A stretch of 64,000 nucleotides of DNA from Sphingomonas bacterium (GTDB lineage: Bacteria; Pseudomonadota; Alphaproteobacteria; Sphingomonadales; Sphingomonadaceae). Position 1 is the stretch's first letter, and each line of letters opens with the position of its first letter. Location of the stretch: the NCBI RefSeq assembly GCF_028289855.1, contig NZ_JAQGKZ010000105.1, positions 1 through 64,000 of the forward strand, in the 5' to 3' direction. Under the pieces are notes generated by a model. The model was not told where the DNA came from, did no database searches, and was given only the letters and a program-made list of their open reading frames with translations. The position numbers and the translations under genes were made by a program. Below are positions 1 through 64,000 of this stretch, piece by piece.

Positions 1-947
1 TCCAGCAATGCCTGGTGGCTGGTGCGGATCACCACGCTCGGGTCGTCCGCGTCGAGGATCGACCAATAGGTGCTGTAGATCCCGACCACGCCGGATGGCT
101 CGACCCCATGCCACAGCGTCAGCCAGCCATCCTCGGTCAGCACAGGTGGCGATCCGCCACCCATCCGCGCGGTGGACACGGTCGCGGCGTGCGGGCGGAT
201 GCCGGGCTTGTCATACGGCTTCCAGTGCAAGGCATCGGGCGAACTGGCGAGGTTGATCGAGGGCCCGCTGCGCCATTCGCTACCCGGCGGATAGGCGAAG
301 TACAGGTCGCCAAGCGGCCGAGTCTGCGCCCAAAATTTATCGCCGACGAGCCCCTCGAAGATCAGCATGTCCTTGTTCTGGTGGTCGAGCACGATCCCTT
401 CGAGCCGCCAGTCACGCGCATCGTCGGATGTGTAGAGTGCGGTGCATTGCCGCTCGGGACTGACCGAGCAGGTGGTCATCAGCCACCGATCGCCGACCTT
501 GCTGATCCGCGCATCCTCGACGCCATAGCATTGGTACGGGGCGCGCGGCGCGATCACGCGGTCGTAATGGATCGCTTCGACTCGCCGCCCCTCGGCATCG
601 AGTTCGACCGGGAGCAGCCAGGACAGGCTGGTCAGCGCGATCACCTTCCACCCGCCGCTGCGCATGACGAACGTGCGCGGGTCGGCGGTGTCGACCATCT
701 CGATCGGCCAGGCGTCGAGCACGTAGTGGCCATCGTCCCACCGGATCGCGTGGATATGCTGGTCGAAAATCGGCTGGTGCAGCGCTTCGGCGATTCGCAC
801 CATCATCAACAAATTGCCGTTGGGCAGCCGAGTCAGCCCGGGGTTGAACGCCCCCAGCACATAGGTTTCGGTATCGAGATGCCCGGCGAGCGGGCTCCGC
901 GCCAGATCGATGTCGCGCGGGTCGAGAACAAGAGCGTCGAAGGTCAT
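1..947 (-). CDS. GH130-like glycosidase/phosphorylase, partial (3' end outside window)
   Basis: I translated this frame by hand because the ORF track omits it. It is open from an ATG at 947 to the window edge, giving 315 codons without a stop. The protein begins MTFDALVLDPRDIDLARSPL, and at about residue 142 it has GVEDARI, which resembles the GIEDPRI catalytic motif of glycoside hydrolase family 130 (beta-mannoside phosphorylases and hydrolases). AFNPGLTRLPNGNLLMM near residue 33 fits the first blade of the five-bladed propeller. No signal peptide is seen, so it is probably cytoplasmic. The substrate cannot be named. The C-terminus lies outside the window. Confidence 0.65.
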   Translation of the reverse strand, partial: MTFDALVLDPRDIDLARSPLAGHLDTETYVLGAFNPGLTRLPNGNLLMMVRIAEALHQPIFDQHIHAIRWDDGHYVLDAWPIEMVDTADPRTFVMRSGGWKVIALTSLSWLLPVELDAEGRRVEAIHYDRVIAPRAPYQCYGVEDARISKVGDRWLMTTCSVSPERQCTALYTSDDARDWRLEGIVLDHQNKDMLIFEGLVGDKFWAQTRPLGDLYFAYPPGSEWRSGPSINLASSPDALHWKPYDKPGIRPHAATVSTARMGGGSPPVLTEDGWLTLWHGVEPSGVVGIYSTYWSILDADDPSVVIRTSHQALL

Positions 948-961
948 GGTCACGCGACGCC

Positions 962-1837
962 TCAGGCCCGCACCGGTTCCCTCGCCACCCGTTCGAGCAA
1001 CCGATCGATCGCCGCCGCGGCCTCGCGCTCGGTCAGCAATGGGGTGTGGCCGACGTCGGGCACCGTCACCAGCTCGGCATGGTCGAGCCGCGCGACCATT
1101 TTCTTCGCGGTCTCCTCGCCCAGCACATCCGATCGGCCGCCGCGTACAAGCAGCGTCGGGACATGCTTTAGCGCGTCGAACATCGACCACATGTCCGGCG
1201 CCGCCTCATTGCCGGGCACGCGGAACGGTTCGGCGATCTTCATGTCGTAATCGAGCACGATGCGGCCCGAACTGTTGAGCCGATACAGCCGCTTGGCCAT
1301 CGCCAGCCAATCCTCGATCGAATGGTGCGGATAGACGTCGGCATTGCCCTCCTGCACCGCGCGCGCCGCGTGCATCCAGGTTGGCCAGGTGTTCGACTTG
1401 CCGACATAGGAACGGATCCGCCCCAGCCCCGCCGCCTCGATCTCCGGCCCGACGTCGTTGAGCAGCACGCCCACGACCTTTTCGGGCGCCGCGGCTGCGA
1501 GCAGCATCGTCACGATCCCGCCGAGCGAGGTGCCGAACGCGACGTAGCGGTCGCAGCCGAGTTCGCCGAGCAATCCCTCGACGTCCTTCGCGTAGGTCGT
1601 CGGCAAATAGGTCATCGGGTCCTTGGCGTACCCGCTCCCCCCGCGCCCGCGGAAATTGACCGCGATGACGCGCCACTCGCCCGCCAGCCGTTCGGCGACC
1701 TCCTCGAAATCGCGCGCGTTGCGGGTCAGCCCAGCCAGGCACAGGATCGGCGGGCGGTCGTCGCGGCCGGGATAGTCGCGATAGTGCAGCCGCACCTCGT
1801 CGTCGGACTCCCAGTAACGATTTTCATAAGCCGGCAT
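962..1837 (-). CDS. alpha/beta-fold hydrolase
   Basis: This is a 291-residue single-domain alpha/beta hydrolase. It shows the oxyanion-side NFRGRGGSG motif near residue 61, the nucleophile elbow GTSLGG (Ser about 104), a likely acid in RGGRSDVLG and the catalytic His in VGHTPLL. I prefer the start MPAYENRYW at 1837 over the track start at 1876, because the upstream 13 codons overlap the divergent SelO start and add no domain. The stop lies 14 bases from the start of the GH130-like gene, so the two may be co-transcribed. The substrate is unknown; esterase, haloalkane-dehalogenase-like and lactonase activities all occur in this fold. Confidence 0.85.
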   Translation of the reverse strand: MPAYENRYWESDDEVRLHYRDYPGRDDRPPILCLAGLTRNARDFEEVAERLAGEWRVIAVNFRGRGGSGYAKDPMTYLPTTYAKDVEGLLGELGCDRYVAFGTSLGGIVTMLLAAAAPEKVVGVLLNDVGPEIEAAGLGRIRSYVGKSNTWPTWMHAARAVQEGNADVYPHHSIEDWLAMAKRLYRLNSSGRIVLDYDMKIAEPFRVPGNEAAPDMWSMFDALKHVPTLLVRGGRSDVLGEETAKKMVARLDHAELVTVPDVGHTPLLTEREAAAAIDRLLERVAREPVRA

Positions 1838-1874
1838 GGTTGCGTCCTTTGGGGCGACACCGCCATATTGCCGC

Positions 1875-3311
1875 ATGCCCGCCCGCCCGCAAGCTTATCG
1901 CCCCGAAACCGCCATTCTGGAACTGGGCGACGCGTTCTACGACCCGGTCGCCGCGGCCGATTTCCCGCAAGCGCTCCTGCGCTTCCGCAACGACCGCGCG
2001 GCGGCCGAGGTCGGGCTGGATTCGCTGAGCGACGACGAATGGCTAGCGCATTTCGGACGGTTCACTCCGTTGTCCGGTTCGCTGCAGCGACCACTCGCGC
2101 TGCGCTATCACGGGCATCAGTTCCGCGTGTACAACCCGGAGATCGGCGACGGGCGCGGGTTCCTGTTCGCGCAGATGCGCGACGCATCGAATCGATTGAT
2201 GGACCTCGGCACCAAAGGGTCGGGACAGACACCCTACAGCCGGTTCGGCGACGGGCGGCTGACGCTCAAGGGCGGCGTGCGTGAGGTGCTGGCGACCGAA
2301 ATGCTCGAGGCGCTTGGCGTGCAAACCTCACGCAGCTTCTCGCTGATCGAAACCGGCGAGGAACTGGAACGCAACGACGAGCCCTCCCCGACGCGCGGCG
2401 CGGTGCTGGTACGGCTGAGCCATAGCCATATCCGCATAGGCATGTTCCAGCGGCTCGCTTATTTCCGCGAGGAGGAGAACCTCAGGGCTTTGACCGCCTA
2501 CGTCCTGCGGCACCTTAATGATGAGGAGCCGGGCGATGACGCGGCCGTTCGCTTGCTCGACCTCGTCGTGCAGCGCACCGCCCGCCTCGCCGCCAGCTAC
2601 ATGGCCGCCGGCTTCGTCCACGGCGTGCTCAACTCGGACAATATCAACGTCACCGGCGAAAGCTTCGATTACGGGCCGTGGCGGTTCAACCCGACCTGGG
2701 ACCCGGCGTTCACCGCCGCCTATTTCGACCATGCGGGGCTCTACGCGTTCGGCCGCCAGCCTGAGGCGATCCACTGGGACGCGATGCAGCTCGCGGTATC
2801 GCTACGCCCGATCAGCGAGGCGGAGCCGCTGATCGAAGTGCTCGATACGTTCGGCGAGCATTACCAGCGCGCGGTCAGCGACGCGATCCTGTGGCGACTC
2901 GGCCTGACCCCGCGCGATCCCCACAGCGACCGCCAAGTCGTGCAGACAATCGAGCCGGTATTGCGCGGTACCGAAACGTCGATCGACCAATTCTTCTTCG
3001 ATGCGTTCGGCGGCACGCTCCCCGATAGCTATGGCGAGCCTTGGGCCGAGGCTCGCGCCGCACTCGTGGCCTACGCGCCCCGCGCCGACCGGTCGCACCC
3101 CTATTGGTCTGGCGAGCCCTGCTCGATGCTGATCGACGAGGTCGAAAGCATCTGGTCTGCCATCGACGAGCGCGACGATTGGGCGCCGTTCCATGCCAAG
3201 ATCGCCGCGATCCGCGCGATGGGCGGAGCCATCCAAGGTTCCGGCGACGCGCAGCGTCGTGGGAAAGATGGCGGAGGGGAGGCGCTGGCGAACGCCGCGC
3301 CGACCGGCTAG
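1875..3311 (+). CDS. selO: protein adenylyltransferase SelO (YdiU/UPF0061 family)
   Basis: SelO proteins are pseudokinase-fold enzymes that transfer AMP from ATP to Ser, Thr or Tyr of target proteins. The 478 residues equal the E. coli YdiU length. Family motifs are clear: YHGHQFRVYNPEIGDGRG, KGSGQTPYSRFGDGRLTLKGG with the nucleotide-binding Lys, HSHIRIGMFQ, and the metal-binding stretch AGFVHGVLNSDNINVTG followed by SFDYGPWRF. The start MPARPQAYRPE at 1875 fits the family N-terminus better than 1836. The gene is divergent from the hydrolase with only 37 bases between starts, so the promoters must overlap. It is followed 11 bases later by astD on the same strand. Confidence 0.93.
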   Translation: MPARPQAYRPETAILELGDAFYDPVAAADFPQALLRFRNDRAAAEVGLDSLSDDEWLAHFGRFTPLSGSLQRPLALRYHGHQFRVYNPEIGDGRGFLFAQMRDASNRLMDLGTKGSGQTPYSRFGDGRLTLKGGVREVLATEMLEALGVQTSRSFSLIETGEELERNDEPSPTRGAVLVRLSHSHIRIGMFQRLAYFREEENLRALTAYVLRHLNDEEPGDDAAVRLLDLVVQRTARLAASYMAAGFVHGVLNSDNINVTGESFDYGPWRFNPTWDPAFTAAYFDHAGLYAFGRQPEAIHWDAMQLAVSLRPISEAEPLIEVLDTFGEHYQRAVSDAILWRLGLTPRDPHSDRQVVQTIEPVLRGTETSIDQFFFDAFGGTLPDSYGEPWAEARAALVAYAPRADRSHPYWSGEPCSMLIDEVESIWSAIDERDDWAPFHAKIAAIRAMGGAIQGSGDAQRRGKDGGGEALANAAPTG

Positions 3312-3322
3312 GACATCGGCGA

Positions 3323-4744
3323 ATGCCCGGCGACCTGATCTCCCACGAACCCGCGACCGGCGCCGAATTATGGCGCGGCAGCATCGGCGACGTCGATGCC
3401 GAAGTCGCGGCCGCGCGCGCGAGTTGGGCCGAATGGGCGGCCAAACCGGTTACTTTCCGCATCGAAACGCTGCGCCGCTACGCCAACGTCGTCCGCAAGC
3501 ACGCCGACGCCTTCGCCGACCTGATCGCGCGCGAAACCGGCAAGCCGTTATGGGAAGCCAAGACTGAAGTCGCGTCGGTCATCGCCAAGGTCGACATTTC
3601 TGTCGCTGCCTATTCGGAGCGCACCGGCCAGCGCCGGATGGAAGGCGACGCGGGCAGCCGCATGGCGCTGCGGCATAAGCCGCACGGCGTGCTCGCGGTG
3701 CTTGGACCGTATAATTTCCCGGCGCACTTACCCAACGGCCACATCATCCCGGCTTTGCTCGCGGGCAACGCCGTGGTGTTCAAACCGTCCGAAAAGACTC
3801 CCGCGTCGGGCGCGTTCCTGATCCAGTGCCTGCGCGAGGCTGGCGTGCCGGAGGGCTGCGCGCGCGTGCTGATCGGCGGGCCGGCGGAGGGCAAGGCACT
3901 TGCCGCGCATGACGATATCGACGGGCTGCTGTTCACCGGGTCGGCGCACACGGGCCTCGCGCTCAACCGCCAATTCGCGAGCCGCCCGGAAAAAATCCTC
4001 GCGCTAGAGATGGGCGGCAACAACCCGATCATCGTGTGGGACACGCCCGACCTCTACGCCGCCGCGGTGCTGGTGGTTCAATCCGCGTTCACCAGTGCGG
4101 GGCAGCGCTGCACGGCAGCGCGGCGGCTGATCGTCGACGAGGCGCTGTACGAGCCGCTGATGACCGAAATCGGCAAGATCGTCGACCGGCTGATTGTGGG
4201 GGGGCCGCACGACAATCCGGCGCCGTTCATGGGCCCGGTGATCGACAACCAGACTGCCGATCTACTGACCGAAAGCTTCCTCGAACTGATGATGCGTGGT
4301 GGCAAGCCGATCCGCCACCTCGAGCGGACCAACGACAATCTCCCCTTCCTGCTGCCCGGCATTCTCGACGTGACCGGTTTGAACGACCGGCCCGACATCG
4401 AATTGTTCGGCCCGATCCTGCAAGTCGTCCGCGCGCTCGATTTCGACGAGGCGATCGCCGAGGCGAACAACACCCGCTACGGCCTGTCGGCGAGCCTGAT
4501 CAGCCAGACGCCCGACCTCTACAACCGCTTCTGGGCCAACGCCCGCGCCGGGATCGTCAACTGGAACAAGCCGACCAACGGCGCCAGTTCGGGCGCGCCG
4601 TTCGGCGGCATCGGCTGGTCGGGTAACCATCGGCCCAGCGCCTATTACGCCGCCGATTATTGCGCCTATCCAGTCGTGTCGAACGAGGCCGACTCCGCGC
4701 GGGCGAGCATCGGCGTCGGGTTGCGCGAGTACGAGCCGGAATAG
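3323..4744 (+). CDS. astD: succinylglutamate-semialdehyde dehydrogenase
   Basis: AstD oxidises N-succinylglutamate 5-semialdehyde with NAD in the arginine succinyltransferase pathway. The 473 residues carry the aldehyde dehydrogenase core: GPYNFPAHLPNGHIIPALLAGN, LALEMGGNNP with the general-base Glu (about 228) and GQRCTAARR with the catalytic Cys (about 263). The C-terminus (NGASSGAPFGGIGWSGNHRPSAYYAADYCAYP) is the part that separates AstD from other aldehyde dehydrogenases. The start MPGDLISHEP at 3323 lies 11 bases after selO, suggesting co-transcription. The other ast genes (astA, astB, astE) are not in the window, so the pathway must be encoded elsewhere or the enzyme acts alone on a related semialdehyde. 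Confidence 0.92.
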   Translation: MPGDLISHEPATGAELWRGSIGDVDAEVAAARASWAEWAAKPVTFRIETLRRYANVVRKHADAFADLIARETGKPLWEAKTEVASVIAKVDISVAAYSERTGQRRMEGDAGSRMALRHKPHGVLAVLGPYNFPAHLPNGHIIPALLAGNAVVFKPSEKTPASGAFLIQCLREAGVPEGCARVLIGGPAEGKALAAHDDIDGLLFTGSAHTGLALNRQFASRPEKILALEMGGNNPIIVWDTPDLYAAAVLVVQSAFTSAGQRCTAARRLIVDEALYEPLMTEIGKIVDRLIVGGPHDNPAPFMGPVIDNQTADLLTESFLELMMRGGKPIRHLERTNDNLPFLLPGILDVTGLNDRPDIELFGPILQVVRALDFDEAIAEANNTRYGLSASLISQTPDLYNRFWANARAGIVNWNKPTNGASSGAPFGGIGWSGNHRPSAYYAADYCAYPVVSNEADSARASIGVGLREYEPE

Positions 4745-4794
4745 GCGCGCGCCGCCCACCCCTTGCAACTTTCCGCGATTTCCCTAGTTTATAG

Positions 4795-4925
4795 CGTGCG
4801 GGACCGGGCCCCTCTGGCGACGGCTGAAAAGCCTTCGTGATGTCGGACCGCATCGAGGTAAACTCGGTGCAGGTTCGGTTGCCCTTTATCCGGCGCCCCA
4901 ACTCTCAACCGAGCGGACTTCGATC
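4795..4925 (+). promoter_or_regulatory. structured 5' leader of the DUF465-YbhL operon (candidate ybhL-type RNA motif)
   Basis: The 207-base gap between astD and the DUF465 gene contains no ORF of note but has several hairpin-forming segments. GGCT-GAAA-AGCC is closed by a GNRA tetraloop and flanked by CGAC and GTCG; a second hairpin is CGAG-GTAAA-CTCG. An RNA motif named ybhL is known upstream of ybhL genes in alphaproteobacteria, and the second gene of this operon is a YbhL/Bax-inhibitor-1 protein. I cannot confirm a match to that family by eye; position and structure are the only support. Confidence 0.3.
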
Positions 4926-4951
4926 GATTCAATATCGATGGAGTGGCTTGT

Positions 4952-5173
4952 ATGACCAATTTGATCGAGCGGCTGATTGCCGCTCACCAGCTTATCAACC
5001 GGGAGATTCGCCGCGAACTGGCGCGCATGGCGCCCGATGCGTTGCGCATCCGCGACCTCAAGAAGCGCCGCTTGGCGATCAAGGATCGCTTGTTCCGGCA
5101 TGTCCCCGACGCCGCCGAGATGCGGCGCGTCGCGCGGATTGCGCTGCGCCGCCGCGCGGTAGCGGCAATCTGA
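4952..5173 (+). CDS. YdcH/DUF465 family small protein
   Basis: A 73-residue basic, alpha-helical protein of the DUF465 (YdcH) family: MTNLIERLIAAHQLINREIRRE followed by RIRDLKKRRLAIKDRL. The DxxK-K-R-LxxKDRL pattern is typical. The ATG at 4952 is chosen over 4943 because GGAG lies at a suitable distance upstream and family members begin with such a short N-terminus. The next gene starts 15 bases after its stop, so it forms an operon with the Bax-inhibitor-1 protein. Its function is unknown; the protein is probably cytoplasmic and may form a short coiled-coil dimer. Confidence 0.85.
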   Translation: MTNLIERLIAAHQLINREIRRELARMAPDALRIRDLKKRRLAIKDRLFRHVPDAAEMRRVARIALRRRAVAAI

Positions 5174-5188
5174 CCAGGAGCCAGAGAC

Positions 5189-5899
5189 ATGGACACATAC
5201 ACCCCCTTCTCGCGCTTGGCGCAGTCGAGCGCGGCGTTCGACACAGATCTGCGCGGCTATATGCTGGGCATCTATCGCAACATGGGTCTCGGCCTCGCGC
5301 TGACCGGGCTGGTTGCCCTGGCGGTGGCAGCAACGCCGCCGCTCAGCGCGTTGATCTTCGGCACCCCGCTCAAATGGGTGGCGATCTTTGCGCCGCTCGC
5401 CTTCGTAATGTTCTTCAGTTTCCGGATCGACCGGATGACCACCGCCGGAGCGCGCGCCGCCTTTTTTGCGTTCGCCGCGGTGATGGGCGTATCGATGGCG
5501 AGCATCTTCCTCGTCTTCACCGGCACCAGCATCGCCAGCGCCTTCTTCACCGCCGCCGCGATGTTCGCCGGCCTCAGCTTGTGGGGCTACACCACCGAGC
5601 GTGACCTGACGGGCCTCGGATCGTTCCTGATGGTCGGGCTGATCGCGGTGGTCGGGGTCAGCTTGGTCAATCTGTTCATCGGATCGTCGATGCTTCAGAT
5701 GCTCGTCTCGATCGTCGGCGTCGTGGTGTTCGCGGGCCTGACCGCGTGGGACACGCAGCGGTTGAAGAGCGAGTTCGTTCAGTATCGCGGACATCAGGCG
5801 CTCGACAAGATGGCGATCATGGGCGCGCTGTCGCTCTATCTGAACCTGATCAACATGTTCCAGTTGCTGCTCGGCCTGATGGGCCAGCGGGAGGAATGA
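5189..5899 (+). CDS. Bax inhibitor-1/YccA-YbhL family membrane protein
   Basis: A 236-residue integral membrane protein with about seven hydrophobic segments (for example GLALTGLVALAVAATPPLSALIF, WVAIFAPLAFVMFFSF and LYLNLINMFQLLLGLMG). The central signature is TAWDTQRLKSEF, the conserved aspartate-containing segment of BI-1 proteins before the last helix. Bacterial members are pH-sensitive calcium leak channels or modulators of membrane proteolysis. AGGAG precedes the ATG. The following zinc-ribbon gene starts at the stop, so the three genes DUF465, BI-1 and zinc ribbon look like one transcript. Confidence 0.93.
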   Translation: MDTYTPFSRLAQSSAAFDTDLRGYMLGIYRNMGLGLALTGLVALAVAATPPLSALIFGTPLKWVAIFAPLAFVMFFSFRIDRMTTAGARAAFFAFAAVMGVSMASIFLVFTGTSIASAFFTAAAMFAGLSLWGYTTERDLTGLGSFLMVGLIAVVGVSLVNLFIGSSMLQMLVSIVGVVVFAGLTAWDTQRLKSEFVQYRGHQALDKMAIMGALSLYLNLINMFQLLLGLMGQREE

Positions 5900-5901
5900 C
5901 G

Positions 5902-6171
5902 ATGAGCAATTTCACCTGTCCGGTCGACGGCGCGACCCTGGTGCCGATGGAGCGCCAAGGGATCGAGATCGATCATTGCCCCACGTGCCGCGGCATATGG
6001 CTCGATCGCGGCGAGCTCGACAAGATCATCGAGCGCAGCGCGGCGCCCGCGCCACCATCGCGTGAGATGGCGTATGAGGAACGGCGCCCATCCTACGGCG
6101 ACCGGCCCAGCCTTGACGATCGCCACCGGCCCAAGCGCAAGCGGTCGTTCCTGGAGGATTTGTTCGACTGA
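5902..6171 (+). CDS. zinc-ribbon protein (zf-TFIIB domain)
   Basis: An 89-residue protein with one N-terminal zf-TFIIB zinc ribbon: CPVDGATLVPMERQGIEIDHCPTCRGIWLDRGELDKI, with four metal-binding positions supplied by C-x2-D/C and CPTC. The rest is a charged, disordered tail rich in Arg and Pro. Two starts are possible: ATG 5896, overlapping the previous stop as ATGA, and ATG 5902, which has GGGAGGA at ideal spacing. I chose 5902. Function is unknown; the family is often near membrane or stress proteins, as here. Confidence 0.85.
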   Translation: MSNFTCPVDGATLVPMERQGIEIDHCPTCRGIWLDRGELDKIIERSAAPAPPSREMAYEERRPSYGDRPSLDDRHRPKRKRSFLEDLFD

Positions 6172-6179
6172 TCCTCCTT

Positions 6180-6216
6180 GGGGCGGGCGTGGCAAAAGCT
6201 CCGCTACGCCCGCCCC
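6180..6216. terminator. strong hairpin, probable terminator after the zinc-ribbon gene
   Basis: GGGGCGGGCGT (6180-6190) pairs perfectly with ACGCCCGCCCC (6206-6216), an 11-bp GC-rich stem with a 15-base loop. It begins nine bases after the stop of the zinc-ribbon gene and ends 52 bases before cobA. No T-run follows, so termination could be weak or Rho-assisted. Confidence 0.55.
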
Positions 6217-6268
6217 AACCATCCATGCGTTGCCCGACCGGCCCGTCGCGACCATTTCGCGTCGCATC

Positions 6269-7060
6269 ATGGCAACGCTTCTCGACCCCCAGGCGCGCGG
6301 GCGCGTCATCCTGGTCGGCGCCGGTCCCGGCGACCCCGGCCTGCTCACAGTTCGCGCGGTGGATGCGCTGAAATGCGCCGACGTCGTCGTCCATGACGGG
6401 CTGATCGATCCGCGTGTGCTCGACATCGCGCCGCCCGACGCTCACCGCATCTCGGTCGCCAAGCAGCGCGCCAAGCACACGCTGCCACAGGAGGCGATCA
6501 ACGCCCTGATCGTCGCGCACGTTCGCGCCGGATCGATTGTCGTTCGGCTGAAGGGCGGCGATCCGTTCATCTTCGGGCGCGGCGGTGAAGAGGTCGAGGC
6601 GGTGCGTTCGGCGGGATTGCCGGTCGAAGTTATCCCCGGCGTGTCGGCTGCGCTCGGCTGTGCGGCGGAGGCAATGCTACCGCTGACGCATCGCGACCAC
6701 TCGTCGGCGGTCAGCTTCGTCGCGGGCCAGTGCAAAGGGCTGGCCGATCAGGATTGGTCGGGGCTCGCCGGCAAGGGCCGCACGCTCGTCATCTATATGG
6801 GCGTCGCGACGTGCCCTGACATTGCCGACAAATTGATGGCGGATGGCGTCGCGCCCGACATGCCCGTCGCCGTGCTCGAGCGCGGCACGCTCGAAGGGCA
6901 TCGCGCGATCAAGACGTTGCTCGCCGATCTCGGCCCGATGGTCGAGCGCGAGAAGGTGCAGAGCCCGGCGATCATCGTCGTCGGCGAAGTGGTCGATCTG
7001 TCCGACGCCGAGGACAAGCTCGCGCGCTGGGCGCGGGTTGCCGAAAGTGCTGCAGCGTGA
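6269..7060 (+). CDS. cobA: uroporphyrinogen-III C-methyltransferase (SUMT)
   Basis: SUMT adds two methyl groups from S-adenosylmethionine to uroporphyrinogen III to make precorrin-2, the precursor of siroheme. The 263 residues contain the SAM-binding GAGPGDPGLLTVRA near the N-terminus, VVVHDGLI, RLKGGDPFIFGRGGEE and the typical VIPGVSAALGCAAEAMLPLTHRD. Length fits a stand-alone CobA rather than the CysG fusion. The start at 6269 (MATLLDPQ) was chosen because the upstream 69 codons have no family similarity and read through a terminator-like hairpin. It overlaps the next gene by ATGA and heads the sulfite reductase operon, which needs siroheme. Confidence 0.95.
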   Translation: MATLLDPQARGRVILVGAGPGDPGLLTVRAVDALKCADVVVHDGLIDPRVLDIAPPDAHRISVAKQRAKHTLPQEAINALIVAHVRAGSIVVRLKGGDPFIFGRGGEEVEAVRSAGLPVEVIPGVSAALGCAAEAMLPLTHRDHSSAVSFVAGQCKGLADQDWSGLAGKGRTLVIYMGVATCPDIADKLMADGVAPDMPVAVLERGTLEGHRAIKTLLADLGPMVEREKVQSPAIIVVGEVVDLSDAEDKLARWARVAESAAA

Positions 7061-7353
7061 AGCTCGCGACCGGCAACGACTTGGCCACCGGCGACGTCAT
7101 CTGGTGGACCGGCCAGGGCTGGTCGCGCCATGTCCAGGATGCGGTCGATGTCGGCGATGGCGGCGATGCGATCCTCCAGGCCGAGGAAGGCGCGCGCCGG
7201 GTCAACGGATCGTATATCATCGACGCGACCGAAACGCCCGACGGCCCGCGCCCCGCGCACATCAAGGACCGCGTCCGCGCGCTAGGCCCGACGGTGCGGC
7301 CCGACCTGACGCTCAAGCCGAGCGATCCGGCGGCGGGGAGCTGGGTAATATGA
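7057..7353 (+). CDS. DUF2849 domain protein
   Basis: A 98-residue protein of the DUF2849 family, which in alphaproteobacteria is regularly found between the siroheme methyltransferase and sulfite reductase genes. It begins MKLATGNDLATGDVIWWTGQGWSRHV and overlaps cobA by four bases. It has no signal peptide or membrane segment. The constant neighbourhood suggests an accessory role in sulfite reduction or its regulation, but the activity is not known. No motif suggesting catalysis is visible. Confidence 0.85.
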   Translation: MKLATGNDLATGDVIWWTGQGWSRHVQDAVDVGDGGDAILQAEEGARRVNGSYIIDATETPDGPRPAHIKDRVRALGPTVRPDLTLKPSDPAAGSWVI

Positions 7354-7420
7354 GCGCGTTTTCTTCCCCGTTCATCCCCGGACTGGATCCGGGGCTGTCG
7401 AAGCACATGCCCGGTACACG

Positions 7421-7446
7421 CCCTTCGACAAGCTCAGGGCGAACGG
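7421..7446. repeat. dispersed CCCTTCGACAAGCTCAGGGCGAACGG repeat inside the cys operon
   Basis: The 103-base gap between DUF2849 and cysI contains this 26-mer, which I recognise as a short palindromic sequence scattered through sphingomonad genomes (CCCTTCGACAAGCTCAGGG has arms CCCT and AGGG around CGACAAGCTC). Just upstream, ATCCCCGGACTGGATCCGGGG is a second half-palindrome of the related GTCATGCCGGACTTGATCCGG type. Both are non-coding insert-like elements in an otherwise tightly packed operon. Confidence 0.6.
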
Positions 7447-7456
7447 AGTCCATTTG

Positions 7457-9088
7457 ATGTACCGCTACGACCGATACGACCAGGCGATCGTCGATGCCCG
7501 CGTCGACGAATTCCGCGACCAGGTGCGGCGCCGCCTGGCCGGGCAGATTACCGAGGATCAGTTCAAGCCGCTGCGCCTGATGAACGGGCTGTATCTACAG
7601 CTGCACGCCTATATGCTGCGTGTCGCGGTGCCGTACGGCACGCTCGACAGCCGCCAGATGCGGATGCTCGGCCACATCGCGCGCAAATACGACCGCGGCT
7701 ACGGCCATTTCACCACGCGGCAGAACATCCAGTACAATTGGATCAAGCTGGAGGAATGCCCCGACATCCTCGCCGACCTAGCGACCGTAGAAATGCACGC
7801 GATCCAGACGAGCGGCAATTGCATCCGCAATATTTCATCCGACCAGTTCGCCGGCGCCGCTGCGGATGAGGTCGCCGACCCCCGCCCCTGGGCCGAACTG
7901 ATCCGCCAATGGAGCACCTTCCACCCCGAATTCAGCTTCCTGCCGCGCAAGTTCAAGATCGCGGTGATCGCCGCCAACGAGGACCGCGCGGCGATGCGGC
8001 TGCACGATATCGGCATCCAATTGATCGAGTGCGACGGTGTGCTCGGCGCCAAGATTTTCGTCGGCGGCGGCATGGGCCGCACGCCGATGATCGCGCCCGA
8101 AATCAAGGACTTCATCACAGCCGACGACCTGATGAGCTATCTCGAAGCCTGCTTGCGCGTGTACAATCGCCACGGCCGGCGCGACAATATCTACAAGGCG
8201 CGGATCAAGATCCTGATCCATGAGATCGGCGCTACCGAATATGCCCGTCAGGTCGAGGAAGAGTTCATCGCGGTGAAAGCGCTCGGTATCGACCCGCCCG
8301 CGGCAGAACTGGCGCGCATCACCGCGTTCTTCGGCGAGCCCGCGTTCGAAACCGGCGCGGCCACCCACATCGACCGCAGCGACCCTGATTTCGCGGTCTG
8401 GGTCGACCAGAACGTCAAGCCACACAAGCAATCCGGCTACGCGATCGTCAACATCAGCCTCAAGCCCATCGGCGGCATCCCCGGCGACGCGAGTGCCGAT
8501 CAGATCGACGTCATGGCCGACCTTGCCGAACGCTACAGCTTCGACGAATTGCGCGTCACCCACGCGCAGAACATCGTCCTGCCGCATGTCCGTACCGCCG
8601 ACCTGTATGCGGTGTGGCAGGCGCTCACTGACGCGGAACTCGCCGAGGCCAATCTCGACTTGATCAGCGATATCATCGCTTGCCCCGGGCTCGATTATTG
8701 CAGCCTCGCCAACGCGCGATCGATCCCCGTCGCGCAGAAGATCGCGACGCGGTTCGCGGATCTCGGGCGCCAGCGCGAACTGGGCGAACTCAAGCTCAAG
8801 ATTTCTGGCTGTATCAACGCATGTGGGCATCACCACGCTGGCCATATCGGAATCCTCGGCGTCGACAGGAAAGGCACCGAGAATTACCAGCTCCTGCTCG
8901 GCGGATCGGGCGCGGAGGACGTCAGCCTCGGTAAGATCACCGGTCCGGGATTCGACGAGGACGGCGTGGTCGACGCGATCGAGCGCGTCACCGACAAATA
9001 TCTCGCGGTGCGCGCCGACGGCGAGCGCTTCCTCGACACGTATCGCCGCATCGGGTTCGAGCCGTTCAAGGAAGCGATCTATGGCTGA
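7457..9088 (+). CDS. cysI: nitrite/sulfite reductase, hemoprotein (siroheme and 4Fe-4S)
   Basis: Reduces sulfite to sulfide in assimilatory sulfur metabolism, cytoplasmic. The 543 residues contain two ferredoxin-like nitrite/sulfite reductase half repeats and the cluster/siroheme ligands: TSGNCIRN early, then CPGLDYCSLA (C-x5-C) and SGCINACGHHHAGHIGILG (C-x3-C). The track starts at a TTG at 7454; the ATG at 7457 directly follows and is preceded by GGAG, so I use it. Clustering with cobA and cysH argues for sulfite rather than nitrite as the substrate. The stop overlaps the next gene start by eight bases. Confidence 0.93.
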   Translation: MYRYDRYDQAIVDARVDEFRDQVRRRLAGQITEDQFKPLRLMNGLYLQLHAYMLRVAVPYGTLDSRQMRMLGHIARKYDRGYGHFTTRQNIQYNWIKLEECPDILADLATVEMHAIQTSGNCIRNISSDQFAGAAADEVADPRPWAELIRQWSTFHPEFSFLPRKFKIAVIAANEDRAAMRLHDIGIQLIECDGVLGAKIFVGGGMGRTPMIAPEIKDFITADDLMSYLEACLRVYNRHGRRDNIYKARIKILIHEIGATEYARQVEEEFIAVKALGIDPPAAELARITAFFGEPAFETGAATHIDRSDPDFAVWVDQNVKPHKQSGYAIVNISLKPIGGIPGDASADQIDVMADLAERYSFDELRVTHAQNIVLPHVRTADLYAVWQALTDAELAEANLDLISDIIACPGLDYCSLANARSIPVAQKIATRFADLGRQRELGELKLKISGCINACGHHHAGHIGILGVDRKGTENYQLLLGGSGAEDVSLGKITGPGFDEDGVVDAIERVTDKYLAVRADGERFLDTYRRIGFEPFKEAIYG

Positions 9089-9482
9089 GCAGGACGAACC
9101 CGCGGTGACGCTCGACGCATTCCTCGACGGCCAGACCAATGCGACGTCGGTGCGGCTGGAGGCGGGCGACGATGCGCGCGCGCTGATCCCGCATCTCGGC
9201 CAACTCGCGCTGATCGAAGTGTCGTTCCCGGCCTTCCGCGACGGTCGCGGCTATTCGTCGGCGCGGGTGTTGCGCGAGGCGGGGTATGCGGGCGAGTTGC
9301 GCGCGGCCGGCGACGTGCTGATCGACCAGGTGCCGTTCATGCGGCGCTGCGGCTTCGACAGCTTCGCGCCCGAAGCGCCGATCGATCCGGCGGTGCTGGA
9401 GGCGTCGCTGGCGCGCTACGAATACCACTATCAGTCGGCCGCCGATGCCGCCGTCCCGGTGTGGAAGCTGCGGCATGGCTAA
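9081..9482 (+). CDS. DUF934 domain protein
   Basis: A 133-residue protein of the DUF934 family, found almost always between cysI and cysH in proteobacteria. The conserved core is ALIEVSFPAFRDGRGYSSARVLREAGYAGELRAAGDVLIDQVPFMRRCGFDSF. The ATG at 9081 overlaps the end of cysI, and its stop lies inside the cysH start region (8-base overlap), so it is translationally coupled on both sides. The role is unproven; the context suggests an accessory factor for sulfite reductase. Confidence 0.9.
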   Translation: MAEQDEPAVTLDAFLDGQTNATSVRLEAGDDARALIPHLGQLALIEVSFPAFRDGRGYSSARVLREAGYAGELRAAGDVLIDQVPFMRRCGFDSFAPEAPIDPAVLEASLARYEYHYQSAADAAVPVWKLRHG

Positions 9483-10233
9483 CCCCTTGCGCAAGATCGA
9501 CCTGATCGACACCGCGCCGGCCTTCACGCAGGCAGATGCCGACCGCCTCAACACGCGGTTCGCGGGCGTCGATACGCTGACGATGCTGCGCGCGCTGTTC
9601 GCCGACGGCACGCTTGGCAACACCGCGGTGGTGTCGTCGTTCGGTACCGAAAGCGCGGTGCTGCTCCATCTCGTCGCGCGCGCCGATCCGGCGACGCCGG
9701 TGATCTTCGTCGATACGCTGCGGATGTTCCCCGAAACGCTCGCCTATCGCGACACGCTGGTCGCGGCGTTGGGGCTGCGCGACAGCCGCACGATCACTCC
9801 CGATCCGCTCGTGCTGGCGGCCAGGGATGCGGAGCGGTTGCGCTGGTCCTTTGATCCCGACGGCTGCTGCGACATCCGCAAGGTCGAACCACTTCGCCGC
9901 GCCAAGGCCGGGCTCGACAGCTGGATTTCGGGTCGCAAGGCGTTCCAGTCGCAGACTCGCCAGAACATCGCGCGGTTCGAAGTCGAGGACGGTCGGCTGA
10001 AGGTCAATCCGCTCGGCGACCGGGTGAAAGCCGATCTGGACGCGTATTTCGCCGAACACGATCTGCCGCGCCATCCGCTCGAAGCCGATGGCTACGCATC
10101 GGTCGGCTGCCAACCATGCACGTCGAAGATCCAACCGGGCGAAGATCCCCGGGCGGGCCGCTGGCGCGGGTGGGAAAAGACCGAATGCGGGATACACGTG
10201 CCAGAAAAACCGGGCGAAGAGCCAGTGTTTTAG
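9475..10233 (+). CDS. cysH: phosphoadenylyl/adenylyl-sulfate reductase
   Basis: Reduces activated sulfate to sulfite with thioredoxin. The 252-residue protein has the PP-loop-type SFGTESAVLLHLV, then CCDIRKVEPL and GCQPCTSKI. These two Cys pairs are the [4Fe-4S] ligands of the adenylyl-sulfate (APS) class, so APS rather than PAPS is the likelier substrate. The C-terminal KTECGIH holds the redox-active Cys. It starts at MANPLRKIDL (9475). As the last gene of the operon, its stop codon overlaps the stop of convergent dnaB by four bases. Confidence 0.93.
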   Translation: MANPLRKIDLIDTAPAFTQADADRLNTRFAGVDTLTMLRALFADGTLGNTAVVSSFGTESAVLLHLVARADPATPVIFVDTLRMFPETLAYRDTLVAALGLRDSRTITPDPLVLAARDAERLRWSFDPDGCCDIRKVEPLRRAKAGLDSWISGRKAFQSQTRQNIARFEVEDGRLKVNPLGDRVKADLDAYFAEHDLPRHPLEADGYASVGCQPCTSKIQPGEDPRAGRWRGWEKTECGIHVPEKPGEEPVF

Positions 10234-11735
10234 GGCGCGGCTAAATAATTCCTGTCGAGCTCATAATTACTGAATTTCGTTATTTCGGCCTCAAAGCGAA
10301 GCTTGACCTTTCCCGTAGAGCCATGGCGTTGTTTAGCGATAATTAGCTCTGCCAAACCTTGGTGCTCTGCGAACTTTTCCGACCAAACCGCGTGTTTGGT
10401 GTGGACGTCCGCGGCGCTCGTCGGCGTCGGGTGCTCAGGCTCGCTCATCGCAAGATAATAATCCTCGCGATAAACAAAGAGCACAACGTCGGCGTCTTGC
10501 TCGATCGATCCCGATTCGCGTAGGTCGGATAGAACCGGACGCTTATCCTCTCGCTGCTCGACAGCGCGACTAAGCTGCGACAGTGCTAACACTGGCACAT
10601 TCAAGTCTTTCGCAAGTGTCTTCAGCCCACGGCTGATTTCGGAGATTTCTTGCACTCGATTATCGTTTGAACTTCGACCACTACCCTGCAAAAGCTGCAG
10701 GTAATCCACAACAATCAATCCGAGCTCGCCATTCATCCGACGTTGCATTCTTCGTACGCGGGTATGGAGCTGTCCGATCGTCAGGCCAGCTGTATCGTCT
10801 ATAAGAAGAGGCAAATCCTGAAGCTCCCCCGAAGCAGCTACAAGCTTATCCATCTCGTGTTGTTTGATGTCTCCCAAGCGGAGCCTATGCGAACTCAGCC
10901 CAGCCTGTTCAGCTAAGATGCGCGTCGCCAACTGGTCGGCGGACATTTCTAAACTAAAAAACCCGACCTTCGCACCGATACGCCGTTGGACAGCGATCTC
11001 ATCCTCAACGTCCCGCATCCAACGCTGGGCAGCATTAAATGCAATATTTGTTGCAAGCGCGGTTTTCCCCATACCTGGTCGACCGGCAAGAATAATTAGG
11101 TCTGATTTTTGCAGTCCACCCATAACAGCGTTCATGGACGTTAGCCCGGTAGTAATTCCGGACACCTTACCGCCAGAATTTAGGGCGCGATCTGCCATCG
11201 CCACCGCTTGTGTTGCCGCCTTTCCGAATGTCTTGACCGCCGCCTCGCTACCGCCATCGGCGGCGACTTTGAACAACTCCTCTTCCGCCGCCTCGATCTG
11301 ACCGCGCGGATTGACTTCTTTCGACGTGTCCATCGCCTTGTCGACCAAGCCGCGCCCGACTTCGATAAGCGTTCGCAGCATCGCCAAATCGTAAATTTGC
11401 TGCGCGAACTGCCGCGCCCCGATCATGCCCGCGCCCGATCCGGTCAACCGCGCTAGATAGCCAGGGCCGCCAAGCTCTTTCATCGCCGGATCGGCCTCGA
11501 ACATCGGCCGTAGCGTCACGGGTGTCGCATTCATGTCCCGCTCGCGTAAGCCTTTGATCGCGGCGAAGATCCGCCCATGCAGCGGCTCGAAGAAATGATC
11601 CGCGGTCAGCCGGTCGGTCTCATCGGCGATGCGGTTGTCGATCATCATCGCGCCGAGAAGCGCGGCTTCCGCCTCGACATTCTGCGGCAACGTCGGGGGT
11701 TCGGTCGTTGTGAGAGAATGAATCGCGGTCGCCAT
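10230..11735 (-). CDS. dnaB: replicative DNA helicase DnaB
   Basis: Hexameric 5'-3' helicase of the replisome. The 501-residue protein has the N-terminal DnaB domain (LPQNVEAEAALLGAMM, residues 16-31), a linker, and the RecA-like domain with Walker A GRPGMGKTALATN (about 218), FFSLEMS, Walker B LIVVDYLQLL and LSQLSRAVEQR. The start at MATAIHSL (11735) is preferred over 11774. Base composition changes inside the gene. Sampled 60-base lines of the helicase half (10561, 10681, 11041, 11101) hold 29-31 G+C, against 42 for the line at 11401. The switch lies near the linker. All motifs look intact, so it is probably functional. Confidence 0.95.
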   Translation of the reverse strand: MATAIHSLTTTEPPTLPQNVEAEAALLGAMMIDNRIADETDRLTADHFFEPLHGRIFAAIKGLRERDMNATPVTLRPMFEADPAMKELGGPGYLARLTGSGAGMIGARQFAQQIYDLAMLRTLIEVGRGLVDKAMDTSKEVNPRGQIEAAEEELFKVAADGGSEAAVKTFGKAATQAVAMADRALNSGGKVSGITTGLTSMNAVMGGLQKSDLIILAGRPGMGKTALATNIAFNAAQRWMRDVEDEIAVQRRIGAKVGFFSLEMSADQLATRILAEQAGLSSHRLRLGDIKQHEMDKLVAASGELQDLPLLIDDTAGLTIGQLHTRVRRMQRRMNGELGLIVVDYLQLLQGSGRSSNDNRVQEISEISRGLKTLAKDLNVPVLALSQLSRAVEQREDKRPVLSDLRESGSIEQDADVVLFVYREDYYLAMSEPEHPTPTSAADVHTKHAVWSEKFAEHQGLAELIIAKQRHGSTGKVKLRFEAEITKFSNYELDRNYLAAP

Positions 11736-11823
11736 GCCAGTCCTTCTACGCGCTCGTCGGTTTGGCTCAACCATGGTTGCGACCGGCGTTGTGCATAAAG
11801 CCGTGGACCGATAAGCGCGAAGC

Positions 11824-12306
11824 GTGGCCGATCATCGCATCAAGGAGATCAAGCTCGACGAGCGGACGATCATGTGGCGCAACGCCGATGTCGAGCAGGA
11901 ACGCCGCATCGCGATCTTCGACTTGCTGGAAGACAATAGTTTCCGGCCCGAGCGCCAATATCCTGACGATTATGCCGGCCCCTATCTACTCAACGTGGCG
12001 GTCGAGGAAGGCCGGTTGGTGCTCGACGTCGCGCGCGAGGACGGCTCGCAGCTGGAAACATTGATCCTGTCGCTCGGCACGCTCAGGCGGCCGATCAAGG
12101 ACTATTTCGCGATCTGCGATTCGTATTACGACGCAATCCGCAACGCGAGCCCGGCACAGATCGAGACGGTGGACATGGCGCGGCGCGGTGTCCACAACGA
12201 TGCCGCCGAGCTCCTCAAGGAGCGGCTGGGGGGCAAGATAGAGGTCGATTTCAACACCGCGCGGCGGCTGTTCACGCTGATCTGCGTGCTGCACATCCGG
12301 GGCTGA
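11824..12306 (+). CDS. UPF0262 family protein
   Basis: A 160-residue protein of UPF0262, a family largely restricted to alphaproteobacteria. Recognisable blocks are QERRIAIFDLLEDNSF, LNVAVEEGRLVLDVARED and the C-terminal DFNTARRLFTLICVLHIRG. It starts with GTG at 11824; no ATG in frame gives the conserved N-terminus ADHRIKEIKLDE. It has no signal peptide. Two bases separate its stop from the GH25 gene, and the four genes UPF0262, GH25, cdd and dcd run in the same direction. Its function is unknown. Confidence 0.88.
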   Translation: MADHRIKEIKLDERTIMWRNADVEQERRIAIFDLLEDNSFRPERQYPDDYAGPYLLNVAVEEGRLVLDVAREDGSQLETLILSLGTLRRPIKDYFAICDSYYDAIRNASPAQIETVDMARRGVHNDAAELLKERLGGKIEVDFNTARRLFTLICVLHIRG

Positions 12307-12308
12307 CG

Positions 12309-12983
12309 ATGTCGCGGCGGGTTTTGCTGTGGGGCGGGCTGAGCGTCATCGCGGCGCTGTTCGCTGGCGCGCTCTATCTGTTTGCGCTGAGCTGGCGGCC
12401 ATCGACCGACATATACGACGTCCAGGGAATCGACGTGTCCGCGGCGAACGGCGCCATCGACTGGAACGCGGCCAAGGCGGCTGGCGCCAGCTTCGGCTAC
12501 ATCGCCGCCACCGACGGGGGCACGCGCGACGAACGGTTCGAGGAGAATTGGCGCGCCGCCGCCGCGGCCGATGTCAGGCGTGGCGCGGTTCATGTCTGGT
12601 CGCTTTGCCAACCCGCCGCCGATCAGGCGAACAATTTCAATACCGTGGTGCCCAAGACGGACGATTCGCTACCGCCGGCGCTATCGATGGATTTCGCGGC
12701 CGGTTGCGATGCGCGGCCCATGCGCGATGCCGTGCTGGGCGAAATCCGCCGCTTTGTCACGATGGTCGAGGCGCATACCGACCGTCCGGTGATCCTGCTC
12801 GCGTCGCGCGCGTTCGAGGCGCAGTATCGCGTCACGGAAGCGATCGACCGCCCGATATGGAGCGCGGGGAATTTCTTGTCCCCCGATTATGCCGAGCGGC
12901 CATGGCGGATGTGGCGCGCGAGCGATATGCGTCGGATCGACGGCATAAACGGGCCGGTAAACTGGGACGTGGTGGCGAAATGA
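12309..12983 (+). CDS. membrane-anchored GH25 lysozyme-like protein
   Basis: A 224-residue protein with an N-terminal signal anchor (WGGLSVIAALFAGALYLFAL, residues 9-28) followed by a glycoside hydrolase 25 barrel. The family opening GIDVSAANGAIDWNAAKAAGASFGYI carries the first catalytic-region Asp, and SMDFAAGC (about residue 125) corresponds to the D-x-E strand; here I read DFA rather than a clear DxE pair, so one acidic residue may be missing. It would act on peptidoglycan in the periplasm. It ends in an ATGA overlap with cdd. Confidence 0.75.
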   Translation: MSRRVLLWGGLSVIAALFAGALYLFALSWRPSTDIYDVQGIDVSAANGAIDWNAAKAAGASFGYIAATDGGTRDERFEENWRAAAAADVRRGAVHVWSLCQPAADQANNFNTVVPKTDDSLPPALSMDFAAGCDARPMRDAVLGEIRRFVTMVEAHTDRPVILLASRAFEAQYRVTEAIDRPIWSAGNFLSPDYAERPWRMWRASDMRRIDGINGPVNWDVVAK

Positions 12984-13414
12984 GCGATGCGGAACGACTG
13001 ATCGCAGCGGCGCGCACGGCGGCGGCCAACGCCTATGCGCCCTATTCGGGTTTCTCGGTCGGCGCGGCGTTGCTGATGAGCGATGGCGACGTGATCGGCG
13101 GCGCCAATTTCGAGAATGCCAGTTACGGCCTCACGCTTTGCGCGGAAACCGTCGCGACCGCCACCGCCAGCGCAGCCGGACGACTGAGGGAGATCGTCGC
13201 GGTCGGCATCGTCGGCGGGATGACGGGGAAGGACGGCATCGAGCCGGTGCTGCCCTGTGGCCGCTGCCGCCAGGTGCTCAACGAAGCCGCGCAGGTCGGT
13301 AAACGCGATCTCGCGATTTATTGCTCGGGGCTAACCGGCGGCCCGGTCGAGGAGTATCGATTGTCCGACCTGCTGCCACACGCGTTCGGCCCGGCGAGCC
13401 TCGGTCTGGCCTGA
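12980..13414 (+). CDS. cdd: cytidine deaminase
   Basis: Deaminates cytidine and deoxycytidine to uridine and deoxyuridine. The 144 residues fit the short tetrameric class. Motifs: YAPYSGFSVGAALL, FENASYGLTLCAETVA with the first zinc Cys and catalytic Glu, and PCGRCRQVLNE with the other two zinc Cys. The ATG overlaps the GH25 stop as ATGA, so it is translationally coupled to it. The next gene, dcd, is also a cytosine-deaminating nucleotide enzyme, giving a small pyrimidine salvage pair. Confidence 0.95.
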   Translation: MSDAERLIAAARTAAANAYAPYSGFSVGAALLMSDGDVIGGANFENASYGLTLCAETVATATASAAGRLREIVAVGIVGGMTGKDGIEPVLPCGRCRQVLNEAAQVGKRDLAIYCSGLTGGPVEEYRLSDLLPHAFGPASLGLA

Positions 13415-13501
13415 CCCGCACCGTCCACAACTTTTCGTAGGCCGTCGCCTTGCCCGCGGCGTGCCCACGCGACATCGTTGGCAAAAGGGAGCGATTGCCG
13501 A

Positions 13502-14056
13502 ATGTCCATCCTGTCCGACCGCTGGATCCGTGAGCAGGCTACCGAACACGGCATGATCGAGCCGTTCGTCGAGGCGCAGCGCCGCGAAGGGTGCATTTCC
13601 TACGGCCTGTCCTCCTACGGCTATGACGCGCGCGTCGCCGACGAGTTCAAGATCTTCACCAATATCGACAGCGCGGTGGTCGATCCCAAGAATTTCTCCG
13701 ACAACAGCTTCGTCGATCGCAAGACCGATTGCTGCATCATCCCGCCCAACAGCTTTGCGCTGGCGCGGACGGTCGAATATTTCCGCGTACCGCGCGACGT
13801 GCTGGTGATCTGTCTCGGCAAATCGACCTATGCGCGTTGCGGGATCATCGTCAATGTGACCCCGCTGGAGCCCGAATGGGAGGGGCACGTCACGCTCGAA
13901 TTTTCGAACACGACGCCGCTACCGGCCAAGATCTACGCAAATGAGGGGGCGTGCCAGTTCCTGTTCCTCCAGGGCAACGAGCCGTGCGAGACGAGTTATG
14001 CCGATCGCGCCGGTAAATATATGGGCCAGCGCGGAGTGACGCTGCCGAAACTCTGA
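13502..14056 (+). CDS. dcd: dCTP deaminase
   Basis: Converts dCTP to dUTP for thymidylate synthesis. The 184 residues match the usual length. Seen motifs are [46 protein letters not shown] (containing the catalytic Arg and Glu region) and the C-terminal [15 protein letters not shown], which closes over the triphosphate. The start at MSILSDRWI (13502) is the family N-terminus. It is followed by a repeat element with a perfect hairpin and by a bidirectional terminator shared with the convergent exbD gene. Confidence 0.96.
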
Positions 14057-14066
14057 GGTCGGGTCA

Positions 14067-14155
14067 GCGGATTAGCGGTCGCTAATCCGCGTCGCGGGCC
14101 CGACCACGGCCAGCCTCGCACCTACGAGGCCTGACGACGCGGCTTTGCCGCGGCG
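14067..14155 (+). repeat. two-hairpin dispersed repeat, copy A
   Basis: Intergenic element with a perfect 10-bp hairpin GCGGATTAGC-GGTC-GCTAATCCGC at its left and CGCGGC-TTT-GCCGCG at its right. The last 25 bases (CTGACGACGCGGCTTTGCCG...) occur identically, inverted, at 53211-53235, where a second copy also ends in a TTAGC/GCTAA hairpin. It sits 10 bases after dcd and may double as its terminator. Confidence 0.6.
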
Positions 14156-14189
14156 CGATGGATCACCAGCCACACCTCATCGCCAAACG

Positions 14190-14221
14190 AAAAGGGCGGC
14201 CGCTCGCGCGACCGCCCTTTT
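14190..14221. terminator. bidirectional terminator between dcd and exbD
   Basis: AAAAGGGCGG (14190-14199) pairs perfectly with CCGCCCTTTT (14212-14221), a 10-bp stem whose A and T ends give a T-run on either strand. It lies between the convergent dcd and exbD genes and can stop both transcripts. Confidence 0.85.
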
Positions 14222-14246
14222 GCCAACCCGGTGCTGAACGACAGCG

Positions 14247-14675
14247 TCAGAATTCGTTCGCGTAATATTCGTTGCCGATGAAGCCGAGCTTGGTGATGCC
14301 CGAGCGCTTGATCACCGCGAGCACGTCGTCGATCTTGCCATACCGCGCATCGGGCGACGGCTGGAAGTGCAGTTCGGGCTCGGGGACGATTGCTTTGGTC
14401 GCCTCGAGAAACTGCGCCAATTGCTCATCGCTCGTGATCTCCGTGCCTTTCCACGTCATCCGGTCATCGGCATAGATGATGATCTTGTTCTTCTGCGGCT
14501 CGACCGCCGGTTGCGGCTGATTGGAATTGACCGGCAGGTCGACCTTCACCGCATGCGTCTGGGCCGGGATCGTCATGATGAACAGGATGAGGAGCACCAA
14601 CAGGACGTCGATCATCGGCGTCATGTTCAAGTCCATCATCGGCGAGCCATCGTCCTTGCCGCCACTCATTGCCAT
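14247..14675 (-). CDS. exbD: biopolymer transport protein ExbD (second copy)
   Basis: ExbD energises TonB-dependent outer-membrane transport with ExbB and TonB. This 142-residue copy has the short cytoplasmic start MAMSGGKDDGSPMMDLNMTPMIDVLLVLLILFIMTIP, which includes the conserved membrane Asp of the proton path (MIDVLLVL), then a periplasmic domain. It is the last gene of the tonB-exbB-exbD-exbD operon and lies 29 bases after the first exbD. Two ExbD paralogues in tandem are common in sphingomonads and Xanthomonas. It ends close to a bidirectional terminator. Confidence 0.92.
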   Translation of the reverse strand: MAMSGGKDDGSPMMDLNMTPMIDVLLVLLILFIMTIPAQTHAVKVDLPVNSNQPQPAVEPQKNKIIIYADDRMTWKGTEITSDEQLAQFLEATKAIVPEPELHFQPSPDARYGKIDDVLAVIKRSGITKLGFIGNEYYANEF

Positions 14676-14704
14676 GATTCAAAACTCCGTAATATCGCTG
14701 GCGG

Positions 14705-15175
14705 TCAGGATTTGGGCGGCGGCTGCGAGATGAAGCCGACCTTGATGAACCCTGCGCTCTGCATCGTGTAGATCGCGCCGCCGACACATTTGTACGGCAC
14801 ATCGACGTCGCCACGAATATGGACCTCCGGAATCTTTTCCGGGTCGATCGGACCGGCTGCCTTCAGCCGTTCGATGTCCGCGTCCATCTTCTTCTTGGCT
14901 TTGTCGTGCAGTTCCTGGTGACCCATCCGGGTCATGCCCCAATAAACCGCGCATTGGCCCTTGTCGTCCTTGGTGATCGACAGCGAGACGTTTTCGGGCT
15001 TGGTCGTCGTCGGGTCGTACTTCACATCGGGCAGCTTCAGCTTGATGTTCTGAACCACCACGGGAACGGCGATGAGGAAGATGATGAGCATCACCAACAT
15101 CACGTCGACCAGCGGCGTGGTGTTGATGTCCGACATCGGTGTATCGTCGGAGCCACCTCCGGAACTGAACGCCAT
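14705..15175 (-). CDS. exbD: biopolymer transport protein ExbD (first copy)
   Basis: A 156-residue ExbD paralogue: MAFSSGGGSDDTPMSDINTTPLVDVMLVMLIIFLIAVPVV has the single membrane helix and the conserved Asp in PLVDVML. The periplasmic part is longer than in the second copy and includes two Cys (QCAVYW and YKCVGGAIYTM), which could form a disulfide. It lies 93 bases downstream of exbB in the same operon. The two ExbD proteins may form mixed dimers in the ExbB pore. Confidence 0.92.
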   Translation of the reverse strand: MAFSSGGGSDDTPMSDINTTPLVDVMLVMLIIFLIAVPVVVQNIKLKLPDVKYDPTTTKPENVSLSITKDDKGQCAVYWGMTRMGHQELHDKAKKKMDADIERLKAAGPIDPEKIPEVHIRGDVDVPYKCVGGAIYTMQSAGFIKVGFISQPPPKS

Positions 15176-15268
15176 TGAGCAATCCTATCCTTAACTTCGG
15201 CTACCCACGGCAATGCGCCGGGGGGCAGGCGGGACGGAGCCGTTCAACTCCGTCCCGTATCGTCTGCC

Positions 15269-16063
15269 TTACGACTTGATCGGCACGCCGCCGGTCTGGC
15301 CGGCCGTGGTGGTCGCGACGGGCTTGGCCGCCGGAGCGGACCCAGCAGCCTTGCGCGCTGCCGCCGGCCGCACTGCACCGTTCGACGCGAGGTAACCGAG
15401 CACGTCGGTCGAGAAGGCACTGAGGTCTTCCGCGATCGATTTGTTGCGGCGCTGCAGCCAGTTGTATGCGAGCACCGCCGGAACCGCGACGACCAGACCG
15501 AACGCGGTCATGATCAGCGCCTCGCCGACCGGGCCGGCGACCTTGTCGATCGATGCCTGACCGGCCTGGCCGATGTTGATCAGCGCGCGATAGATGCCGA
15601 GCACCGTACCGAACAGCCCGATGAACGGCGCGGTCGCGCCGACCGTCGCGAGGAAGGCGAGACCCCCGCCCAATTGCGAGTTGATCGAGTCTTCCGAGCG
15701 GCGCAGCGAGCCGTGCAGCCAGTCATGCGCCTCGACCGGATCGGTCAGCCGACCGTGCAGTTCCTGCGCGGCGAGACCGTCATCGACAAGCTGCTTGTAG
15801 GCCGAGTTCTTCTCGAGCTTGGCGGCGCCTTCGCGCAGCGAGTTCGCGTTCCAGAAGCTGGCTTTAACGCGGCGGGCCTGGTTCATGATCTTCTGCTGCT
15901 CGAACAGCTTGGTGAACATGATGTAGAGCGAGAAGAACAGCATGATCGTCAGAATGCCGGCCACGGTCCACGAGATGAAACCGCCCTGCTGGAGGGCGTT
16001 CATCACGCCGAACTGTTCTTGAGCGCCTCCCGAGGCGCCGGAATTAAGGATGGAAATGCTCAT
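15269..16063 (-). CDS. exbB: MotA/TolQ/ExbB proton channel protein
   Basis: A 264-residue ExbB. It has a first hydrophobic helix (GGFISWTVAGILTIMLFFSLYIMFTKLF), a cytoplasmic loop, and the two channel helices in GGLAFLATVGATAPFIGLFGTVLGIYRAL and GPVGEALIMTAFGLVVAVPAVLAYNWL, the MotA/TolQ/ExbB signature. The C-terminal tail is Ala/Pro-rich and ends in GVPIKS. With ExbD it forms the inner-membrane proton motor that drives TonB. It lies between tonB and the two exbD genes. Confidence 0.94.
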   Translation of the reverse strand: MSISILNSGASGGAQEQFGVMNALQQGGFISWTVAGILTIMLFFSLYIMFTKLFEQQKIMNQARRVKASFWNANSLREGAAKLEKNSAYKQLVDDGLAAQELHGRLTDPVEAHDWLHGSLRRSEDSINSQLGGGLAFLATVGATAPFIGLFGTVLGIYRALINIGQAGQASIDKVAGPVGEALIMTAFGLVVAVPAVLAYNWLQRRNKSIAEDLSAFSTDVLGYLASNGAVRPAAARKAAGSAPAAKPVATTTAGQTGGVPIKS

Positions 16064-16133
16064 TCGATGCTTCCTCTTTAGATCGTCCGGATAATACGGC
16101 GCCGACGGCCAAGCCGCCGGACGCCGGCTTTAA

Positions 16134-16799
16134 TTAATCACCATCTTTCAGCACCCACCGGGTACTGATCGGCCAGGAATAGGCCTGCGGCGTCCCGTCA
16201 GAGTCCTTTTGGACTATGAAGCGGCCACGACGCGTCGCCAGACTGCACGTCGTATTGTCGAGATCGGAATTGCCGCTCGATGCGGTAACCCGGCACCCGG
16301 CAACACGGCCGGACGTATCGATGTTCAACAACACCGCGACTCGACCCGACGCATTGGCGCGCTTGGCTGCCGCCGGGAAATCCTCATCGGTGAACCAGCC
16401 ACCCGGATTGCCCTTCGGACCACCCTTCACACCAATTGCCTTCGGCACCGGCGCGGTGGGCTGGGGCGGAATGGTGGGCGGCGGCGGCGTGACGACCATC
16501 GGCGCCGGCGGCACGTAGGGCGCGACGTACGGCGTCGGTACCGGCGAATTGAACACCGGCGGCGCGGTCGGCGGCGGCGGCAGGTTCGGCTGATCCGGCG
16601 GCGGCGGCGGCGGCTTGTCAGGCGGCGGCGGTGGCGGTGGTGGTGCCACGTCGAAGGTATTCAGCTTTTCACTGATCTTCTTGGCGACGCTCGACGCCAA
16701 GCCGGTCACGAATGCGTAGCCAAATGCCGCAACGATGATCGAACAGATAACGATCGCTACGATGCGGCTGCCACTAGTATCACGATCAGCATATGCCAT
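16134..16799 (-). CDS. tonB: energy transducer TonB
   Basis: A 221-residue TonB: N-terminal helix SRIVAIVICSIIVAAFGYAFV, a long proline-rich periplasm-spanning region (APPPPPPPPDKPPPPPPDQPNLPPPP) and a C-terminal TonB domain (FPAAAKRANASGRVAVLLNIDTSGRVAGCRVTASSGNSDLD) with two Cys. It connects the ExbB-ExbD motor to outer-membrane receptors. It is the first gene of the operon. The 214 bases upstream, shared with the divergent gene at 17014, must hold its promoter; I could not identify a clear Fur box there. Confidence 0.93.
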   Translation of the reverse strand: MAYADRDTSGSRIVAIVICSIIVAAFGYAFVTGLASSVAKKISEKLNTFDVAPPPPPPPPDKPPPPPPDQPNLPPPPTAPPVFNSPVPTPYVAPYVPPAPMVVTPPPPTIPPQPTAPVPKAIGVKGGPKGNPGGWFTDEDFPAAAKRANASGRVAVLLNIDTSGRVAGCRVTASSGNSDLDNTTCSLATRRGRFIVQKDSDGTPQAYSWPISTRWVLKDGD

Positions 16800-17013
16800 T
16801 CAGAAACCCAACTCCCTCATCCGACCCACATGCTACCGACCGTTAACGGCCCGGCAACGAACCCTTCGGCTAGCGCCGGATCGGGTAGAACGCGAGTCTC
16901 TATCGCCACGTTAGGACCGACGCAAACGCTTTGTCGGACGCAACAAACGTACAATCGCACCGTGGCAGAATTATTTCTGTTTAGGAACGATCGCTTCCAC
17001 TAACCCTTTCGGT

Positions 17014-17844
17014 ATGTCGAGTGTTCCCATCTGGCGATTCTGTGTCGCATTCGCCCTTGCCGCACCTTTCCCCGCCATTGCCGGCCCCGGCACGACGATC
17101 CCGGCGCCTGCCCCCACGTACCGGTACGCCGACGTCGCCGATTTGACGCTGAAGGCGCCGATGGTGATCGTCGCCACCGTTCGCGACGCCGCCCGAATCA
17201 AGGGCGCTGAAGCGGCGAAGGTTGCGCCCGGTTATGTGCGCTTGTACCTGACCGTGGATGTCGTCGCGCTGATCCGCGGACCCGGTGCGGTGCCGCCACA
17301 GCTCGGCTATCTTTATGATGCCAAACTGGATTCGCGCGGGCAGGCGCCCAAGCTGAAGAAGCAGCGCGTGTTGCTGTTCGCGCGTCCGGTCGCGAGCGCG
17401 GCCGATCAGGTGCAATTGATATCGGACGGCGCGCAACTGGCCTGGAGTCCCCCGACCGAGGCGACGACGCGGCGAATCGCAACCGACGTCGTGGCCTCCG
17501 ATTCGCCCCCGGCGATCGCCGGCATCTCTAACGCGTTCCACGCCGCGGGATCGCTGCCCGGCGAAGGCGAGACTCAGATTTTCCTCAAGACCGAGGGCCA
17601 TCCGATTTCGCTGTCGATCATCCGCAAGCAGGATCAGAGCCCGGTCTGGACGGTCTCGCTGAGCGAGGTGGTCGACAATGCCTTGCCCCCGCCGCAGCGC
17701 GACACGTTTTTATGGTACCGTCTGGCTTGCGGCCTGCCCCGCGAGCTGCCGGCGGATATTTTGTCGGGGCTCGACCCGTCCGATTCGGCCGCGATTCGCG
17801 ATGATTATGCGCTGGTGAAAACGGGACTGGGCGCCTGCCGCTAG
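17014..17844 (+). CDS. conserved hypothetical secreted protein
   Basis: A 276-residue protein with a signal peptide (WRFCVAFALAAPFPAIAGP, cleavage after AIA near residue 23). The remainder resembles no family I can name with confidence. It contains a lysine/arginine-rich turn (APKLKKQRVLLFARPV) and two late Cys (LACGLP and GLGACR) that could form a disulfide. It is divergent from the tonB operon and its stop overlaps convergent folB by four bases. A periplasmic location is the safest statement. Confidence 0.75.
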   Translation: MSSVPIWRFCVAFALAAPFPAIAGPGTTIPAPAPTYRYADVADLTLKAPMVIVATVRDAARIKGAEAAKVAPGYVRLYLTVDVVALIRGPGAVPPQLGYLYDAKLDSRGQAPKLKKQRVLLFARPVASAADQVQLISDGAQLAWSPPTEATTRRIATDVVASDSPPAIAGISNAFHAAGSLPGEGETQIFLKTEGHPISLSIIRKQDQSPVWTVSLSEVVDNALPPPQRDTFLWYRLACGLPRELPADILSGLDPSDSAAIRDDYALVKTGLGACR

Positions 17845-18212
17845 CGGCGGTTTCTAACCAGCGTGATCCCGATCGCTTCGCCCGCCTCGGCGATCGCCAG
17901 TTTGACGATCTTGACCTCGACCCGCGCGACTCGCTTGTCCTGCAGGAACAGCGTCTCGCAGATATGCTCGGCGACCGCCTCGACCAGCTTGAAATGCACC
18001 CCCGGCGGCAACGCGGTCGTTGCGGCGTGTTTGAGGTCGAGATAGTTTTTCGACGCGGTCAGCGGCGTGTCGGGATCGAATCGGCCGGGCAGGTCGAGAT
18101 CGACCGTCACCGACATCCTGAGCGGCTGCGGCAGGTGCGTTTCCTCGGAATAGATCCCCGTCAGCACCATGACCTCCAGGTCGTGGACATGCAGTTGCAG
18201 GCGATCGGTCAT
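17841..18212 (-). CDS. folB: dihydroneopterin aldolase family protein
   Basis: A 123-residue protein of the FolB fold, which cleaves dihydroneopterin in folate synthesis. Matching blocks are LQLHVHDLEVMVLTGIYSEETHLPQPLRMSVTVDLDLP, SKNYLDLKHAATTAL and FKLVEAVAEHICETLFLQDKRVARVEVKIVKL. The start MTDRLQLHVH at 18212 was preferred to the track start at 18395, whose extra 61 codons have no similarity and run into the divergent GNAT gene. YLDL in place of the usual YxxL substrate motif is fine for the family. An epimerase function (FolX-like) cannot be excluded. Confidence 0.85.
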   Translation of the reverse strand: MTDRLQLHVHDLEVMVLTGIYSEETHLPQPLRMSVTVDLDLPGRFDPDTPLTASKNYLDLKHAATTALPPGVHFKLVEAVAEHICETLFLQDKRVARVEVKIVKLAIAEAGEAIGITLVRNRR

Positions 18213-18311
18213 CGCGCGCGCCCTGCCCGTCCTGCTCTCGGCGATCAAGCCCCGCTTGCAATGGCGCGCATTGCCGGTACGACCCCGCGCCCCTGATCCG
18301 AAGGATAGAAT

Positions 18312-18824
18312 GTGCCGACGTTCGTGCCGATCGCAACCGTGGAGCCCGCCGCTGTCGAGGCGTTGCTGGACCGCGCGTTCGGCCGCGACCGGCATGGCCG
18401 CACCGCGTATCGCCTACGTGAGGGCGTCGGCGCGATACCGGAACTGAGTTTTGCCGCGATCGAGAACGGCGAGCTGGTCGGCACGATCCAGTGCTGGCCG
18501 GTCGAACTGGTTAGCGACGACGGCGCTCGATGGCCGCTGGTGCTTGTCGGGCCGGTGGCGGTCGAGCCGGCGCGGCAGCGCGGCGGACTGGGCAAGGAAT
18601 TGATGCACCAGGCGCTCGACGCCGCGGTCGAACTCGAGCTCGACGGCGCGATGATGCTGATCGGCGACCCCGAATATTATGGCCGCTTCTGGGGGTTCGG
18701 CGCCGACGCGACCGGCGGCTGGCGGCTGCCCGGCCCGGTCGAGCGCCACCGCCTGCTGGCGCGCGGCACAGAGGTCCCGGCGGTCGCTGGTATTGTCGCC
18801 CCGCGCGTGACGGTTGCGGCCTAA
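18312..18824 (+). CDS. GNAT family N-acetyltransferase
   Basis: A 170-residue acetyltransferase. The CoA-binding core is VLVGPVAVEPARQRGGLGKELMHQAL (motif A, V-x-P-x-x-Q-x-x-G-x-G), followed by GDPEYYGRFWGFGADATGGW, typical of the YhbS-type subgroup. It begins with GTG at 18312, with AAGGA seven bases upstream. Its promoter region is shared with divergent folB. Substrate unknown; YhbS-like enzymes are poorly characterised. It is followed 25 bases later by the DUF1285 gene. Confidence 0.88.
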   Translation: MPTFVPIATVEPAAVEALLDRAFGRDRHGRTAYRLREGVGAIPELSFAAIENGELVGTIQCWPVELVSDDGARWPLVLVGPVAVEPARQRGGLGKELMHQALDAAVELELDGAMMLIGDPEYYGRFWGFGADATGGWRLPGPVERHRLLARGTEVPAVAGIVAPRVTVAA

Positions 18825-18849
18825 CGCCCGCTGCCCTAGCGCTTGCCCC

Positions 18850-19416
18850 ATGCCGATGGAGCCGCCGCCCGACCTCGCCAGCCTGTCGCTCGCCGACATC
18901 GCGCGGCTGGCAGGCACCCAGCGCCTGCCCCCGGTCGATCAGTGGCACCCGACGCATTGCGGCAACAGCGACATGCGGATCGCGCGCGACGGGACGTGGT
19001 TTCACCAGGGATCGCCGATCGGGCGGCAGGAAATGGTGCGGCTGTTTTCGACCATCCTGCGGCGCGAGCCCGCTGGCGGGTATGTGCTGGTCACGCCGGT
19101 CGAGAAGCTCGACATCGTGGTCGAGGATGCGCCCTTTGTCGCGGTCGAGATGAAGGCCGAAGGAGACGGGCGCGACGCCAAACTCGCGTTCCGCCTCAAA
19201 ACCGGCGACCTGGTCACCGCCGGTCCGGATCACCCATTGCGGTTTGTCCAGTTGGACGACGGTCCGCACCCGTATCTCCATGTGCGCGGCGGGCTGGAGG
19301 CGCTGGTCGTGCGCAGCGTCTATTACGAGATTGCCGAGCGCGCACTGTCCGGCGAGGACGACCCCGCCGGCGTGTGGAGCAACGGCGCGTTTTTCGCGCT
19401 GGAGCCTGTCGCATGA
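18850..19416 (+). CDS. DUF1285 domain protein
   Basis: A 188-residue member of the DUF1285 family. Conserved blocks: PPVDQWHPTHCGNSDMRIARDGTWFHQGSPIGRQEMVRLFSTILRRE and YVLVTPVEKLDIVVEDAPFVAVEM. The W-x-P-x-x-C-G-x-x-D-M-x-I pattern is distinctive. The start MPMEPPPD (18850) is preferred over 18814. The stop overlaps the NUDIX gene start as ATGA, so the two are coupled. Its function is unknown; the family is common in alphaproteobacteria, often beside NUDIX and CCA genes as here. Confidence 0.88.
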   Translation: MPMEPPPDLASLSLADIARLAGTQRLPPVDQWHPTHCGNSDMRIARDGTWFHQGSPIGRQEMVRLFSTILRREPAGGYVLVTPVEKLDIVVEDAPFVAVEMKAEGDGRDAKLAFRLKTGDLVTAGPDHPLRFVQLDDGPHPYLHVRGGLEALVVRSVYYEIAERALSGEDDPAGVWSNGAFFALEPVA

Positions 19417-20009
19417 CATTGGCCGAGCGGTTGCGCGCGGCGCTGGCGGCCGACGATCACGATCCCATCATGCTGCCCGGCGACCAGCGCCATCCGCCGT
19501 TCGATCAGGGCGAGCCGGCCGCTGCGGCGGTGCTGGTCGCGATCACCGACCGGCCGGCGCCGGGGGTAATATTGACCCAGCGCACCGATACGATGCGCAA
19601 GCACGCTGGCCAGGTTGCTTTTCCCGGCGGCCGGATCGATCCCGGGGATAAGGATGCCGCCGCCGCCGCGCTGCGCGAGGCCGAGGAGGAAATCGCGCTG
19701 CCCCGGAGTGCGGTCGAGGTCATCGGGGCTGCCGACCTGTATCTCACCGTCACCGGCTATTCGGTGACGCCGGTGATCGGCGTGATCGCGCCCGACCTCG
19801 ATTATCATCCCAACGAGGCCGAGGTCGCCGACGTGTTCGAAGTGCCGCTGGCGTTCGTGCTCGACCCCGCCAACCAAATCGAGACGAGCGCCGAATGGCA
19901 AGGCCGCATGCGTACCTATTACGAGATAAACTGGGGCGACCGCCGCATCTGGGGCGCGACCGCGGCGATGATGGTCAATTTGTCGCGGCGGCTGCGATGG
20001 GTGGCGTGA
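19413..20009 (+). CDS. NUDIX hydrolase, CoA pyrophosphatase type
   Basis: A 198-residue NUDIX enzyme. The Nudix helix is GGRIDPGDKDAAAAALREAEEEIAL, and upstream lies the HAGQVAFPGG stretch characteristic of coenzyme A diphosphatases (YeaB/NudL class), which cleave CoA to 3',5'-ADP and phosphopantetheine. The gene is translationally coupled to DUF1285 at its start and overlaps the CCA enzyme by 13 bases at its end. The protein has no membrane or signal segment. Confidence 0.9.
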   Translation: MTLAERLRAALAADDHDPIMLPGDQRHPPFDQGEPAAAAVLVAITDRPAPGVILTQRTDTMRKHAGQVAFPGGRIDPGDKDAAAAALREAEEEIALPRSAVEVIGAADLYLTVTGYSVTPVIGVIAPDLDYHPNEAEVADVFEVPLAFVLDPANQIETSAEWQGRMRTYYEINWGDRRIWGATAAMMVNLSRRLRWVA

Positions 20010-21184
20010 CGCTGCCCCCCGCCGCGTGGCGCGACCGCGCAGGGCTGGCGCGCGTCATCGATGCATTGGGGTCCGGCACCGCGCGAATCGTCGGTGGCGC
20101 GGTGCGCGACACCTTGCTCGGAATCGACACCGCCGATGTCGATCTGGCGACGACCCACGCGCCGGAAACGGTCGTCGACCTGCTCGAAGCGGCGCGGATC
20201 AAGGCGGTCCCGACCGGAATAAAGCACGGCACGATCACCGCGGTCGCCAGTGACGAAGTGTATGAAGTCACGACACTGCGCCGCGACCTCGAAACCGACG
20301 GCCGTCATGCGACCGTCGCGTTCACCGACGACTGGCGCGAGGACGCCGCGCGGCGCGACTTCACGATCAACGCGCTCTACGCCGACCCGGCGAGCGGCGA
20401 GATTTTCGACTATTTCGGCGGGATCGATGATCTGGCTGCGCGACGCGTGCGCTTCATCGGCGACCCGCTGACCCGCATCGCCGAAGATCATTTGCGCATC
20501 CTGCGCTTTTTCCGCTTCCTCGCGCGATTCGGTGATGTGGCCGATGTCGAGGGGCTGAAAGCCTGCGCCGATCGCGCGAACGATTTGATGGCGTTGTCCC
20601 GCGAACGAATCGCCAACGAGTTGCTTCGCCTGTTGGTCGCGCCGCGCGCGCCGGAAGTCGTCGCGTCGATGGTCGAGCACGGTATTTTCGTGCCAGTGCT
20701 GCCGGAGATCGTCGACGTGCTGCAACTGGCGGCACTGGCGAGGCGCGAGGACGAAGCGGGGATAGCGCCCGACCCGATTCGCCGGCTCGCCGCGATCCTG
20801 CCGTCGAACGCTGCGACGGTGGCGACCATCGGCGCCCGGCTCAAACTGTCCAAGCTCCAGCGTCGTCGATTGGAAAGCGCGGCGGAACCGGTCGATATGG
20901 AGCCGCGCGCGCTGGCCTATCGGCTCGGCACCGAATTCGCGGTCGATCGACTGCTGCTTGCCGGCGATAGTCTTGGCGATCTCGACGGCTGGACGCCCCC
21001 CGCTCTGCCGCTATCGGGCGGCGCCCTGGTCGCCAAAGGCCTGACCGCGGGACCCGACGTCGCGCGGACGCTGCACCGAGTCGAGGATCGCTGGATTGCC
21101 GAAGGTTTTCCGGACGCGGCGCGCGTCGCGGAAATCGCCGACGAGGAAGTCGCTCAGGTGTTGGCCGACATCAGGAAGTCGTAA
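19997..21184 (+). CDS. cca: CCA tRNA nucleotidyltransferase / poly(A) polymerase family
   Basis: Adds or repairs the 3' CCA end of tRNAs. The 395-residue class II enzyme has RIVGGAVRDTLLGIDTADVDLATTHAPE (GG-x-V-R-D and the D-x-D metal pair), VTTLRRD, RRDFTINALYAD, FIGDPLTRIAEDHLRILRFFRF and the downstream helical domain. The start at MGGVTLPP (19997) overlaps the NUDIX gene by 13 bases; the longer track start has no similarity. The C-terminus overlaps the convergent GGDEF/EAL gene by 31 bases. Poly(A) polymerase activity is possible, but the short C-terminus favours tRNA maturation. Confidence 0.92.
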   Translation: MGGVTLPPAAWRDRAGLARVIDALGSGTARIVGGAVRDTLLGIDTADVDLATTHAPETVVDLLEAARIKAVPTGIKHGTITAVASDEVYEVTTLRRDLETDGRHATVAFTDDWREDAARRDFTINALYADPASGEIFDYFGGIDDLAARRVRFIGDPLTRIAEDHLRILRFFRFLARFGDVADVEGLKACADRANDLMALSRERIANELLRLLVAPRAPEVVASMVEHGIFVPVLPEIVDVLQLAALARREDEAGIAPDPIRRLAAILPSNAATVATIGARLKLSKLQRRRLESAAEPVDMEPRALAYRLGTEFAVDRLLLAGDSLGDLDGWTPPALPLSGGALVAKGLTAGPDVARTLHRVEDRWIAEGFPDAARVAEIADEEVAQVLADIRKS

Positions 21185-22866
21185 GCCATATCGGCTTCGA
21201 GCGGCTTGGCATAGACATAGCCTTGCCCGAACGTGCAGCCGAGTGCCGCGAGAGTCTGCGCCAGCTCGTTGGTCTCGATCCCCTCCGCGGTCGTGTCCAT
21301 CCCCAGCGCCTGCGCCAGGCTGAGGATCGCGCGGACGATCGCGATCTTGTCGCGGTCGGCGAGCATCCCGGTGACGAAGCTGCGGTCGATCTTGAGCACG
21401 TCGATCGGCAGTTTTTGTAGATAGGCCAGGTTCGAATAGCCTGTCCCGAAATCGTCCATCGCGATCGTCGCGCCGAGCTGCTTGAGCGCATGCATTGTGT
21501 CGGACACGCGCTGCGGATCGGCGACCAGCGCGCTTTCGGTCAGTTCCAGCGTGAAGCGGCTGCCCGCCAATTTGTGCGCCATCAACGCGCTTTCGACCGC
21601 CGGGGCGATGTCGTCGCGGTGGAGCTGGATCGCCGACAGATTGACCGCGAACTTGACCCCGCACCCTCCGCCCGCCTTGATATCCCACGCCCGCAGCGTC
21701 TTCGCTGCCTCGTCGAGCGCCCAGCGCCCGAGCGGCACGATCAATCCCGATTCCTCGGCAACCGGGATGAAATCGTTGGGCAGATATTCCTGCCCGCTCT
21801 CGCTCGTCCAGCGTGCGAGCGATTCGAACGCGACGACACGGCCCGTGGCAAGGTCGCAGATCGGTTGATAGGTCAGCCGCAGCGCGCCTTGCTCGATCGC
21901 GCGACGCAGCTCGGTTTCGATCCCGAAGGCGGCGCGTGCGGCGTCGAACGCGCGGGTCTGGTAATGCTCGGCATGGCCCGACGTCTTGGACCGCTTCACC
22001 GCGAACTGCGCGTGACGGATCAGATCCTCGGGGTCGTCGATCTCGTCCGACCCGAACGCGACACCGATCGAACACGCGACGCGTATCTCGAAATCCGACA
22101 TCCGGAACGGTGTCGCCAATGCCTGCTCGATGCGCTGCGCGACATGATCGGCCTCCGACGAATCGCCTTCGAGCGTCAGCAGGATGCCGAATTCGTCGCC
22201 TCCGGTACGCGCCAGCACATCGACCGCGCGCAACGCGCCCTTCAGCCGTCGCGCGACCGTGATCAGCAATTCGTCGCCGGCCATCGAGCCGAGGCACGCA
22301 TTGACTCGGCTGAACCGGTCGAGATCGATGATCAGCACCGCATAATGCGCTGCGTCGCCGCCGGCCGCGATCTTGTCCTCGAGCCGCTCGCTGAACGCGG
22401 CGCGATTGGGTAGCCCGGTGAGGCTGTCGGTCATCATTTCGCGGCGCAGGTTGCGTTCCGTGCGCAACTCGCCGGTGTGGTCGGTCAGCGTGACAAAACA
22501 ATGGGTCGACTTGGGCGAGCGGCGCGCGAGCATGATGCGGAAATGGCGGCAATCGACTGCGTCGCCGAACTCCCACGAGAATTCCTCGCGCTCGCCGTCG
22601 CTGCCAAGGAAGCGCGCGAATCGATCGCCCAATTGCTCGATCAGCGCCGATTCGCCTACCGTCGTGCCGAGTCCGGCCTGGCGGAACGCGCCGTTCGCGG
22701 CGGCGATACCGATGCGATTCTCAACCGGCCCAACCAGCGCGAGTGCCACCGGTATCAATTCGATCGAGGCGGCGATTCCGGCGAGCTGGCTCGGCAACAA
22801 TTCGCCTTCCGCGGGTGGAGCGGAAACGGCTGGGGCAGTCTTCACGCGGGGGAATCCGAGCGGCAT
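21154..22866 (-). CDS. GGDEF-EAL cyclic-di-GMP signalling protein
   Basis: A 570-residue protein: an N-terminal PAS-like sensor region (about 1-130), a GGDEF domain with an intact signature (ARTGGDEFGIL, about residue 220) and a C-terminal EAL domain. The EAL signature reads ESL (VAFESLARW), and NLSAIQL, DDFGTGYSNLAYL and AEGIET are present, so phosphodiesterase residues look largely intact. No membrane helix is seen. It could make or degrade cyclic di-GMP; the balance cannot be told from sequence. The end overlaps cca by 31 bases. Confidence 0.92.
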   Translation of the reverse strand: MPLGFPRVKTAPAVSAPPAEGELLPSQLAGIAASIELIPVALALVGPVENRIGIAAANGAFRQAGLGTTVGESALIEQLGDRFARFLGSDGEREEFSWEFGDAVDCRHFRIMLARRSPKSTHCFVTLTDHTGELRTERNLRREMMTDSLTGLPNRAAFSERLEDKIAAGGDAAHYAVLIIDLDRFSRVNACLGSMAGDELLITVARRLKGALRAVDVLARTGGDEFGILLTLEGDSSEADHVAQRIEQALATPFRMSDFEIRVACSIGVAFGSDEIDDPEDLIRHAQFAVKRSKTSGHAEHYQTRAFDAARAAFGIETELRRAIEQGALRLTYQPICDLATGRVVAFESLARWTSESGQEYLPNDFIPVAEESGLIVPLGRWALDEAAKTLRAWDIKAGGGCGVKFAVNLSAIQLHRDDIAPAVESALMAHKLAGSRFTLELTESALVADPQRVSDTMHALKQLGATIAMDDFGTGYSNLAYLQKLPIDVLKIDRSFVTGMLADRDKIAIVRAILSLAQALGMDTTAEGIETNELAQTLAALGCTFGQGYVYAKPLEADMAYDFLMSANT

Positions 22867-22949
22867 GTTCGCCGGACTAGTCTGGATTAGTTAAAGCGCC
22901 CTGAAGCATGCCCGCGAAATCAGCCACTTGGTTACGGTTTTGCTCGGCT

Positions 22950-25199
22950 TCAAAACTTGTTGTCCCGCGGGAATCCGGTCGGCGGCATCCGCCCCGCCGC
23001 ACCGCGCGCGGTGCGCCATGGCTGAAGGTCGGTTTCGGTCCGCGTTCGTCCGCTGTCACCGCCCATCGCCCAGCTCAGCCCCTCGGCGAACTTGAACGTC
23101 ACCGCATCGGCCAGCCCGCCGTCGCGAAAACGCTGCAACTGCACCCCCTGCCCCTTGGCCAGTTCGGCCACCTCGGCGAGCGGGAAGACCAGCATCTTGC
23201 GATTGTCGCCGATCGCCGCGACGTAATCGTCCTCGGGCTTGATCGGCCGGACCAGCTTGAGCTTGGCGCCGAGCCGCGGCGTCACCACGCTCTTGCCTTT
23301 GCGCGTCTCGGCGATCGCATCGGCGGCCTTGAGCACGAAGCCGCGCCCGTCGGATGCTGCGACCAGCAAACGCTCGGCCTCGTTGGCGCGAAGCAGCGCA
23401 GTGATCGGCACCTCACCATCCAGATCGATCAACAGCCGCACCGGTTCGCCGAAGCCGCGCCCGCCGGGTAATTTGTCCGCGGCCAGCGTGTAGAAGCGCC
23501 CGGTTTCGGCGGCGAGCAACAGCTTGTCGGTGGTCTGCGCGTGGAACGCGAAGCGCGGGCCGTCGCCTTCCTTGAACTTCATCGCGTCGGCGGAGGCCAG
23601 CTCGGCATGCCCCTTCATCGCGCGGATCCAGCCGCGTTGCGACAGAATGACGGTGATCGGCTCGCGCTCGATCATTGCCTCAAGCGGAATCTCGCGCGCC
23701 GGCGCGGCTTCGGCGATCGTCGTGCGCCGTTTGCCGAGCGCGGTTTCGGGGCCGTAGCGCTCGCGCACTTTGCCCAAATCGCGCTTCAACCGCGTGCGCT
23801 GACGAGCATCGCTCGACAGCAAGAGTTCGAGCTCGCCTTGCTCCTTCTCCAGCCCGTCGCGCTCCTTGCGAATCTCCATTTCCTCAAGTCGCCGCAAGCT
23901 GCGCAACCGCATGTTGAGGATCGCCTCGGCCTGCCGGTCGGTCAGGTCGAACTCGGCGATCATCACCGGCTTGGGCTCGTCCTCGGTGCGAATGATCGCG
24001 ATCACGCGGTCGAGGTTGAGGAACGCGATCAGATACCCGCCGAGCAATTCAAGCCGGTCGGCGATCTTGTCGAGCCGGTGCTGCGACCGCCGCCGCAGCA
24101 CGATGAACTGGTGATCGACCCAGGCGCTCAGCGCTTCCTTCAGGCTCATCACCCGCGGGGTGCGCGTCGCGTCGAGCACGTTGAGGTTGAGCGGCACGCG
24201 GGTTTCGAGGTCCGACAGCCGGAACAGGCTTTCGGTCAGCGTGTCCGAATCGACCGTGCGGCTGCGCGGTTCGAGCACGATGCGGACGTCCTCGGCGGAT
24301 TCGTCGCGGACATCGGCGAGGATCGGCAGCTTCTTGTCGTTGATCAGGTCGGCGATATTCTCGATCAGCTTGCCCTTCGACACGCCGTACGGGATTTCGG
24401 TCACCACCAGGTGCCAGCCGCCGCCCTTTTCGTTGACTCGCTCGATCCGCGCGCGGGTGCGGAAACTGCCGCGCCCGGTGGCATAGGCTTCGGCGATCGC
24501 GGCGGGCGAATCGACGATCAGCCCGCCGGTGGGCAAGTCCGGGCCTTTGACGAATTCGAGCACGTCGGCATTCGCATCGTCGATCAGCGCGACCGCGGCA
24601 TCGAGCAATTCGGCGGCGTTATGCGGCGGGATACTCGTCGCCATCCCGACCGCGATCCCCGCCGCGCCGTTGGCGAGCAGATTGGGGAACAGCCCGGGCA
24701 TCAGCTCGGGTTCCTGGTCCTCGCCGTTATAGGTCGGGCGGAAGCCGACCGCGTCCTCGTCGAGCCCGTCCATCAGGTCTTGCGCGACCTGGGTCAGCCG
24801 CGCCTCGGTATAGCGGTAGGCGGCGGCGTTATCGCCGTCGATAGTGCCGAAATTGACCTGCCCGTCGACCATCGGAGAGCGCAGAGATAAGTCCTGCGCG
24901 AGCCGGACCATCGCATCGTAGACCGACTGGTCGCCGTGCGGATGATATTTGCCGATCACGTCACCGACGACGCGCGCCGACTTCTTGTAGGCATCGCCCG
25001 GCGCCATCCGCAGCAGCCGCATCGCCCACAGCAACCGGCGATGCACCGGCTTCAACCCGTCGCGCCCGGCGGGCAGCGACCGCGCGGTGATCGTCGACAG
25101 CGCGTAGACGAGGTAGCGTTCCGACAGCGCGCTATCGAACGGCGCATCGAGCACGCCGATCGGCGGGTTGTCGGGAAGGTCGGTGATTTCGGAAGGCAT
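22950..25199 (-). CDS. parC: DNA topoisomerase IV subunit A
   Basis: Breaks and rejoins DNA to decatenate daughter chromosomes. The 749 residues match ParC. The catalytic Tyr is in [11 protein letters not shown] (about residue 130), with [13 protein letters not shown] and [31 protein letters not shown] before it. The residue at the E. coli Ser80 position is Gln, a variant I associate with many alphaproteobacterial ParC sequences. The C-terminal beta-pinwheel is short and degenerate, as usual for ParC, without a GyrA box. The gene stands alone between the GGDEF/EAL gene and a divergent PEP-binding protein; parE is not in view. Confidence 0.95.
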
Positions 25200-25333
25200 C
25201 AGGCGCGGTTAATGCGGATCGCCATATTGGGGAAGGGCTTCACGGCGGAAGGTGTGGACGACCGCGACGTGCTGACGCACGATGTCGATCGCTAGCAGGG
25301 AGAGGTTCGATCAGGTCGGTCATCCACGCCATC

Positions 25334-27286
25334 TTGGTCGCAGCGATATCGCTGTCGGCGATCATTACCGACCCGGCGGCGGCGCGATGCCGGGGCCCCG
25401 GGTGCAAGCGTAACGTGCCCGTCGCGGCTCTGTTGGGCAAAGATCTCATAGCCGCGCTGTCCGACAAGGCCGCGGTCGATCGGATCGCCAGCGACGCGGT
25501 CTTCGATCGGATCGCGCGAACCGAAGGCGGGGGGCGCTTTTACGAACTGCCGCAAGTAATGTTCGCGATCGACCGCAGCGCCTCGCCGCCGCGCGTCCAT
25601 TGGATCAACACCCGGCAATATCGCTTTCATTTCGACTTTCTCCAGTCGCGCTACCTCACGCTCGCCGATTCCGCGACGTTCAACACCGCCAATTATTCGA
25701 ACGCCGATCGTCGCTTCGTGCTCGGCGCGGTCGTGCGTTATCCGCGGCTGGCGCGATACGGGGTGGAGTTGTGGGAAGGCGACGTGGTCGAACCGGCGCT
25801 CCTGACCGCGATGATGACGCAGCTCCAGGCGACGTTCCATGCTCCGTTGACCTTCAAGCCCAATTCGGATCAGCAGCGCGCCGCCGCCGCTAAGGCCGGA
25901 TTGCCGACGATCGGTATCGAGGAGGCCTATGGCAGCCGCGAACAGCTCGTGCTCAATCGCGGCAAGGCGGTCGGGCGGCTCGTCCTGGTCGGCGAGGGCG
26001 AAGAGGATGCGCTGCTGCCCGGCGACATCGCGCTGTTGAGAACCACGCCGATCCGGATGCCGCCGGTCGCGGGGATCGTCTCGGCGACCTTCACCACGCC
26101 GATCAACCATGTCAGCCTGCTCGCCAAGACGTGGGGCATTCCCAACGTCTACCGCGCCGATGCCGACCGGCTATGGGCCGCGCTGGCGGGCAAGCAGGTG
26201 GTGCTCGATGCAGCCGGCGCGACCGTGACGCTGCGTCTCGCCACCGCCGCGGAAGTGCGCAAGGCCGAGCAGGCGCAAGGCGCCAGGGCGATCCGCGCGC
26301 CGCGCGCCGATCTGGCCTATACCGGGCTGCCCGCGCTGGCCGATCAGACCGCGAGCTGGGTCAATCGCACCGGCACCAAGGCCGCCAATCTCGGCACCGT
26401 CGCCGCGATGACGCGCCGGTCCAGCGCAGGCTTCACCGTACCACCGGGCTTCAGCGTGCCGTTCGCCTTTTACGACCGTTTCGTCGCCGCCAACGGGGTC
26501 GGCGGGGATATCGAGGCATTCCTGAAAGACCCGCGCCGCAGCGACCCGGCATGGCGCGCCAGGGCACTGGCGGCGCTCCGGGCGCGGTTTGCTGGCGGCC
26601 ATGTGCCGGAAGCCGATATTGCCGCCATCGCGGCCCGACGCAGCGCATTGCTGGGCGACAAGGGCGTGTTCGTCCGCTCGTCCACCAACGCCGAAGACCT
26701 TCCCGGCTTCAACGGCGCGGGGCTGTACGACACCGTTCCCAACGTCACCGGCCGCGACGCGCTCGCCGCCGCGCTGAAGACCGTCTGGGGATCGTTGTGG
26801 AACGACCGCGCCTATCTGGCGCGCGAAAAGGCGCGGATCGACCACCGCGCGGTGCGTGCCGCGGTCCTGATCCAGATCGGGATCGACGCCGACGCGGCGG
26901 GGGTGATGACCACGGTAGACCCGTTCGACGAACGATCGGACGAGCGGCGGCTGTTCATTGCGGCGAAGCGCGGGATCGGCATCCGCGTGGTCGAAGGCCG
27001 CAAGGTCGCCGAGCAACTGATCTATCGCCCCGAACTCGATTCGATCCAGATTCTCACGCGCTCGCAGGACGACGTGATGCTGCATTTCGCACCCGATGGT
27101 GGGGTCAGGGAAGTGAAGGTCGAAACCGACCGCGCAGTGCTGTCCGACGATCTGGTGCGCCGGCTTTCGAAGATAGGATTGGCGATCGAGGCAAATTTCG
27201 GCAGCCGGCCGCAAGACGTGGAATGGGTCGTGGTCGGCAACCAGATCATGATCGTCCAGTCGCGCGATTATGTGCGGGGCAATTAG
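25334..27286 (+). CDS. PEP/pyruvate-binding domain protein with permuted domain order, probably exported
   Basis: A 650-residue protein. Residues 1-220 are of unknown type. At about 250, TPINHVSLLAKTWGIPN resembles the swivelling phosphohistidine domain of PEP-utilising enzymes. The C-terminal half (about 340-645) is a PPDK N-terminal ATP-grasp domain with NRTGTKAANLG, FVRSSTNAEDLPGFNGAGLYDT and VVVGNQIMIVQSRDYV. In pyruvate phosphate dikinase the ATP-grasp precedes the His domain; here the order is reversed and the PEP barrel is absent. The only standard start is TTG 25334, but the in-frame sequence upstream (SIRSVIHAILVAAISLSAIITDPAAA) makes a better signal peptide. The stop overlaps convergent lysR. 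Confidence 0.75.
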   Translation: MVAAISLSAIITDPAAARCRGPGCKRNVPVAALLGKDLIAALSDKAAVDRIASDAVFDRIARTEGGGRFYELPQVMFAIDRSASPPRVHWINTRQYRFHFDFLQSRYLTLADSATFNTANYSNADRRFVLGAVVRYPRLARYGVELWEGDVVEPALLTAMMTQLQATFHAPLTFKPNSDQQRAAAAKAGLPTIGIEEAYGSREQLVLNRGKAVGRLVLVGEGEEDALLPGDIALLRTTPIRMPPVAGIVSATFTTPINHVSLLAKTWGIPNVYRADADRLWAALAGKQVVLDAAGATVTLRLATAAEVRKAEQAQGARAIRAPRADLAYTGLPALADQTASWVNRTGTKAANLGTVAAMTRRSSAGFTVPPGFSVPFAFYDRFVAANGVGGDIEAFLKDPRRSDPAWRARALAALRARFAGGHVPEADIAAIAARRSALLGDKGVFVRSSTNAEDLPGFNGAGLYDTVPNVTGRDALAAALKTVWGSLWNDRAYLAREKARIDHRAVRAAVLIQIGIDADAAGVMTTVDPFDERSDERRLFIAAKRGIGIRVVEGRKVAEQLIYRPELDSIQILTRSQDDVMLHFAPDGGVREVKVETDRAVLSDDLVRRLSKIGLAIEANFGSRPQDVEWVVVGNQIMIVQSRDYVRGN

Positions 27287-28179
27287 ACCGGGCTCGGCAG
27301 GTCGCGCGCGAGCTCTGCCATCAGCCATTCGCGGAACCGCTTGATCTTCGGCACCCCGCGCCGCGACTCTGGATAGACCAGCCAGTAGGCGTAACCCCGG
27401 GTCGAGGCTTGCTCGAACGGCCGCACCAACCGCCCCTCGGCCAGATCGTTGCGCCAGAAGAATGGGGTCAGCATCGCCATCCCCTGCCCCGCCATCGCGG
27501 CGTGCCCCTCATGCGCCTGACTGTCGAGGCGGACGCCAGGGCGCGGCGGGCCTTCGGGGACATCGACCCCGGCCTCGCGCAGCCAGAACGGCCACCATTG
27601 ATCGTGCGGGCTGATCTGGGGCACGCGCATCAGCGATTCTGGGGTGAACGGGCCGTGGCGCCTCAGGAAGCCCGGCGAGCACATCGGGGTGAAGTCGACG
27701 TCGAAGATCTTGTCCGTGACGACATCGTTCCAGCCTCCCAGCCCCGAGCGGATCGCGACATCGACATCGTCGCTGGCGAAATCCGCGATCGCGTCGCTCG
27801 TCAGCAACCGCACCGCCATGTCGGGATGCGCCATCTGGAAACTACCCAACCGCCACGCTAGCCACGTATTGGCAAAGGTGTTGGAGGTGGAGACGGTCAG
27901 CACGCTTTCGTCTTCCGCACGGATCGCGCCGAACGCCGCATCGATCGCATCGAACGCGCGCGTGATCGAGGGCGCGGCACGCCGGCCGGCGTCGGTCAGC
28001 ACAACGCGGCGTTTCTCGCGGCGAAACAGCGGCGCGCCGAGCCGCTCCTCCAACAACTTGATCTGATAGCTCACCGCGGCCTGGGTCATGCCGAGCTCGG
28101 CCGCGGCGCTGGTGAAGTTCTCGTGCCGGGCGGCGGCTTCGAACACGCGAACGGCGGCGAGAGGCGGCAGACGGCGCAT
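27283..28179 (-). CDS. LysR-family transcriptional regulator, GcvA type
   Basis: A 298-residue LysR regulator. The winged helix-turn-helix is FTSAAAELGMTQAAVSYQIKLLEERLGAPLFRR (residues 21-53), and MRRLPPLAAVRVFEAAARHENF is the N-terminus typical of GcvA-like members. The rest is the periplasmic-binding-protein-like effector domain. It is divergent from the small gene at 28294, with an inverted repeat in the gap. Its stop overlaps the PEP-binding gene by four bases. The effector and targets are unknown. Confidence 0.92.
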   Translation of the reverse strand: MRRLPPLAAVRVFEAAARHENFTSAAAELGMTQAAVSYQIKLLEERLGAPLFRREKRRVVLTDAGRRAAPSITRAFDAIDAAFGAIRAEDESVLTVSTSNTFANTWLAWRLGSFQMAHPDMAVRLLTSDAIADFASDDVDVAIRSGLGGWNDVVTDKIFDVDFTPMCSPGFLRRHGPFTPESLMRVPQISPHDQWWPFWLREAGVDVPEGPPRPGVRLDSQAHEGHAAMAGQGMAMLTPFFWRNDLAEGRLVRPFEQASTRGYAYWLVYPESRRGVPKIKRFREWLMAELARDLPSPV

Positions 28180-28212
28180 CGCTTATCCATAAGTCTCGCT
28201 TGTCGATCATGT

Positions 28213-28227
28213 CCAACGATTTGTTGG
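28213..28227. promoter_or_regulatory. inverted repeat in the LysR divergent promoter
   Basis: CCAAC-GATTT-GTTGG is a perfect 5-bp inverted repeat with a 5-base centre, a 15-base dyad of the size bound by LysR proteins. It lies 34 bases upstream of the lysR start and 67 bases upstream of the divergent small gene. It is a reasonable autoregulatory site, not proven. Confidence 0.4.
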
Positions 28228-28293
28228 CGCAATCCGCTCACGGCGAGCATATCGAAATGGCTAGCGACACCTCCGACCGAGAAGGATACGGCC

Positions 28294-28479
28294 ATGCGTG
28301 ACGATTTCCTGAGCGGCGATTGGGCCGCCAACCGCCATCATTTGAATGCGGGCATCGATAAGGCGATGGGGCGCCTCGTCACTGTTTTTGGCGACACGTT
28401 CGCGTCGTTGCACCGCCAGCAGTTCGACGCACCGTGGAAGCGCCGCTGGCGCCAGGTTCGGATCAGCGGACAGCGCTGA
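28294..28479 (+). CDS. small conserved-type hypothetical protein (61 aa)
   Basis: MRDDFLSGDWAANRHHLNAGIDKAMGRLVTVFGDTFASLHRQQFDAPWKRRWRQ is a 61-residue, charged, probably helical protein. The ATG at 28294 has a strong ribosome-binding site (GAGAAGGA) about 9 bases upstream, which is the main reason to accept it. It lies in the slot normally used by a LysR-controlled target, divergent from lysR. It has no signal peptide, membrane segment or known domain. Confidence 0.55.
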   Translation: MRDDFLSGDWAANRHHLNAGIDKAMGRLVTVFGDTFASLHRQQFDAPWKRRWRQVRISGQR

Positions 28480-28546
28480 CCGACACGAATGCCGGGCCGA
28501 TCGTCGCTCCCTCGCGATCGGCCCGGTTCTACTGTACTCAGCCGCG

Positions 28547-29434
28547 ATGATCCGGCTTGCCTTCATCGCGGCGCTGGCGTCTTGCAGCGCAATGACGCTC
28601 GATACGCCCTTCACGCCGATGACTTGGGCCGATTTGACGTCGCGTTCGCGCCCGGCACCGCAAGCGACGGTGGCGTACGGTGCCGACGAGTACCAGAAGG
28701 TCGATCTCTGGCTCCCCGCCGGCACCGGGCCGTTTCCGGTGGTGCTGCTCGTTCACGGCGGATGTTGGACGACGAGCATCGCCGATCGCAGCCTGATGGA
28801 TTGGGCCGCCGAGGACCTGCGAAAGGCGGGTTATGCGGTGTGGAACATCGACTATCGCGGGGTCGATCGGCCCGGCGGGGGCTATCCCGGCACGTTTCAA
28901 GACGCTGCCGCAGCGGCAGATCTCTTGCGTACCAATGCCGCCAAATACCGGTTTGACCTCAGCAATGTTGTCGCGGTCGGGCACAGCGCGGGCGGGCACT
29001 TGGCCTTGTGGCTCGCGGCGCGGCCGAAACTCCCGGCATCCAGCCCATTGCGCACCCCCGATCCGCTGCCGATCGCACACGTCATCAGCCTTGGCGGGCT
29101 TCCCGACCTCGAGCAAACTGCTGCCAGTCCCGATAACGGGTGCGGCACGGATGTCGTCGCCCAATTGGTCGGCAAACCGGGCACCACACGCGCCGACATC
29201 TACGCCGACACGTCGGTCCCACGCCTGTTCCCGCTCGGCGTGCCGCAAGACCTCGTCAACGGGCGGGAGGACTCGATCATCCCGTACCGACTCGCGACCG
29301 ATTACGTCGCCAAATCGGGGGGCGCCGCGACGCTCCATACCGTCGCGAATACCGGCCATGTCGAATTGATCGCCCCCGACACACCGGCCTGGAAAGAAAC
29401 CAAGAGACTGATCGCGCTAGCATTTCGTCGCTGA
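28547..29434 (+). CDS. alpha/beta hydrolase lipoprotein (kynurenine formamidase/BD-FAE-like)
   Basis: A 295-residue exported hydrolase. MIRLAFIAALASCSAM has a lipobox (LASC), so Cys13 is probably lipidated. The fold is the esterase/lipase group with HGG motif: LLVHGGCWTTS for the oxyanion hole, GHSAGGHLALW for the nucleophile Ser, and NTGHVELI for the His. The acid is likely the Asp in GREDSIIPY. Such enzymes cleave small esters or formamides. The start at 28547 was chosen for the signal sequence; the track start at 28346 overlaps the upstream small gene. Confidence 0.82.
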   Translation: MIRLAFIAALASCSAMTLDTPFTPMTWADLTSRSRPAPQATVAYGADEYQKVDLWLPAGTGPFPVVLLVHGGCWTTSIADRSLMDWAAEDLRKAGYAVWNIDYRGVDRPGGGYPGTFQDAAAAADLLRTNAAKYRFDLSNVVAVGHSAGGHLALWLAARPKLPASSPLRTPDPLPIAHVISLGGLPDLEQTAASPDNGCGTDVVAQLVGKPGTTRADIYADTSVPRLFPLGVPQDLVNGREDSIIPYRLATDYVAKSGGAATLHTVANTGHVELIAPDTPAWKETKRLIALAFRR

Positions 29435-29453
29435 AACCGCACGTCTTGACGTT

Positions 29454-29478
29454 ATACCCCATCGATGAGATGGTGTAT
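29454..29478 (+). promoter_or_regulatory. operator-like inverted repeat before the DUF4349 lipoprotein gene
   Basis: ATACCCCATC-GATGA-GATGGTGTAT is a 10-bp inverted repeat with one mismatch. It overlaps a TATTAT that could serve as a -10 box, with a weak TTATAC 18 bases upstream, and lies 22 bases before the ATG. The arrangement looks like a repressor site over a promoter. Confidence 0.4.
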
Positions 29479-29500
29479 TATAGACAGATGGAGAGCGATC

Positions 29501-30388
29501 ATGCGGTACGTGTTGATGGCAACGGTCGGCGTGGCGAGCCTCGCACTTGCGGGATGCTCCAAGACCGATTCTTCTTCTTTCAATAACGGCTCGTTCAGCG
29601 CCGCACCGGCGAGCATACCCCAATCCGAGCCGGCGATGCGCGACGTCGCCGAAGGCGCCGCGCCCGGGATCGCGGTGACCGCAGCGCCGGGCGTCGCGTT
29701 CACCTATCGCTACGCCTTCCGCCTGCCCGCCGCGAAGCTCGCCGCCGCGCAGGAAGCGCATGCCCAGGCGTGCGAGAAGCTCGGCGTCGCGCACTGCCGG
29801 ATTACGGGCATGCGCTATCGCGTGCTCGGCGAGAACAGCAACGAAGGGCAATTGCTGTTCAAGCTCGACCCGAGTCTCGCCCGTGCGTTCGGCAAGCAGG
29901 GGATCGACGCGATCGTCGCGGCCGAGGGCAAATTGACCGATGCCGAGATCACCGGCACCGATGCCGGGGCGGAGATCGCCAAGCTGCAATCGCTGAAGGC
30001 GCAAGCCGCCGCCGAATTGCAGCGGATCGACCGCGAACTGGCGCGCAAGGATTTGAAGGAGGACGAACGCGCCGAACTGCAGCGCCAGCGCGCGTCAATC
30101 ACGTCGCAGATCACCGACGCTAAGACCGGGACGAGTGATCAGCAGGAAGCGCTCGCGAACACGCCGATGGAATTCGACTATCAATCCGGCCCCGCCGTTC
30201 AGGGCTTCGACGGCAGCGCGCCGATCACCAGTGCGGCCAATGTGTTCGTCGGGTCGGCGACGGTGACGATCGGTTTCGTCCTGACGATGCTTGCGGTGCT
30301 GATCCCGCCGGGGATCATCGTGCTCGGCGGCTTCCTGCTGTGGCGTCGCTTCCGCCCGCGCCGCAAGCCCGTCGAGACGGCGGCGTGA
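29501..30388 (+). CDS. DUF4349 domain lipoprotein
   Basis: A 295-residue membrane-associated protein. The signal peptide MRYVLMATVGVASLALAGCSKTDSS ends in a lipobox (LAGC). The middle has the DUF4349 pattern: a beta-rich part (FTYRYAFRLPAAKLAAAQEAHAQACEKLG) then a coiled coil (about 165-215, AQAAAELQRIDRELARKDLKEDERAELQRQRAS). A C-terminal helix (ASATVTIGFVLTMLAVLIPPGIIVLGGFLLWRRF) is followed by an Arg-rich tail. The family has no assigned function; the topology suggests an envelope stress or structural role. It begins behind a possible operator and ends at a GC hairpin. Confidence 0.82.
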   Translation: MRYVLMATVGVASLALAGCSKTDSSSFNNGSFSAAPASIPQSEPAMRDVAEGAAPGIAVTAAPGVAFTYRYAFRLPAAKLAAAQEAHAQACEKLGVAHCRITGMRYRVLGENSNEGQLLFKLDPSLARAFGKQGIDAIVAAEGKLTDAEITGTDAGAEIAKLQSLKAQAAAELQRIDRELARKDLKEDERAELQRQRASITSQITDAKTGTSDQQEALANTPMEFDYQSGPAVQGFDGSAPITSAANVFVGSATVTIGFVLTMLAVLIPPGIIVLGGFLLWRRFRPRRKPVETAA

Positions 30389-30430
30389 TTGCACGCCGGG
30401 ACGCTTTCCTGTAACGGCCTCAACCTTCCC

Positions 30431-30459
30431 GCCCCGGTGCGCGCCAGCGTTGCCGGGGC
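30431..30459. terminator. GC hairpin between the DUF4349 gene and purC
   Basis: GCCCCGG (30431-30437) pairs with CCGGGGC (30453-30459), followed by GCTCCTTTC. It lies 42 bases after the DUF4349 stop and 28 bases before purC. It could be a weak terminator or a leader hairpin of purC. Confidence 0.4.
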
Positions 30460-30487
30460 GCTCCTTTCACGAGAGGTTGCGCCGAAT

Positions 30488-31267
30488 ATGGCACGCCGCC
30501 GCCAGATCTACGAAGGCAAGGCCAAGATCCTCTACGAGGGTCCCGAGCCGGGCACGCTGATCCAATATTTCAAGGACGACGCGACCGCGTTCAACGCCCA
30601 GAAAAAGGGCACGATCAGCGGCAAGGGCGTGCTCAACAACCGCATCAGCGAGCACATTTTCACGTTGCTCGGGCTGATCGGCATCCCGACGCACTTCATC
30701 CGCCGCCTCAACATGCGCGAGCAATTGATCCGCCAGGTCGAAATCGTGCCGATCGAAGTCGTCGTGCGCAACGTCGCCGCCGGCTCGATCTCCACCCGTC
30801 TCGGCATCGAGGAGGGCACCCAGCTCCCGCGCACGATCATCGAATATTATTACAAGGACGACGCGCTCGGCGACCCCATGATCACCGACGAGCATATCGC
30901 CGCGTTCGGCTGGGCCAGCCAGGAGGAGATGCACGACATCGCCGACCTGGCGATCCGCATCAACGATTTCCTGTGCGGGCTGTTCGCCGGGATCGGCATC
31001 CGTCTGGTCGACTTCAAGCTCGAATTCGGGCGGATCTGGGATAACGATTACGGCCGGATCATCCTGGCCGACGAGATCAGTCCCGACGGCTGCCGGCTGT
31101 GGGACATGAAGACCAACGAGAAGCTCGACAAGGATCGCTTCCGCCGCGACCTGGGCGGCGAGGTCGAGGCCTATCAGGAGGTCGCGCGGCGGCTCGGTCT
31201 TCTGCCCGACGAGGCCGAGGGCGCGGTGCTCGATCTCGAAAAGCATCGCCTGAACCGCGGCAAGTAG
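30488..31267 (+). CDS. purC: phosphoribosylaminoimidazole-succinocarboxamide synthase
   Basis: Joins CAIR and aspartate using ATP to make SAICAR in purine synthesis. The 259 residues begin [18 protein letters not shown] and contain [36 protein letters not shown] and [10 protein letters not shown], all family signatures; [12 protein letters not shown] is the C-terminal metal/ATP motif. The start at 30488 has GAGAGG upstream. purS and purQ follow 2 kb downstream, separated by an acyltransferase and a small minus-strand gene, so the purine genes are near but not one tight operon. Confidence 0.96.
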
Positions 31268-31274
31268 TGCCGGC

Positions 31275-33092
31275 TTGACCGCGCCGGGTGCGAGCGACGG
31301 GTACCGACCGGAAATCGACGGCCTGCGCGCGGTCGCGGTGGTCGCGGTCATCCTCTATCACGCGCAGCTCGGGATCCTCTCCGGCGGTTATCTCGGCGTC
31401 GATATCTTTTTCATCATCAGCGGGTTCCTCATCACCGGAATCATCGAAGCCGAACTGGCCGCAGGGCACTTCTCGATCCTGCGCTTCTACGAGCGCCGCA
31501 TCCGCCGGATCATTCCCGCGCTGACGATGATGATGCTGTTGTGCGTGCCGCTGGCGTGGCGCCTGATGCTGCCCGACGACCTGGAGAATTTCGGCCAGTC
31601 CTTGGTCGCAACGACCGCGTTTGCCAACAACGTCCTGCTCACGCTGACCTCGGGCTATTTCGAGCTTGCGACCGATTTCAAGCCGCTCGTTCATACCTGG
31701 ACGTTGGGGGTCGAGGAGCAATATTACCTGATCGTGCCGCTGTTGTTGGCGGGCATGTTCCGCTGGGGCGGGCGGCGGCTGACGATCGTCGTCATCGTCA
31801 GCGTTACGGCGATCAGCTTCGTCGTGGCGCTGGCCTGCGCGCGGTATGCGTCAACCGCGGGCTTCTACTTGCTGCCGTCACGTGCTTGGGAGCTCGGCGC
31901 GGGGTCGCTGGTCGCACTGCTCGCAAAACCGGTCGGCAGACGAGAGGCGCCCGCCGCAGCCGGACTGGCGGTGATTGTGTTGTCGCTGCTGCTCGCGGGC
32001 GAGCGCTTCGCCGATTTGGTCTGGCCGATGACGATCCCGGTCGCGGCGACATGCCTTGTTCTCGCCTATGGCCGCGACGGTACTATGACTGGGCGCGCGC
32101 TGGCCTGGCGGCCAGCGGTGATCGTCGGGCTAATGAGCTATTCGCTCTATCTCTACCATCAGCCCGTGTTCGCGTTCGCGCGCATCGCGAGCCTCGACCA
32201 GCCGAGCCGAGCGACGATGGCCTTGCTGATCGCGCCGGTATTTCTGCTGGCCTGGCTGTCGTGGCGGTTCGTCGAACGCCCGTTCCGCGATCGCGACCGG
32301 ACGCGCTCACGTACCGTTGTCGCATTCTGGCTAGTTAGCAGCTTCATGCTCTTGGTTATCGGCGGCGCGATGGCGGCGACGTCGGGATTCAAGGCGCGCT
32401 GGCCCGAACTCGCCGAACGCGATGCGGGCTTCGGTGCTGCCCAAAACGAGGCCTACAACCTCTCTGCCTTCGCTTTCCGCGACATACCGCTACCGGATGC
32501 CAGCCCCAAAATCCGCGTCCTTGTGCTGGGCAATTCGTTCGCGCGCGATTTCATCAATATGGGCCAGGCCAGCGGCAATTTTAGCCATCACGTCGTCAGC
32601 TATGACGAGAAAACCTGCCCGTTGCGCTTCACCCCGGTCGAGCACCGCAATCTGCGAAACGCGGATTTCGTCGTGTTCGGGTCGTTCGCGAAACGCTGTC
32701 TGGACCGCTGGCTGCCGGGCGCAGCGCTCGACACCGGCGCGCGGATCATCGTGCTGGGCACCAAGAATTTCGGCTGGAACAACAATGCGGTGATGCTGCT
32801 CGACCCCGCAATCCGCTACACCTACCGCGCCAAGGTGCTCGACAGCGCGCTCGCCACCAACGAATTTGAACGCCGCGCCGTCCCGCCCGCCCAATTCGTC
32901 AACCTGCTCGGCATGCTGATGGACGGCCAGCATCGCGTCGCCGTTTTCACGCCCGACCACAAGTTCATCAGTCAGGACCGCCAGCATTTGACAAGCGCCG
33001 GCGCTGCCTATGTCGGAAGCATCGTGTTCCGCGATCCGCGCCTGCAGGCGCTGGCGACGAGCGTCAGCTCTTCACCCGGATCCCGCAAATGA
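31275..33092 (+). CDS. acyltransferase (OafA/YrhL type) with C-terminal SGNH-like domain
   Basis: A 605-residue membrane protein. Residues 1-370 are the acyltransferase-3 domain with about ten hydrophobic helices and the opening YRPEIDGLRAVAVVAVILYHAQ (containing the conserved His) and SGGYLGVDIFFIISGFLITGII. RFYERRIRRIIPAL follows. After about residue 400 comes a periplasmic SGNH-like part (RVLVLGNSFARDFINM and a late DRQHLTSAGAAY). Such proteins O-acetylate surface polysaccharides. The only in-frame start is TTG at 31275, eight bases after purC, so co-transcription is likely. Confidence 0.9.
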   Translation: MTAPGASDGYRPEIDGLRAVAVVAVILYHAQLGILSGGYLGVDIFFIISGFLITGIIEAELAAGHFSILRFYERRIRRIIPALTMMMLLCVPLAWRLMLPDDLENFGQSLVATTAFANNVLLTLTSGYFELATDFKPLVHTWTLGVEEQYYLIVPLLLAGMFRWGGRRLTIVVIVSVTAISFVVALACARYASTAGFYLLPSRAWELGAGSLVALLAKPVGRREAPAAAGLAVIVLSLLLAGERFADLVWPMTIPVAATCLVLAYGRDGTMTGRALAWRPAVIVGLMSYSLYLYHQPVFAFARIASLDQPSRATMALLIAPVFLLAWLSWRFVERPFRDRDRTRSRTVVAFWLVSSFMLLVIGGAMAATSGFKARWPELAERDAGFGAAQNEAYNLSAFAFRDIPLPDASPKIRVLVLGNSFARDFINMGQASGNFSHHVVSYDEKTCPLRFTPVEHRNLRNADFVVFGSFAKRCLDRWLPGAALDTGARIIVLGTKNFGWNNNAVMLLDPAIRYTYRAKVLDSALATNEFERRAVPPAQFVNLLGMLMDGQHRVAVFTPDHKFISQDRQHLTSAGAAYVGSIVFRDPRLQALATSVSSSPGSRK

Positions 33093-33213
33093 TTCCGAAG
33101 ACGAAGCACGACACGAGCGATAGCTGAACGTACCCCGCCGGGTCGGTCCAGCCGAAATAGTCGCCGCCGAACGCGAACAGCGAAATGAACATGAACATTG
33201 CCACCACGGCCAT
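33064..33213 (-). CDS. small two-helix membrane protein (49 aa)
   Basis: Reading MAVVAMFMFISLFAFGGDYFGWTDPAGYVQLSLVSCFVFGIICGIRVKS from an ATG at 33213, this minus-strand ORF encodes two hydrophobic segments around a short polar loop and a basic end. It is too short to be listed alone in the track (it is the tail of the 33064-33792 ORF). The composition is typical of a real small inner-membrane protein. Its 3' end overlaps the acyltransferase stop by 29 bases on the opposite strand. GGGGG at 8-12 bases upstream could act as ribosome-binding site. Confidence 0.5.
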   Translation of the reverse strand: MAVVAMFMFISLFAFGGDYFGWTDPAGYVQLSLVSCFVFGIICGIRVKS

Positions 33214-33369
33214 GTCCGCACCCCCAATACCTCTCGCACGCCCTCGCGAGTCAGGCCCCGTCCCTGCCTGAAGCTGCTCCGCCCGTATTAACGAAACGTG
33301 AAACTTGCGACGAGCGGCGGGCGCGGCCATAGCGGCGCCGACTCCTACCTCAGCCAGGAAGCGCCGCCT

Positions 33370-33600
33370 ATGAAGGTCCGCATCGTCGTCACCCTCAAGC
33401 CCGGCGTGCTCGACCCGCAGGGCAAGGCGATCCACAAATCGCTCGAGGGGCTCGGGTTTGGCGGCATCAACGACGTTCGCGCGGGCAAGGTGATCGAGCT
33501 CGACGTCGCCGACGGGACCAGCGACGACGATCTCGACGGCATGTGCCGACGGCTGATCGCCAATACGGTGATCGAGAATTACCGGGTCGAGCGCGTATGA
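33370..33600 (+). CDS. purS: phosphoribosylformylglycinamidine synthase subunit PurS
   Basis: A 76-residue PurS, the small structural subunit of the FGAM synthase complex with PurQ and PurL. Family features: [30 protein letters not shown] and [12 protein letters not shown], ending [12 protein letters not shown]. The start at 33370 was chosen at MKVRIVV; the upstream 24 codons are not conserved. The stop overlaps the purQ start as ATGA. purL is not in the window. Confidence 0.95.
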
Positions 33601-34262
33601 GCGCCGCGGTCGTCGTCTTCCCGGGATCGAATTGCGACCGCGACCTTGCGGTGGCGATCGAGGCGGTGACCGGGCGCAAGCCGGCGATGGTGTGGCACGC
33701 CGACACCGAGCTTCCCGCCGGATGCGACCTGATCGCTTTGCCCGGCGGCTTTTCCTACGGCGATTATCTCCGCTCGGGCGCAATGGCGGCACGGTCGCCG
33801 GTCATGCGCGCGGTGGTCGACGCGGCGGAGCGCGGCGTACCGGTACTGGGCGTGTGCAACGGATTCCAAGTGCTGACCGAAGCCGGGCTGCTGCCCGGCG
33901 CGTTGATGCGCAATGCGGGACTCAATTTCGTGTGCCGCGACGTCGAACTGTCGGTCGACAACGCGCAATCCGCCTTCACCAGCCGCTACGCCCAAGGCGA
34001 GAAAATCCTGATCCCGGTCGCGCACCACGACGGCAACTACTTCGCCGACGCTGCGACGCTCGACCGGCTCGAAGGCGAAGGCCGCGTCGCATTCCGCTAT
34101 ACCGGCCAGGTTAACGGCTCCGCACGCCAGATCGCCGGCGTGCTCAACACGGCGGGCAACGTGCTCGGCATGATGCCGCATCCCGAACGCAAGATCGAAG
34201 CCGCACATGGCGGGATTGATGGGCGGCGGTTATTCGAAGGGCTGCTCGAGCTGGTCGCCTAG
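33597..34262 (+). CDS. purQ: phosphoribosylformylglycinamidine synthase subunit PurQ
   Basis: The glutaminase subunit of FGAM synthase, supplying ammonia to PurL. The 221 residues form a class I amidotransferase: [30 protein letters not shown], the nucleophile in [19 protein letters not shown] and the His-Glu pair in [11 protein letters not shown]. The ATG overlaps purS. The stop CTAG is shared with the convergent transporter gene (4-base overlap). Without purL here, the third subunit must be encoded elsewhere. Confidence 0.96.
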
Positions 34263-35002
34263 ACCTTCGCCTTGAACGGCGAGAAATCTGTGCCTTCGTC
34301 GAACACATCGACACCCTCGGCGCGCTTGAGACCACCGACGACGAGATAAGTCGCGGGCGTGAGCAGCGCTTCCCACGCAACCTTCAGCGCCCATTGCGTG
34401 AACAGCAATTTGATCACCAGCGTGTGCGTGAATCCTTCGGCACCCCAGAAGGCGAGCGGGTAGAAGATCAGGCTATCGACGCCCTCCCCGGCAATGGTCG
34501 AGCCGATCGTCCGCAACCACAGATGCTTGCCGCTCGTCCGGATCTTCATCTTGGCGAGCACGTACGAATTGACGAATTCGCCCGCCCAGAACGCGCAGCA
34601 GCTGGCGAAGACGATCCGCGGCACCTGGCCGAAAATCGTCTGATATGCCGCCTGGTTGGTCCAGTCGGGCGCGGGCGGCAGCGCGACCACCACCCAGCTC
34701 ATGAACGCCATGAATAAGACCGCGCCGAACCCCGCCCAGATCACGCGCCGTGCGCGGGCATAGCCGTACACCTCAGTCAGTACGTCGCCGATCACGTAGG
34801 AAATCGGGAAGAACAGGATGCCCGCGCCGAACGGCCAATAACCGTAGCCGGGCAACCACACTTGCGCGACCTTGCCCGCGCCGATCACGTTCGAGAGGAG
34901 CAGGATCGCGACGAACGCCGCCATCACGAAATCGTAATAGCGAAAGTTCTGGACGGCATTTGCCGTCACCGTCCGCAGCTTGCCCCGATCCCCGTCGCTC
35001 AT
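34259..35002 (-). CDS. queuosine precursor transporter (YhhQ/VUT, DUF165 family)
   Basis: A 247-residue membrane protein with about six helices: [53 protein letters not shown] (the family signature) and [24 protein letters not shown]. These proteins import queuosine precursors such as preQ0 for tRNA modification. The start [10 protein letters not shown] at 35002 is chosen; the longer track start at 35137 reads backwards through the tRNA-Arg gene and gives the well-known spurious RPAGLEPATPSLEGSCSIQLNYGRP peptide. Confidence 0.92.
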
Positions 35003-35059
35003 GGCGGCGTTATGATGGGCGTTTCGCGACCGCGCAATCCGCGCTAGGCGCATCGGCGG

Positions 35060-35136
35060 GCGCCCGTAGTTCAACTGGATAGAGCACGAGCCTTCTAAGC
35101 TTGGAGTTGCAGGTTCGAGTCCTGCCGGGCGCGCCA
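35060..35136 (+). tRNA. tRNA-Arg (anticodon UCU)
   Basis: A complete 77-base tRNA including an encoded CCA. The acceptor GCGCCCG pairs with CGGGCGC, discriminator G, then CCA. The anticodon stem CGAGC/GCTTG closes the loop CTTCTAA, giving TCT, which reads AGA arginine codons. The T arm GCAGG-TTCGAGT-CCTGC is perfect. Its 3' end lies only six bases from the stop of the downstream racemase gene on the other strand. Confidence 0.97.
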
Positions 35137-35142
35137 TTATTA

Positions 35143-36150
35143 TTACGAGAAGCGCGGGGCCGGCGCGGGCTGCATTACGCCGTGTTGTTCAATAAAAGTG
35201 CCGCGCGCCACATTGTGCGGGTGTGCCGCCGCCTCCGCCATCGACAGGACGGGCGCGAAACAGACGTCGCTGCCCTCCATTGCCGCACACCACTCGTCGC
35301 GAGTTCGCGACTTGAAGATCGCGGTCAGCCGCTCCTTCTGCGCGGGCCATTGCGCGCGGTCGAATTGGGCGTCGAACAAAGGGTCGCCGTCGATCCCCAG
35401 TTTTTCGCGAAGCAGCGCGTAGAATTGCGGCTCGATCGATCCGATCGACACGAACCCGCCATCGGCGGTCTCGTAGACATCGTAGAACGGCGCGCCGCCA
35501 TCAAGCATGTTCACACCGCGCTCGTCGGTCCACATGCCGCTGGCGCGAAAGCCCCACATCATTCCCATCAACAGTGCCGACCCGTCGGTCATCGCGCAGT
35601 CGATCACTTGTCCCGGCGCGCCGTTCCTGACCGCGAGCAATCCGCTGACCATGCCGAAGGCGAGCATCATCGCGCCGCCGCCGAAATCGCCGATCAGGTT
35701 GATCGGCGGCACGGGTTTCTCGCCCGCCCGCCCGATCGCGCCGAGCACGCCCGACAGCGCGATGTAGTTGATGTCGTGCCCGGCCGCCGGGGCATATGGC
35801 CCGTCCTGCCCCCAGCCGGTCATGCGCCCGATCACCAGTTTGGGATTGTCGCCGAGGAGCACGTCGGGCCCGATACCGAGCCGCTCCATCACGCCGGGGC
35901 GGAACCCTTCGATCAGACCGTCAGCGGTCTTCACCAGGTCGCGCAACTTCGCGATATCGCCGGGCGACTTGAGGTCGAGTTGCATCGCCGCGCGCCCGCG
36001 CAGCAACGGATCGCGCGGATTGAGCGTCGCCCCAGGCCGATCGATGCGGATCACCTCCGCGCCGTGATCGGCCAGCATCATCCCGCAAAACGGCCCCGGC
36101 CCGATCCCCGCCAGTTCGACGACGCGAATGCCGGTTAGCGGAGCCGCCAT
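35143..36150 (-). CDS. alpha-methylacyl-CoA racemase (CaiB/BaiF family III), C-terminally shortened
   Basis: Interconverts (R)- and (S)-2-methylacyl-CoA thioesters. The 335 residues keep the catalytic residues of the family: His and Asp in AAGHDINYIALSG, Asp in NLIGDFGGGAM and Glu in SIEPQFYALL. The protein stops at QPAPAPRFS, where homologues usually continue with RTP and some 25-30 more residues. The stop is six bases from the tRNA-Arg 3' end, so the tail was probably lost in a rearrangement at the tRNA. It is one base downstream of the SDR gene, in a fatty-acyl or steroid side-chain oxidation cluster with the SDR and thiolase. Confidence 0.88.
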   Translation of the reverse strand: MAAPLTGIRVVELAGIGPGPFCGMMLADHGAEVIRIDRPGATLNPRDPLLRGRAAMQLDLKSPGDIAKLRDLVKTADGLIEGFRPGVMERLGIGPDVLLGDNPKLVIGRMTGWGQDGPYAPAAGHDINYIALSGVLGAIGRAGEKPVPPINLIGDFGGGAMMLAFGMVSGLLAVRNGAPGQVIDCAMTDGSALLMGMMWGFRASGMWTDERGVNMLDGGAPFYDVYETADGGFVSIGSIEPQFYALLREKLGIDGDPLFDAQFDRAQWPAQKERLTAIFKSRTRDEWCAAMEGSDVCFAPVLSMAEAAAHPHNVARGTFIEQHGVMQPAPAPRFS

Positions 36151-36151
36151 G

Positions 36152-36934
36152 TCAGCGCGGCGCCATCCGGATCGCGCCGTCGAGACGCACGTCCTCGCCG
36201 TTGAAATAGCCGTTCTCGATCATCGTCAACGCCAAGTTGGCGTACTCGGGAGGATTGCCGAGTCGTTTCGGGAACGGCACCGACGCCGCGAGATTGTCGC
36301 GCACCTGTTGCGGCGCACCCTGCATCAACGGGGTTTCGAAAATGCCCGGCAGGATCGTGTTGATGCGGATGCCCTCACCCATCAAGTCGCGCGCGATCGG
36401 GAGCGTCATGCCGACCACGCCGCCCTTCGACGCCGAATAGGCCGCCTGGCCGATCTGGCCGTCCTCGGCAGCGACCGACGCGGTCATAACCATCGCGCCG
36501 CGCTCACCATCCTCGCCGGGTTCGAGCGTCAACATCCCCGCCGCCGATTTCGCGACGCAACGGAACGTGCCGATCAGGTTGATCTGGATGAGCCAGTCGA
36601 ACGCGGCCAGGCTGAAATGCTTGATGCTGCCGTCTTCCTTGGAGCGGCTGGCGGTCTTCATCGCGTTGCCGGTGCCGGCGCAGCAGACGAGCACGCGCTC
36701 CTGTCCGTGCGCCGCACGCGCCTTCACGAAGCCCGCATCGACGCTATCGTCGCTGGTCACGTTAACCTCGCAGAAGACGCCGCCGATTTCGTTGGCAACG
36801 GCTTCGCCTTTCTCCGCCTGCATGTCGAAGATCGCGACTTTGACGCCCTTGGCGGCCAGCGCCCGCGCTGTCGCCGCACCGAGGCCGGAGGCGCCGCCGG
36901 TGACCACTGCGGATACGGTGTTGTCGAGTTTCAT
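36152..36934 (-). CDS. SDR-family 3-hydroxyacyl-CoA dehydrogenase-like protein
   Basis: A 260-residue short-chain dehydrogenase. It has the NAD-binding VVTGGASGLGAATARALAAKG near the start, CCAGTGNA, the catalytic Ser in VMTASVAAEDGQIGQAAYSASKGGVVGM with YSASK (Tyr-x-x-x-Lys), and NTILPGIFETPL. The whole pattern is that of HSD17B10-like 3-hydroxyacyl-CoA dehydrogenases. It sits between a thiolase and a methylacyl-CoA racemase on the same strand, which supports a role in beta-oxidation of branched acyl-CoA. A palindromic repeat lies just upstream. Confidence 0.9.
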   Translation of the reverse strand: MKLDNTVSAVVTGGASGLGAATARALAAKGVKVAIFDMQAEKGEAVANEIGGVFCEVNVTSDDSVDAGFVKARAAHGQERVLVCCAGTGNAMKTASRSKEDGSIKHFSLAAFDWLIQINLIGTFRCVAKSAAGMLTLEPGEDGERGAMVMTASVAAEDGQIGQAAYSASKGGVVGMTLPIARDLMGEGIRINTILPGIFETPLMQGAPQQVRDNLAASVPFPKRLGNPPEYANLALTMIENGYFNGEDVRLDGAIRMAPR

Positions 36935-36952
36935 TCCCGTCTTCTCCTATTC

Positions 36953-37034
36953 GTCATGCCGGACTTGATCCGGCATCCCGCTTTTTTCCGTTCAGCGGAT
37001 AAAGCGGGACCCCGGCTCAAGGCCGGGGTGACGG
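36953..37034. repeat. 82-base palindromic repeat (inverted dimer of the GTCATGCCGGACTTGATCCGG element)
   Basis: The left half GTCATGCCGGACTTGATCCGGCATCCCGCTTT and the reverse complement of the right half, GTCACCCCGGCCTTGAGCCGGGGTCCCGCTTT, are closely similar. The element is thus an imperfect head-to-head dimer that could fold into one long hairpin with sub-hairpins GCCGGA/TCCGGC and CCCCGGC/GCCGGGG. Its first 26 bases (36953-36978) recur identically, inverted, inside dnaE2 at 44009-44034. It fills the gap between the thiolase and SDR genes. Confidence 0.75.
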
Positions 37035-37051
37035 TTAATGTGCGTTGACCA

Positions 37052-38227
37052 TTACAGCCGCTCGACAATCGTCACGTTGGCGATCCCGCCGCCCTCGCAC
37101 ATCGTCTGCAAGCCCCATCTCTTGTCGCGCGCCTTCAATGCGTGGAGCAAAGTCGTCATCAGCTTGGTGCCCGATGCGCCGAGCGGGTGGCCGAGCGCAA
37201 TCGCGCCGCCATTAACGTTGAGCCGGGCATGGTCGCCGCCGATCACCTTCAACCAAGCCAGCGGCACCGGCGCGAACGCTTCGTTGACTTCGTACAGGTC
37301 GATATCCTCAATCTTCATACCCGCCCGCAGCAACGCCCGCTGCGTCGCGGGGAGCGGTTCTTCGAGCATGATCACCGGGTCGCCCGCGGTCACCGTCAGA
37401 TTGTGAATCCGTGCCAGCGGGGTCAGGCCATGATCCTTGAGCGCACGCTCGCTGACGATCATCACGCCCGACGACCCGTCGCAAATCTGGCTCGCCGACG
37501 CCGCGGTCAGCACCCCGCCTTCCTGCAACAGTTTCACCGCACCGAGCGATTCCATCGAGGCATCGTAGCGGATGCCCTCGTCGGTCGTATGGAACCCCTC
37601 ATTGCCCTCTTCGTCGACGATCGCGAGCGGGACGATCTCGTCGGTGAACGCGCCGGCCTGCGTCGCCGCGGCCGCGCGCTTGTGGCTTTCGAGCGAGAAG
37701 GCGTCGAGTTCCTCGCGGCTGAAGCCGTACTTTTGCGCCATCATGCCGGCACCGACGAACTGGCTGAACCCAGGCACCCCGTAGCGGTCCTTGATCCGCT
37801 GCGAGAGCGGCCCGACGCCGATACCGAGTTGAGCGGGGGCCGTGACCGACAATCCCATCGGCACGCGAGTCATGCTCTCCACGCCCGCCGCGATGACGAT
37901 GTCCTGCGTCCCCGACATCACGGCCTGGGCGGCGAACTGGATCGCCTGTTGCGACGACCCGCATTGGCGATCGATCGACACCGCCGGCACGCTGTCCGGG
38001 AGCGATGAGGCCATCACCGCATTGCGGCCGATATGCCCGCCTTGCTCGCCGGCCTGCATCACGCAGCCCATGATGACGTCTTCGATCGCCGCGCCGTCAA
38101 TCCCCGATCGCTGCACCAGCGCGTCGAGCACCGCGCCGCCCAGATCGGCCGGATGCCAGTCCTTCAGCTTGCCGCCGCGCCGCCCGCCCGCCGTGCGCGC
38201 CGCCGCGACGATATATGCTTCCGCCAT
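37052..38227 (-). CDS. acetyl-CoA C-acyltransferase (thiolase)
   Basis: A 391-residue thiolase. The nucleophilic Cys is in SIDRQCGSSQQAIQFAAQAV (about residue 89). NEAFAPVPLAW, GGAIALGHPLGASGTKLM with the catalytic His and TMCEGGGIANVTIV with the second Cys complete the active site. Only the catalytic domains are present, as in degradative thiolases. It is upstream of the SDR and racemase on the same strand. GlcB lies divergently 148 bases away. Steroid or fatty acid beta-oxidation is a fair inference; biosynthetic acetoacetyl-CoA thiolase is the alternative. Confidence 0.93.
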   Translation of the reverse strand: MAEAYIVAAARTAGGRRGGKLKDWHPADLGGAVLDALVQRSGIDGAAIEDVIMGCVMQAGEQGGHIGRNAVMASSLPDSVPAVSIDRQCGSSQQAIQFAAQAVMSGTQDIVIAAGVESMTRVPMGLSVTAPAQLGIGVGPLSQRIKDRYGVPGFSQFVGAGMMAQKYGFSREELDAFSLESHKRAAAATQAGAFTDEIVPLAIVDEEGNEGFHTTDEGIRYDASMESLGAVKLLQEGGVLTAASASQICDGSSGVMIVSERALKDHGLTPLARIHNLTVTAGDPVIMLEEPLPATQRALLRAGMKIEDIDLYEVNEAFAPVPLAWLKVIGGDHARLNVNGGAIALGHPLGASGTKLMTTLLHALKARDKRWGLQTMCEGGGIANVTIVERL

Positions 38228-38375
38228 CCAGCCTCTCCTTTATTTGAGTTGCAGATAGCCACCGGTTGACGGAAGCGGCAAGCGAATTTGCGGGGTGGAC
38301 GGCGGCACCGGTCGGTGTATTGGCACGGTTCCTCCCCGCTCAAGCTGAATGGAGTTGCGCGTGTCTGGAGGTCTC

Positions 38376-40454
38376 ATGATCGATCGCTGCGGATTGCAGG
38401 TCGCGAGCGAGCTCGCTGCGTTCATCGAGGAACGCGCGCTGCCGGGCACGGGCATCGGGGCGGATGCGTTCTGGGCGGGCACTGCCAACATCTTCGCGCA
38501 GTTCGCGCCGGAAAATCGGAAGCTGCTCGACAAGCGCGACTTGCTTCAGGCCGAGATCGACGGCTGGCACGCCCAGCGCACCGGCACCGCAATCGATCAG
38601 GCCGAGTATCAAGCGTTCCTGAGGTCGATCGGTTATCTGGTCGACGAACCTGTGCCGTTCGCCATCACCACCGAGAACGTCGATCCGGAGATCGCAACGA
38701 CCGCCGGGCCGCAACTCGTCGTGCCGGTGCTAAACGCCCGCTTCGCGCTCAACGCCGCCAATGCGCGTTGGGGCAGCCTGTACGACGCGCTCTACGGCAC
38801 AGACGCTATCCCCGGCACAGCTAGGCCGGGCGGCTACGACCCGGTGCGTGGCGCGCAGGTGATCGCCTGGGCGAAGTCGTTTCTCGATTCGGCGGTGCCG
38901 CTGGCGAGCGGAAGCTGGGCCGATTTGACCGGCGCGCCGGTACTGGCCGACCCGGCGTTGCTGGTAGGGCGCGCGCAGGAAAGCTACCTGTTCCGTCACA
39001 ACGGCTTGCACATCGAAGTGGTGATCGATCGCGAGCATCCGATCGGCAAGACCGACCCAGCCGGCATTGCTGACGTCATCCTCGAAAGCGCGCTTACGAC
39101 GATCGTCGACCTTGAGGATTCGATTGCCGCCGTCGATGCCGAGGACAAGGTCGCGGCTTATGCCAACTGGCTCGGCTTGATGAAGGGCGACCTGGTCGAG
39201 ACGTTTGATAAAAACGGCGCGACTCTCACGCGCAAACTCAACGACGACCGCGTCTACACCACCCCCGACGGCAGCACCTTCACCCTGCCCGGTCGCGCGC
39301 TGATGTTCGTGCGCAACGTCGGTCACTTGATGGCCACGCCCGCGATCCGCCTGCCCGATGGCGGCGAGGCGCCCGAGGGCATTCTCGACGCGATCGTCAC
39401 CAGCCTGATCGGCTTGCACGACATCAACGGCGCGCGGAAAAACAGTCGCGCGGGATCGATCTACATCGTCAAACCCAAGATGCACGGGCCCGAAGAAGCC
39501 GCGTTCACCAATGCGCTGTTCGACGCGGTCGAAGATCTGCTCGGCCTCGCCCGTCACACGATCAAGGTCGGTGTGATGGATGAGGAGCGCCGTACCTCCG
39601 CCAACCTTGCCGCCTGCATCGCGGCGGTCAGCGGCCGGATCGCGTTCATCAACACCGGCTTCCTCGACCGCACCGGCGATGAAATTCACACGGGTATGCA
39701 GGCGGGGCCGATGGTGCCCAAGGGCGAGATGAAGACGAGCGCCTGGATCGCTGCGTACGAGAACCGCAACGTCCAGATCGGGCTCGCCTGCGGGCTGTCG
39801 GGCAAGGCGCAGATCGGCAAGGGAATGTGGGCCGCGCCCGACCGCATGGCGGATATGCTCGACCAGAAGATCGGCCACCCGATGACGGGCGCCAACACCG
39901 CCTGGGTGCCCAGCCCCACCGCGGCGACGCTGCACGCGACGCACTACCACCGCGTGGACGTGTTCGCACGGCAGAAGGAGCGCGCATCCGAGCCGATCGC
40001 ATCGCTCGATGCCCTACTGTCGGTCCCGCTCGCGCTCGGCCGCAACTGGACCCCTGACGAAATCCGCGCAGAGCTCGATAATAATGCGCAGGGCATTCTG
40101 GGCTACGTCGTTCGCTGGATCGATCAGGGCGTGGGTTGCTCGAAAGTGCCCGACATCCACGATATCGGGCTGATGGAGGACCGCGCAACGCTGCGCATCT
40201 CGAGCCAGGCGCTGGCCAATTGGTTGCTCCACGGCGTCTGCGCGCCCGAAGAGATCGAAGCGGCGTTCGCGCGGATGGCGGCGAAGGTCGATGCGCAGAA
40301 TGCCGGCGATCCGCTGTATGGCTCGCTCGTCGCCAACCCCAACGGTGCCGCCTATCGCGCCGCCCGCGCGCTGGTGTTCGAGGGAACGGCGCAGCCCAAC
40401 GGCTATACCGAGCCCCTGCTCCACCGCTTCCGCGCCGAGGCGAAGGCGCGCTAA
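38376..40454 (+). CDS. glcB: malate synthase G
   Basis: Condenses glyoxylate with acetyl-CoA to malate. The 692 residues fit the G isoform. Motifs: [104 protein letters not shown] and [12 protein letters not shown]. The ATG at 38376 has GGAGG at ideal spacing and gives the conserved N-terminus [16 protein letters not shown]; the track start 38349 is nine codons earlier. It lets the cell grow on two-carbon compounds or fatty acids. The gene is alone on its strand and divergent from the thiolase. Confidence 0.95.
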
Positions 40455-40458
40455 CTTT

Positions 40459-40480
40459 GGACAATTGGACAAAATGGACA
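40459..40480 (+). promoter_or_regulatory. triple GGACA direct repeat in the glcB-downstream intergenic region
   Basis: GGACAATT-GGACAAAAT-GGACA places three GGACA boxes at 8- and 9-base spacing, starting five bases after the glcB stop. The surrounding 222 bases (40455-40676) are AT-richer than the neighbouring genes and lead into the small secreted protein gene. Short direct repeats of this kind can bind a regulator, but no known family is matched. Confidence 0.3.
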
Positions 40481-40676
40481 GCGCAATTGTCGAGTTGCGT
40501 CGCCCGAAATGTCGTTATTTTACAATTGGTCTAAGATAGGCAACAGACTAGCCGACCTTGGCGTTGCAATCCTGTTGCTCGCTCAACTTTGTTCTCGCCA
40601 AAATGGAGACGATCTATTAGACTGCGCACCGTCGGATCCGTCCGGCGTGTGCAATCTCGGTTTGGGGGTTACAGCG

Positions 40677-41009
40677 ATGTTTAAGTTGATCAAGGTCGGC
40701 GTGGCAGCCAGCCTGCTGGTAGCGGGGATGGCCACGGCCGGAATGCCGTCGGGGCGCAATTTCACGATCAAGAATACCAACGCAAGCGTCTCGGTGCAGC
40801 GCGTATGGTACGCGCGGGCTGGCGAGGAGGGCGATCCGTGGCATGAAGTCATGCTCGATTACGCCGTCAAGCCTGGCCGGACCTCGAACTTCACCATGGG
40901 TGCGGGCGATGTCTGCCTGTACGATATCAAGGTTCAGTTCAGCGATTCGGTCATCCAGCAACGCGACAACATCAACGTCTGCCGCGGCGACACGGCGGTC
41001 GTGACCTGA
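40677..41009 (+). CDS. small secreted hypothetical protein
   Basis: A 110-residue protein with a clear signal peptide (MFKLIKVGVAASLLVAGMATAGM). The mature part of about 87 residues (FTIKNTNASVSVQRVWYARAGEEGDPWHEV, FTMGAGDVCLYDIKVQFSDS, NINVCRGDTAVV) looks all-beta and has two Cys that could pair. I know no family name for it. GGGGGTT precedes the ATG at 40677; the track start at 40509 adds an unlikely N-terminus. A strong terminator follows 29 bases after the stop. Confidence 0.75.
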   Translation: MFKLIKVGVAASLLVAGMATAGMPSGRNFTIKNTNASVSVQRVWYARAGEEGDPWHEVMLDYAVKPGRTSNFTMGAGDVCLYDIKVQFSDSVIQQRDNINVCRGDTAVVT

Positions 41010-41038
41010 TCCGGCGCGCTTTTGCGTGACGTGATACG

Positions 41039-41069
41039 GGGCGGTGGGTTTTGGCCCGCCGCCCTTTTT
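41039..41069 (+). terminator. intrinsic terminator after the small secreted protein gene
   Basis: GGGCGGTGGG-TTTTGG-CCCGCCGCCC forms a 10-bp stem (one T-G pair) and is followed by TTTTT. It ends the rightward transcript just before the stop of convergent dnaE2. Confidence 0.9.
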
Positions 41070-41077
41070 CTGGCCGG

Positions 41078-44000
41078 TCAGTGGAAGTCGCGCGACTTGG
41101 GCAGAATGCGGACGTTGCGGGGATGCCGCCCGCCGGTCGGACGCGCCTTTTCGTAACGCGGATCGGGGATCAGGCCGATATCGGCCTGCGCCATTGCGGG
41201 GCGAGACTTGCGATCCTCCGATAACCGGCCGAGCTCGTGCGTGCGGTCGATGACGCGCGTGCCGATCAGGTGGACGACACCCCCTTCATCCTTGGCGCTA
41301 CGCTGCACCTCCCCCTCGACGGTCATCAGTCGCGATCCCATCACTTGCATCCGCTGTGCCTCAAATATCCGCGCCCATAACAGCACATTGGTGATCCCGG
41401 TCTCATCCTCCAGCGTCATGAATATCGCGTTGCCCGTGCCCGGCCGCTGGCGCACCAGCACGACCCCGGCGACCGTGACGCGCGCGCCGTTCGTCGCCTT
41501 GGACACGCCTTCGCATGTCAGCACCTTCTCGGCATCGAACATCGGCCGCAGGAACTGCATCGGATGTCCCTTGAGCGACAGGCGGGTGAGTTGATAATCG
41601 GCGCTGACCTCCTCGCTGAGCGGCATCGTCGGCAGGCCGGCGTCCGTCTCAACCCCCAATTCGCGCGCACCGGCGGCGGCGAACAGCGGCAATTCGTCAG
41701 ATGGCGTCCGCCTTACCTCCCACAAGGCATCGCGTCGGCCCTTGCCGATCGACCCCCAGGCATCGGCGTCAGCGAGCAACCGCAGTGCACGCGCGGGTAG
41801 ATGGGCGCGGCGCGCGAGTTCCTCGATCGAGACAAAGGGGCCATTGGCGGCACGCTCGTCCGCGAGAGACTTCGCCCAATCTTCGCGAAAGCCATCGATC
41901 TGACGCAAGCCGAGCCGGAGTGCGAGGTCGCGATCGCCCGGTTCAAGACTATTGTCCCACCGGCTCGCATTCACATCGATTGCTCGCGCCTCTACCCCGC
42001 CTTTCTCTTGCGCGTCGCGGACGATTTGCGCCGGCGCGTAAAAACCCATCGGCTGCGAATTGAGCAACGCGCAGGAGAACGCCGCTGGGTGGAAGCACTT
42101 CAACCAGGCCGACACATAGACCAGCCGCGCGAACGCCAGCGCATGGCTTTCCGGAAAGCCATAGCTGCCGAACCCCTTGATCTGGTCATAGCAACGCTGC
42201 GCGAAATCGCGTTCATATCCGCGCCTGACCATCCCCTCGACCATCTTGGTCTCCAGGTTGTGGATCGTGCCGACATTACGGAACGTCGCCATCGCGCGGC
42301 GTAGGCGATTGGCATCCTCGGGTGAGAAATCGGCCGCAACGATCGCCAGTTTCATCGCTTGTTCCTGAAACAGCGGCACGCCCATCGTCTTGCCAAGTAC
42401 GCCTTCAAGTTCGTCGGGCCGACCGTGACGCGGATTAGGCGCCGGAAAGGACCACGCCTCTTTCTTGGCACGCCGCCGCAGATAGGGGTGCACCATATTG
42501 CCCTGGATCGGACCGGGCCGGACGATCGCCACTTGAACGACCAAGTCGTAAAATTGCCGCGGGCGCAGCCGCGGCAGCATGCTCATCTGCGCGCGGCTTT
42601 CGACCTGAAACAGGCCCAGGCTGTCGCCCTCGCACAGCATATCGTAAACCTGCGCGACCTCGGCCGGGACGGTATCGAGCGTGTGCCGCTTGCCCCCGCT
42701 CTCCTCGATCAGGTCGAACGCCTTGCGGATGCACGACAGCATGCCGAGCGCCAGCACATCGACCTTCATCAACTGAAGCGCGTCGATGTCATCCTTGTCC
42801 CATTCGATGAAGGTGCGCTTGTCCATCGCGCCATTGTGGATCGGCACGGTTTCGTCGAGCCGGTCCTGCGTCAGCACGAACCCGCCGACATGCTGCGACA
42901 AATGGCGGGGAAATTCGAGCAATTGATCGACCAGAGTCTTCAGCCGCCCGATCTCCGGATTGTCGAGCGTGAACCCCGCCTGGGTAAAGCGCTCCTCCTC
43001 CATCTTGCTCGAATAGCTGCCCCAGATCGTGCTGGAGAGTCGTGAGGTGACGTCCTCGGTCATGCCGAGTGCCTTGCCGACTTCGCGCACGGTCGAGCGC
43101 GAGCGATAGTGAATCACCGTCGCGGCAATCGCGGCGCGGTCTCGGCCGTATCGCCGATAGACATATTGCATCACTTCCTCGCGTCGCTCGTGCTCGAAAT
43201 CGACGTCGATATCGGGCGGCTCGTCGCGCTCGGCCGACACGAAGCGCGAGAACAGCAGATCGAACTTCATCGGATCGACCGAAGTGACCCCCAGGATGAA
43301 GCATACGACCGAATTGGCGGCCGATCCGCGTCCCTGGCAGAGGATCGGTGGATCCTGGGTCCGCGCGAACTTCACCACGTCATGGACGGTCAGGAAATAA
43401 TACGCGTAACCACGATCACGGATGAGCATGAACTCTTCGTGCAGCAGGGCGTACAGCTTGTCGGGAACGCGATAATCGTAGCGTTCGAGCGCGGTCTGCC
43501 AGACGAGGTGCTCGAGCCAGTCCTGAGCCTGCCATCCCTCCGGCACCGGCTCGTGCGGATATTCGTAGCTGAGTTGGTCTAGCGTGAAGTCGATGCGAGC
43601 CAGCAGGCGTTCGGTTTGAGCAATCGCGTCAGGATAGCGGCGGAACAGGCGGGCCATTTCGGCGGCCGGCTTCAAATGCCGCTCCGCATTGGCCGCGAGG
43701 ATGCGGCCGGCGTGCTTCACATCGGTGCCCTTGCGGATGCAAGTGACGACGTCGTGAAGCTGGCGCTGGCCGGGTGAGGCGTAGAGCGCGTCGTTGGTCG
43801 CGATCAGCGGAACGCCGACGGTCGAAACAATTCGGGCAAGATCGCGCAGCCGCCGATTGTCGCGCCCGTCGTAGAGCGTGGACACACCGAGCCATAACCG
43901 GCCGCCCACGATGCGTTTGAGGCGGCGCATAGTATCCCCCAGCACATCGTCACCCCGGACTTGATCCTGGGTCCACCTCACCACGTGGCCAGTTGCTCGT

Positions 44001-44650
44001 GGCTCGATGGATGCCGGATCAAGTCCGGCATGACGGTCGGGAAACGGGATGACATTGGTATTTACCGCTTCATCCTCGCCCAACCGCAAGACCCCGCGAT
44101 CCTGCTCCTCGGCGATGCGCCGTTTCTCGGCTAGTTCCTCGACCTCGCCCGCATCGAAGCTGCTCTCCGCCAGCACAATCAGCAGCAAATCCTCATGGTG
44201 CGCGATCAGGTCGCCGAGATCGAGCAGGCACCCGCCCTTAGACGCGCGACGATTGCCTACGGTCAGCAATCGCGTCAGCCGTCCCCAGCCGAACCGTGTC
44301 GCAGGGTAGGCGACGATATCCGGCGTGCCATCGCGGAACACCAGCCGCGCGCCGACCACCAGGCGAAAGTCGAAAGCGGGTTCGGGTATGGCGTCGGGTT
44401 CGGGAAAATCCTCCCACGGGCGGTCCGCCTCGTGCTTCGCCTTGGCCTTTGCCCACACTTCACTGAACTGTTCTCGCGCTTCCTTGAGCGCGACATACGC
44501 GCGCACCACGCCCGCCACGGTATTACGGTCGGCGATGCCGATGCCCCGCATTCCCAGTGCGATCGCCTCGCCTACCATCTGCTTGGGATGCGATGCGCCG
44601 CGCAGGAACGAGTAATTGGTCGCCGCGACCAGTTCGGCAAAGCCGGTCAT
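41078..44650 (-). CDS. dnaE2: error-prone DNA polymerase DnaE2 (ImuC)
   Basis: A C-family polymerase for SOS mutagenesis with ImuA and ImuB. The 1190 residues begin MTGFAELVAATNYSFLRGASHPKQMV (PHP domain) and include RGSAANSVVCFILGVTSVDP, PPDIDVDFEHERREEV with polymerase Asp residues, and a late OB fold (GVVLVRQRPGTGNAIFMTLEDETG). It is longer than usual (about 1050-1120). Around residues 190-240 it carries an extra stretch, including RHAGLDPASIEPRATGHVVRWTQDQVRGDDVLGD, that is the translation of a palindromic repeat. The start at 44650 overlaps the imuB stop as ATGA; the track start at 44968 is inside imuB. Confidence 0.93.
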   Translation of the reverse strand: MTGFAELVAATNYSFLRGASHPKQMVGEAIALGMRGIGIADRNTVAGVVRAYVALKEAREQFSEVWAKAKAKHEADRPWEDFPEPDAIPEPAFDFRLVVGARLVFRDGTPDIVAYPATRFGWGRLTRLLTVGNRRASKGGCLLDLGDLIAHHEDLLLIVLAESSFDAGEVEELAEKRRIAEEQDRGVLRLGEDEAVNTNVIPFPDRHAGLDPASIEPRATGHVVRWTQDQVRGDDVLGDTMRRLKRIVGGRLWLGVSTLYDGRDNRRLRDLARIVSTVGVPLIATNDALYASPGQRQLHDVVTCIRKGTDVKHAGRILAANAERHLKPAAEMARLFRRYPDAIAQTERLLARIDFTLDQLSYEYPHEPVPEGWQAQDWLEHLVWQTALERYDYRVPDKLYALLHEEFMLIRDRGYAYYFLTVHDVVKFARTQDPPILCQGRGSAANSVVCFILGVTSVDPMKFDLLFSRFVSAERDEPPDIDVDFEHERREEVMQYVYRRYGRDRAAIAATVIHYRSRSTVREVGKALGMTEDVTSRLSSTIWGSYSSKMEEERFTQAGFTLDNPEIGRLKTLVDQLLEFPRHLSQHVGGFVLTQDRLDETVPIHNGAMDKRTFIEWDKDDIDALQLMKVDVLALGMLSCIRKAFDLIEESGGKRHTLDTVPAEVAQVYDMLCEGDSLGLFQVESRAQMSMLPRLRPRQFYDLVVQVAIVRPGPIQGNMVHPYLRRRAKKEAWSFPAPNPRHGRPDELEGVLGKTMGVPLFQEQAMKLAIVAADFSPEDANRLRRAMATFRNVGTIHNLETKMVEGMVRRGYERDFAQRCYDQIKGFGSYGFPESHALAFARLVYVSAWLKCFHPAAFSCALLNSQPMGFYAPAQIVRDAQEKGGVEARAIDVNASRWDNSLEPGDRDLALRLGLRQIDGFREDWAKSLADERAANGPFVSIEELARRAHLPARALRLLADADAWGSIGKGRRDALWEVRRTPSDELPLFAAAGARELGVETDAGLPTMPLSEEVSADYQLTRLSLKGHPMQFLRPMFDAEKVLTCEGVSKATNGARVTVAGVVLVRQRPGTGNAIFMTLEDETGITNVLLWARIFEAQRMQVMGSRLMTVEGEVQRSAKDEGGVVHLIGTRVIDRTHELGRLSEDRKSRPAMAQADIGLIPDPRYEKARPTGGRHPRNVRILPKSRDFH
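43949..44034. repeat. palindromic repeat inserted in frame in dnaE2
   Basis: GTCACCCCGGACTTGATCCTGGGTCC at the left and GGATGCCGGATCAAGTCCGGCATGAC at the right are inverted relatives of one half-element, separated by about 34 bases. The right arm equals the reverse complement of 36953-36978 over 26 bases. Here the element is inside the dnaE2 reading frame without breaking it and contributes about 29 codons (about residues 206-234). Confidence 0.8.
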
Positions 44651-46194
44651 GCGAACACCCCGTGAACGTACCAATCGAGCGCCGGTTTGCCGTCTACGAA
44701 CAGGCCATGACGGAAAATCCAGAGCCGCCGCCCGCGACGGTCCTCGACTCGGTAGTAATCGCGCGTCGGCGCCTCGCGCGGCGCCCACCATGGTGCGGCA
44801 ATTCGTTCGGGTCCCTCTGCCAGTGCGACGTCGTGGAGCGTACGGCGCCAGCGGAACTGGCGCGGCGGTCCGTCGGGAACCCCGGCAATCACGCTTTCGA
44901 TCTGCTGCGGCGGATCGAACAGGTGGATCGGGCGGAGCGGCGGCTCGCCGGGTTCGAGCGCGGGCCAATCGCCGGGCGGCGCGGGATCGGCGGCAGGGAG
45001 CGTGAACTCAGCCTGTTCGGGCAAATGCCGGTCGCGCGGCGCGAACCGTCGTATCCGTCCGCGCCCTAATCTCGTCGTCAGGCGATCGACCAACGCCGCC
45101 AGCTCGGCCTCTGCGACTGCCCCGCCCTCCAGCTTCAATTGCGCCGCGTCGAGCCGCTCGGCGACGGGGATGTCGAGCCGGATCAGATCGAATCCGAACC
45201 CCGGGTCGATCGGATCGGCGAGCGTGTCGATCCGTTCGCGGAATAGCCGCAGTACCGCGGGGACGTCGCGGCTCGGCCTGCCGGTGTCGACCGCCAGAAG
45301 CTGCACTAGGCCATCGGTTCGGAAGAAACGTGCGACGAACCTGCGCCCGCCTTCGTGAGTCTCCTCCAATCGCCCGATCACTTCGGCCATTAGTTCGCCC
45401 AGCACCTCCAATGCGAATTCGGTACGCGCCACTGGTTCGGCAAAGCGGCGCTCGACAAAGATCGGCGGCTTGACGATGCGCGGGGATAGCGGGCTGTCGG
45501 CTTCGCCGATCACGCGCCGCACACGCGTCGCTGCCTCACCACCGAACCGCGCGGCGATCGCCGATAGTGGCCGCACGACGACGTCGCCGATCGTCTTCAA
45601 CCCAGCGCGTTTGAGCGCCAGCGTCGCTTCATCGTCGAGCCCAAGCGCGGCGACCGGCAAGCGCCGCACCGCCTCGTCCTCGCTCGCACCGGTGGTGCGA
45701 TACCGCGCCAATGCGCGCGCCGCGTCGGGATTCCCGGCAAAGGCATGGCTCGCGACGACGCCGAGCCGCGCCAGCCGCACGATGGCGTCCCCCGCCAACG
45801 CGGTTTCGCCGGCGAACAGATGCCCACAGCCCGTCACATCGAGCACCAGTCCGTCGGGCGCATCGATCATCACCCATGGCGTGTAGCGTATGCACCCGTC
45901 CGCCAGCCGTTCGAGCCAGGCATGATCGTCGTGCGGGACATGATCGAACGCTTCGAGCTCGGCGACGCGGGCACGCGAATCGGCCAGCGTCATGCCCGGT
46001 TCGATCCCTAGCCGTGCCGCCGCCGGATCGACCGCGTACAGCCGCTGCGCACCCTTGACCTTCTCGATCACCGCATAGGGCACGCCTGGACGCCCCGCGA
46101 ACACGTGCGGCCGCGCGATCCGCAGCCGCTCAGCCGGCAGCCACGGGAAGTACAGCGCCAGATAGCGGCGCTGTGGCGGGGTCCTGGAAGGCAT
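44647..46194 (-). CDS. imuB: Y-family polymerase-like protein ImuB
   Basis: A 515-residue ImuB, the catalytically inactive Y-family member that bridges DnaE2, ImuA and the sliding clamp. It begins MPSRTPPQRRYLALYFPWLPAERL, with RLYAVDPAAARLGIEPGMTLADSRARV and WVMIDAPDGLVLDVTGCGHLF from the palm. The C-terminal part has the long linker and EQAEFTLPA, possibly the clamp-binding segment. The start at 46194 gives a 65-base overlap with imuA. ATGA overlap with dnaE2 implies tight coupling. The usual polymerase acidic residues are not all present, as expected for ImuB. Confidence 0.93.
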   Translation of the reverse strand: MPSRTPPQRRYLALYFPWLPAERLRIARPHVFAGRPGVPYAVIEKVKGAQRLYAVDPAAARLGIEPGMTLADSRARVAELEAFDHVPHDDHAWLERLADGCIRYTPWVMIDAPDGLVLDVTGCGHLFAGETALAGDAIVRLARLGVVASHAFAGNPDAARALARYRTTGASEDEAVRRLPVAALGLDDEATLALKRAGLKTIGDVVVRPLSAIAARFGGEAATRVRRVIGEADSPLSPRIVKPPIFVERRFAEPVARTEFALEVLGELMAEVIGRLEETHEGGRRFVARFFRTDGLVQLLAVDTGRPSRDVPAVLRLFRERIDTLADPIDPGFGFDLIRLDIPVAERLDAAQLKLEGGAVAEAELAALVDRLTTRLGRGRIRRFAPRDRHLPEQAEFTLPAADPAPPGDWPALEPGEPPLRPIHLFDPPQQIESVIAGVPDGPPRQFRWRRTLHDVALAEGPERIAAPWWAPREAPTRDYYRVEDRRGRRLWIFRHGLFVDGKPALDWYVHGVFA

Positions 46195-46894
46195 GTCGTT
46201 CACGATTCCACTCCACGCGCCACGTTGCACCGGCGGGAGCGGCGCGGCGGCGCAACAATTCGATCTCGAACACCGGATGCCCCGGTGCTCCGGCGGGCGT
46301 CCCGTCGGCCAGCGGTACCGACGGCGCCGCCGCCACCCGCCACCGCGTGTCGGCGGCGCTCGGACTTTCTGCCGCCGCCATCCGCAGCAACAGCACCGTC
46401 ACCCCCGACGCTTCCGCCGCGAGCATGAGACGCCGAGTCGCGGTCAGATCGAGCGCCTTGGGATCGCCCCAACATTCGACCAGCAACGCCCCCAGCCCCG
46501 CGCACCGCGCCGCGCCATTCGCTGCTTTCAGGAGCGCGGCATCATCAGCGACCAGCCCGACCAGCACCGTACCGCCCGCGATCCCCAGCTCGCCCAGCCC
46601 GGTGGCGTAGAGCCGCCCGCATCGCCGTTCCGCCGCCTCGGTGCGCAGCCAAAACAACGGCTTTCCCTCACCCGCCCGCAGCCCCAGCATCGCCGCAAAC
46701 CCCGCGGCACTGCCTGCTTCGCCATCCTCGGCCACCACCTCGTGCAGCCGCCCTCGCCCGAGCCCACCGCCCAGACAGGCATCGATCCCGGCATGCCCGG
46801 TCGCAAAGCGCAAAGCTTCATCACGCGGGCGTGCCTGTTCGAGACGCGCCAGACGCCGCCGCAGCTTGCTGAGCGAGGCTACCGACTCGGCCAT
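46130..46894 (-). CDS. imuA: mutagenesis protein ImuA (RecA-like fold)
   Basis: A 254-residue ImuA: MAESVASLSKLRRRLARLEQARPRDEALRFATGHAGIDACLGGGLGRGRLHEVVAEDGEAGSAAGFAAMLGLRAGEGKPLFWL. It resembles the RecA core but has no classical Walker A. It promotes error-prone repair with ImuB and DnaE2. A LexA box lies 5-19 bases upstream of the ATG at 46894. The start codon has little room for a ribosome-binding site, so the transcript may be leaderless or the true start may be internal. Confidence 0.9.
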   Translation of the reverse strand: MAESVASLSKLRRRLARLEQARPRDEALRFATGHAGIDACLGGGLGRGRLHEVVAEDGEAGSAAGFAAMLGLRAGEGKPLFWLRTEAAERRCGRLYATGLGELGIAGGTVLVGLVADDAALLKAANGAARCAGLGALLVECWGDPKALDLTATRRLMLAAEASGVTVLLLRMAAAESPSAADTRWRVAAAPSVPLADGTPAGAPGHPVFEIELLRRRAAPAGATWRVEWNRERHAFQDPATAPLSGAVLPVAAG

Positions 46895-46898
46895 ATTT

Positions 46899-46913
46899 GT
46901 TCATGATATGTTC
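46899..46913 (-). promoter_or_regulatory. LexA (SOS) box of the imuA-imuB-dnaE2 operon
   Basis: GTTC-ATGATAT-GTTC is an exact match to the alphaproteobacterial LexA site GTTC-N7-GTTC. It lies immediately upstream of imuA, whose operon is SOS-induced in Caulobacter and relatives. LexA bound here would block transcription until DNA damage. Confidence 0.85.
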
Positions 46914-46992
46914 TATTTCAGACGATGCAATCGGATTCGGATCGCTCCCCAGCCTTGCGCGTTTTCGCCAGCGATCATGAGAGGAGGCCGAC

Positions 46993-47286
46993 ATGCCCCA
47001 AGGCGACAAGAGCGCGTACACCGACAAGCAGAAGCGCAAGGCGCAACATATCGAGGAAGGCTACGAAAAGCGCGGCACGCCGAAGAAGGAAGCTGAGGCC
47101 CGCGCTTGGGCGACGGTCAACAAGGAATCGGGCGGCGGCAACAAGTCCGGGTCGGGACGCGGCAAGAAGGACACGCATGTCTCCTCCGCACGCGGTGGGC
47201 TCACGCATAAGGCTGGGACGCCCGAGGCGCGATCGGCGGCGGCGCACAAGGGCTGGGACACCAGACGGCGCGACGCTAGAGCCTGA
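46993..47286 (+). CDS. small basic, lysine-rich conserved protein (often annotated plasmid stabilization)
   Basis: A 97-residue very hydrophilic protein: MPQGDKSAYTDKQKRKAQHIEEGYEKRGTPKKEAEARAWATVNKESGGGNKSGSGRGKK. Relatives are common in sphingomonads and are usually labelled plasmid stabilization protein, without experimental support that I know of. The N-terminal half looks helical, the C-terminal half disordered and basic, suggesting nucleic acid binding. GAGAGGAGG precedes the ATG. It is divergent from the SOS cassette, about 98 bases from imuA, and may share its control region. Confidence 0.8.
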   Translation: MPQGDKSAYTDKQKRKAQHIEEGYEKRGTPKKEAEARAWATVNKESGGGNKSGSGRGKKDTHVSSARGGLTHKAGTPEARSAAAHKGWDTRRRDARA

Positions 47287-47327
47287 TGCGGTGGCGCTAG
47301 GCCGAGAACGGCGCTAAGCGGCGCTGG

Positions 47328-49375
<2,048 letters not shown>

Positions 49376-49379
<4 letters not shown>

Positions 49380-49633
49380 TCGTCCTCGCCTTCGCTCAGT
49401 TCCATAAAGTCCCGCGCCGCGTCGCGGTCGGCGGGATCCTTGAACGCCACGTCGAGATCGGGCGCAACGCCGAGCATGTGCATCAGCGCCCACAGCGCGA
49501 AGCGCCGCCCGCGATCCTGCGTCATGCCGAAATCGACCCGCATCCGCTCGGCGCCCGCCGCAAGGCCGTCGGGCGACAGCGACGCGATGTCGGTCGTTCC
49601 GAAATAGCGGCGGAGCTGGTCGTCGAGGTCCAT
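49376..49633 (-). CDS. small conserved hypothetical protein (85 aa)
   Basis: An 85-residue acidic protein: MDLDDQLRRYFGTTDIASLSPDGLAAGAERMRVDFGMTQDRGRRFALWALMHMLGVAPDLDVAFKDPADRDAARDFMELSEGEDD. The sequence is well balanced and soluble, with no signal peptide. It is the tail of the 382-residue track ORF, whose upstream part is a shadow of the alpha/beta hydrolase. The cat at 49631-49633 gives the start. The stop overlaps nadE by four bases. I know no function for it. Confidence 0.7.
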
Positions 49634-49708
49634 CGCCCCACCCTGCTCTGCTGAGCACTTGCCGACAAGGCTCCCGCCTGCCAGCGTACCGCAAACAGGA
49701 GAGCGCGC

Positions 49709-50602
49709 GTGAAGACACAGGCGAACGGCATCGAGATCGAATATGAAGTCTATGGCGCCGACGATGCGCCGCCGGTCCTGCTCATCATGGGCCTGGGCGC
49801 GCAGCTGACCTTGTGGCCGATGCCGATGGTCGAGCAACTCGTTGAGCGCGGCTATCGCGTGATCCGCTACGACAATCGCGATGTCGGCCTCTCGACCAAG
49901 TTCCACGATGCCGAGGCGCCATCGATGACCGCGATCGTCGGCGCGCTGATGATGGGGCAGAAACCCGACGTCCCGTATCTGCTCGCTGACATGGCCGCCG
50001 ACGCGGTCGGTCTGCTCGACGCCCTCGGCATCGAAAAAGCCCACGTCATGGGCGCGTCGATGGGCGGGATGATCGCGCAGATGGTCGCGGCGACGTATCC
50101 GTATCGCGTGCTCTCGCTGACCTCGATCATGTTGAGCACCGGCAATCCCACGCTGCCGCCCGCTAGCCCGGAGGCGATGGCGGTACTGACTCAGCGCCCC
50201 GAAGGCGCCGACGAGGACTCGATGGTCGCCCACGGCGTCCGCGCCGAAAAGATCATCGGCAGCCCCGGCTACCCCGCCAACGAGGCCGAGCTGACCGAGC
50301 GAGTCCGCGCCAGCTTTCGCCGCATGCATTACCCGCCCGGCTTCGCGCGCCAGATGGCGGCGATCGTCGGCAGCGGCGACCGCCGCGCCGCGCTGAGAAC
50401 AATCACCGCGCCGACGATGGTGATCCACGGCGCCGACGACCCGCTCGTCCCGCTCGCCGCCGGCCGCGACACGGCGGCGACAATTCCCGGTGCCAAGATC
50501 GTCGAGATACCGGGCATGGGACACAATCTGCCCGAACCGCTGATCGGCCCGGTGCTCGATGCGTTCGAGCAGGTGGCGAAGGCGGAAGCGCCGGTCGGCT
50601 GA
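49709..50602 (+). CDS. alpha/beta-fold hydrolase
   Basis: A 297-residue hydrolase. It opens MKTQANGIEIEYEVYGADDAPPVLLIMGLGAQLTLWP, similar to aclacinomycin methylesterase-type proteins. The nucleophile elbow is GASMGGMIAQM (Ser about 117), the acid is in IHGADDPLVPL and the His in GMGHNLPEPL. The start is GTG at 49709 with GGAGAG at correct spacing. It has a large cap domain between the strands. The substrate is unknown. Its promoter region is shared with the divergent 85-residue gene. Confidence 0.9.
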   Translation: MKTQANGIEIEYEVYGADDAPPVLLIMGLGAQLTLWPMPMVEQLVERGYRVIRYDNRDVGLSTKFHDAEAPSMTAIVGALMMGQKPDVPYLLADMAADAVGLLDALGIEKAHVMGASMGGMIAQMVAATYPYRVLSLTSIMLSTGNPTLPPASPEAMAVLTQRPEGADEDSMVAHGVRAEKIIGSPGYPANEAELTERVRASFRRMHYPPGFARQMAAIVGSGDRRAALRTITAPTMVIHGADDPLVPLAAGRDTAATIPGAKIVEIPGMGHNLPEPLIGPVLDAFEQVAKAEAPVG

Positions 50603-50979
50603 GTCTCAAGCCCCGTCGCAAAAGCCGGTGCCCCATTAAGCGCGTGTGCGGGATCGTGGACCTTTCTCCTCGTACGGGGGCGATAACCGCGTGCCGAAGT
50701 TGCGATTGGGTGCCGGAGATGAGCGGTTATTCGGCCCCGGATGGCGGGGAAACAGGCGAGACACCGTCGTTGTGCGACCGAACCTAGCGCATTGCGCGGA
50801 CGTGACTTTCCTTCGCGCCGACGATCCGGCGCAGGGCGGCATGATATTCAGACTGTCAAAGAGCGATTGAAAGCATAGCATTTCGGCTGGTGTGTAGGAA
50901 AATGGTTCCATTCATCTCGTTGATCAACGTCGCTTCTTGCGGGAGTTGAGCGAACAAGTTCCTCGCGCGTTGTCCCACC
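50603..50979. other. 377-base intergenic region without a recognised gene
   Basis: Short ORFs exist on both strands (50646-50870 plus, 50636-50911 minus) but none has a convincing ribosome-binding site or known motif. The plus-strand ORF ends AQGGMIFRLSKSD and cannot be excluded as a real small protein. The stretch should hold the promoter of the UVR-motif gene at 50980. Confidence 0.4.
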
Positions 50980-51261
50980 ATGACCAGCGACATCGAAACC
51001 GTCCGCCTCCGTATGGAAGCCGCCGCGCAAGCGCTCGATTTCGAGCAAGCCAAACGCCTGCGCGACCAGCTCAATCTGATCCGCGGCGGCGCGAGTTTGG
51101 CCGAAGCCGAAGCGAGCGACACGTCCGACCTGACGCGTCAGCAGCCGGGTAAGATGGGTCTGGGCACCAGCCAGCAGCGAATGACGCCACCCGAAGGTTG
51201 GAAGCCGCCGCCCAAGCCCGATTCGATGACCACAGGGAATGGCGGCAAACGCCGCCGCTAA
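50980..51261 (+). CDS. UvrB/UvrC (UVR) motif protein
   Basis: A 93-residue protein whose first 35 residues are a UVR motif: ETVRLRMEAAAQALDFEQAKRLRDQLNLIRGG. This helical hairpin mediates UvrB-UvrC contact in the excinuclease. The remainder is polar and Pro/Gly-rich. Stand-alone UVR proteins are adaptors, for example in protein quality control (McsA) or unknown complexes, so a repair role is only a possibility. The stop CTAA is shared with the convergent flavoprotein gene. Confidence 0.85.
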   Translation: MTSDIETVRLRMEAAAQALDFEQAKRLRDQLNLIRGGASLAEAEASDTSDLTRQQPGKMGLGTSQQRMTPPEGWKPPPKPDSMTTGNGGKRRR

Positions 51262-52418
51262 ACCCGCTGCGCCCCCGCGGCGCGCACCGCGTCAAGCGTC
51301 GGCATCCCGTTGACCGCCATCATCAGGTCCGCCTCGGCCAGAATGCACTTGAGCACGTGCGCCGCGCCTGCCGCGCCATCGAGCGCCAATCCATAAGCGA
51401 ACGGCCGCCCCACCCCGACCGCCTGCGCGCCAAGCGCCAGCGCCTTGATGACGTCGCTGCCCGACCGGATGCCACTGTCGAACCACACCGGCGTGCTACC
51501 CGCCCCCTTCACCACGCCGGGGAGCATGTCGATCGCGGCGATGCCGCCATTGGCCTGGCGCCCGCCATGGTTCGAGCAGAACAGCACGTCGGCACCATGA
51601 TCGACTGCTTTCCGCGCGTCGTCCGGATGGCAGATGCCCTTGAGCACGATCGGCAACTCGGTGACCGACTTGAGCCACGCCATGTCGTCCCAGGTCAGCG
51701 GTCGGGCGAATTGCGACGCCCATAGCATCGTGGCTTCGGCGGGCGCCGTCGCCGGGTCCTTGCCGAACATCTTTTTGAACACCGGATCGGCGAAATAATT
51801 GGCCAAAACGTGCCCGCGGAGCTGCGGGAAATTGCCGGCGTTGAGGTCGCGCGGGCGCCAGCCGGTGACCCAAGTGTCGAGCGTGACCACCAGCGCACGA
51901 TACCCCGCCGCTTCGGCGCGGCGGATCAGGCTTTCGGCGAGATCCTTGTCGCGCGGGGTGTAGAGCTGGAAGAAGCCGGGCACGTCGCCGAGGTGCTTCG
52001 CGACGTCCTCCATCGTGTCGTTGCCGAGCGTCGAGACGGTCATCGGCACGCCGCTCATCGCCGATGCCTGCGCCGCCGCGACGTCACCGTGCTGGTCGGG
52101 GGTGCAGATGCCGGTGACGCCGATCGGGCTCATGAAGATCGGGCTGTGATAGGTGTGGCCGAACAAAGTGGTCGACAGATCGCGACTTGTCGTGCCGACC
52201 ATCATCCGCGGGATCATGCCCCAGTGGCGGAACGCGGCGGCATTCTGGTCCTGCGTCCATTCGTCGCCGCAGCCGCCCTGGACGTAATTGAGCACGTGCG
52301 GCGGCATCGCGGCGGTCGCGCGCTGGACGAGCGTCGCGTAATCGACCGGGAGCTTGGGGAGCACGCCGCGCAAGCCCGCGCCGTAGATCTCGTTCTGATA
52401 GTCGCCGAAATGCCCCAT
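51258..52418 (-). CDS. FMN-dependent alpha-hydroxy acid oxidase (lactate 2-monooxygenase type)
   Basis: A 386-residue flavoprotein of the glycolate/lactate oxidase family. Motifs: PPHVLNYVQGGCGDEWTQDQNAAAFRHW, MSPIGVTGICTPDQHGDVAAAQASAMSGVPM, FQLYTPRDKD, LKGICHPDDARKAVDHGADVLFCSNHGGRQANGGIAAID with the active-site His, and GIRSGSDVIKALALGAQAVGVGRPFAYG. The N-terminus MGHFGDYQNEIYGAGLRGVLPKLPVDY is that of lactate 2-monooxygenases. The start 52418 is preferred to 52481. It oxidises an L-2-hydroxy acid; which one is not evident. Confidence 0.9.
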   Translation of the reverse strand: MGHFGDYQNEIYGAGLRGVLPKLPVDYATLVQRATAAMPPHVLNYVQGGCGDEWTQDQNAAAFRHWGMIPRMMVGTTSRDLSTTLFGHTYHSPIFMSPIGVTGICTPDQHGDVAAAQASAMSGVPMTVSTLGNDTMEDVAKHLGDVPGFFQLYTPRDKDLAESLIRRAEAAGYRALVVTLDTWVTGWRPRDLNAGNFPQLRGHVLANYFADPVFKKMFGKDPATAPAEATMLWASQFARPLTWDDMAWLKSVTELPIVLKGICHPDDARKAVDHGADVLFCSNHGGRQANGGIAAIDMLPGVVKGAGSTPVWFDSGIRSGSDVIKALALGAQAVGVGRPFAYGLALDGAAGAAHVLKCILAEADLMMAVNGMPTLDAVRAAGAQRV

Positions 52419-52491
52419 TGCTCTCTCCGTCGATGCGTTGGGCGGATTATGGCCGATCGAACCGACCGTGTCTCGCGCCAACGCGCCGCGG

Positions 52492-53166
52492 TCAGTCGCG
52501 CCGGAGGCGGACGAAGATGTTGGTGGTCAGCCGCCCGGCACGCGGATCGGAATCGAGAATCGCGTCCGGCGGAATGATCCCCGAATGGAGCAGCGCGCCG
52601 GGATAGATGGCGAGCCGGTCGCGTCGCCCCTCGATCCGCCCGATCTCCTCGTAATGCGCGTTCGACCCCTGAACATAGCCGGCCATCGTCGCCGCCGCGC
52701 GCTTCGCGTGATCGACGAACGTGCCTTGGTTACGGGCATCGACGCGCTCGATCCCGGTGGCGCGCTGGCGGAAGAATGCCGTGCCCGGCGTGTCGGTCAG
52801 GTAGTGCATCACCGCGAGATGATCGGGGTCGGTCGAATCGAAATGCGGCGCGCGCTGGGCAGGGTCGAGCGAGCCGGGCGGCGTCGTGACGATCGAGAAG
52901 CTCGCCTCGATCAGGTCGAACCCATCGGCGTCGAACGCACCGCCGATGAACGGCGCGGAGATTTCCAGCAGGTGCTCGACATAGGCATTCGCGCGGGCGT
53001 CGGGCGCGATCGGCTGGCGGAGCCCGGGATAGTAATTGCCCGCGCTCGGCGGAAACGGCGCCATCGCCGCGGCCAGCGCGACCGCCGCGCCGGGGGCGCC
53101 CGTGACGTCATCGATGACGACGACCGGGATTTGCGCGTCGCCGATGTGGCGCAGTTCGGGTGTCAT
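52492..53166 (-). CDS. DUF6445 family protein (2-oxoglutarate-oxygenase-like)
   Basis: A 224-residue protein of the DUF6445 family. PHFDSTDPDHLAVMHYLTDTPGTAFFRQRATG has the H-x-D of a double-stranded beta-helix iron site, and RDRLAIYPGALLHSGIIP holds a second His. This is the arrangement of Fe(II)/2-oxoglutarate oxygenases, although activity has not to my knowledge been shown. In sphingomonads such genes often accompany TonB-dependent receptor loci. It lies 73 bases upstream of the flavoprotein on the same strand. Confidence 0.78.
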   Translation of the reverse strand: MTPELRHIGDAQIPVVVIDDVTGAPGAAVALAAAMAPFPPSAGNYYPGLRQPIAPDARANAYVEHLLEISAPFIGGAFDADGFDLIEASFSIVTTPPGSLDPAQRAPHFDSTDPDHLAVMHYLTDTPGTAFFRQRATGIERVDARNQGTFVDHAKRAAATMAGYVQGSNAHYEEIGRIEGRRDRLAIYPGALLHSGIIPPDAILDSDPRAGRLTTNIFVRLRRD

Positions 53167-53210
53167 CGCCTCTCCGGGGGAATTTGGAGCGACGTTATGC
53201 GGGAGTAACT

Positions 53211-53297
53211 CGCCGCGGCAAAGCCGCGTCGTCAGTCGTCGCTGCGCGACGCTGGCCGCGCTGGCGCGAGGTCTATTTAGCTACGCTAAATTGTCCC
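53211..53297 (-). repeat. two-hairpin dispersed repeat, copy B
   Basis: CGCCGCGGCAAAGCCGCGTCGTCAG (53211-53235) is the exact reverse complement of 14131-14155. Further along, ATTTAGC-TAC-GCTAAAT (53275-53291) occupies the place of the GGATTAGC hairpin of copy A, and a GGCCAGC/GCTGGCC block is shared between them. The two copies are therefore one element in opposite orientation, diverged in the first hairpin. Confidence 0.6.
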
Positions 53298-53313
53298 GCG
53301 CTGCGCGGTGGCG

Positions 53314-53465
53314 GTGGAGGCAGTCATCGCCGAACCCGTCTCTCGCGGCCGATCTCTCATTGGTGTGCTTTGGTACCGCGGGTTCGCAAGCGACTGGCCG
53401 AGGTGGAGGCAGTCACCGCCGAACCCGTCTCTGGCGGCTGATCTCTCGTTGGTGCGTTTGGTACC
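53314..53465 (+). repeat. tandem pair of 64-base direct repeats
   Basis: GTGGAGGCAGTCATCGCCGAACCCGTCTCTCGCGG...TTTGGTACC (53314-53377) recurs as GTGGAGGCAGTCACCGCCGAACCCGTCTCTGGCGG...TTTGGTACC (53403-53465), differing at a handful of positions. The period is 89 bases. The unit is non-coding in any convincing frame and lies upstream of the citrate-lyase-like operon, on the same strand. Confidence 0.75.
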
Positions 53466-53545
53466 ATCCTCCCCCGGGGACGGGTCAAAAACGCGATGCG
53501 CAGCAGGTGTTGCCCCGACTGTGCGAAGTGGAGATGTCGATGAGA

Positions 53546-53595
53546 CTACATTGGTGGTGTGAGAGTCGCGGGTTCATATCCCACCGTCCCGCCCA
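53546..53595 (+). other. tRNA-like 3' half (possible tRNA remnant)
   Basis: CTACA-TTGGTGG-TGTGA looks like an anticodon arm with loop anticodon GGT. GAGTC is a variable loop, GCGGG-TTCATAT-CCCAC a T arm, CGTCCCG an acceptor strand, then C and CCA. The spacing is exactly that of a tRNA 3' half. No matching 5' half (CGGGACG at the right distance) exists, and the T loop lacks the conserved A58. It is therefore not a normal tRNA; it may be a remnant or attachment site. Confidence 0.35.
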
Positions 53596-53732
53596 AAGAT
53601 AAGCATTCTCCGGCTCAGCGTAGTCAACAAACAGTCAGCCGCAGTATTTCCCCTCGGCCCAGAGTGTCCGTCCGATGTCGGATTGTCTCAAAAGGTCCAT
53701 TGCGCAGAGACTGACCCCGAAGTGGGGCGCTT

Positions 53733-55019
53733 ATGCTGGTTACGGGAATGCTACACGGATCGCGGCTGCTGCGGCATGTCGGCTTTCCCACGCCCGAGAT
53801 ACTCGGGCCCGACGCTAGCGAAGCGGCAATCCAAGCGCTGATCGCGAAGCACAAGTTCGTTTTCGTCAAGCCGGTGTTCAAGGGCGGCGTAGGCAAGAAG
53901 GGTAAGGCCGGATTGATCGGCAGGGCGACCAGTCTGCGCGAAGCGCTAGCGGAGAAGGAAAGACTCTATTTCGCCGAGCATCGCCACGGCAATGCGGTCG
54001 CCAAGGCCAACGGCGTTACCTTCGAAGCCGGCGTGCCGGCCGAACACGAAGTGTATTTCTCGATCACTGATTCGACCGAATATCGCGCCCCGACCATGAC
54101 GCTGACGCATCGCGGTGGCGTCGATATTGAGGAACTCGACCCGTCGGAGATCGCGCATGTACCATTCGACGCGCTGACCGGGCTCAAGGCTTTCGTCGTC
54201 GCCAATGCGTTGACCGATATCGGCGCGCCGCGCAACATCATCTCGCCGCTCGTCCAGCAACTGCCCAAGCTGTGGGACCTGGTTCACCATTACGGCATGA
54301 CCACATTGGAGCTCAATCCGATCCGGATGCGGCCCGACCGCAGCGGACGGCTGACCCCAGTGGCGTGCGATTTCAAATGCGGCTTCGACCGCGACGATCA
54401 CCGCGTCGCGCGGTTCGACCTGCCGGCCGATTTGTTCACCGCCGACACGTCGGACTTCGAACGCGAGGTCAACGAGTTGCGCACGCACCAGGGCCAGTCC
54501 GATGTGTTCGTGATTAACGACCGCGGAACGATCCTCGCGCCGACCTTCGGCGGTGGCGCGAATTCGCTGGTGACGGAATTGCTCGGCGACGCCGCGATCA
54601 TCTCGTCGGACTTCGGCGGCAACCCGCCCTATGAGAAAATGAAGTCGGTGGCGCGAATTTGCTACCGCCACTGGCTGAAACAATCGAACGTGCTGTTCAT
54701 CGTCGGCGGCAAATCGAACAACACCGATATCTACGAGACCTTCCGTGCGATGGGCGATGCGTTGCGCGAGCATTTCAGCGCACATGGCCCATCGCCGCTT
54801 TACGTCGTGGTCGGACGCGGTGGCCCCAAACTGGTGCGCGGCATGGGCGCGCTAGCGGAGGCGTGCGACGGGCTTGGGATCCCGTACCGCCAGTTCGGCT
54901 TTGACAGCGCGATGTCCGAAGTGGTGCTCTACGCGCGCAACGTCGATGCGTGGATGAAGGCCGGCGGACGAGCGGAGATCGCCGCGCGCATGGGCCTCAA
55001 CAAAGCGGAGGCGGCGTAA
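53733..55019 (+). CDS. ATP-citrate-lyase beta-like subunit (ATP-grasp, AclB-like)
   Basis: A 428-residue protein like AclB or the N-terminal part of human ACLY. Residues 1-240 are a succinyl-CoA-synthetase-type ATP-grasp: LHGSRLLRHVGFPTPE, KFVFVKPVFKGGVGKKGKAGL and TTLELNPIRMRPD. Residues 250-420 match the citrate-binding domain of ACLY: NVLFIVGGKSNNTDIYETFRAMGDALREH and VVVGRGGPKLVRGMGALAEACDGLGIP. The ligand loop reads GGKSNNTD where ACLY has GGSIANFTN, one residue shorter, so the acid bound may not be citrate. The start at 53733 is uncertain by five codons. It overlaps the large subunit by one base. Confidence 0.75.
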   Translation: MLVTGMLHGSRLLRHVGFPTPEILGPDASEAAIQALIAKHKFVFVKPVFKGGVGKKGKAGLIGRATSLREALAEKERLYFAEHRHGNAVAKANGVTFEAGVPAEHEVYFSITDSTEYRAPTMTLTHRGGVDIEELDPSEIAHVPFDALTGLKAFVVANALTDIGAPRNIISPLVQQLPKLWDLVHHYGMTTLELNPIRMRPDRSGRLTPVACDFKCGFDRDDHRVARFDLPADLFTADTSDFEREVNELRTHQGQSDVFVINDRGTILAPTFGGGANSLVTELLGDAAIISSDFGGNPPYEKMKSVARICYRHWLKQSNVLFIVGGKSNNTDIYETFRAMGDALREHFSAHGPSPLYVVVGRGGPKLVRGMGALAEACDGLGIPYRQFGFDSAMSEVVLYARNVDAWMKAGGRAEIAARMGLNKAEAA

Positions 55020-57730
55020 TGCGCGAGCGGCTGGCCGGCCTGCCCTATCATCTCGGCGTCCCCTCGCTCGGCGATGTCGCGACGCGCGCCGATCGGGTGT
55101 GCGTGCTCAACATCATGGGCGGAGAATCGAGCCAGGTGACCCCGGTTTGCCACGCCTTTTCGGGGGGCAACATCGCGTTCGGCACCTCACCCGGTCGAAA
55201 GGGGCAATCCCTGAAAACCGCGATCGGCGACATTCCTGTCTTCAACAATGTTCGCGAAGGACTCGACGCCGGTCACGCCTTCAACACCGGTGTCGTCTAC
55301 CTTCCTCCGAGCGGCGTACGCGACGGCGTGACCGAATTGGTAAGGGTCAATCCCGCGCTCGAAAAGATCGTGATCATCACCGAAAAGGTATCGGTCCACG
55401 ACGCGCGCGAGGTCCGGGCGATCGCGCAGGCCGCCGGCGTCGACATCTTCGGCGGCAATTGCCTGGGCATGGCCGACAGCTGGAACCGCGTGCGGATCGG
55501 CGGTGCGCTGGGCGGCGACCATCCCGACGAGGTCCTGCTGAAAGGCTCGATCGCGATCTTCTCCAATTCGGGCGGTTTCACCACGACGATCGCGCAATAT
55601 CTGGCGACAGAAGGCTGGGGCACGACTACGCTGATCTCTTCGGGCAAGGACGTCTATATCCACTATTCAGCGCGCGACTTCGCGATCGGGTTCAAGGCCG
55701 ACGATCGCTCGCAGGCGGCGGTGCTCTATGTCGAGCCGGGCGGCTATTACGAACACGGCGTCGATTTCGGCAAACCGGTGGTTGCGTGCGTGGTCGGACG
55801 GTGGAAGTCGCGACTGACGCGGGCGGTGGGACATGCCGGCGCGCTGGCCGGGTCGGGTGACAATGCCGAGGCCAAGGAACGCTGGTTCATGGACGCGTTC
55901 GGCGTCGATGCGCCGTTCACGATCGATAACCCGATATGTTCGGCCAAGGGTGCGCTCGTCACCAACATTGCCGATATTCCCGTCGCGCTGTCCGCGGTGA
56001 TGCGGCTGAACGGCATCGGGCCCGATTTCACTCCGCGCGGCGACTTGTCGCTAAAGCCCTGGCTTGCGAACGATCAGGGGCTGGCGCTGCCGTCGCATCT
56101 CGCGCTCCCCACGGTACGCGCGATCGAACCCTACGATACCCAGATCGCGGCGCTCGGCCGCCAGATCGGCAAGGTCATTCCGCGGCAGACGATGAAGGAC
56201 AAATCGGGCGCGAGCGTGATGGACGCGAAGACGCAGGTGACCAGCGTCCATCGCCATTCGGTACTCGATCTCGCACTGCAGCCGCTCGAAGCGAACTTCG
56301 CGCTGCCGCTGGTTCACGATATCGCCAACGCCGACGACCGCGCGATGCTCGATGTCGCGGTGGCGGCCGAAATGAACCTGGTCGGCGATCCCGCACTGAT
56401 GGCGGCGGATGCCGCGCGTGCTGCGGGGAATTCGCCCAACACGATCATGGCCGCCGCTGCTGCCATCGTCGGACCCAAGCGAGTCGAGCGCGCGCTCGCT
56501 TGCAGCAAGGCATTGATCGATCTGTTTGCACGGTCGGGCCTCGGCGATGCGCGCGACGAAGCGTTCGATCTGTCGACCATCCACATCGACGATGCGAATC
56601 GCGCCTTGTTTCTCGCCACACCCGATGAAGCCGCGGATCCGCGCCCCGAGGCGATGCTCGCAGCGGTGCGCGCGCGCGGCGGACGATCGGTCTTCCTGCG
56701 CTTCCTCGATCAGCTCGACGGCCGTCCTTCGCGAGATGCGGTGCTCGCGGCGATCGCCACGACGATCGCCTGGGTGCCGTTGATGCAAAAGCGCATCTCG
56801 CGGCTCACCGCGGAGACGCTACCCTGGTATCTGCGGCTTTACGGCGTGATGATCGGCGCATCGATCCCCGGCGAGCACCATCAGCCGGGCATGCTCCACG
56901 GCGTGTCGCGCGAAGAGCGGTTCAACAACTGGACGATGGCCGATTTCCTGTTCCTCGCTATTACCGGACGGCGCCCCGAAGGCGACATGGCGCGGCCGTT
57001 GCAGATCCTGGTCGGGTTGTTGATCTCCAATGGCCCCGGCGCGATCAGCGCGCAGGGCGCCAAGGGCGCCGTCGCCGCCGACGGCCCGCAATCGCCCGAG
57101 CGAGTCCAGATCAACAAGGCGATGATCGGGTTTCTCAGCCATTCCGGCTACAGCCATGGTGGCAACGGGTATGAAGGGATCGCTTTCCTGCTCGATACCT
57201 TCCGGGATGTCGGGCTGACCGATCCCGCCGACCCGAACCATGGACTCGACCTGCGCGCGATGGCGACGGCGTTCGCAACGCGCTATGCCGCCAAGCGCCG
57301 CGACGCCAAGGAGGGCGGCACCGCCGAGCCCCGTGCGCTACCCGGGATCAATCATCCGGTGTTTCGCGGCGAAGCCGTCAACCACGATCCGCGCGAGCGC
57401 TTCCTGGCCGGACTGATGGCGGAGCGCGGCGAGTATAACGTGTTCCACGCTTATTATCGCGAGCTCGTTCAGGCGCTGCACGACGTCGGCGCGACGCGGA
57501 ACGTCTTCTGCGTCAATATCGACGCGGTGATCGCGGCACTACTGCTCGGCCTGCTTTGGCGCGATCACAGCGAGGGGCGGCTGGCCGATTCCGCACTCGA
57601 GACCGCCGCGTTCAACATCTTCCTCTACGGCCGGATGATCGGTGCGGCAGCGGAGATCGACGATCACCTTAACCGCGGGCGTAACATGGATACACGCACG
57701 CCGGCGGATCAATGCGGGTTCGTAGTGTGA
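55019..57730 (+). CDS. ATP-citrate-lyase alpha-like subunit with extra middle region (CoA ligase plus citrate-synthase-like lyase)
   Basis: A 903-residue protein. Residues 1-310 are a SucD/AclA-type CoA ligase: SIAIFSNSGGFTTTIAQYL and the phosphohistidine motif AVGHAGALAGSGDN (His about 272). Residues about 590-903 are citrate-synthase-like: SGYSHGGNGYEG (about 711), LPGINHPVFRGEAVNHDPRERF (about 775) and CVNIDAVIAALLLGLL (about 834) correspond to citrate synthase His274, His320 and Asp375. The stretch equivalent to the ACLY sequence ADHGPAVSGAH reads SNGPGAISAQG, without the His. The middle (about 320-590) has no counterpart in usual AclA of about 610 residues. The pair would cleave a citrate-like acyl-CoA at the cost of ATP. 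Confidence 0.72.
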   Translation: MRERLAGLPYHLGVPSLGDVATRADRVCVLNIMGGESSQVTPVCHAFSGGNIAFGTSPGRKGQSLKTAIGDIPVFNNVREGLDAGHAFNTGVVYLPPSGVRDGVTELVRVNPALEKIVIITEKVSVHDAREVRAIAQAAGVDIFGGNCLGMADSWNRVRIGGALGGDHPDEVLLKGSIAIFSNSGGFTTTIAQYLATEGWGTTTLISSGKDVYIHYSARDFAIGFKADDRSQAAVLYVEPGGYYEHGVDFGKPVVACVVGRWKSRLTRAVGHAGALAGSGDNAEAKERWFMDAFGVDAPFTIDNPICSAKGALVTNIADIPVALSAVMRLNGIGPDFTPRGDLSLKPWLANDQGLALPSHLALPTVRAIEPYDTQIAALGRQIGKVIPRQTMKDKSGASVMDAKTQVTSVHRHSVLDLALQPLEANFALPLVHDIANADDRAMLDVAVAAEMNLVGDPALMAADAARAAGNSPNTIMAAAAAIVGPKRVERALACSKALIDLFARSGLGDARDEAFDLSTIHIDDANRALFLATPDEAADPRPEAMLAAVRARGGRSVFLRFLDQLDGRPSRDAVLAAIATTIAWVPLMQKRISRLTAETLPWYLRLYGVMIGASIPGEHHQPGMLHGVSREERFNNWTMADFLFLAITGRRPEGDMARPLQILVGLLISNGPGAISAQGAKGAVAADGPQSPERVQINKAMIGFLSHSGYSHGGNGYEGIAFLLDTFRDVGLTDPADPNHGLDLRAMATAFATRYAAKRRDAKEGGTAEPRALPGINHPVFRGEAVNHDPRERFLAGLMAERGEYNVFHAYYRELVQALHDVGATRNVFCVNIDAVIAALLLGLLWRDHSEGRLADSALETAAFNIFLYGRMIGAAAEIDDHLNRGRNMDTRTPADQCGFVV

Positions 57731-57763
57731 CTGTCCCTTTCAGCGCAATTTCAGCACTTTACC

Positions 57764-58324
57764 CTAAATGAAACGTTCGAGCACGCGGCCGGCGAGGTCG
57801 GACCGGCCGTCCAACCCGGCCTTGCGGTAAACCGCCTGCGCCTGCTGGCGCACCGTACGCTCGCTCGTGCCGCGCAATTCCGCAATCTCGCGCAACGGGA
57901 GGCCGCGCAGCATGAACCAGGCGATATCGCTTTCCGCGATCGACAGTTTCCATTCGTCGAAATCGTCGTCGATGCCGTCCTTGACCAGCTTGCCGGTCGA
58001 TGCCGCGGACTGACGGAGTTCGTCGGCGAGTTCGCTGCACCGGCGCTCGAGTTCCAGCGCAGCACGACGACGGCGGCGCAATTGCCAGAACAGCGATCCG
58101 GCAACCGCTGCGAGCGCCACGATCATCACTGCCGAGACGATCGAGACCTGCCCGACCAAATTTTCGCGGTCGAGCGCGGTCTTCATGGCCTTGGCGGTGG
58201 AGTTCCAGCCTCCCCCCGCGAGGGCCGGCTCCACCAGCGTCAAGACAGCGAACACCGTCAGGCAGCACGCCAGCAGGTTTTTCAGATGGTACCGGACGAT
58301 GCCGGCGATGCGATGGTCGCGCAC
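57764..58324 (-). CDS. membrane-anchored LuxR-type transcriptional regulator
   Basis: A 186-residue protein with two hydrophobic segments (LLACCLTVFAVLTLVEPALAG, residues 17-36, and VSIVSAVMIVALAAVAGSLFWQLRRRRR, about 60-85), a helical linker and a C-terminal LuxR-type HTH (IAWFMLRGLPLREIAELRGTSERTVRQQAQAVYRKAGLDGRSDLAGRVL). The start reads GTG at 58324. The DNA-binding domain would be tethered at the inner membrane. It is convergent with the citrate-lyase-like operon (33 bases apart) and precedes the solute-binding-protein cluster in orientation terms, but whether it controls either is unknown. Confidence 0.82.
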   Translation of the reverse strand: MRDHRIAGIVRYHLKNLLACCLTVFAVLTLVEPALAGGGWNSTAKAMKTALDRENLVGQVSIVSAVMIVALAAVAGSLFWQLRRRRRAALELERRCSELADELRQSAASTGKLVKDGIDDDFDEWKLSIAESDIAWFMLRGLPLREIAELRGTSERTVRQQAQAVYRKAGLDGRSDLAGRVLERFI

Positions 58325-58438
58325 CTAGACCCTGCTCCTTTTCCTCGGGGCGGGCTCTTCCGGCCATTTACCCGCGATCCGGAACTAGCGGATCTTGCTT
58401 TCACTACGCTGTCGCCTCATCGGCGGCGCTCTAGGCCA

Positions 58439-59338
58439 TCAAAGCGCCCGATAGGGGCCGCGAGCGACGATCGCCCGCGCCCGGTCACTTCGAACAAACG
58501 CCAGCCAAGCTCCCACCGCGGCGCGTTGCCTGTCGCTGGCGTACGCGATCACTCGCCGATCGAGCGGGTAAGCGGCATCGCCGGGCACGCTACGCCTGCC
58601 GGCATCGACGATCGCGACGATCCGGGTTCCGGCGAGCGGCCTTGCGTCGCCGACACCCAGCGCCGCTGGATCGGCTGCGACGGCATCCGCGATGGCCGCG
58701 CCGAACCGATCGACATGACTTGGCGGCAAAAGGGGTTCAGTCACTTCGCGCGCGCGCGACCAATCCAACTGAGTCGCATCGGCGAGCAGCGCCTTGCGCA
58801 TGTACTGCCCCGTGCCGCTCTCCATGTCGGGTACGACCAGCCTGATCGTGCGCGACGCGAGCGGCCCGGCGACGCCGACCGATCCCCAGCTCGGCGGCGC
58901 GCCGCCGATCCGGAATGCCGCTGTGAGCTGCGCCAGCGAAATCTCTCGTAACGGATTGCTCGCATTTACACGAACCGCCAGCGCGGGCGAGCTTCCAGGT
59001 GTCGCGATACTGCCGAGCATGACCGGGATCGCGACGGGAGGGCGGCGGAACACCCATTCATACGCCTTGATCTCCGGATCGCTGGCGTCGCGCCCGATCA
59101 CGGCGATGTCGGCACGGCCGGTCGACAATCGCGCCATCGCGACGTCGCTGCCCACGGCATCGATCCGTATCACCGCCCCCGGATGGTCGATGCGATACGC
59201 TGCGGCCATCGCGTTCAACGTCGGCGCCAGTTGCGCTGTCGTGGCGATTTCGACGATCGCGCCGTCGCGCTCCGGCGGGGCGATTTGTGCCGCGGCGGGC
59301 GCGGCCAGGGCCAGCAGGACGAGGCGCCAGATCTTCAT
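58439..59338 (-). CDS. PstS-like periplasmic substrate-binding protein (1)
   Basis: A 299-residue exported binding protein with signal peptide MKIWRLVLLALAAPAAAQ. The fold of phosphate-type solute-binding proteins is suggested by VEIATTAQLAPTLNAMAAAYRIDHPGAVIRIDAVGSDVAMARLSTGRADIAVIGRD and NPLREISLAQLTAAF. It is the last gene of the cluster and the most diverged, lacking the WGHG motif of two of the others. The ATG overlaps the previous stop by four bases. The 114 bases after it hold no gene. The ligand is unknown. Confidence 0.78.
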   Translation of the reverse strand: MKIWRLVLLALAAPAAAQIAPPERDGAIVEIATTAQLAPTLNAMAAAYRIDHPGAVIRIDAVGSDVAMARLSTGRADIAVIGRDASDPEIKAYEWVFRRPPVAIPVMLGSIATPGSSPALAVRVNASNPLREISLAQLTAAFRIGGAPPSWGSVGVAGPLASRTIRLVVPDMESGTGQYMRKALLADATQLDWSRAREVTEPLLPPSHVDRFGAAIADAVAADPAALGVGDARPLAGTRIVAIVDAGRRSVPGDAAYPLDRRVIAYASDRQRAAVGAWLAFVRSDRARAIVARGPYRAL

Positions 59339-60417
59339 TTCAGCTTGTCCAGTTCGCGCAGCAAGGTCGCCCGGTCGAGCGGAAGATATCCGCTGTCCTG
59401 AACCAGCGCGGTCTGCCCTTCGCGGCTGAGGATATACCGCAGAAACTCGCGCTCGACCGGTGGCATCGGCTTGCCCGGCGCGCGATCGACGAACGCGGGG
59501 ATGATGCGGCCGAGCGGATAGCGCCGATCGATCAACGTCTCGTCGCTCGCTGTGACGAAGCCGCGCTTGGCGTCCCAGGCGATGGGTAGTGCCTTCACCT
59601 CGGAATTGGCGAAAACGACGCTGGAAATGGCGATGCCGTAGGGGTCTTTTGCCAGTGCCTCGAGAATGAGCTGGCCGTGTTGGACGACGGTCCCGTCGGG
59701 TCGAGTCACCGGCATAAATTCGCGCGCGGCGGGGTTCCAGCGGTGGCTGCCGCACAGCACGCGCTCGCGGAAGAACAGTGCGAAATCGACATCGGTCTTC
59801 CACGCATAGGGCGTGATCGGTCGCCGCGCCCAATCCCCGGTCAGCCCCAGTTCACTCCAAGTGCGGATGTTGCGAGCGGTGCAGCGATGCTCCGCGCCGA
59901 ACACCGCCTCGAGCTGGCGGATCGTCAATTTGGCCAGCGGGTTGGCTTTGTTGACGAAAATCATGTGCGCATAGTCGAAATAATTGGTCGCGACGCTGCC
60001 GTTGGCGATCTCGATCTTGGTCGGCGGATAGCCGTGCGCGCGTATAAACATGCGCTCCGCCGCAGGGCTGATCTCCTCTCCGAGAATTGCGAGCGTGCCC
60101 GCGCCGTCGGTCAGCGCGCCGATCGCCGATGCGGTGCCGTACATCCGATAGTCGAGCACGACGCCGGGCTGGCCACGCTGGAATTCTGAAAACCAGCGCC
60201 GCACGAGGTCGCCGACGAAGTCGTGCTTGGGACTGCCATGCCCCCAGATGCGGATCGTGCCGGTGACCTTGGGGCCGGCGACATACGGCGGCAACGTGGC
60301 CAGCGTTCGCGTCGCGATCAGCGAAGGCGGTGGCCCTTCCGCGAGCGGCGCGGCCTTCGGCGGGCTGGCCATTGCGCCAATCGACAACAAGGCGCCGAGC
60401 AGGATCAATCGTTTCAT
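59335..60417 (-). CDS. PstS-like periplasmic substrate-binding protein (2)
   Basis: A 360-residue paralogue with signal peptide MKRLILLGALLSIGAMASPP. Core: GTIRIWGHGSPKHDFVGDLVRRWFSEFQRGQPGVVLDYRMYGTASAIGALTDGAGTLAILGEE and FDYAHMIFVNKANPLAKLTIRQLEAVFGAEHRCTARNIRTWSELGLTG. It ends in a domain with FLRYILSREGQTALVQDSGYLPL, the shared C-terminal signature of all five paralogues. It is most like protein 4 (61385), from which it may have duplicated. ATGA-type overlaps on both sides. Confidence 0.82.
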   Translation of the reverse strand: MKRLILLGALLSIGAMASPPKAAPLAEGPPPSLIATRTLATLPPYVAGPKVTGTIRIWGHGSPKHDFVGDLVRRWFSEFQRGQPGVVLDYRMYGTASAIGALTDGAGTLAILGEEISPAAERMFIRAHGYPPTKIEIANGSVATNYFDYAHMIFVNKANPLAKLTIRQLEAVFGAEHRCTARNIRTWSELGLTGDWARRPITPYAWKTDVDFALFFRERVLCGSHRWNPAAREFMPVTRPDGTVVQHGQLILEALAKDPYGIAISSVVFANSEVKALPIAWDAKRGFVTASDETLIDRRYPLGRIIPAFVDRAPGKPMPPVEREFLRYILSREGQTALVQDSGYLPLDRATLLRELDKLK

Positions 60418-61388
60418 CGGTCACCGTCCACGATGCGGCGTTGGTCGGCGGCGATGGCCGATGTCAGCGGCAGGTAGCCGCGATCCTGCGCGAGCAGGCC
60501 CTGCCCCTCGTCCGACAGAACAAAGCGGAGGAAGTCCGCAACGCGCCGGTCGAGCGTGGTGCCCGGCTTGCGCGCGAAGAACGCGTAGGCGCGGCGCGCG
60601 AGCGGATAGCGGCGCGCAACGATCGTGTCCGTGGAGGGCAGGATCGCCGGATCGGCACCATCCTTCAGCGGCACGACGCGCAGTCCATCGACCGCCTGGC
60701 CCGGATTGGCGATCGCCAGCGCATAGCGGTCGCCTCGCGCCGCGGCACCCGCACGATCGGCAGCGTAGTCGATCGTGCCGTCGAGCCGCCGCGCGTCGCC
60801 ATATTCGGTGATCCGGTCCCAGCACATCCGGCGGCTGCCCCTGGCGATCCGGTCCTGCAGCCACGCGCCGGTGCGGCTGGCGAAGTCATACGCATCGACA
60901 CGGATCGGCTTGGCGGCCCATTCGCCGGTCAGGCCGAGCTGGCCCCATGTGCGGATCGGTTTTGTCGCGCCGGCGCAATCGATGATCGCCGCGAGTTGTT
61001 GTAATGACAATTGTCTGAGCGGGTTCGCCGCATCGACCAGCACGGCGATCGCATCAGACTTGCCCGGCACCGACACGCTGCCGTTGGCGATCTCAATCCG
61101 CGTCGCGTCATATTCCATCGGCCGCGAGAAACCGTTGTCGTCGACCGCATCGTTGGCGCGTCCCATGAAGGCCAGATCGGCGACCCCGCCGGTCAGTCCA
61201 TGGATCGCGCTGTCGGAACCCTTCATCGCGAATTCGAACCGCGCATCGGGGTGAAGACGGCGATAGGCCTCGGCCCAGCGCTCGGCGATCCCGAGCATCG
61301 CCGGATTGCCCCAGATGCGGATCGGCTTGTCCTGTGCGGCGCACGGCCACGCCAGCATCAGCGCGGCGAGGGCTAGCAGGACCCTCAT
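60414..61388 (-). CDS. PstS-like periplasmic substrate-binding protein (3)
   Basis: A 324-residue paralogue with signal peptide MRVLLALAALMLAWPCAAQ. Core: PIRIWGNPAMLGIAERWAEAYRRLHPDARFEFAMKGSDSAIHGLTGGVADLAFMGR, then NPLRQLSLQQLAAIIDCAGATKPIRTWGQLGLTGEW and FLRFVLSDEGQGLLAQDRGYLPLTSAI. The KGSDSAIHGL loop corresponds to the ligand loop of phosphate-binding proteins, although the classical TGSG is absent. Start 61388 was chosen for the signal peptide; the track start (62048) is a shadow of protein 4. Confidence 0.82.
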   Translation of the reverse strand: MRVLLALAALMLAWPCAAQDKPIRIWGNPAMLGIAERWAEAYRRLHPDARFEFAMKGSDSAIHGLTGGVADLAFMGRANDAVDDNGFSRPMEYDATRIEIANGSVSVPGKSDAIAVLVDAANPLRQLSLQQLAAIIDCAGATKPIRTWGQLGLTGEWAAKPIRVDAYDFASRTGAWLQDRIARGSRRMCWDRITEYGDARRLDGTIDYAADRAGAAARGDRYALAIANPGQAVDGLRVVPLKDGADPAILPSTDTIVARRYPLARRAYAFFARKPGTTLDRRVADFLRFVLSDEGQGLLAQDRGYLPLTSAIAADQRRIVDGDR

Positions 61389-62488
61389 GCGATGATCCGC
61401 CGTTGTTGTTCGGCCATCGCGGGCGACAGTGGCAGATAACGCCCGTCGCGATTGACCGCCTGCTGCCCTTCCCGGCTGAGAATGTAGCGCAGGAACTCGC
61501 GCACTTTCGGGTCGATGCGCCCGTCGGGCGGTCGGTCGATCACCGCGGGCAGCGTACGCGCGAGCGGATAGCTCTGGTCGATCAGCGTCGTATCGCTCGC
61601 CGCGACGAACGGCCCCGCCGACATCACCGCCAACGGCAGCGCCTTCACCATCGGCCCGGCATAGCGGATATTCGATACCGCGATTCCCACCGGATCCTTG
61701 GCCAGCGCATCGAGGATTTGCTGCCCGTGGTCGTAGATGCGCCCGTCGGGATAAATGATGTGCGCATATTCGCGCAGCGCCGAGTTCCAGCGATGGCTGC
61801 CCATGAGCACGGCATTTCGCAGGTAGAAGCCGAAACTGTCGTCGATCGCCCAGCTGTACGGCACGATCGCGCGCTTCGCCCACCCGCCCGTCAGCCCTAG
61901 CTCGCCCCACGACCGCACGTTGCGCGTGCCGCGGCGATGTTCGGTGCCCAGGATCGCGTCGAGATCGGTCAGCGACAGGCGCGTGATCGGGTTGTCGCGG
62001 TGGACGAACACCATCTGCGCATAGTCGAAATTGCGCACGTCCATGCATCCGGTCATCAACTGGATGCCGGTCGGGGCATAGCCCTTGACCCGCTCGAACG
62101 CCTTGGCCGCATCGGGCAGGATTTCCTCGCCAAGGATCGCGATATCGCCGAGCCCATTGTACAGCGCCGGAATTCCCGACGAGGTACCGTAGAGATCATA
62201 TTCGAGCGACGCGCCGGGATGAAAGCGCGTGAAGTCCGCCCCCCATTGGTCGGTCAGATAGTGCATCCACGGCAGCTTACGGTTGCCGTGACCCCATAGC
62301 CGGATCGCGCCCGATACCGATTGCTCGGGCACGTAGCGCGGCATCGCCGCCGCGGCGCGTGCCGCCGGGCTGCCCGGAACGGCTGGACGTGGATCGATCT
62401 TCTGGTCGGCGGGCGTTAGGCGCTGGGCATAAGCGGGCCAGGCGAGCAACGCCGCGGTTCCACCGATGAAGGCGCGCCGCGCGATCAT
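61385..62488 (-). CDS. PstS-like periplasmic substrate-binding protein (4)
   Basis: A 367-residue paralogue. The N-terminus MIARRAFIGGTAALLAWPAYAQ has a twin-arginine-like RRAFIGG motif, so export may be via Tat. Core: GAIRLWGHGNRKLPWMHYLTDQWGADFTRFHPGASLEYDLYGTSSGIPALYNGLGDIAILGEE and RLSLTDLDAILGTEHRRGTRNVRSWGELGLTGGW, ending FLRYILSREGQQAVNRDGRYLPLSPAM. It overlaps protein 3 and the PepSY gene by four bases each. Proteins 2 and 4 share WGHG and GDIAILGEE-type motifs and form a pair. Confidence 0.84.
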   Translation of the reverse strand: MIARRAFIGGTAALLAWPAYAQRLTPADQKIDPRPAVPGSPAARAAAAMPRYVPEQSVSGAIRLWGHGNRKLPWMHYLTDQWGADFTRFHPGASLEYDLYGTSSGIPALYNGLGDIAILGEEILPDAAKAFERVKGYAPTGIQLMTGCMDVRNFDYAQMVFVHRDNPITRLSLTDLDAILGTEHRRGTRNVRSWGELGLTGGWAKRAIVPYSWAIDDSFGFYLRNAVLMGSHRWNSALREYAHIIYPDGRIYDHGQQILDALAKDPVGIAVSNIRYAGPMVKALPLAVMSAGPFVAASDTTLIDQSYPLARTLPAVIDRPPDGRIDPKVREFLRYILSREGQQAVNRDGRYLPLSPAMAEQQRRIIA

Positions 62489-63576
62489 GCGATTGCCCGC
62501 CCGGCACGCACACGCCGCTTGCGAAACCAGGTAATCGCTCCGGTGACGGCAAGGGTAGGCAGCGCGAGTCCCGCCAGCATCACGAGCAGTCGCCCGACCA
62601 CGCCGCCGACATCGCCAGTGTGCACCGAATAGATCGCGTCGGTCAGCCGGTTGGCGAGCGGCCCGCTGCGCGAATCATAGGCATCGACGATCGCGCCGTT
62701 CGCCGGATCGATCGCCAGTGTCGAAGTTCCTGCCCAGCGGCGACTGTCATCGGGCTGCAGCAGCCGAAAGAAATAGACCGGCGACTTGGCCGACGGCAGC
62801 GCGATGCGCACCAGCGTCGATCCGGGGAAACGCGTGCGCGCAACCGTATAGGCCTGTTCGGCCGACAGGCGGATTGCCGGCGGGCGGTCCTGCGATTTGG
62901 CTTTGTAAGCTGGACGATACCCCGCAGTCGATGCGAGCACGGCGCGCAATTGCGGCGCGAAGGCGAGATAGATGCCGGCGCTGACCATCACGAGCAGCGC
63001 GGGCACCGCGACGATGCCGACCAGCCGGTGCCAGCCCATCAGGCGCGCGCGCTCGGCGGGCAGCCGCGTCATGCGCGCCGCTGCGCGCCATTTCGCAAAC
63101 CAGCCGGCGTTCCACAAACCGATCAACAGCGACGCGAACAGGAACGACCCCGACGTGCCGACGATCAACAACCCCGAATCGCCGAGCAGCAGCGATTCGT
63201 GCAGCCGCAACAGCCAGCCCCAGGCCGCGCCGCCCGCCGGCAGCATTCCCCCGGGGTCACGGCGGTCGAGCACCGCGCCATTGCGGCCGTCGATCACCAA
63301 GGTTTGTTCGCCCTGCGCGCCTTGGTAGTAAGCGAGCAGCAGCATGGGATTGGGGCCGAAGCTTTCCAGCTTGGTCACCTTCGCGCCCGCCGCCGCGCTC
63401 GACCGGGCAATGAGCTTATCGAGCGGCACCAGGCGCGCGCCGCCCGGACGCGCCAATGCCGCATCCTGCAGGTCGCGGTTGAACACGAGGGTTGCGCCGC
63501 TGAGCCCTTGCAACGCCCAAAAGATGCCGAGCGCGATACCGAGCCACGTATGGACGCGGAGGAGTTGACGCTTCAC
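62485..63576 (-). CDS. PepSY-associated transmembrane protein
   Basis: A 363-residue inner-membrane protein with about four helices: VHTWLGIALGIFWALQGLSGATLVF, SGLLIVGTSGSFLFASLLIGLW, GWHRLVGIVAVPALLVMVSAGIYLAF and GRLLVMLAGLALPTLAVTGAITWFRKRR. Periplasmic PepSY regions follow helix 1 and helix 3. Such proteins accompany TonB-dependent receptors and metal or siderophore uptake, some acting as ferric reductases; HTW and LHES-type His could bind heme. The start is GTG at 63576 with GGGGG upstream; the track start 63633 lies in the upstream gene. Confidence 0.85.
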   Translation of the reverse strand: MKRQLLRVHTWLGIALGIFWALQGLSGATLVFNRDLQDAALARPGGARLVPLDKLIARSSAAAGAKVTKLESFGPNPMLLLAYYQGAQGEQTLVIDGRNGAVLDRRDPGGMLPAGGAAWGWLLRLHESLLLGDSGLLIVGTSGSFLFASLLIGLWNAGWFAKWRAAARMTRLPAERARLMGWHRLVGIVAVPALLVMVSAGIYLAFAPQLRAVLASTAGYRPAYKAKSQDRPPAIRLSAEQAYTVARTRFPGSTLVRIALPSAKSPVYFFRLLQPDDSRRWAGTSTLAIDPANGAIVDAYDSRSGPLANRLTDAIYSVHTGDVGGVVGRLLVMLAGLALPTLAVTGAITWFRKRRVRAGRAIA

Positions 63577-63595
63577 GATCAGCCCCCGGTCATGT

Positions 63596-64000
63596 TCATT
63601 TGTCGCTGTCGATCTTGCGGCGCTCGGCCGCAATCAATGCCGCGGTCAGCGGCAGCATCGTCGTATCACGATTGACCTCTTCCTGCGCCTCGCGGCTCAG
63701 GATGAAGCGCAGGAACTCGCGCACCCCGGGCGGCAGCTTCCCGTCCGCGCCGCGATTGGCGTAGAACCACATATTGTCGGTGAGCGGATAGCTATGGTCG
63801 CGCACCGCATCGATGCTCGCCGCGATGGTCCGACCGTCGGCCAGCCGGATCGGCATCGCGCGCGTGTTCGGGTCGATCCCGCGCAATGGCGCGAAATAGG
63901 CGATCGCCGCGCGGTTGCGGCCCAGCGCCTCGGCCATTTGCTGGTCGACGCTCACCAGCTTGCCGTCGCCGGTCGCGCTGATCGTGAATTGCCGCAAATG
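63596..64000 (-). CDS. PstS-like periplasmic substrate-binding protein (5), partial (5' end outside window)
   Basis: The C-terminal 135 codons of a fifth paralogue. The reading frame is open to the window edge; the track start is a TTG at 63997 that is almost certainly internal. It shows the shared end FLRFILSREAQEEVNRDTTMLPLTAALIAAERR and the domain feature DHSYPLTDNMWFYANRGADGKLPPGVREFL. It is 19 bases upstream of the PepSY gene. The signal peptide and ligand loop lie outside. Confidence 0.82.
   Translation of the reverse strand, partial: HLRQFTISATGDGKLVSVDQQMAEALGRNRAAIAYFAPLRGIDPNTRAMPIRLADGRTIAASIDAVRDHSYPLTDNMWFYANRGADGKLPPGVREFLRFILSREAQEEVNRDTTMLPLTAALIAAERRKIDSDK

Follow-up and report, generated by a model that had tools for sequence, protein, structure and literature searches.

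ATP-citrate lyase (ACL) serves as a marker of CO2 fixation via the reverse TCA (rTCA) cycle. The locus examined here, in a 64,000-nucleotide stretch of DNA from a Sphingomonas bacterium (the window), carries two adjoining ACL-like genes with an oversized large subunit. We asked which acid this gene pair acts on, what the additional part of the large subunit is, and whether the presence of the pair can be read as a sign of autotrophy.

A two-gene locus with a fused large subunit

The initial annotation was right about the coordinates and strand of both open reading frames, within which we delimited the following features.

53733..55019, + strand: small subunit, AclB/CcsA-like, 428 aa (PF08442, PF16114; PDB match; 90-sequence alignment)
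54705..54728, + strand: acid-binding loop GGKSNNTD, small-subunit residues 325-332 (alignment)
54816..54818, + strand: R362, equivalent of ACLY R379, citrate carboxylate (alignment; 90/90)
55019..57730, + strand: large subunit, CcsB - pseudo-CCL - CCL fusion, 903 aa
55019..55948, + strand: CoA-binding and phosphohistidine ligase domain, residues 1-310 (PDB, profile)
55832..55834, + strand: H272 of GHAGA, predicted phosphohistidine (73/73)
55949..56155, + strand: linker, residues 311-379, partly low confidence (AF2 pLDDT)
56156..56878, + strand: degenerate CCL domain (pseudo-CCL), residues 380-620 (HHalign with controls; AF2 and Foldseek)
56879..57727, + strand: active citryl-CoA lyase (CCL) domain, residues 621-903 (HHalign, residue conservation)
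57155..57157, + strand: H713, equivalent of citrate synthase His274 (HHalign, conservation)
57353..57355, + strand: H779, equivalent of citrate synthase His320 (HHalign, conservation)
57521..57523, + strand: D835, equivalent of citrate synthase Asp375 (HHalign, conservation)

The two genes share one base (TAATG, 55017-55021). The large subunit occupies one uninterrupted frame (55019-57730), which can be extended further upstream, the natural start being the ATG at 55019 that gives 903 aa. Homologues are found at 68 loci, almost all of full length, and the pair is therefore not a product of chance. Family members are annotated as CoA-binding or hypothetical proteins, and Pfam misses their lyase part.

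Both domains claimed for the small subunit are matched in Pfam (ATP-grasp_2, PF08442, 9.7e-15; Citrate_bind, PF16114, 1.4e-12), and its top PDB match is the large subunit of CCS (6hxq_B, 1.7e-28). Within the acid-binding loop G325, G326, K327, N329, N330, T331, and D332 are invariant in all 90 aligned sequences, while position 328 varies between S (67 sequences) and A (23); N329, N330, T331, and R362 align with ACLY N346, F347, T348, and R379. The loop does differ from the GGSIANFTN of ACLY in the letters originally reported, but it is not a novelty, since Hydrogenobacter CCS reads GGTANNTR and the loop of the window is thus CCS-like.

In the large subunit, residues 1-310 match the small subunit of CCS (PDB 6hxq_A, 1.1e-31; profile, 1.3e-44). 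Pfam assigns Succ_CoA_lig and CoA_binding, and NCBIfam assigns succinate-CoA ligase alpha to residues 25-297. The GHAGA motif is present as described, with H272 conserved in every one of the 73 family members. At the other end, HHalign relates the C-terminal domain to CCL (3.1e-11), and the NCBIfam citryl-CoA lyase match at residues 625-843 is weak (4e-05). The proposed counterparts of the three citrate synthase catalytic residues, H713, H779, and D835, are all in place and likewise invariant (73/73). The string SNGPGAISAQG does stand at residues 670-680 in place of the ACLY string ADHGPAVSGAH, but it is no special mark of this protein, as genuine CCLs may lack ADHG; the CCL of G001 has IDAGIAPPS at that point.

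The middle region of the large subunit

The length difference from usual ACL was borne out, with 903 residues against 617 in Chlorobium AclA (6hxj_B) where about 610 had been expected. The extra part, put at about 270 residues and called unexplained in the initial annotation, comes to about 310, made up of a linker of about 70 residues (311-379; AF2 pLDDT below 50 at residues 343-351 and 366-372) and a domain of about 240 (380-620), and it is now accounted for. On profile and model evidence, residues 380-620 form a second citryl-CoA lyase domain, complete but with both catalytic histidines lost. Two approaches agree on the citryl-CoA lyase fold and are the reason for assigning it. By HHalign, with the nearly separate segments 380-622 and 620-903 compared, the middle domain matches CCL at 2.1e-6 and the active domain of the same protein at 8e-9. 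In a Foldseek search of 350,542 PDB chains with an AF2 model (input without two plasmid rows), every one of the best 32 matches is a citryl-CoA lyase or an ATP-citrate lyase, the first being the citryl-CoA lyase 6hxp. In a separate comparison, ACL chains align over either about 655 columns, which fits a lyase placed on the middle copy, or about 920, which fits the C-terminal copy. At the His274 position the middle copy has R, E, or another residue and in no case H, and no H occurs at the positions aligned around His320. The Asp position retains D in 53 of 57 heterotroph rows versus 5 of 16 autotroph rows.

We give hardly any credence to a different fold for this region, by which it would be a regulatory or catalytic domain in its own right. 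Direct searches of the middle region against Pfam, NCBIfam, and PDB profiles gave no match, and the silence of Pfam and NCBIfam would suit such a domain, as would the moderate TM-scores (0.41-0.57 in the top 32) and a best Foldseek E value of only 5.5e-3, none being ≤0.001. However, the HHalign scores of 48.5 and 64.1 lie far above the best shuffled controls (17.7 and 23.1; reversed controls were also run), and the top 32 structural matches hold nothing but citryl-CoA and ATP-citrate lyases.

As a degenerate lyase copy, the middle domain would probably support the active domain structurally, in the position that a second subunit holds in the usual lyase dimer. We tentatively extend this to a broader proposal, which we hold to be possible but somewhat short of probable: the large subunit may contain both halves of a lyase dimer within a single chain, which would leave each chain one lyase site and make the assembly unlike the tetrameric core found in type I ACL, and in heterotrophs the enzyme may be a dedicated catabolic citrate splitter for plant- or environment-derived tricarboxylates. 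In the literature searched, the pseudo-domain of type II ACL is apparently undescribed. Such a dead second lyase domain gives a specific, testable starting point for explaining what sets this enzyme apart from the ACL that is targeted in medicine.

Substrate, gene neighborhood, and the question of autotrophy

In two non-autotroph clades, tricarboxylate genes (TcuC, TctA/B/C, TcuA/B, and PrpF) lie near the pair at 45 of 56 loci, compared with 0 of 10 control stretches, a small control drawn from four plasmids. TcuC scored 760 bits against a cut-off of 445, and the annotation next to the Gemmobacter pair lists TcuA, TcuB, TctA, TctC, and 4-oxalomesaconate tautomerase. At the locus in the window no tricarboxylate transporter lies close by, and the genome contains no member of the TctC family (PF03401); the catabolic role proposed here is inferred from the gene neighborhoods of relatives. 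The most likely role of the enzyme, both in this bacterium and in the heterotrophic relatives, is to break down citrate, either imported or formed from aconitate or tricarballylate, and not to fix CO2. This catabolic context of type II ACL is apparently undescribed in the literature searched.

The same neighborhoods bear on the acid itself. The initial annotation had favored another tricarboxylic or hydroxy acid, such as a methylcitrate-like one, and we find no support for this, because the citrate N/T/R set is intact, as are the lyase residues, the neighbors in relatives lead to citrate via aconitate, and citrate cleavage is seen at the organism level in Magnetococcus MC-1, whose only citrate-cleaving genes are the homologous ones (PMC6783814). 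A narrower form, in which the heterotrophic clades have shifted to 2-methylcitrate, isocitrate, homocitrate, or a tricarballylate-derived acid and yield other acyl-CoA products, is unlikely. It could draw on the dissimilarity of GGKSNNTD to the ACLY loop and on PrpF-family genes at 8 of 56 loci, PrpF also working in the methylcitrate cycle (PMC5690661). However, the N/N/T/D residues and R362 are the same in autotroph and heterotroph clades (90/90), CCS also carries NNT, TcuA/TcuB/TcuC lead to cis-aconitate and on to citrate, and PrpF-type genes are the only ones of the methylcitrate cycle among the annotated neighbors. It is very improbable, too, that the enzyme serves an rTCA cycle for CO2 fixation in the window's genome. 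For Magnetococcus and the symbionts of tubeworms, the family has been proposed to have this role (PMC6783814, PMC6315080), and a POR_N protein is found in this genome; yet the genome also has a citrate synthase, gives no RuBisCO match, so that another autotrophic pathway is without sign as well, and shows no rTCA cluster at the locus. Moreover, only 1 of 201 genomes of the order carries the pair. Since the relatives of the pair occur mainly in heterotrophs, near uptake genes for citrate, aconitate, or tricarballylate, the presence of type II ACL alone is not proof of autotrophy.

Across the class, the pair is found in 3 of 385 genomes, and this patchy distribution suggests transfer. Composition itself shows no transfer, as the pair, at a GC content of 0.63-0.66, hardly differs from the DNA around it. 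A tRNA-like 3' end at 53571-53595 was considered as an integration site and rejected, as a search of the assembly allowing up to 2 mismatches found it only once and Rfam did not match it.

Relationship to known citrate-cleaving enzymes

We consider it very likely that the gene pair encodes a type II ACL, which from its sequence would convert citrate, ATP, and CoA to acetyl-CoA and oxaloacetate and, in heterotrophs, be catabolic and contain a pseudo-CCL. The small subunit would bind ATP and citrate, the ligase half would carry the phosphoryl group on His272 and make citryl-CoA, and the C-terminal lyase domain, through H713, H779, and D835, would split it into acetyl-CoA and oxaloacetate. Full-length identity of the large subunit is 57% to L078, a homologue locus that we take to be Magnetococcus MC-1, 55% to the Magnetococcales MAG L059, and 58% to Sedimenticola L055; the small subunit is 66-70% identical to the Magnetococcales and Sedimenticola sequences, on which this comparison with the known type II enzymes was based. 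The type II primers acl2F1/acl2R1 (PMC3522073) translate to VAKEEWF and NGFEAIA, for which L078 has LAKEEWF and NGFEAIA and the window protein EAKERWF (284-290) and NGYEGIA (716-722), a match at the protein level alone, with 5-6 mismatches in the window DNA. The tree also speaks for membership, and the window clade stands apart in it from the known type II ACLs. The suggestion of an ACL branch apart from the usual one thus holds, but the branch is not new, having already been named type II ACL (PMC3522073, PMC6315080, PMC6783814). Intermediates in Planctomycetes have also been reported (PMC5459899). The literature searched contains no biochemistry or assay for any member of the type II family.

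Among known systems, the postulated type II ACLs (Mmc1_3638/3639 of Magnetococcus MC-1; Riftia/Tevnia and Lamellibrachia symbionts; Thioflavicoccus) share the two-gene layout, the large subunit of about 900 residues including the pseudo-domain, 55-58% full-length identity, and the primer motifs, but the window's relatives adjoin tricarboxylate uptake genes instead of rTCA genes. Succinyl-CoA synthetase has the ligase fold and the GHAGA phosphohistidine motif in common but is without a lyase domain, and the pair falls far below the NCBIfam cut-offs for that enzyme (111 bits versus 336 for alpha, 59.5 versus 370 for beta) and below its own CCS match. Type I ACL (AclA/AclB, ACLY) shares the overall reaction logic, the domain types, and the citrate N/T/R residues, but it has a single lyase domain and an AclA of about 610 residues, whereas the window protein has 903 residues and two lyase-type domains; the ligase half is also nearest CCS (112.9 bits versus 42.6 for Chlorobium AclA), which sets the pair outside type I. 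Hydrogenobacter CCS/CCL includes the best-matching PDB entry for each ligase half (6hxq) and shares the NNT loop and the lyase fold (6hxp), but in the window the ligase and two lyase copies are joined in one chain.

A two-gene system and its setting

The small-subunit gene (53733-55019, 428 residues) and the large-subunit gene (55019-57730, 903 residues), both correctly placed by the initial annotation, share one base, the last of the small gene's TAA stop serving as the A of the large gene's ATG (55019), so their translation is probably coupled. The small subunit carries Pfam domains ATP-grasp_2 and Citrate_bind and the large one CoA_binding and Succ_CoA_lig, with NCBIfam matches to succinate-CoA ligase alpha at residues 25-297 and, faintly, to citryl-CoA lyase (CCL) at 625-843. 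The pair stands alone, its upstream neighbors being genes for an FMN-dependent dehydrogenase and a DUF6445 protein and its downstream ones a short unassigned gene and phosphate-binding-like genes.

Features flanking the gene pair
51261-53166 (-): FMN-dependent 2-hydroxyacid dehydrogenase and DUF6445 protein, adjoining the pair
58439-62488 (-): tandem run of phosphate-binding-like (PF12849) proteins, Pfam matching at least three of them
62488-63633: PepSY_TM gene, after the phosphate-binding-like run

A fourth open reading frame in the PF12849 run (60414-62048) looks alike. Just upstream of the pair, a sequence resembling a tRNA 3' end (53571-53595, + strand) occurs once in the assembly and was called by neither ARAGORN nor Rfam. 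The window also holds malate synthase G (38349-40451, + strand) and, on the opposite strand, a thiolase (37055-38227). The genome has citrate synthase and one POR_N protein, and genome searches matched neither TctC nor RuBisCO.

Membership in the type II ATP-citrate lyase family

"Type II" ATP-citrate lyase (ACL) was proposed by Hugler and Sievert 2011, as cited in PMC3522073 and PMC6315080, which report it from tubeworm symbionts and some Chromatiaceae. In Magnetococcus MC-1 it is Mmc1_3638/3639, and citrate cleavage was detected in that strain, though it has no other citrate-cleaving genes (PMC6783814). Translated, the type II PCR primers from PMC3522073 give VAKEEWF and NGFEAIA; the homologue L078 reads LAKEEWF and NGFEAIA at these sites, and the window's large subunit EAKERWF (284-290) and NGYEGIA (716-722). 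Large-subunit identity to the window is 55% in a Magnetococcales MAG, 58% in Sedimenticola and 57% in L078, and the tree resolves three clades.

Clades in the tree
Magnetococcales-type and Sedimenticola: 16 rows
Burkholderiaceae/Comamonadaceae/Microvirga: 19 rows
Window's clade (Paracoccaceae, Roseobacteraceae, Halomonas, Variovorax, Azohydromonas, Sinorhizobium and others): 38 rows

Primer motifs, identities and tree together link the pair to type II ACL. The earlier suggestion of a new ACL branch appears right as to the family but not its novelty. In Sedimenticola, heterodisulfide-reductase-like genes upstream and, as the gene after next downstream, a monomeric isocitrate dehydrogenase-like gene (all assigned by eye) would fit a reductive TCA cluster.

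Scanning 85,462 species genomes gave 68 loci with homologues (55-81% identity) in alpha-, beta- and gammaproteobacteria, nearly all full length, with exceptions at contig ends. By whole-genome search, the window's order has the family in a single genome of 201 and its class in 3 of 385, against 40 of 399 Pseudomonadota genomes at E <= 1e-30; one of these 40 (G001) has only a short ligase-type match and carries separate citryl-CoA synthetase (CCS) and CCL genes. There, on contig C7 (L130, 4594-6450), a gene resembling the CCS small subunit, not fused, is immediately followed by a stand-alone CCL gene, and genes that resemble nuo genes lie beside them. The taxonomic scatter in the tree implies horizontal transfer.

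A second lyase domain in the large subunit

The extra middle region of the large subunit, initially described as unexplained, is real, and residues 380-620 are a second, degenerate CCL domain. In profile-profile comparisons this copy matches the stand-alone CCL profile (P 2.1e-6 over 180 columns) and its own C-terminal lyase (P 8.3e-9 over 126 columns), with scores of 48.5 and 64.1 against best scores of 17.7 and 23.1 for 60 column-shuffled profiles; reversed profiles and the N-terminal domain, as further controls, gave nothing. The C-terminal domain matches the same CCL profile at 3.1e-11. Modeled alone, residues 372-622 (AlphaFold, mean pLDDT 83.5, pTM 0.82) best match Hydrogenobacter CCL 6hxp among 350,542 PDB chains, and the first 32 Foldseek matches are all CCLs or ACLs, with weak E-values (best 5.5e-3), TM-scores of 0.41-0.57 and probabilities of 0.82-1.00. 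On the whole-subunit model (mean pLDDT 79), ACL chains align over about 655 or about 920 columns, lengths that would be expected if the one lyase domain they have could be placed on either copy.

The residue at the citrate synthase His274 position is never H in the middle copy, being R, E or something else, and histidine is likewise absent from the positions aligned around His320. The C-terminal copy keeps the His274, His320 and Asp375 equivalents in 73/73 sequences. On this basis the middle copy is a pseudo-lyase. Since it is conserved, with R389, K393 and D394 invariant, it has some function. Citrate-synthase family enzymes work as dimers, so the simplest idea is that the pseudo-domain pairs with the active copy. 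Because family matches span the whole 900 residues save a few broken or edge-cut genes, no variant lacking the middle region was seen among them. On a Paracoccus denitrificans plasmid (NZ_CP141053.1; L077, 4001-4627), the homology covers only large-subunit residues 569-777 (57% identity), and this copy has probably decayed.

Gene neighborhoods, substrate and nearest known enzymes

In many Burkholderiaceae the pair is immediately followed by a TcuC-family symporter (760 bits against a cut-off of 445) and by a periplasmic SBP_bac_11 protein, by our guess from the Pseudomonas enzyme perhaps an aconitate isomerase. Other loci carry TctA/TctB/TctC, a TctD-like response regulator and its kinase, PrpF, TcuA or TcuB. 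At least one tricarboxylate gene occurs at 45 of the 56 sufficiently flanked loci of the two non-autotroph clades, which include close relatives and are not 56 independent events, compared with none in 10 control stretches drawn from the same plasmids or at 8 autotroph loci. On a Polymorphobacter plasmid, the pair that the tree places as sister to the window's lies directly downstream of a two-component system and close to a 2-hydroxycarboxylate transporter. The tricarboxylate genes point to citrate as the substrate, as do the acid-site residues, and suggest a catabolic direction: aconitate and tricarballylate lead to citrate, from which the enzyme would release acetyl-CoA and oxaloacetate. 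Neither such a catabolic setting for type II ACL nor an explanation for its extra domain turned up in the open literature that was searched.

The acid-binding loop had been read as odd and as a sign of a different acid, a reading its residues argue against. Small-subunit N329, N330, T331 and R362, identical in 90/90 sequences, autotroph or not, align with N346, F347, T348 and R379 of human ACL, which we take to be its citrate contacts, and the loop appears CCS-like. The nearest solved relatives in a PDB sequence search are the Hydrogenobacter CCS subunits 6hxq_B for the small subunit (1.7e-28) and 6hxq_A for the large (1.1e-31), both matching the window pair well ahead of ATP-citrate lyases.
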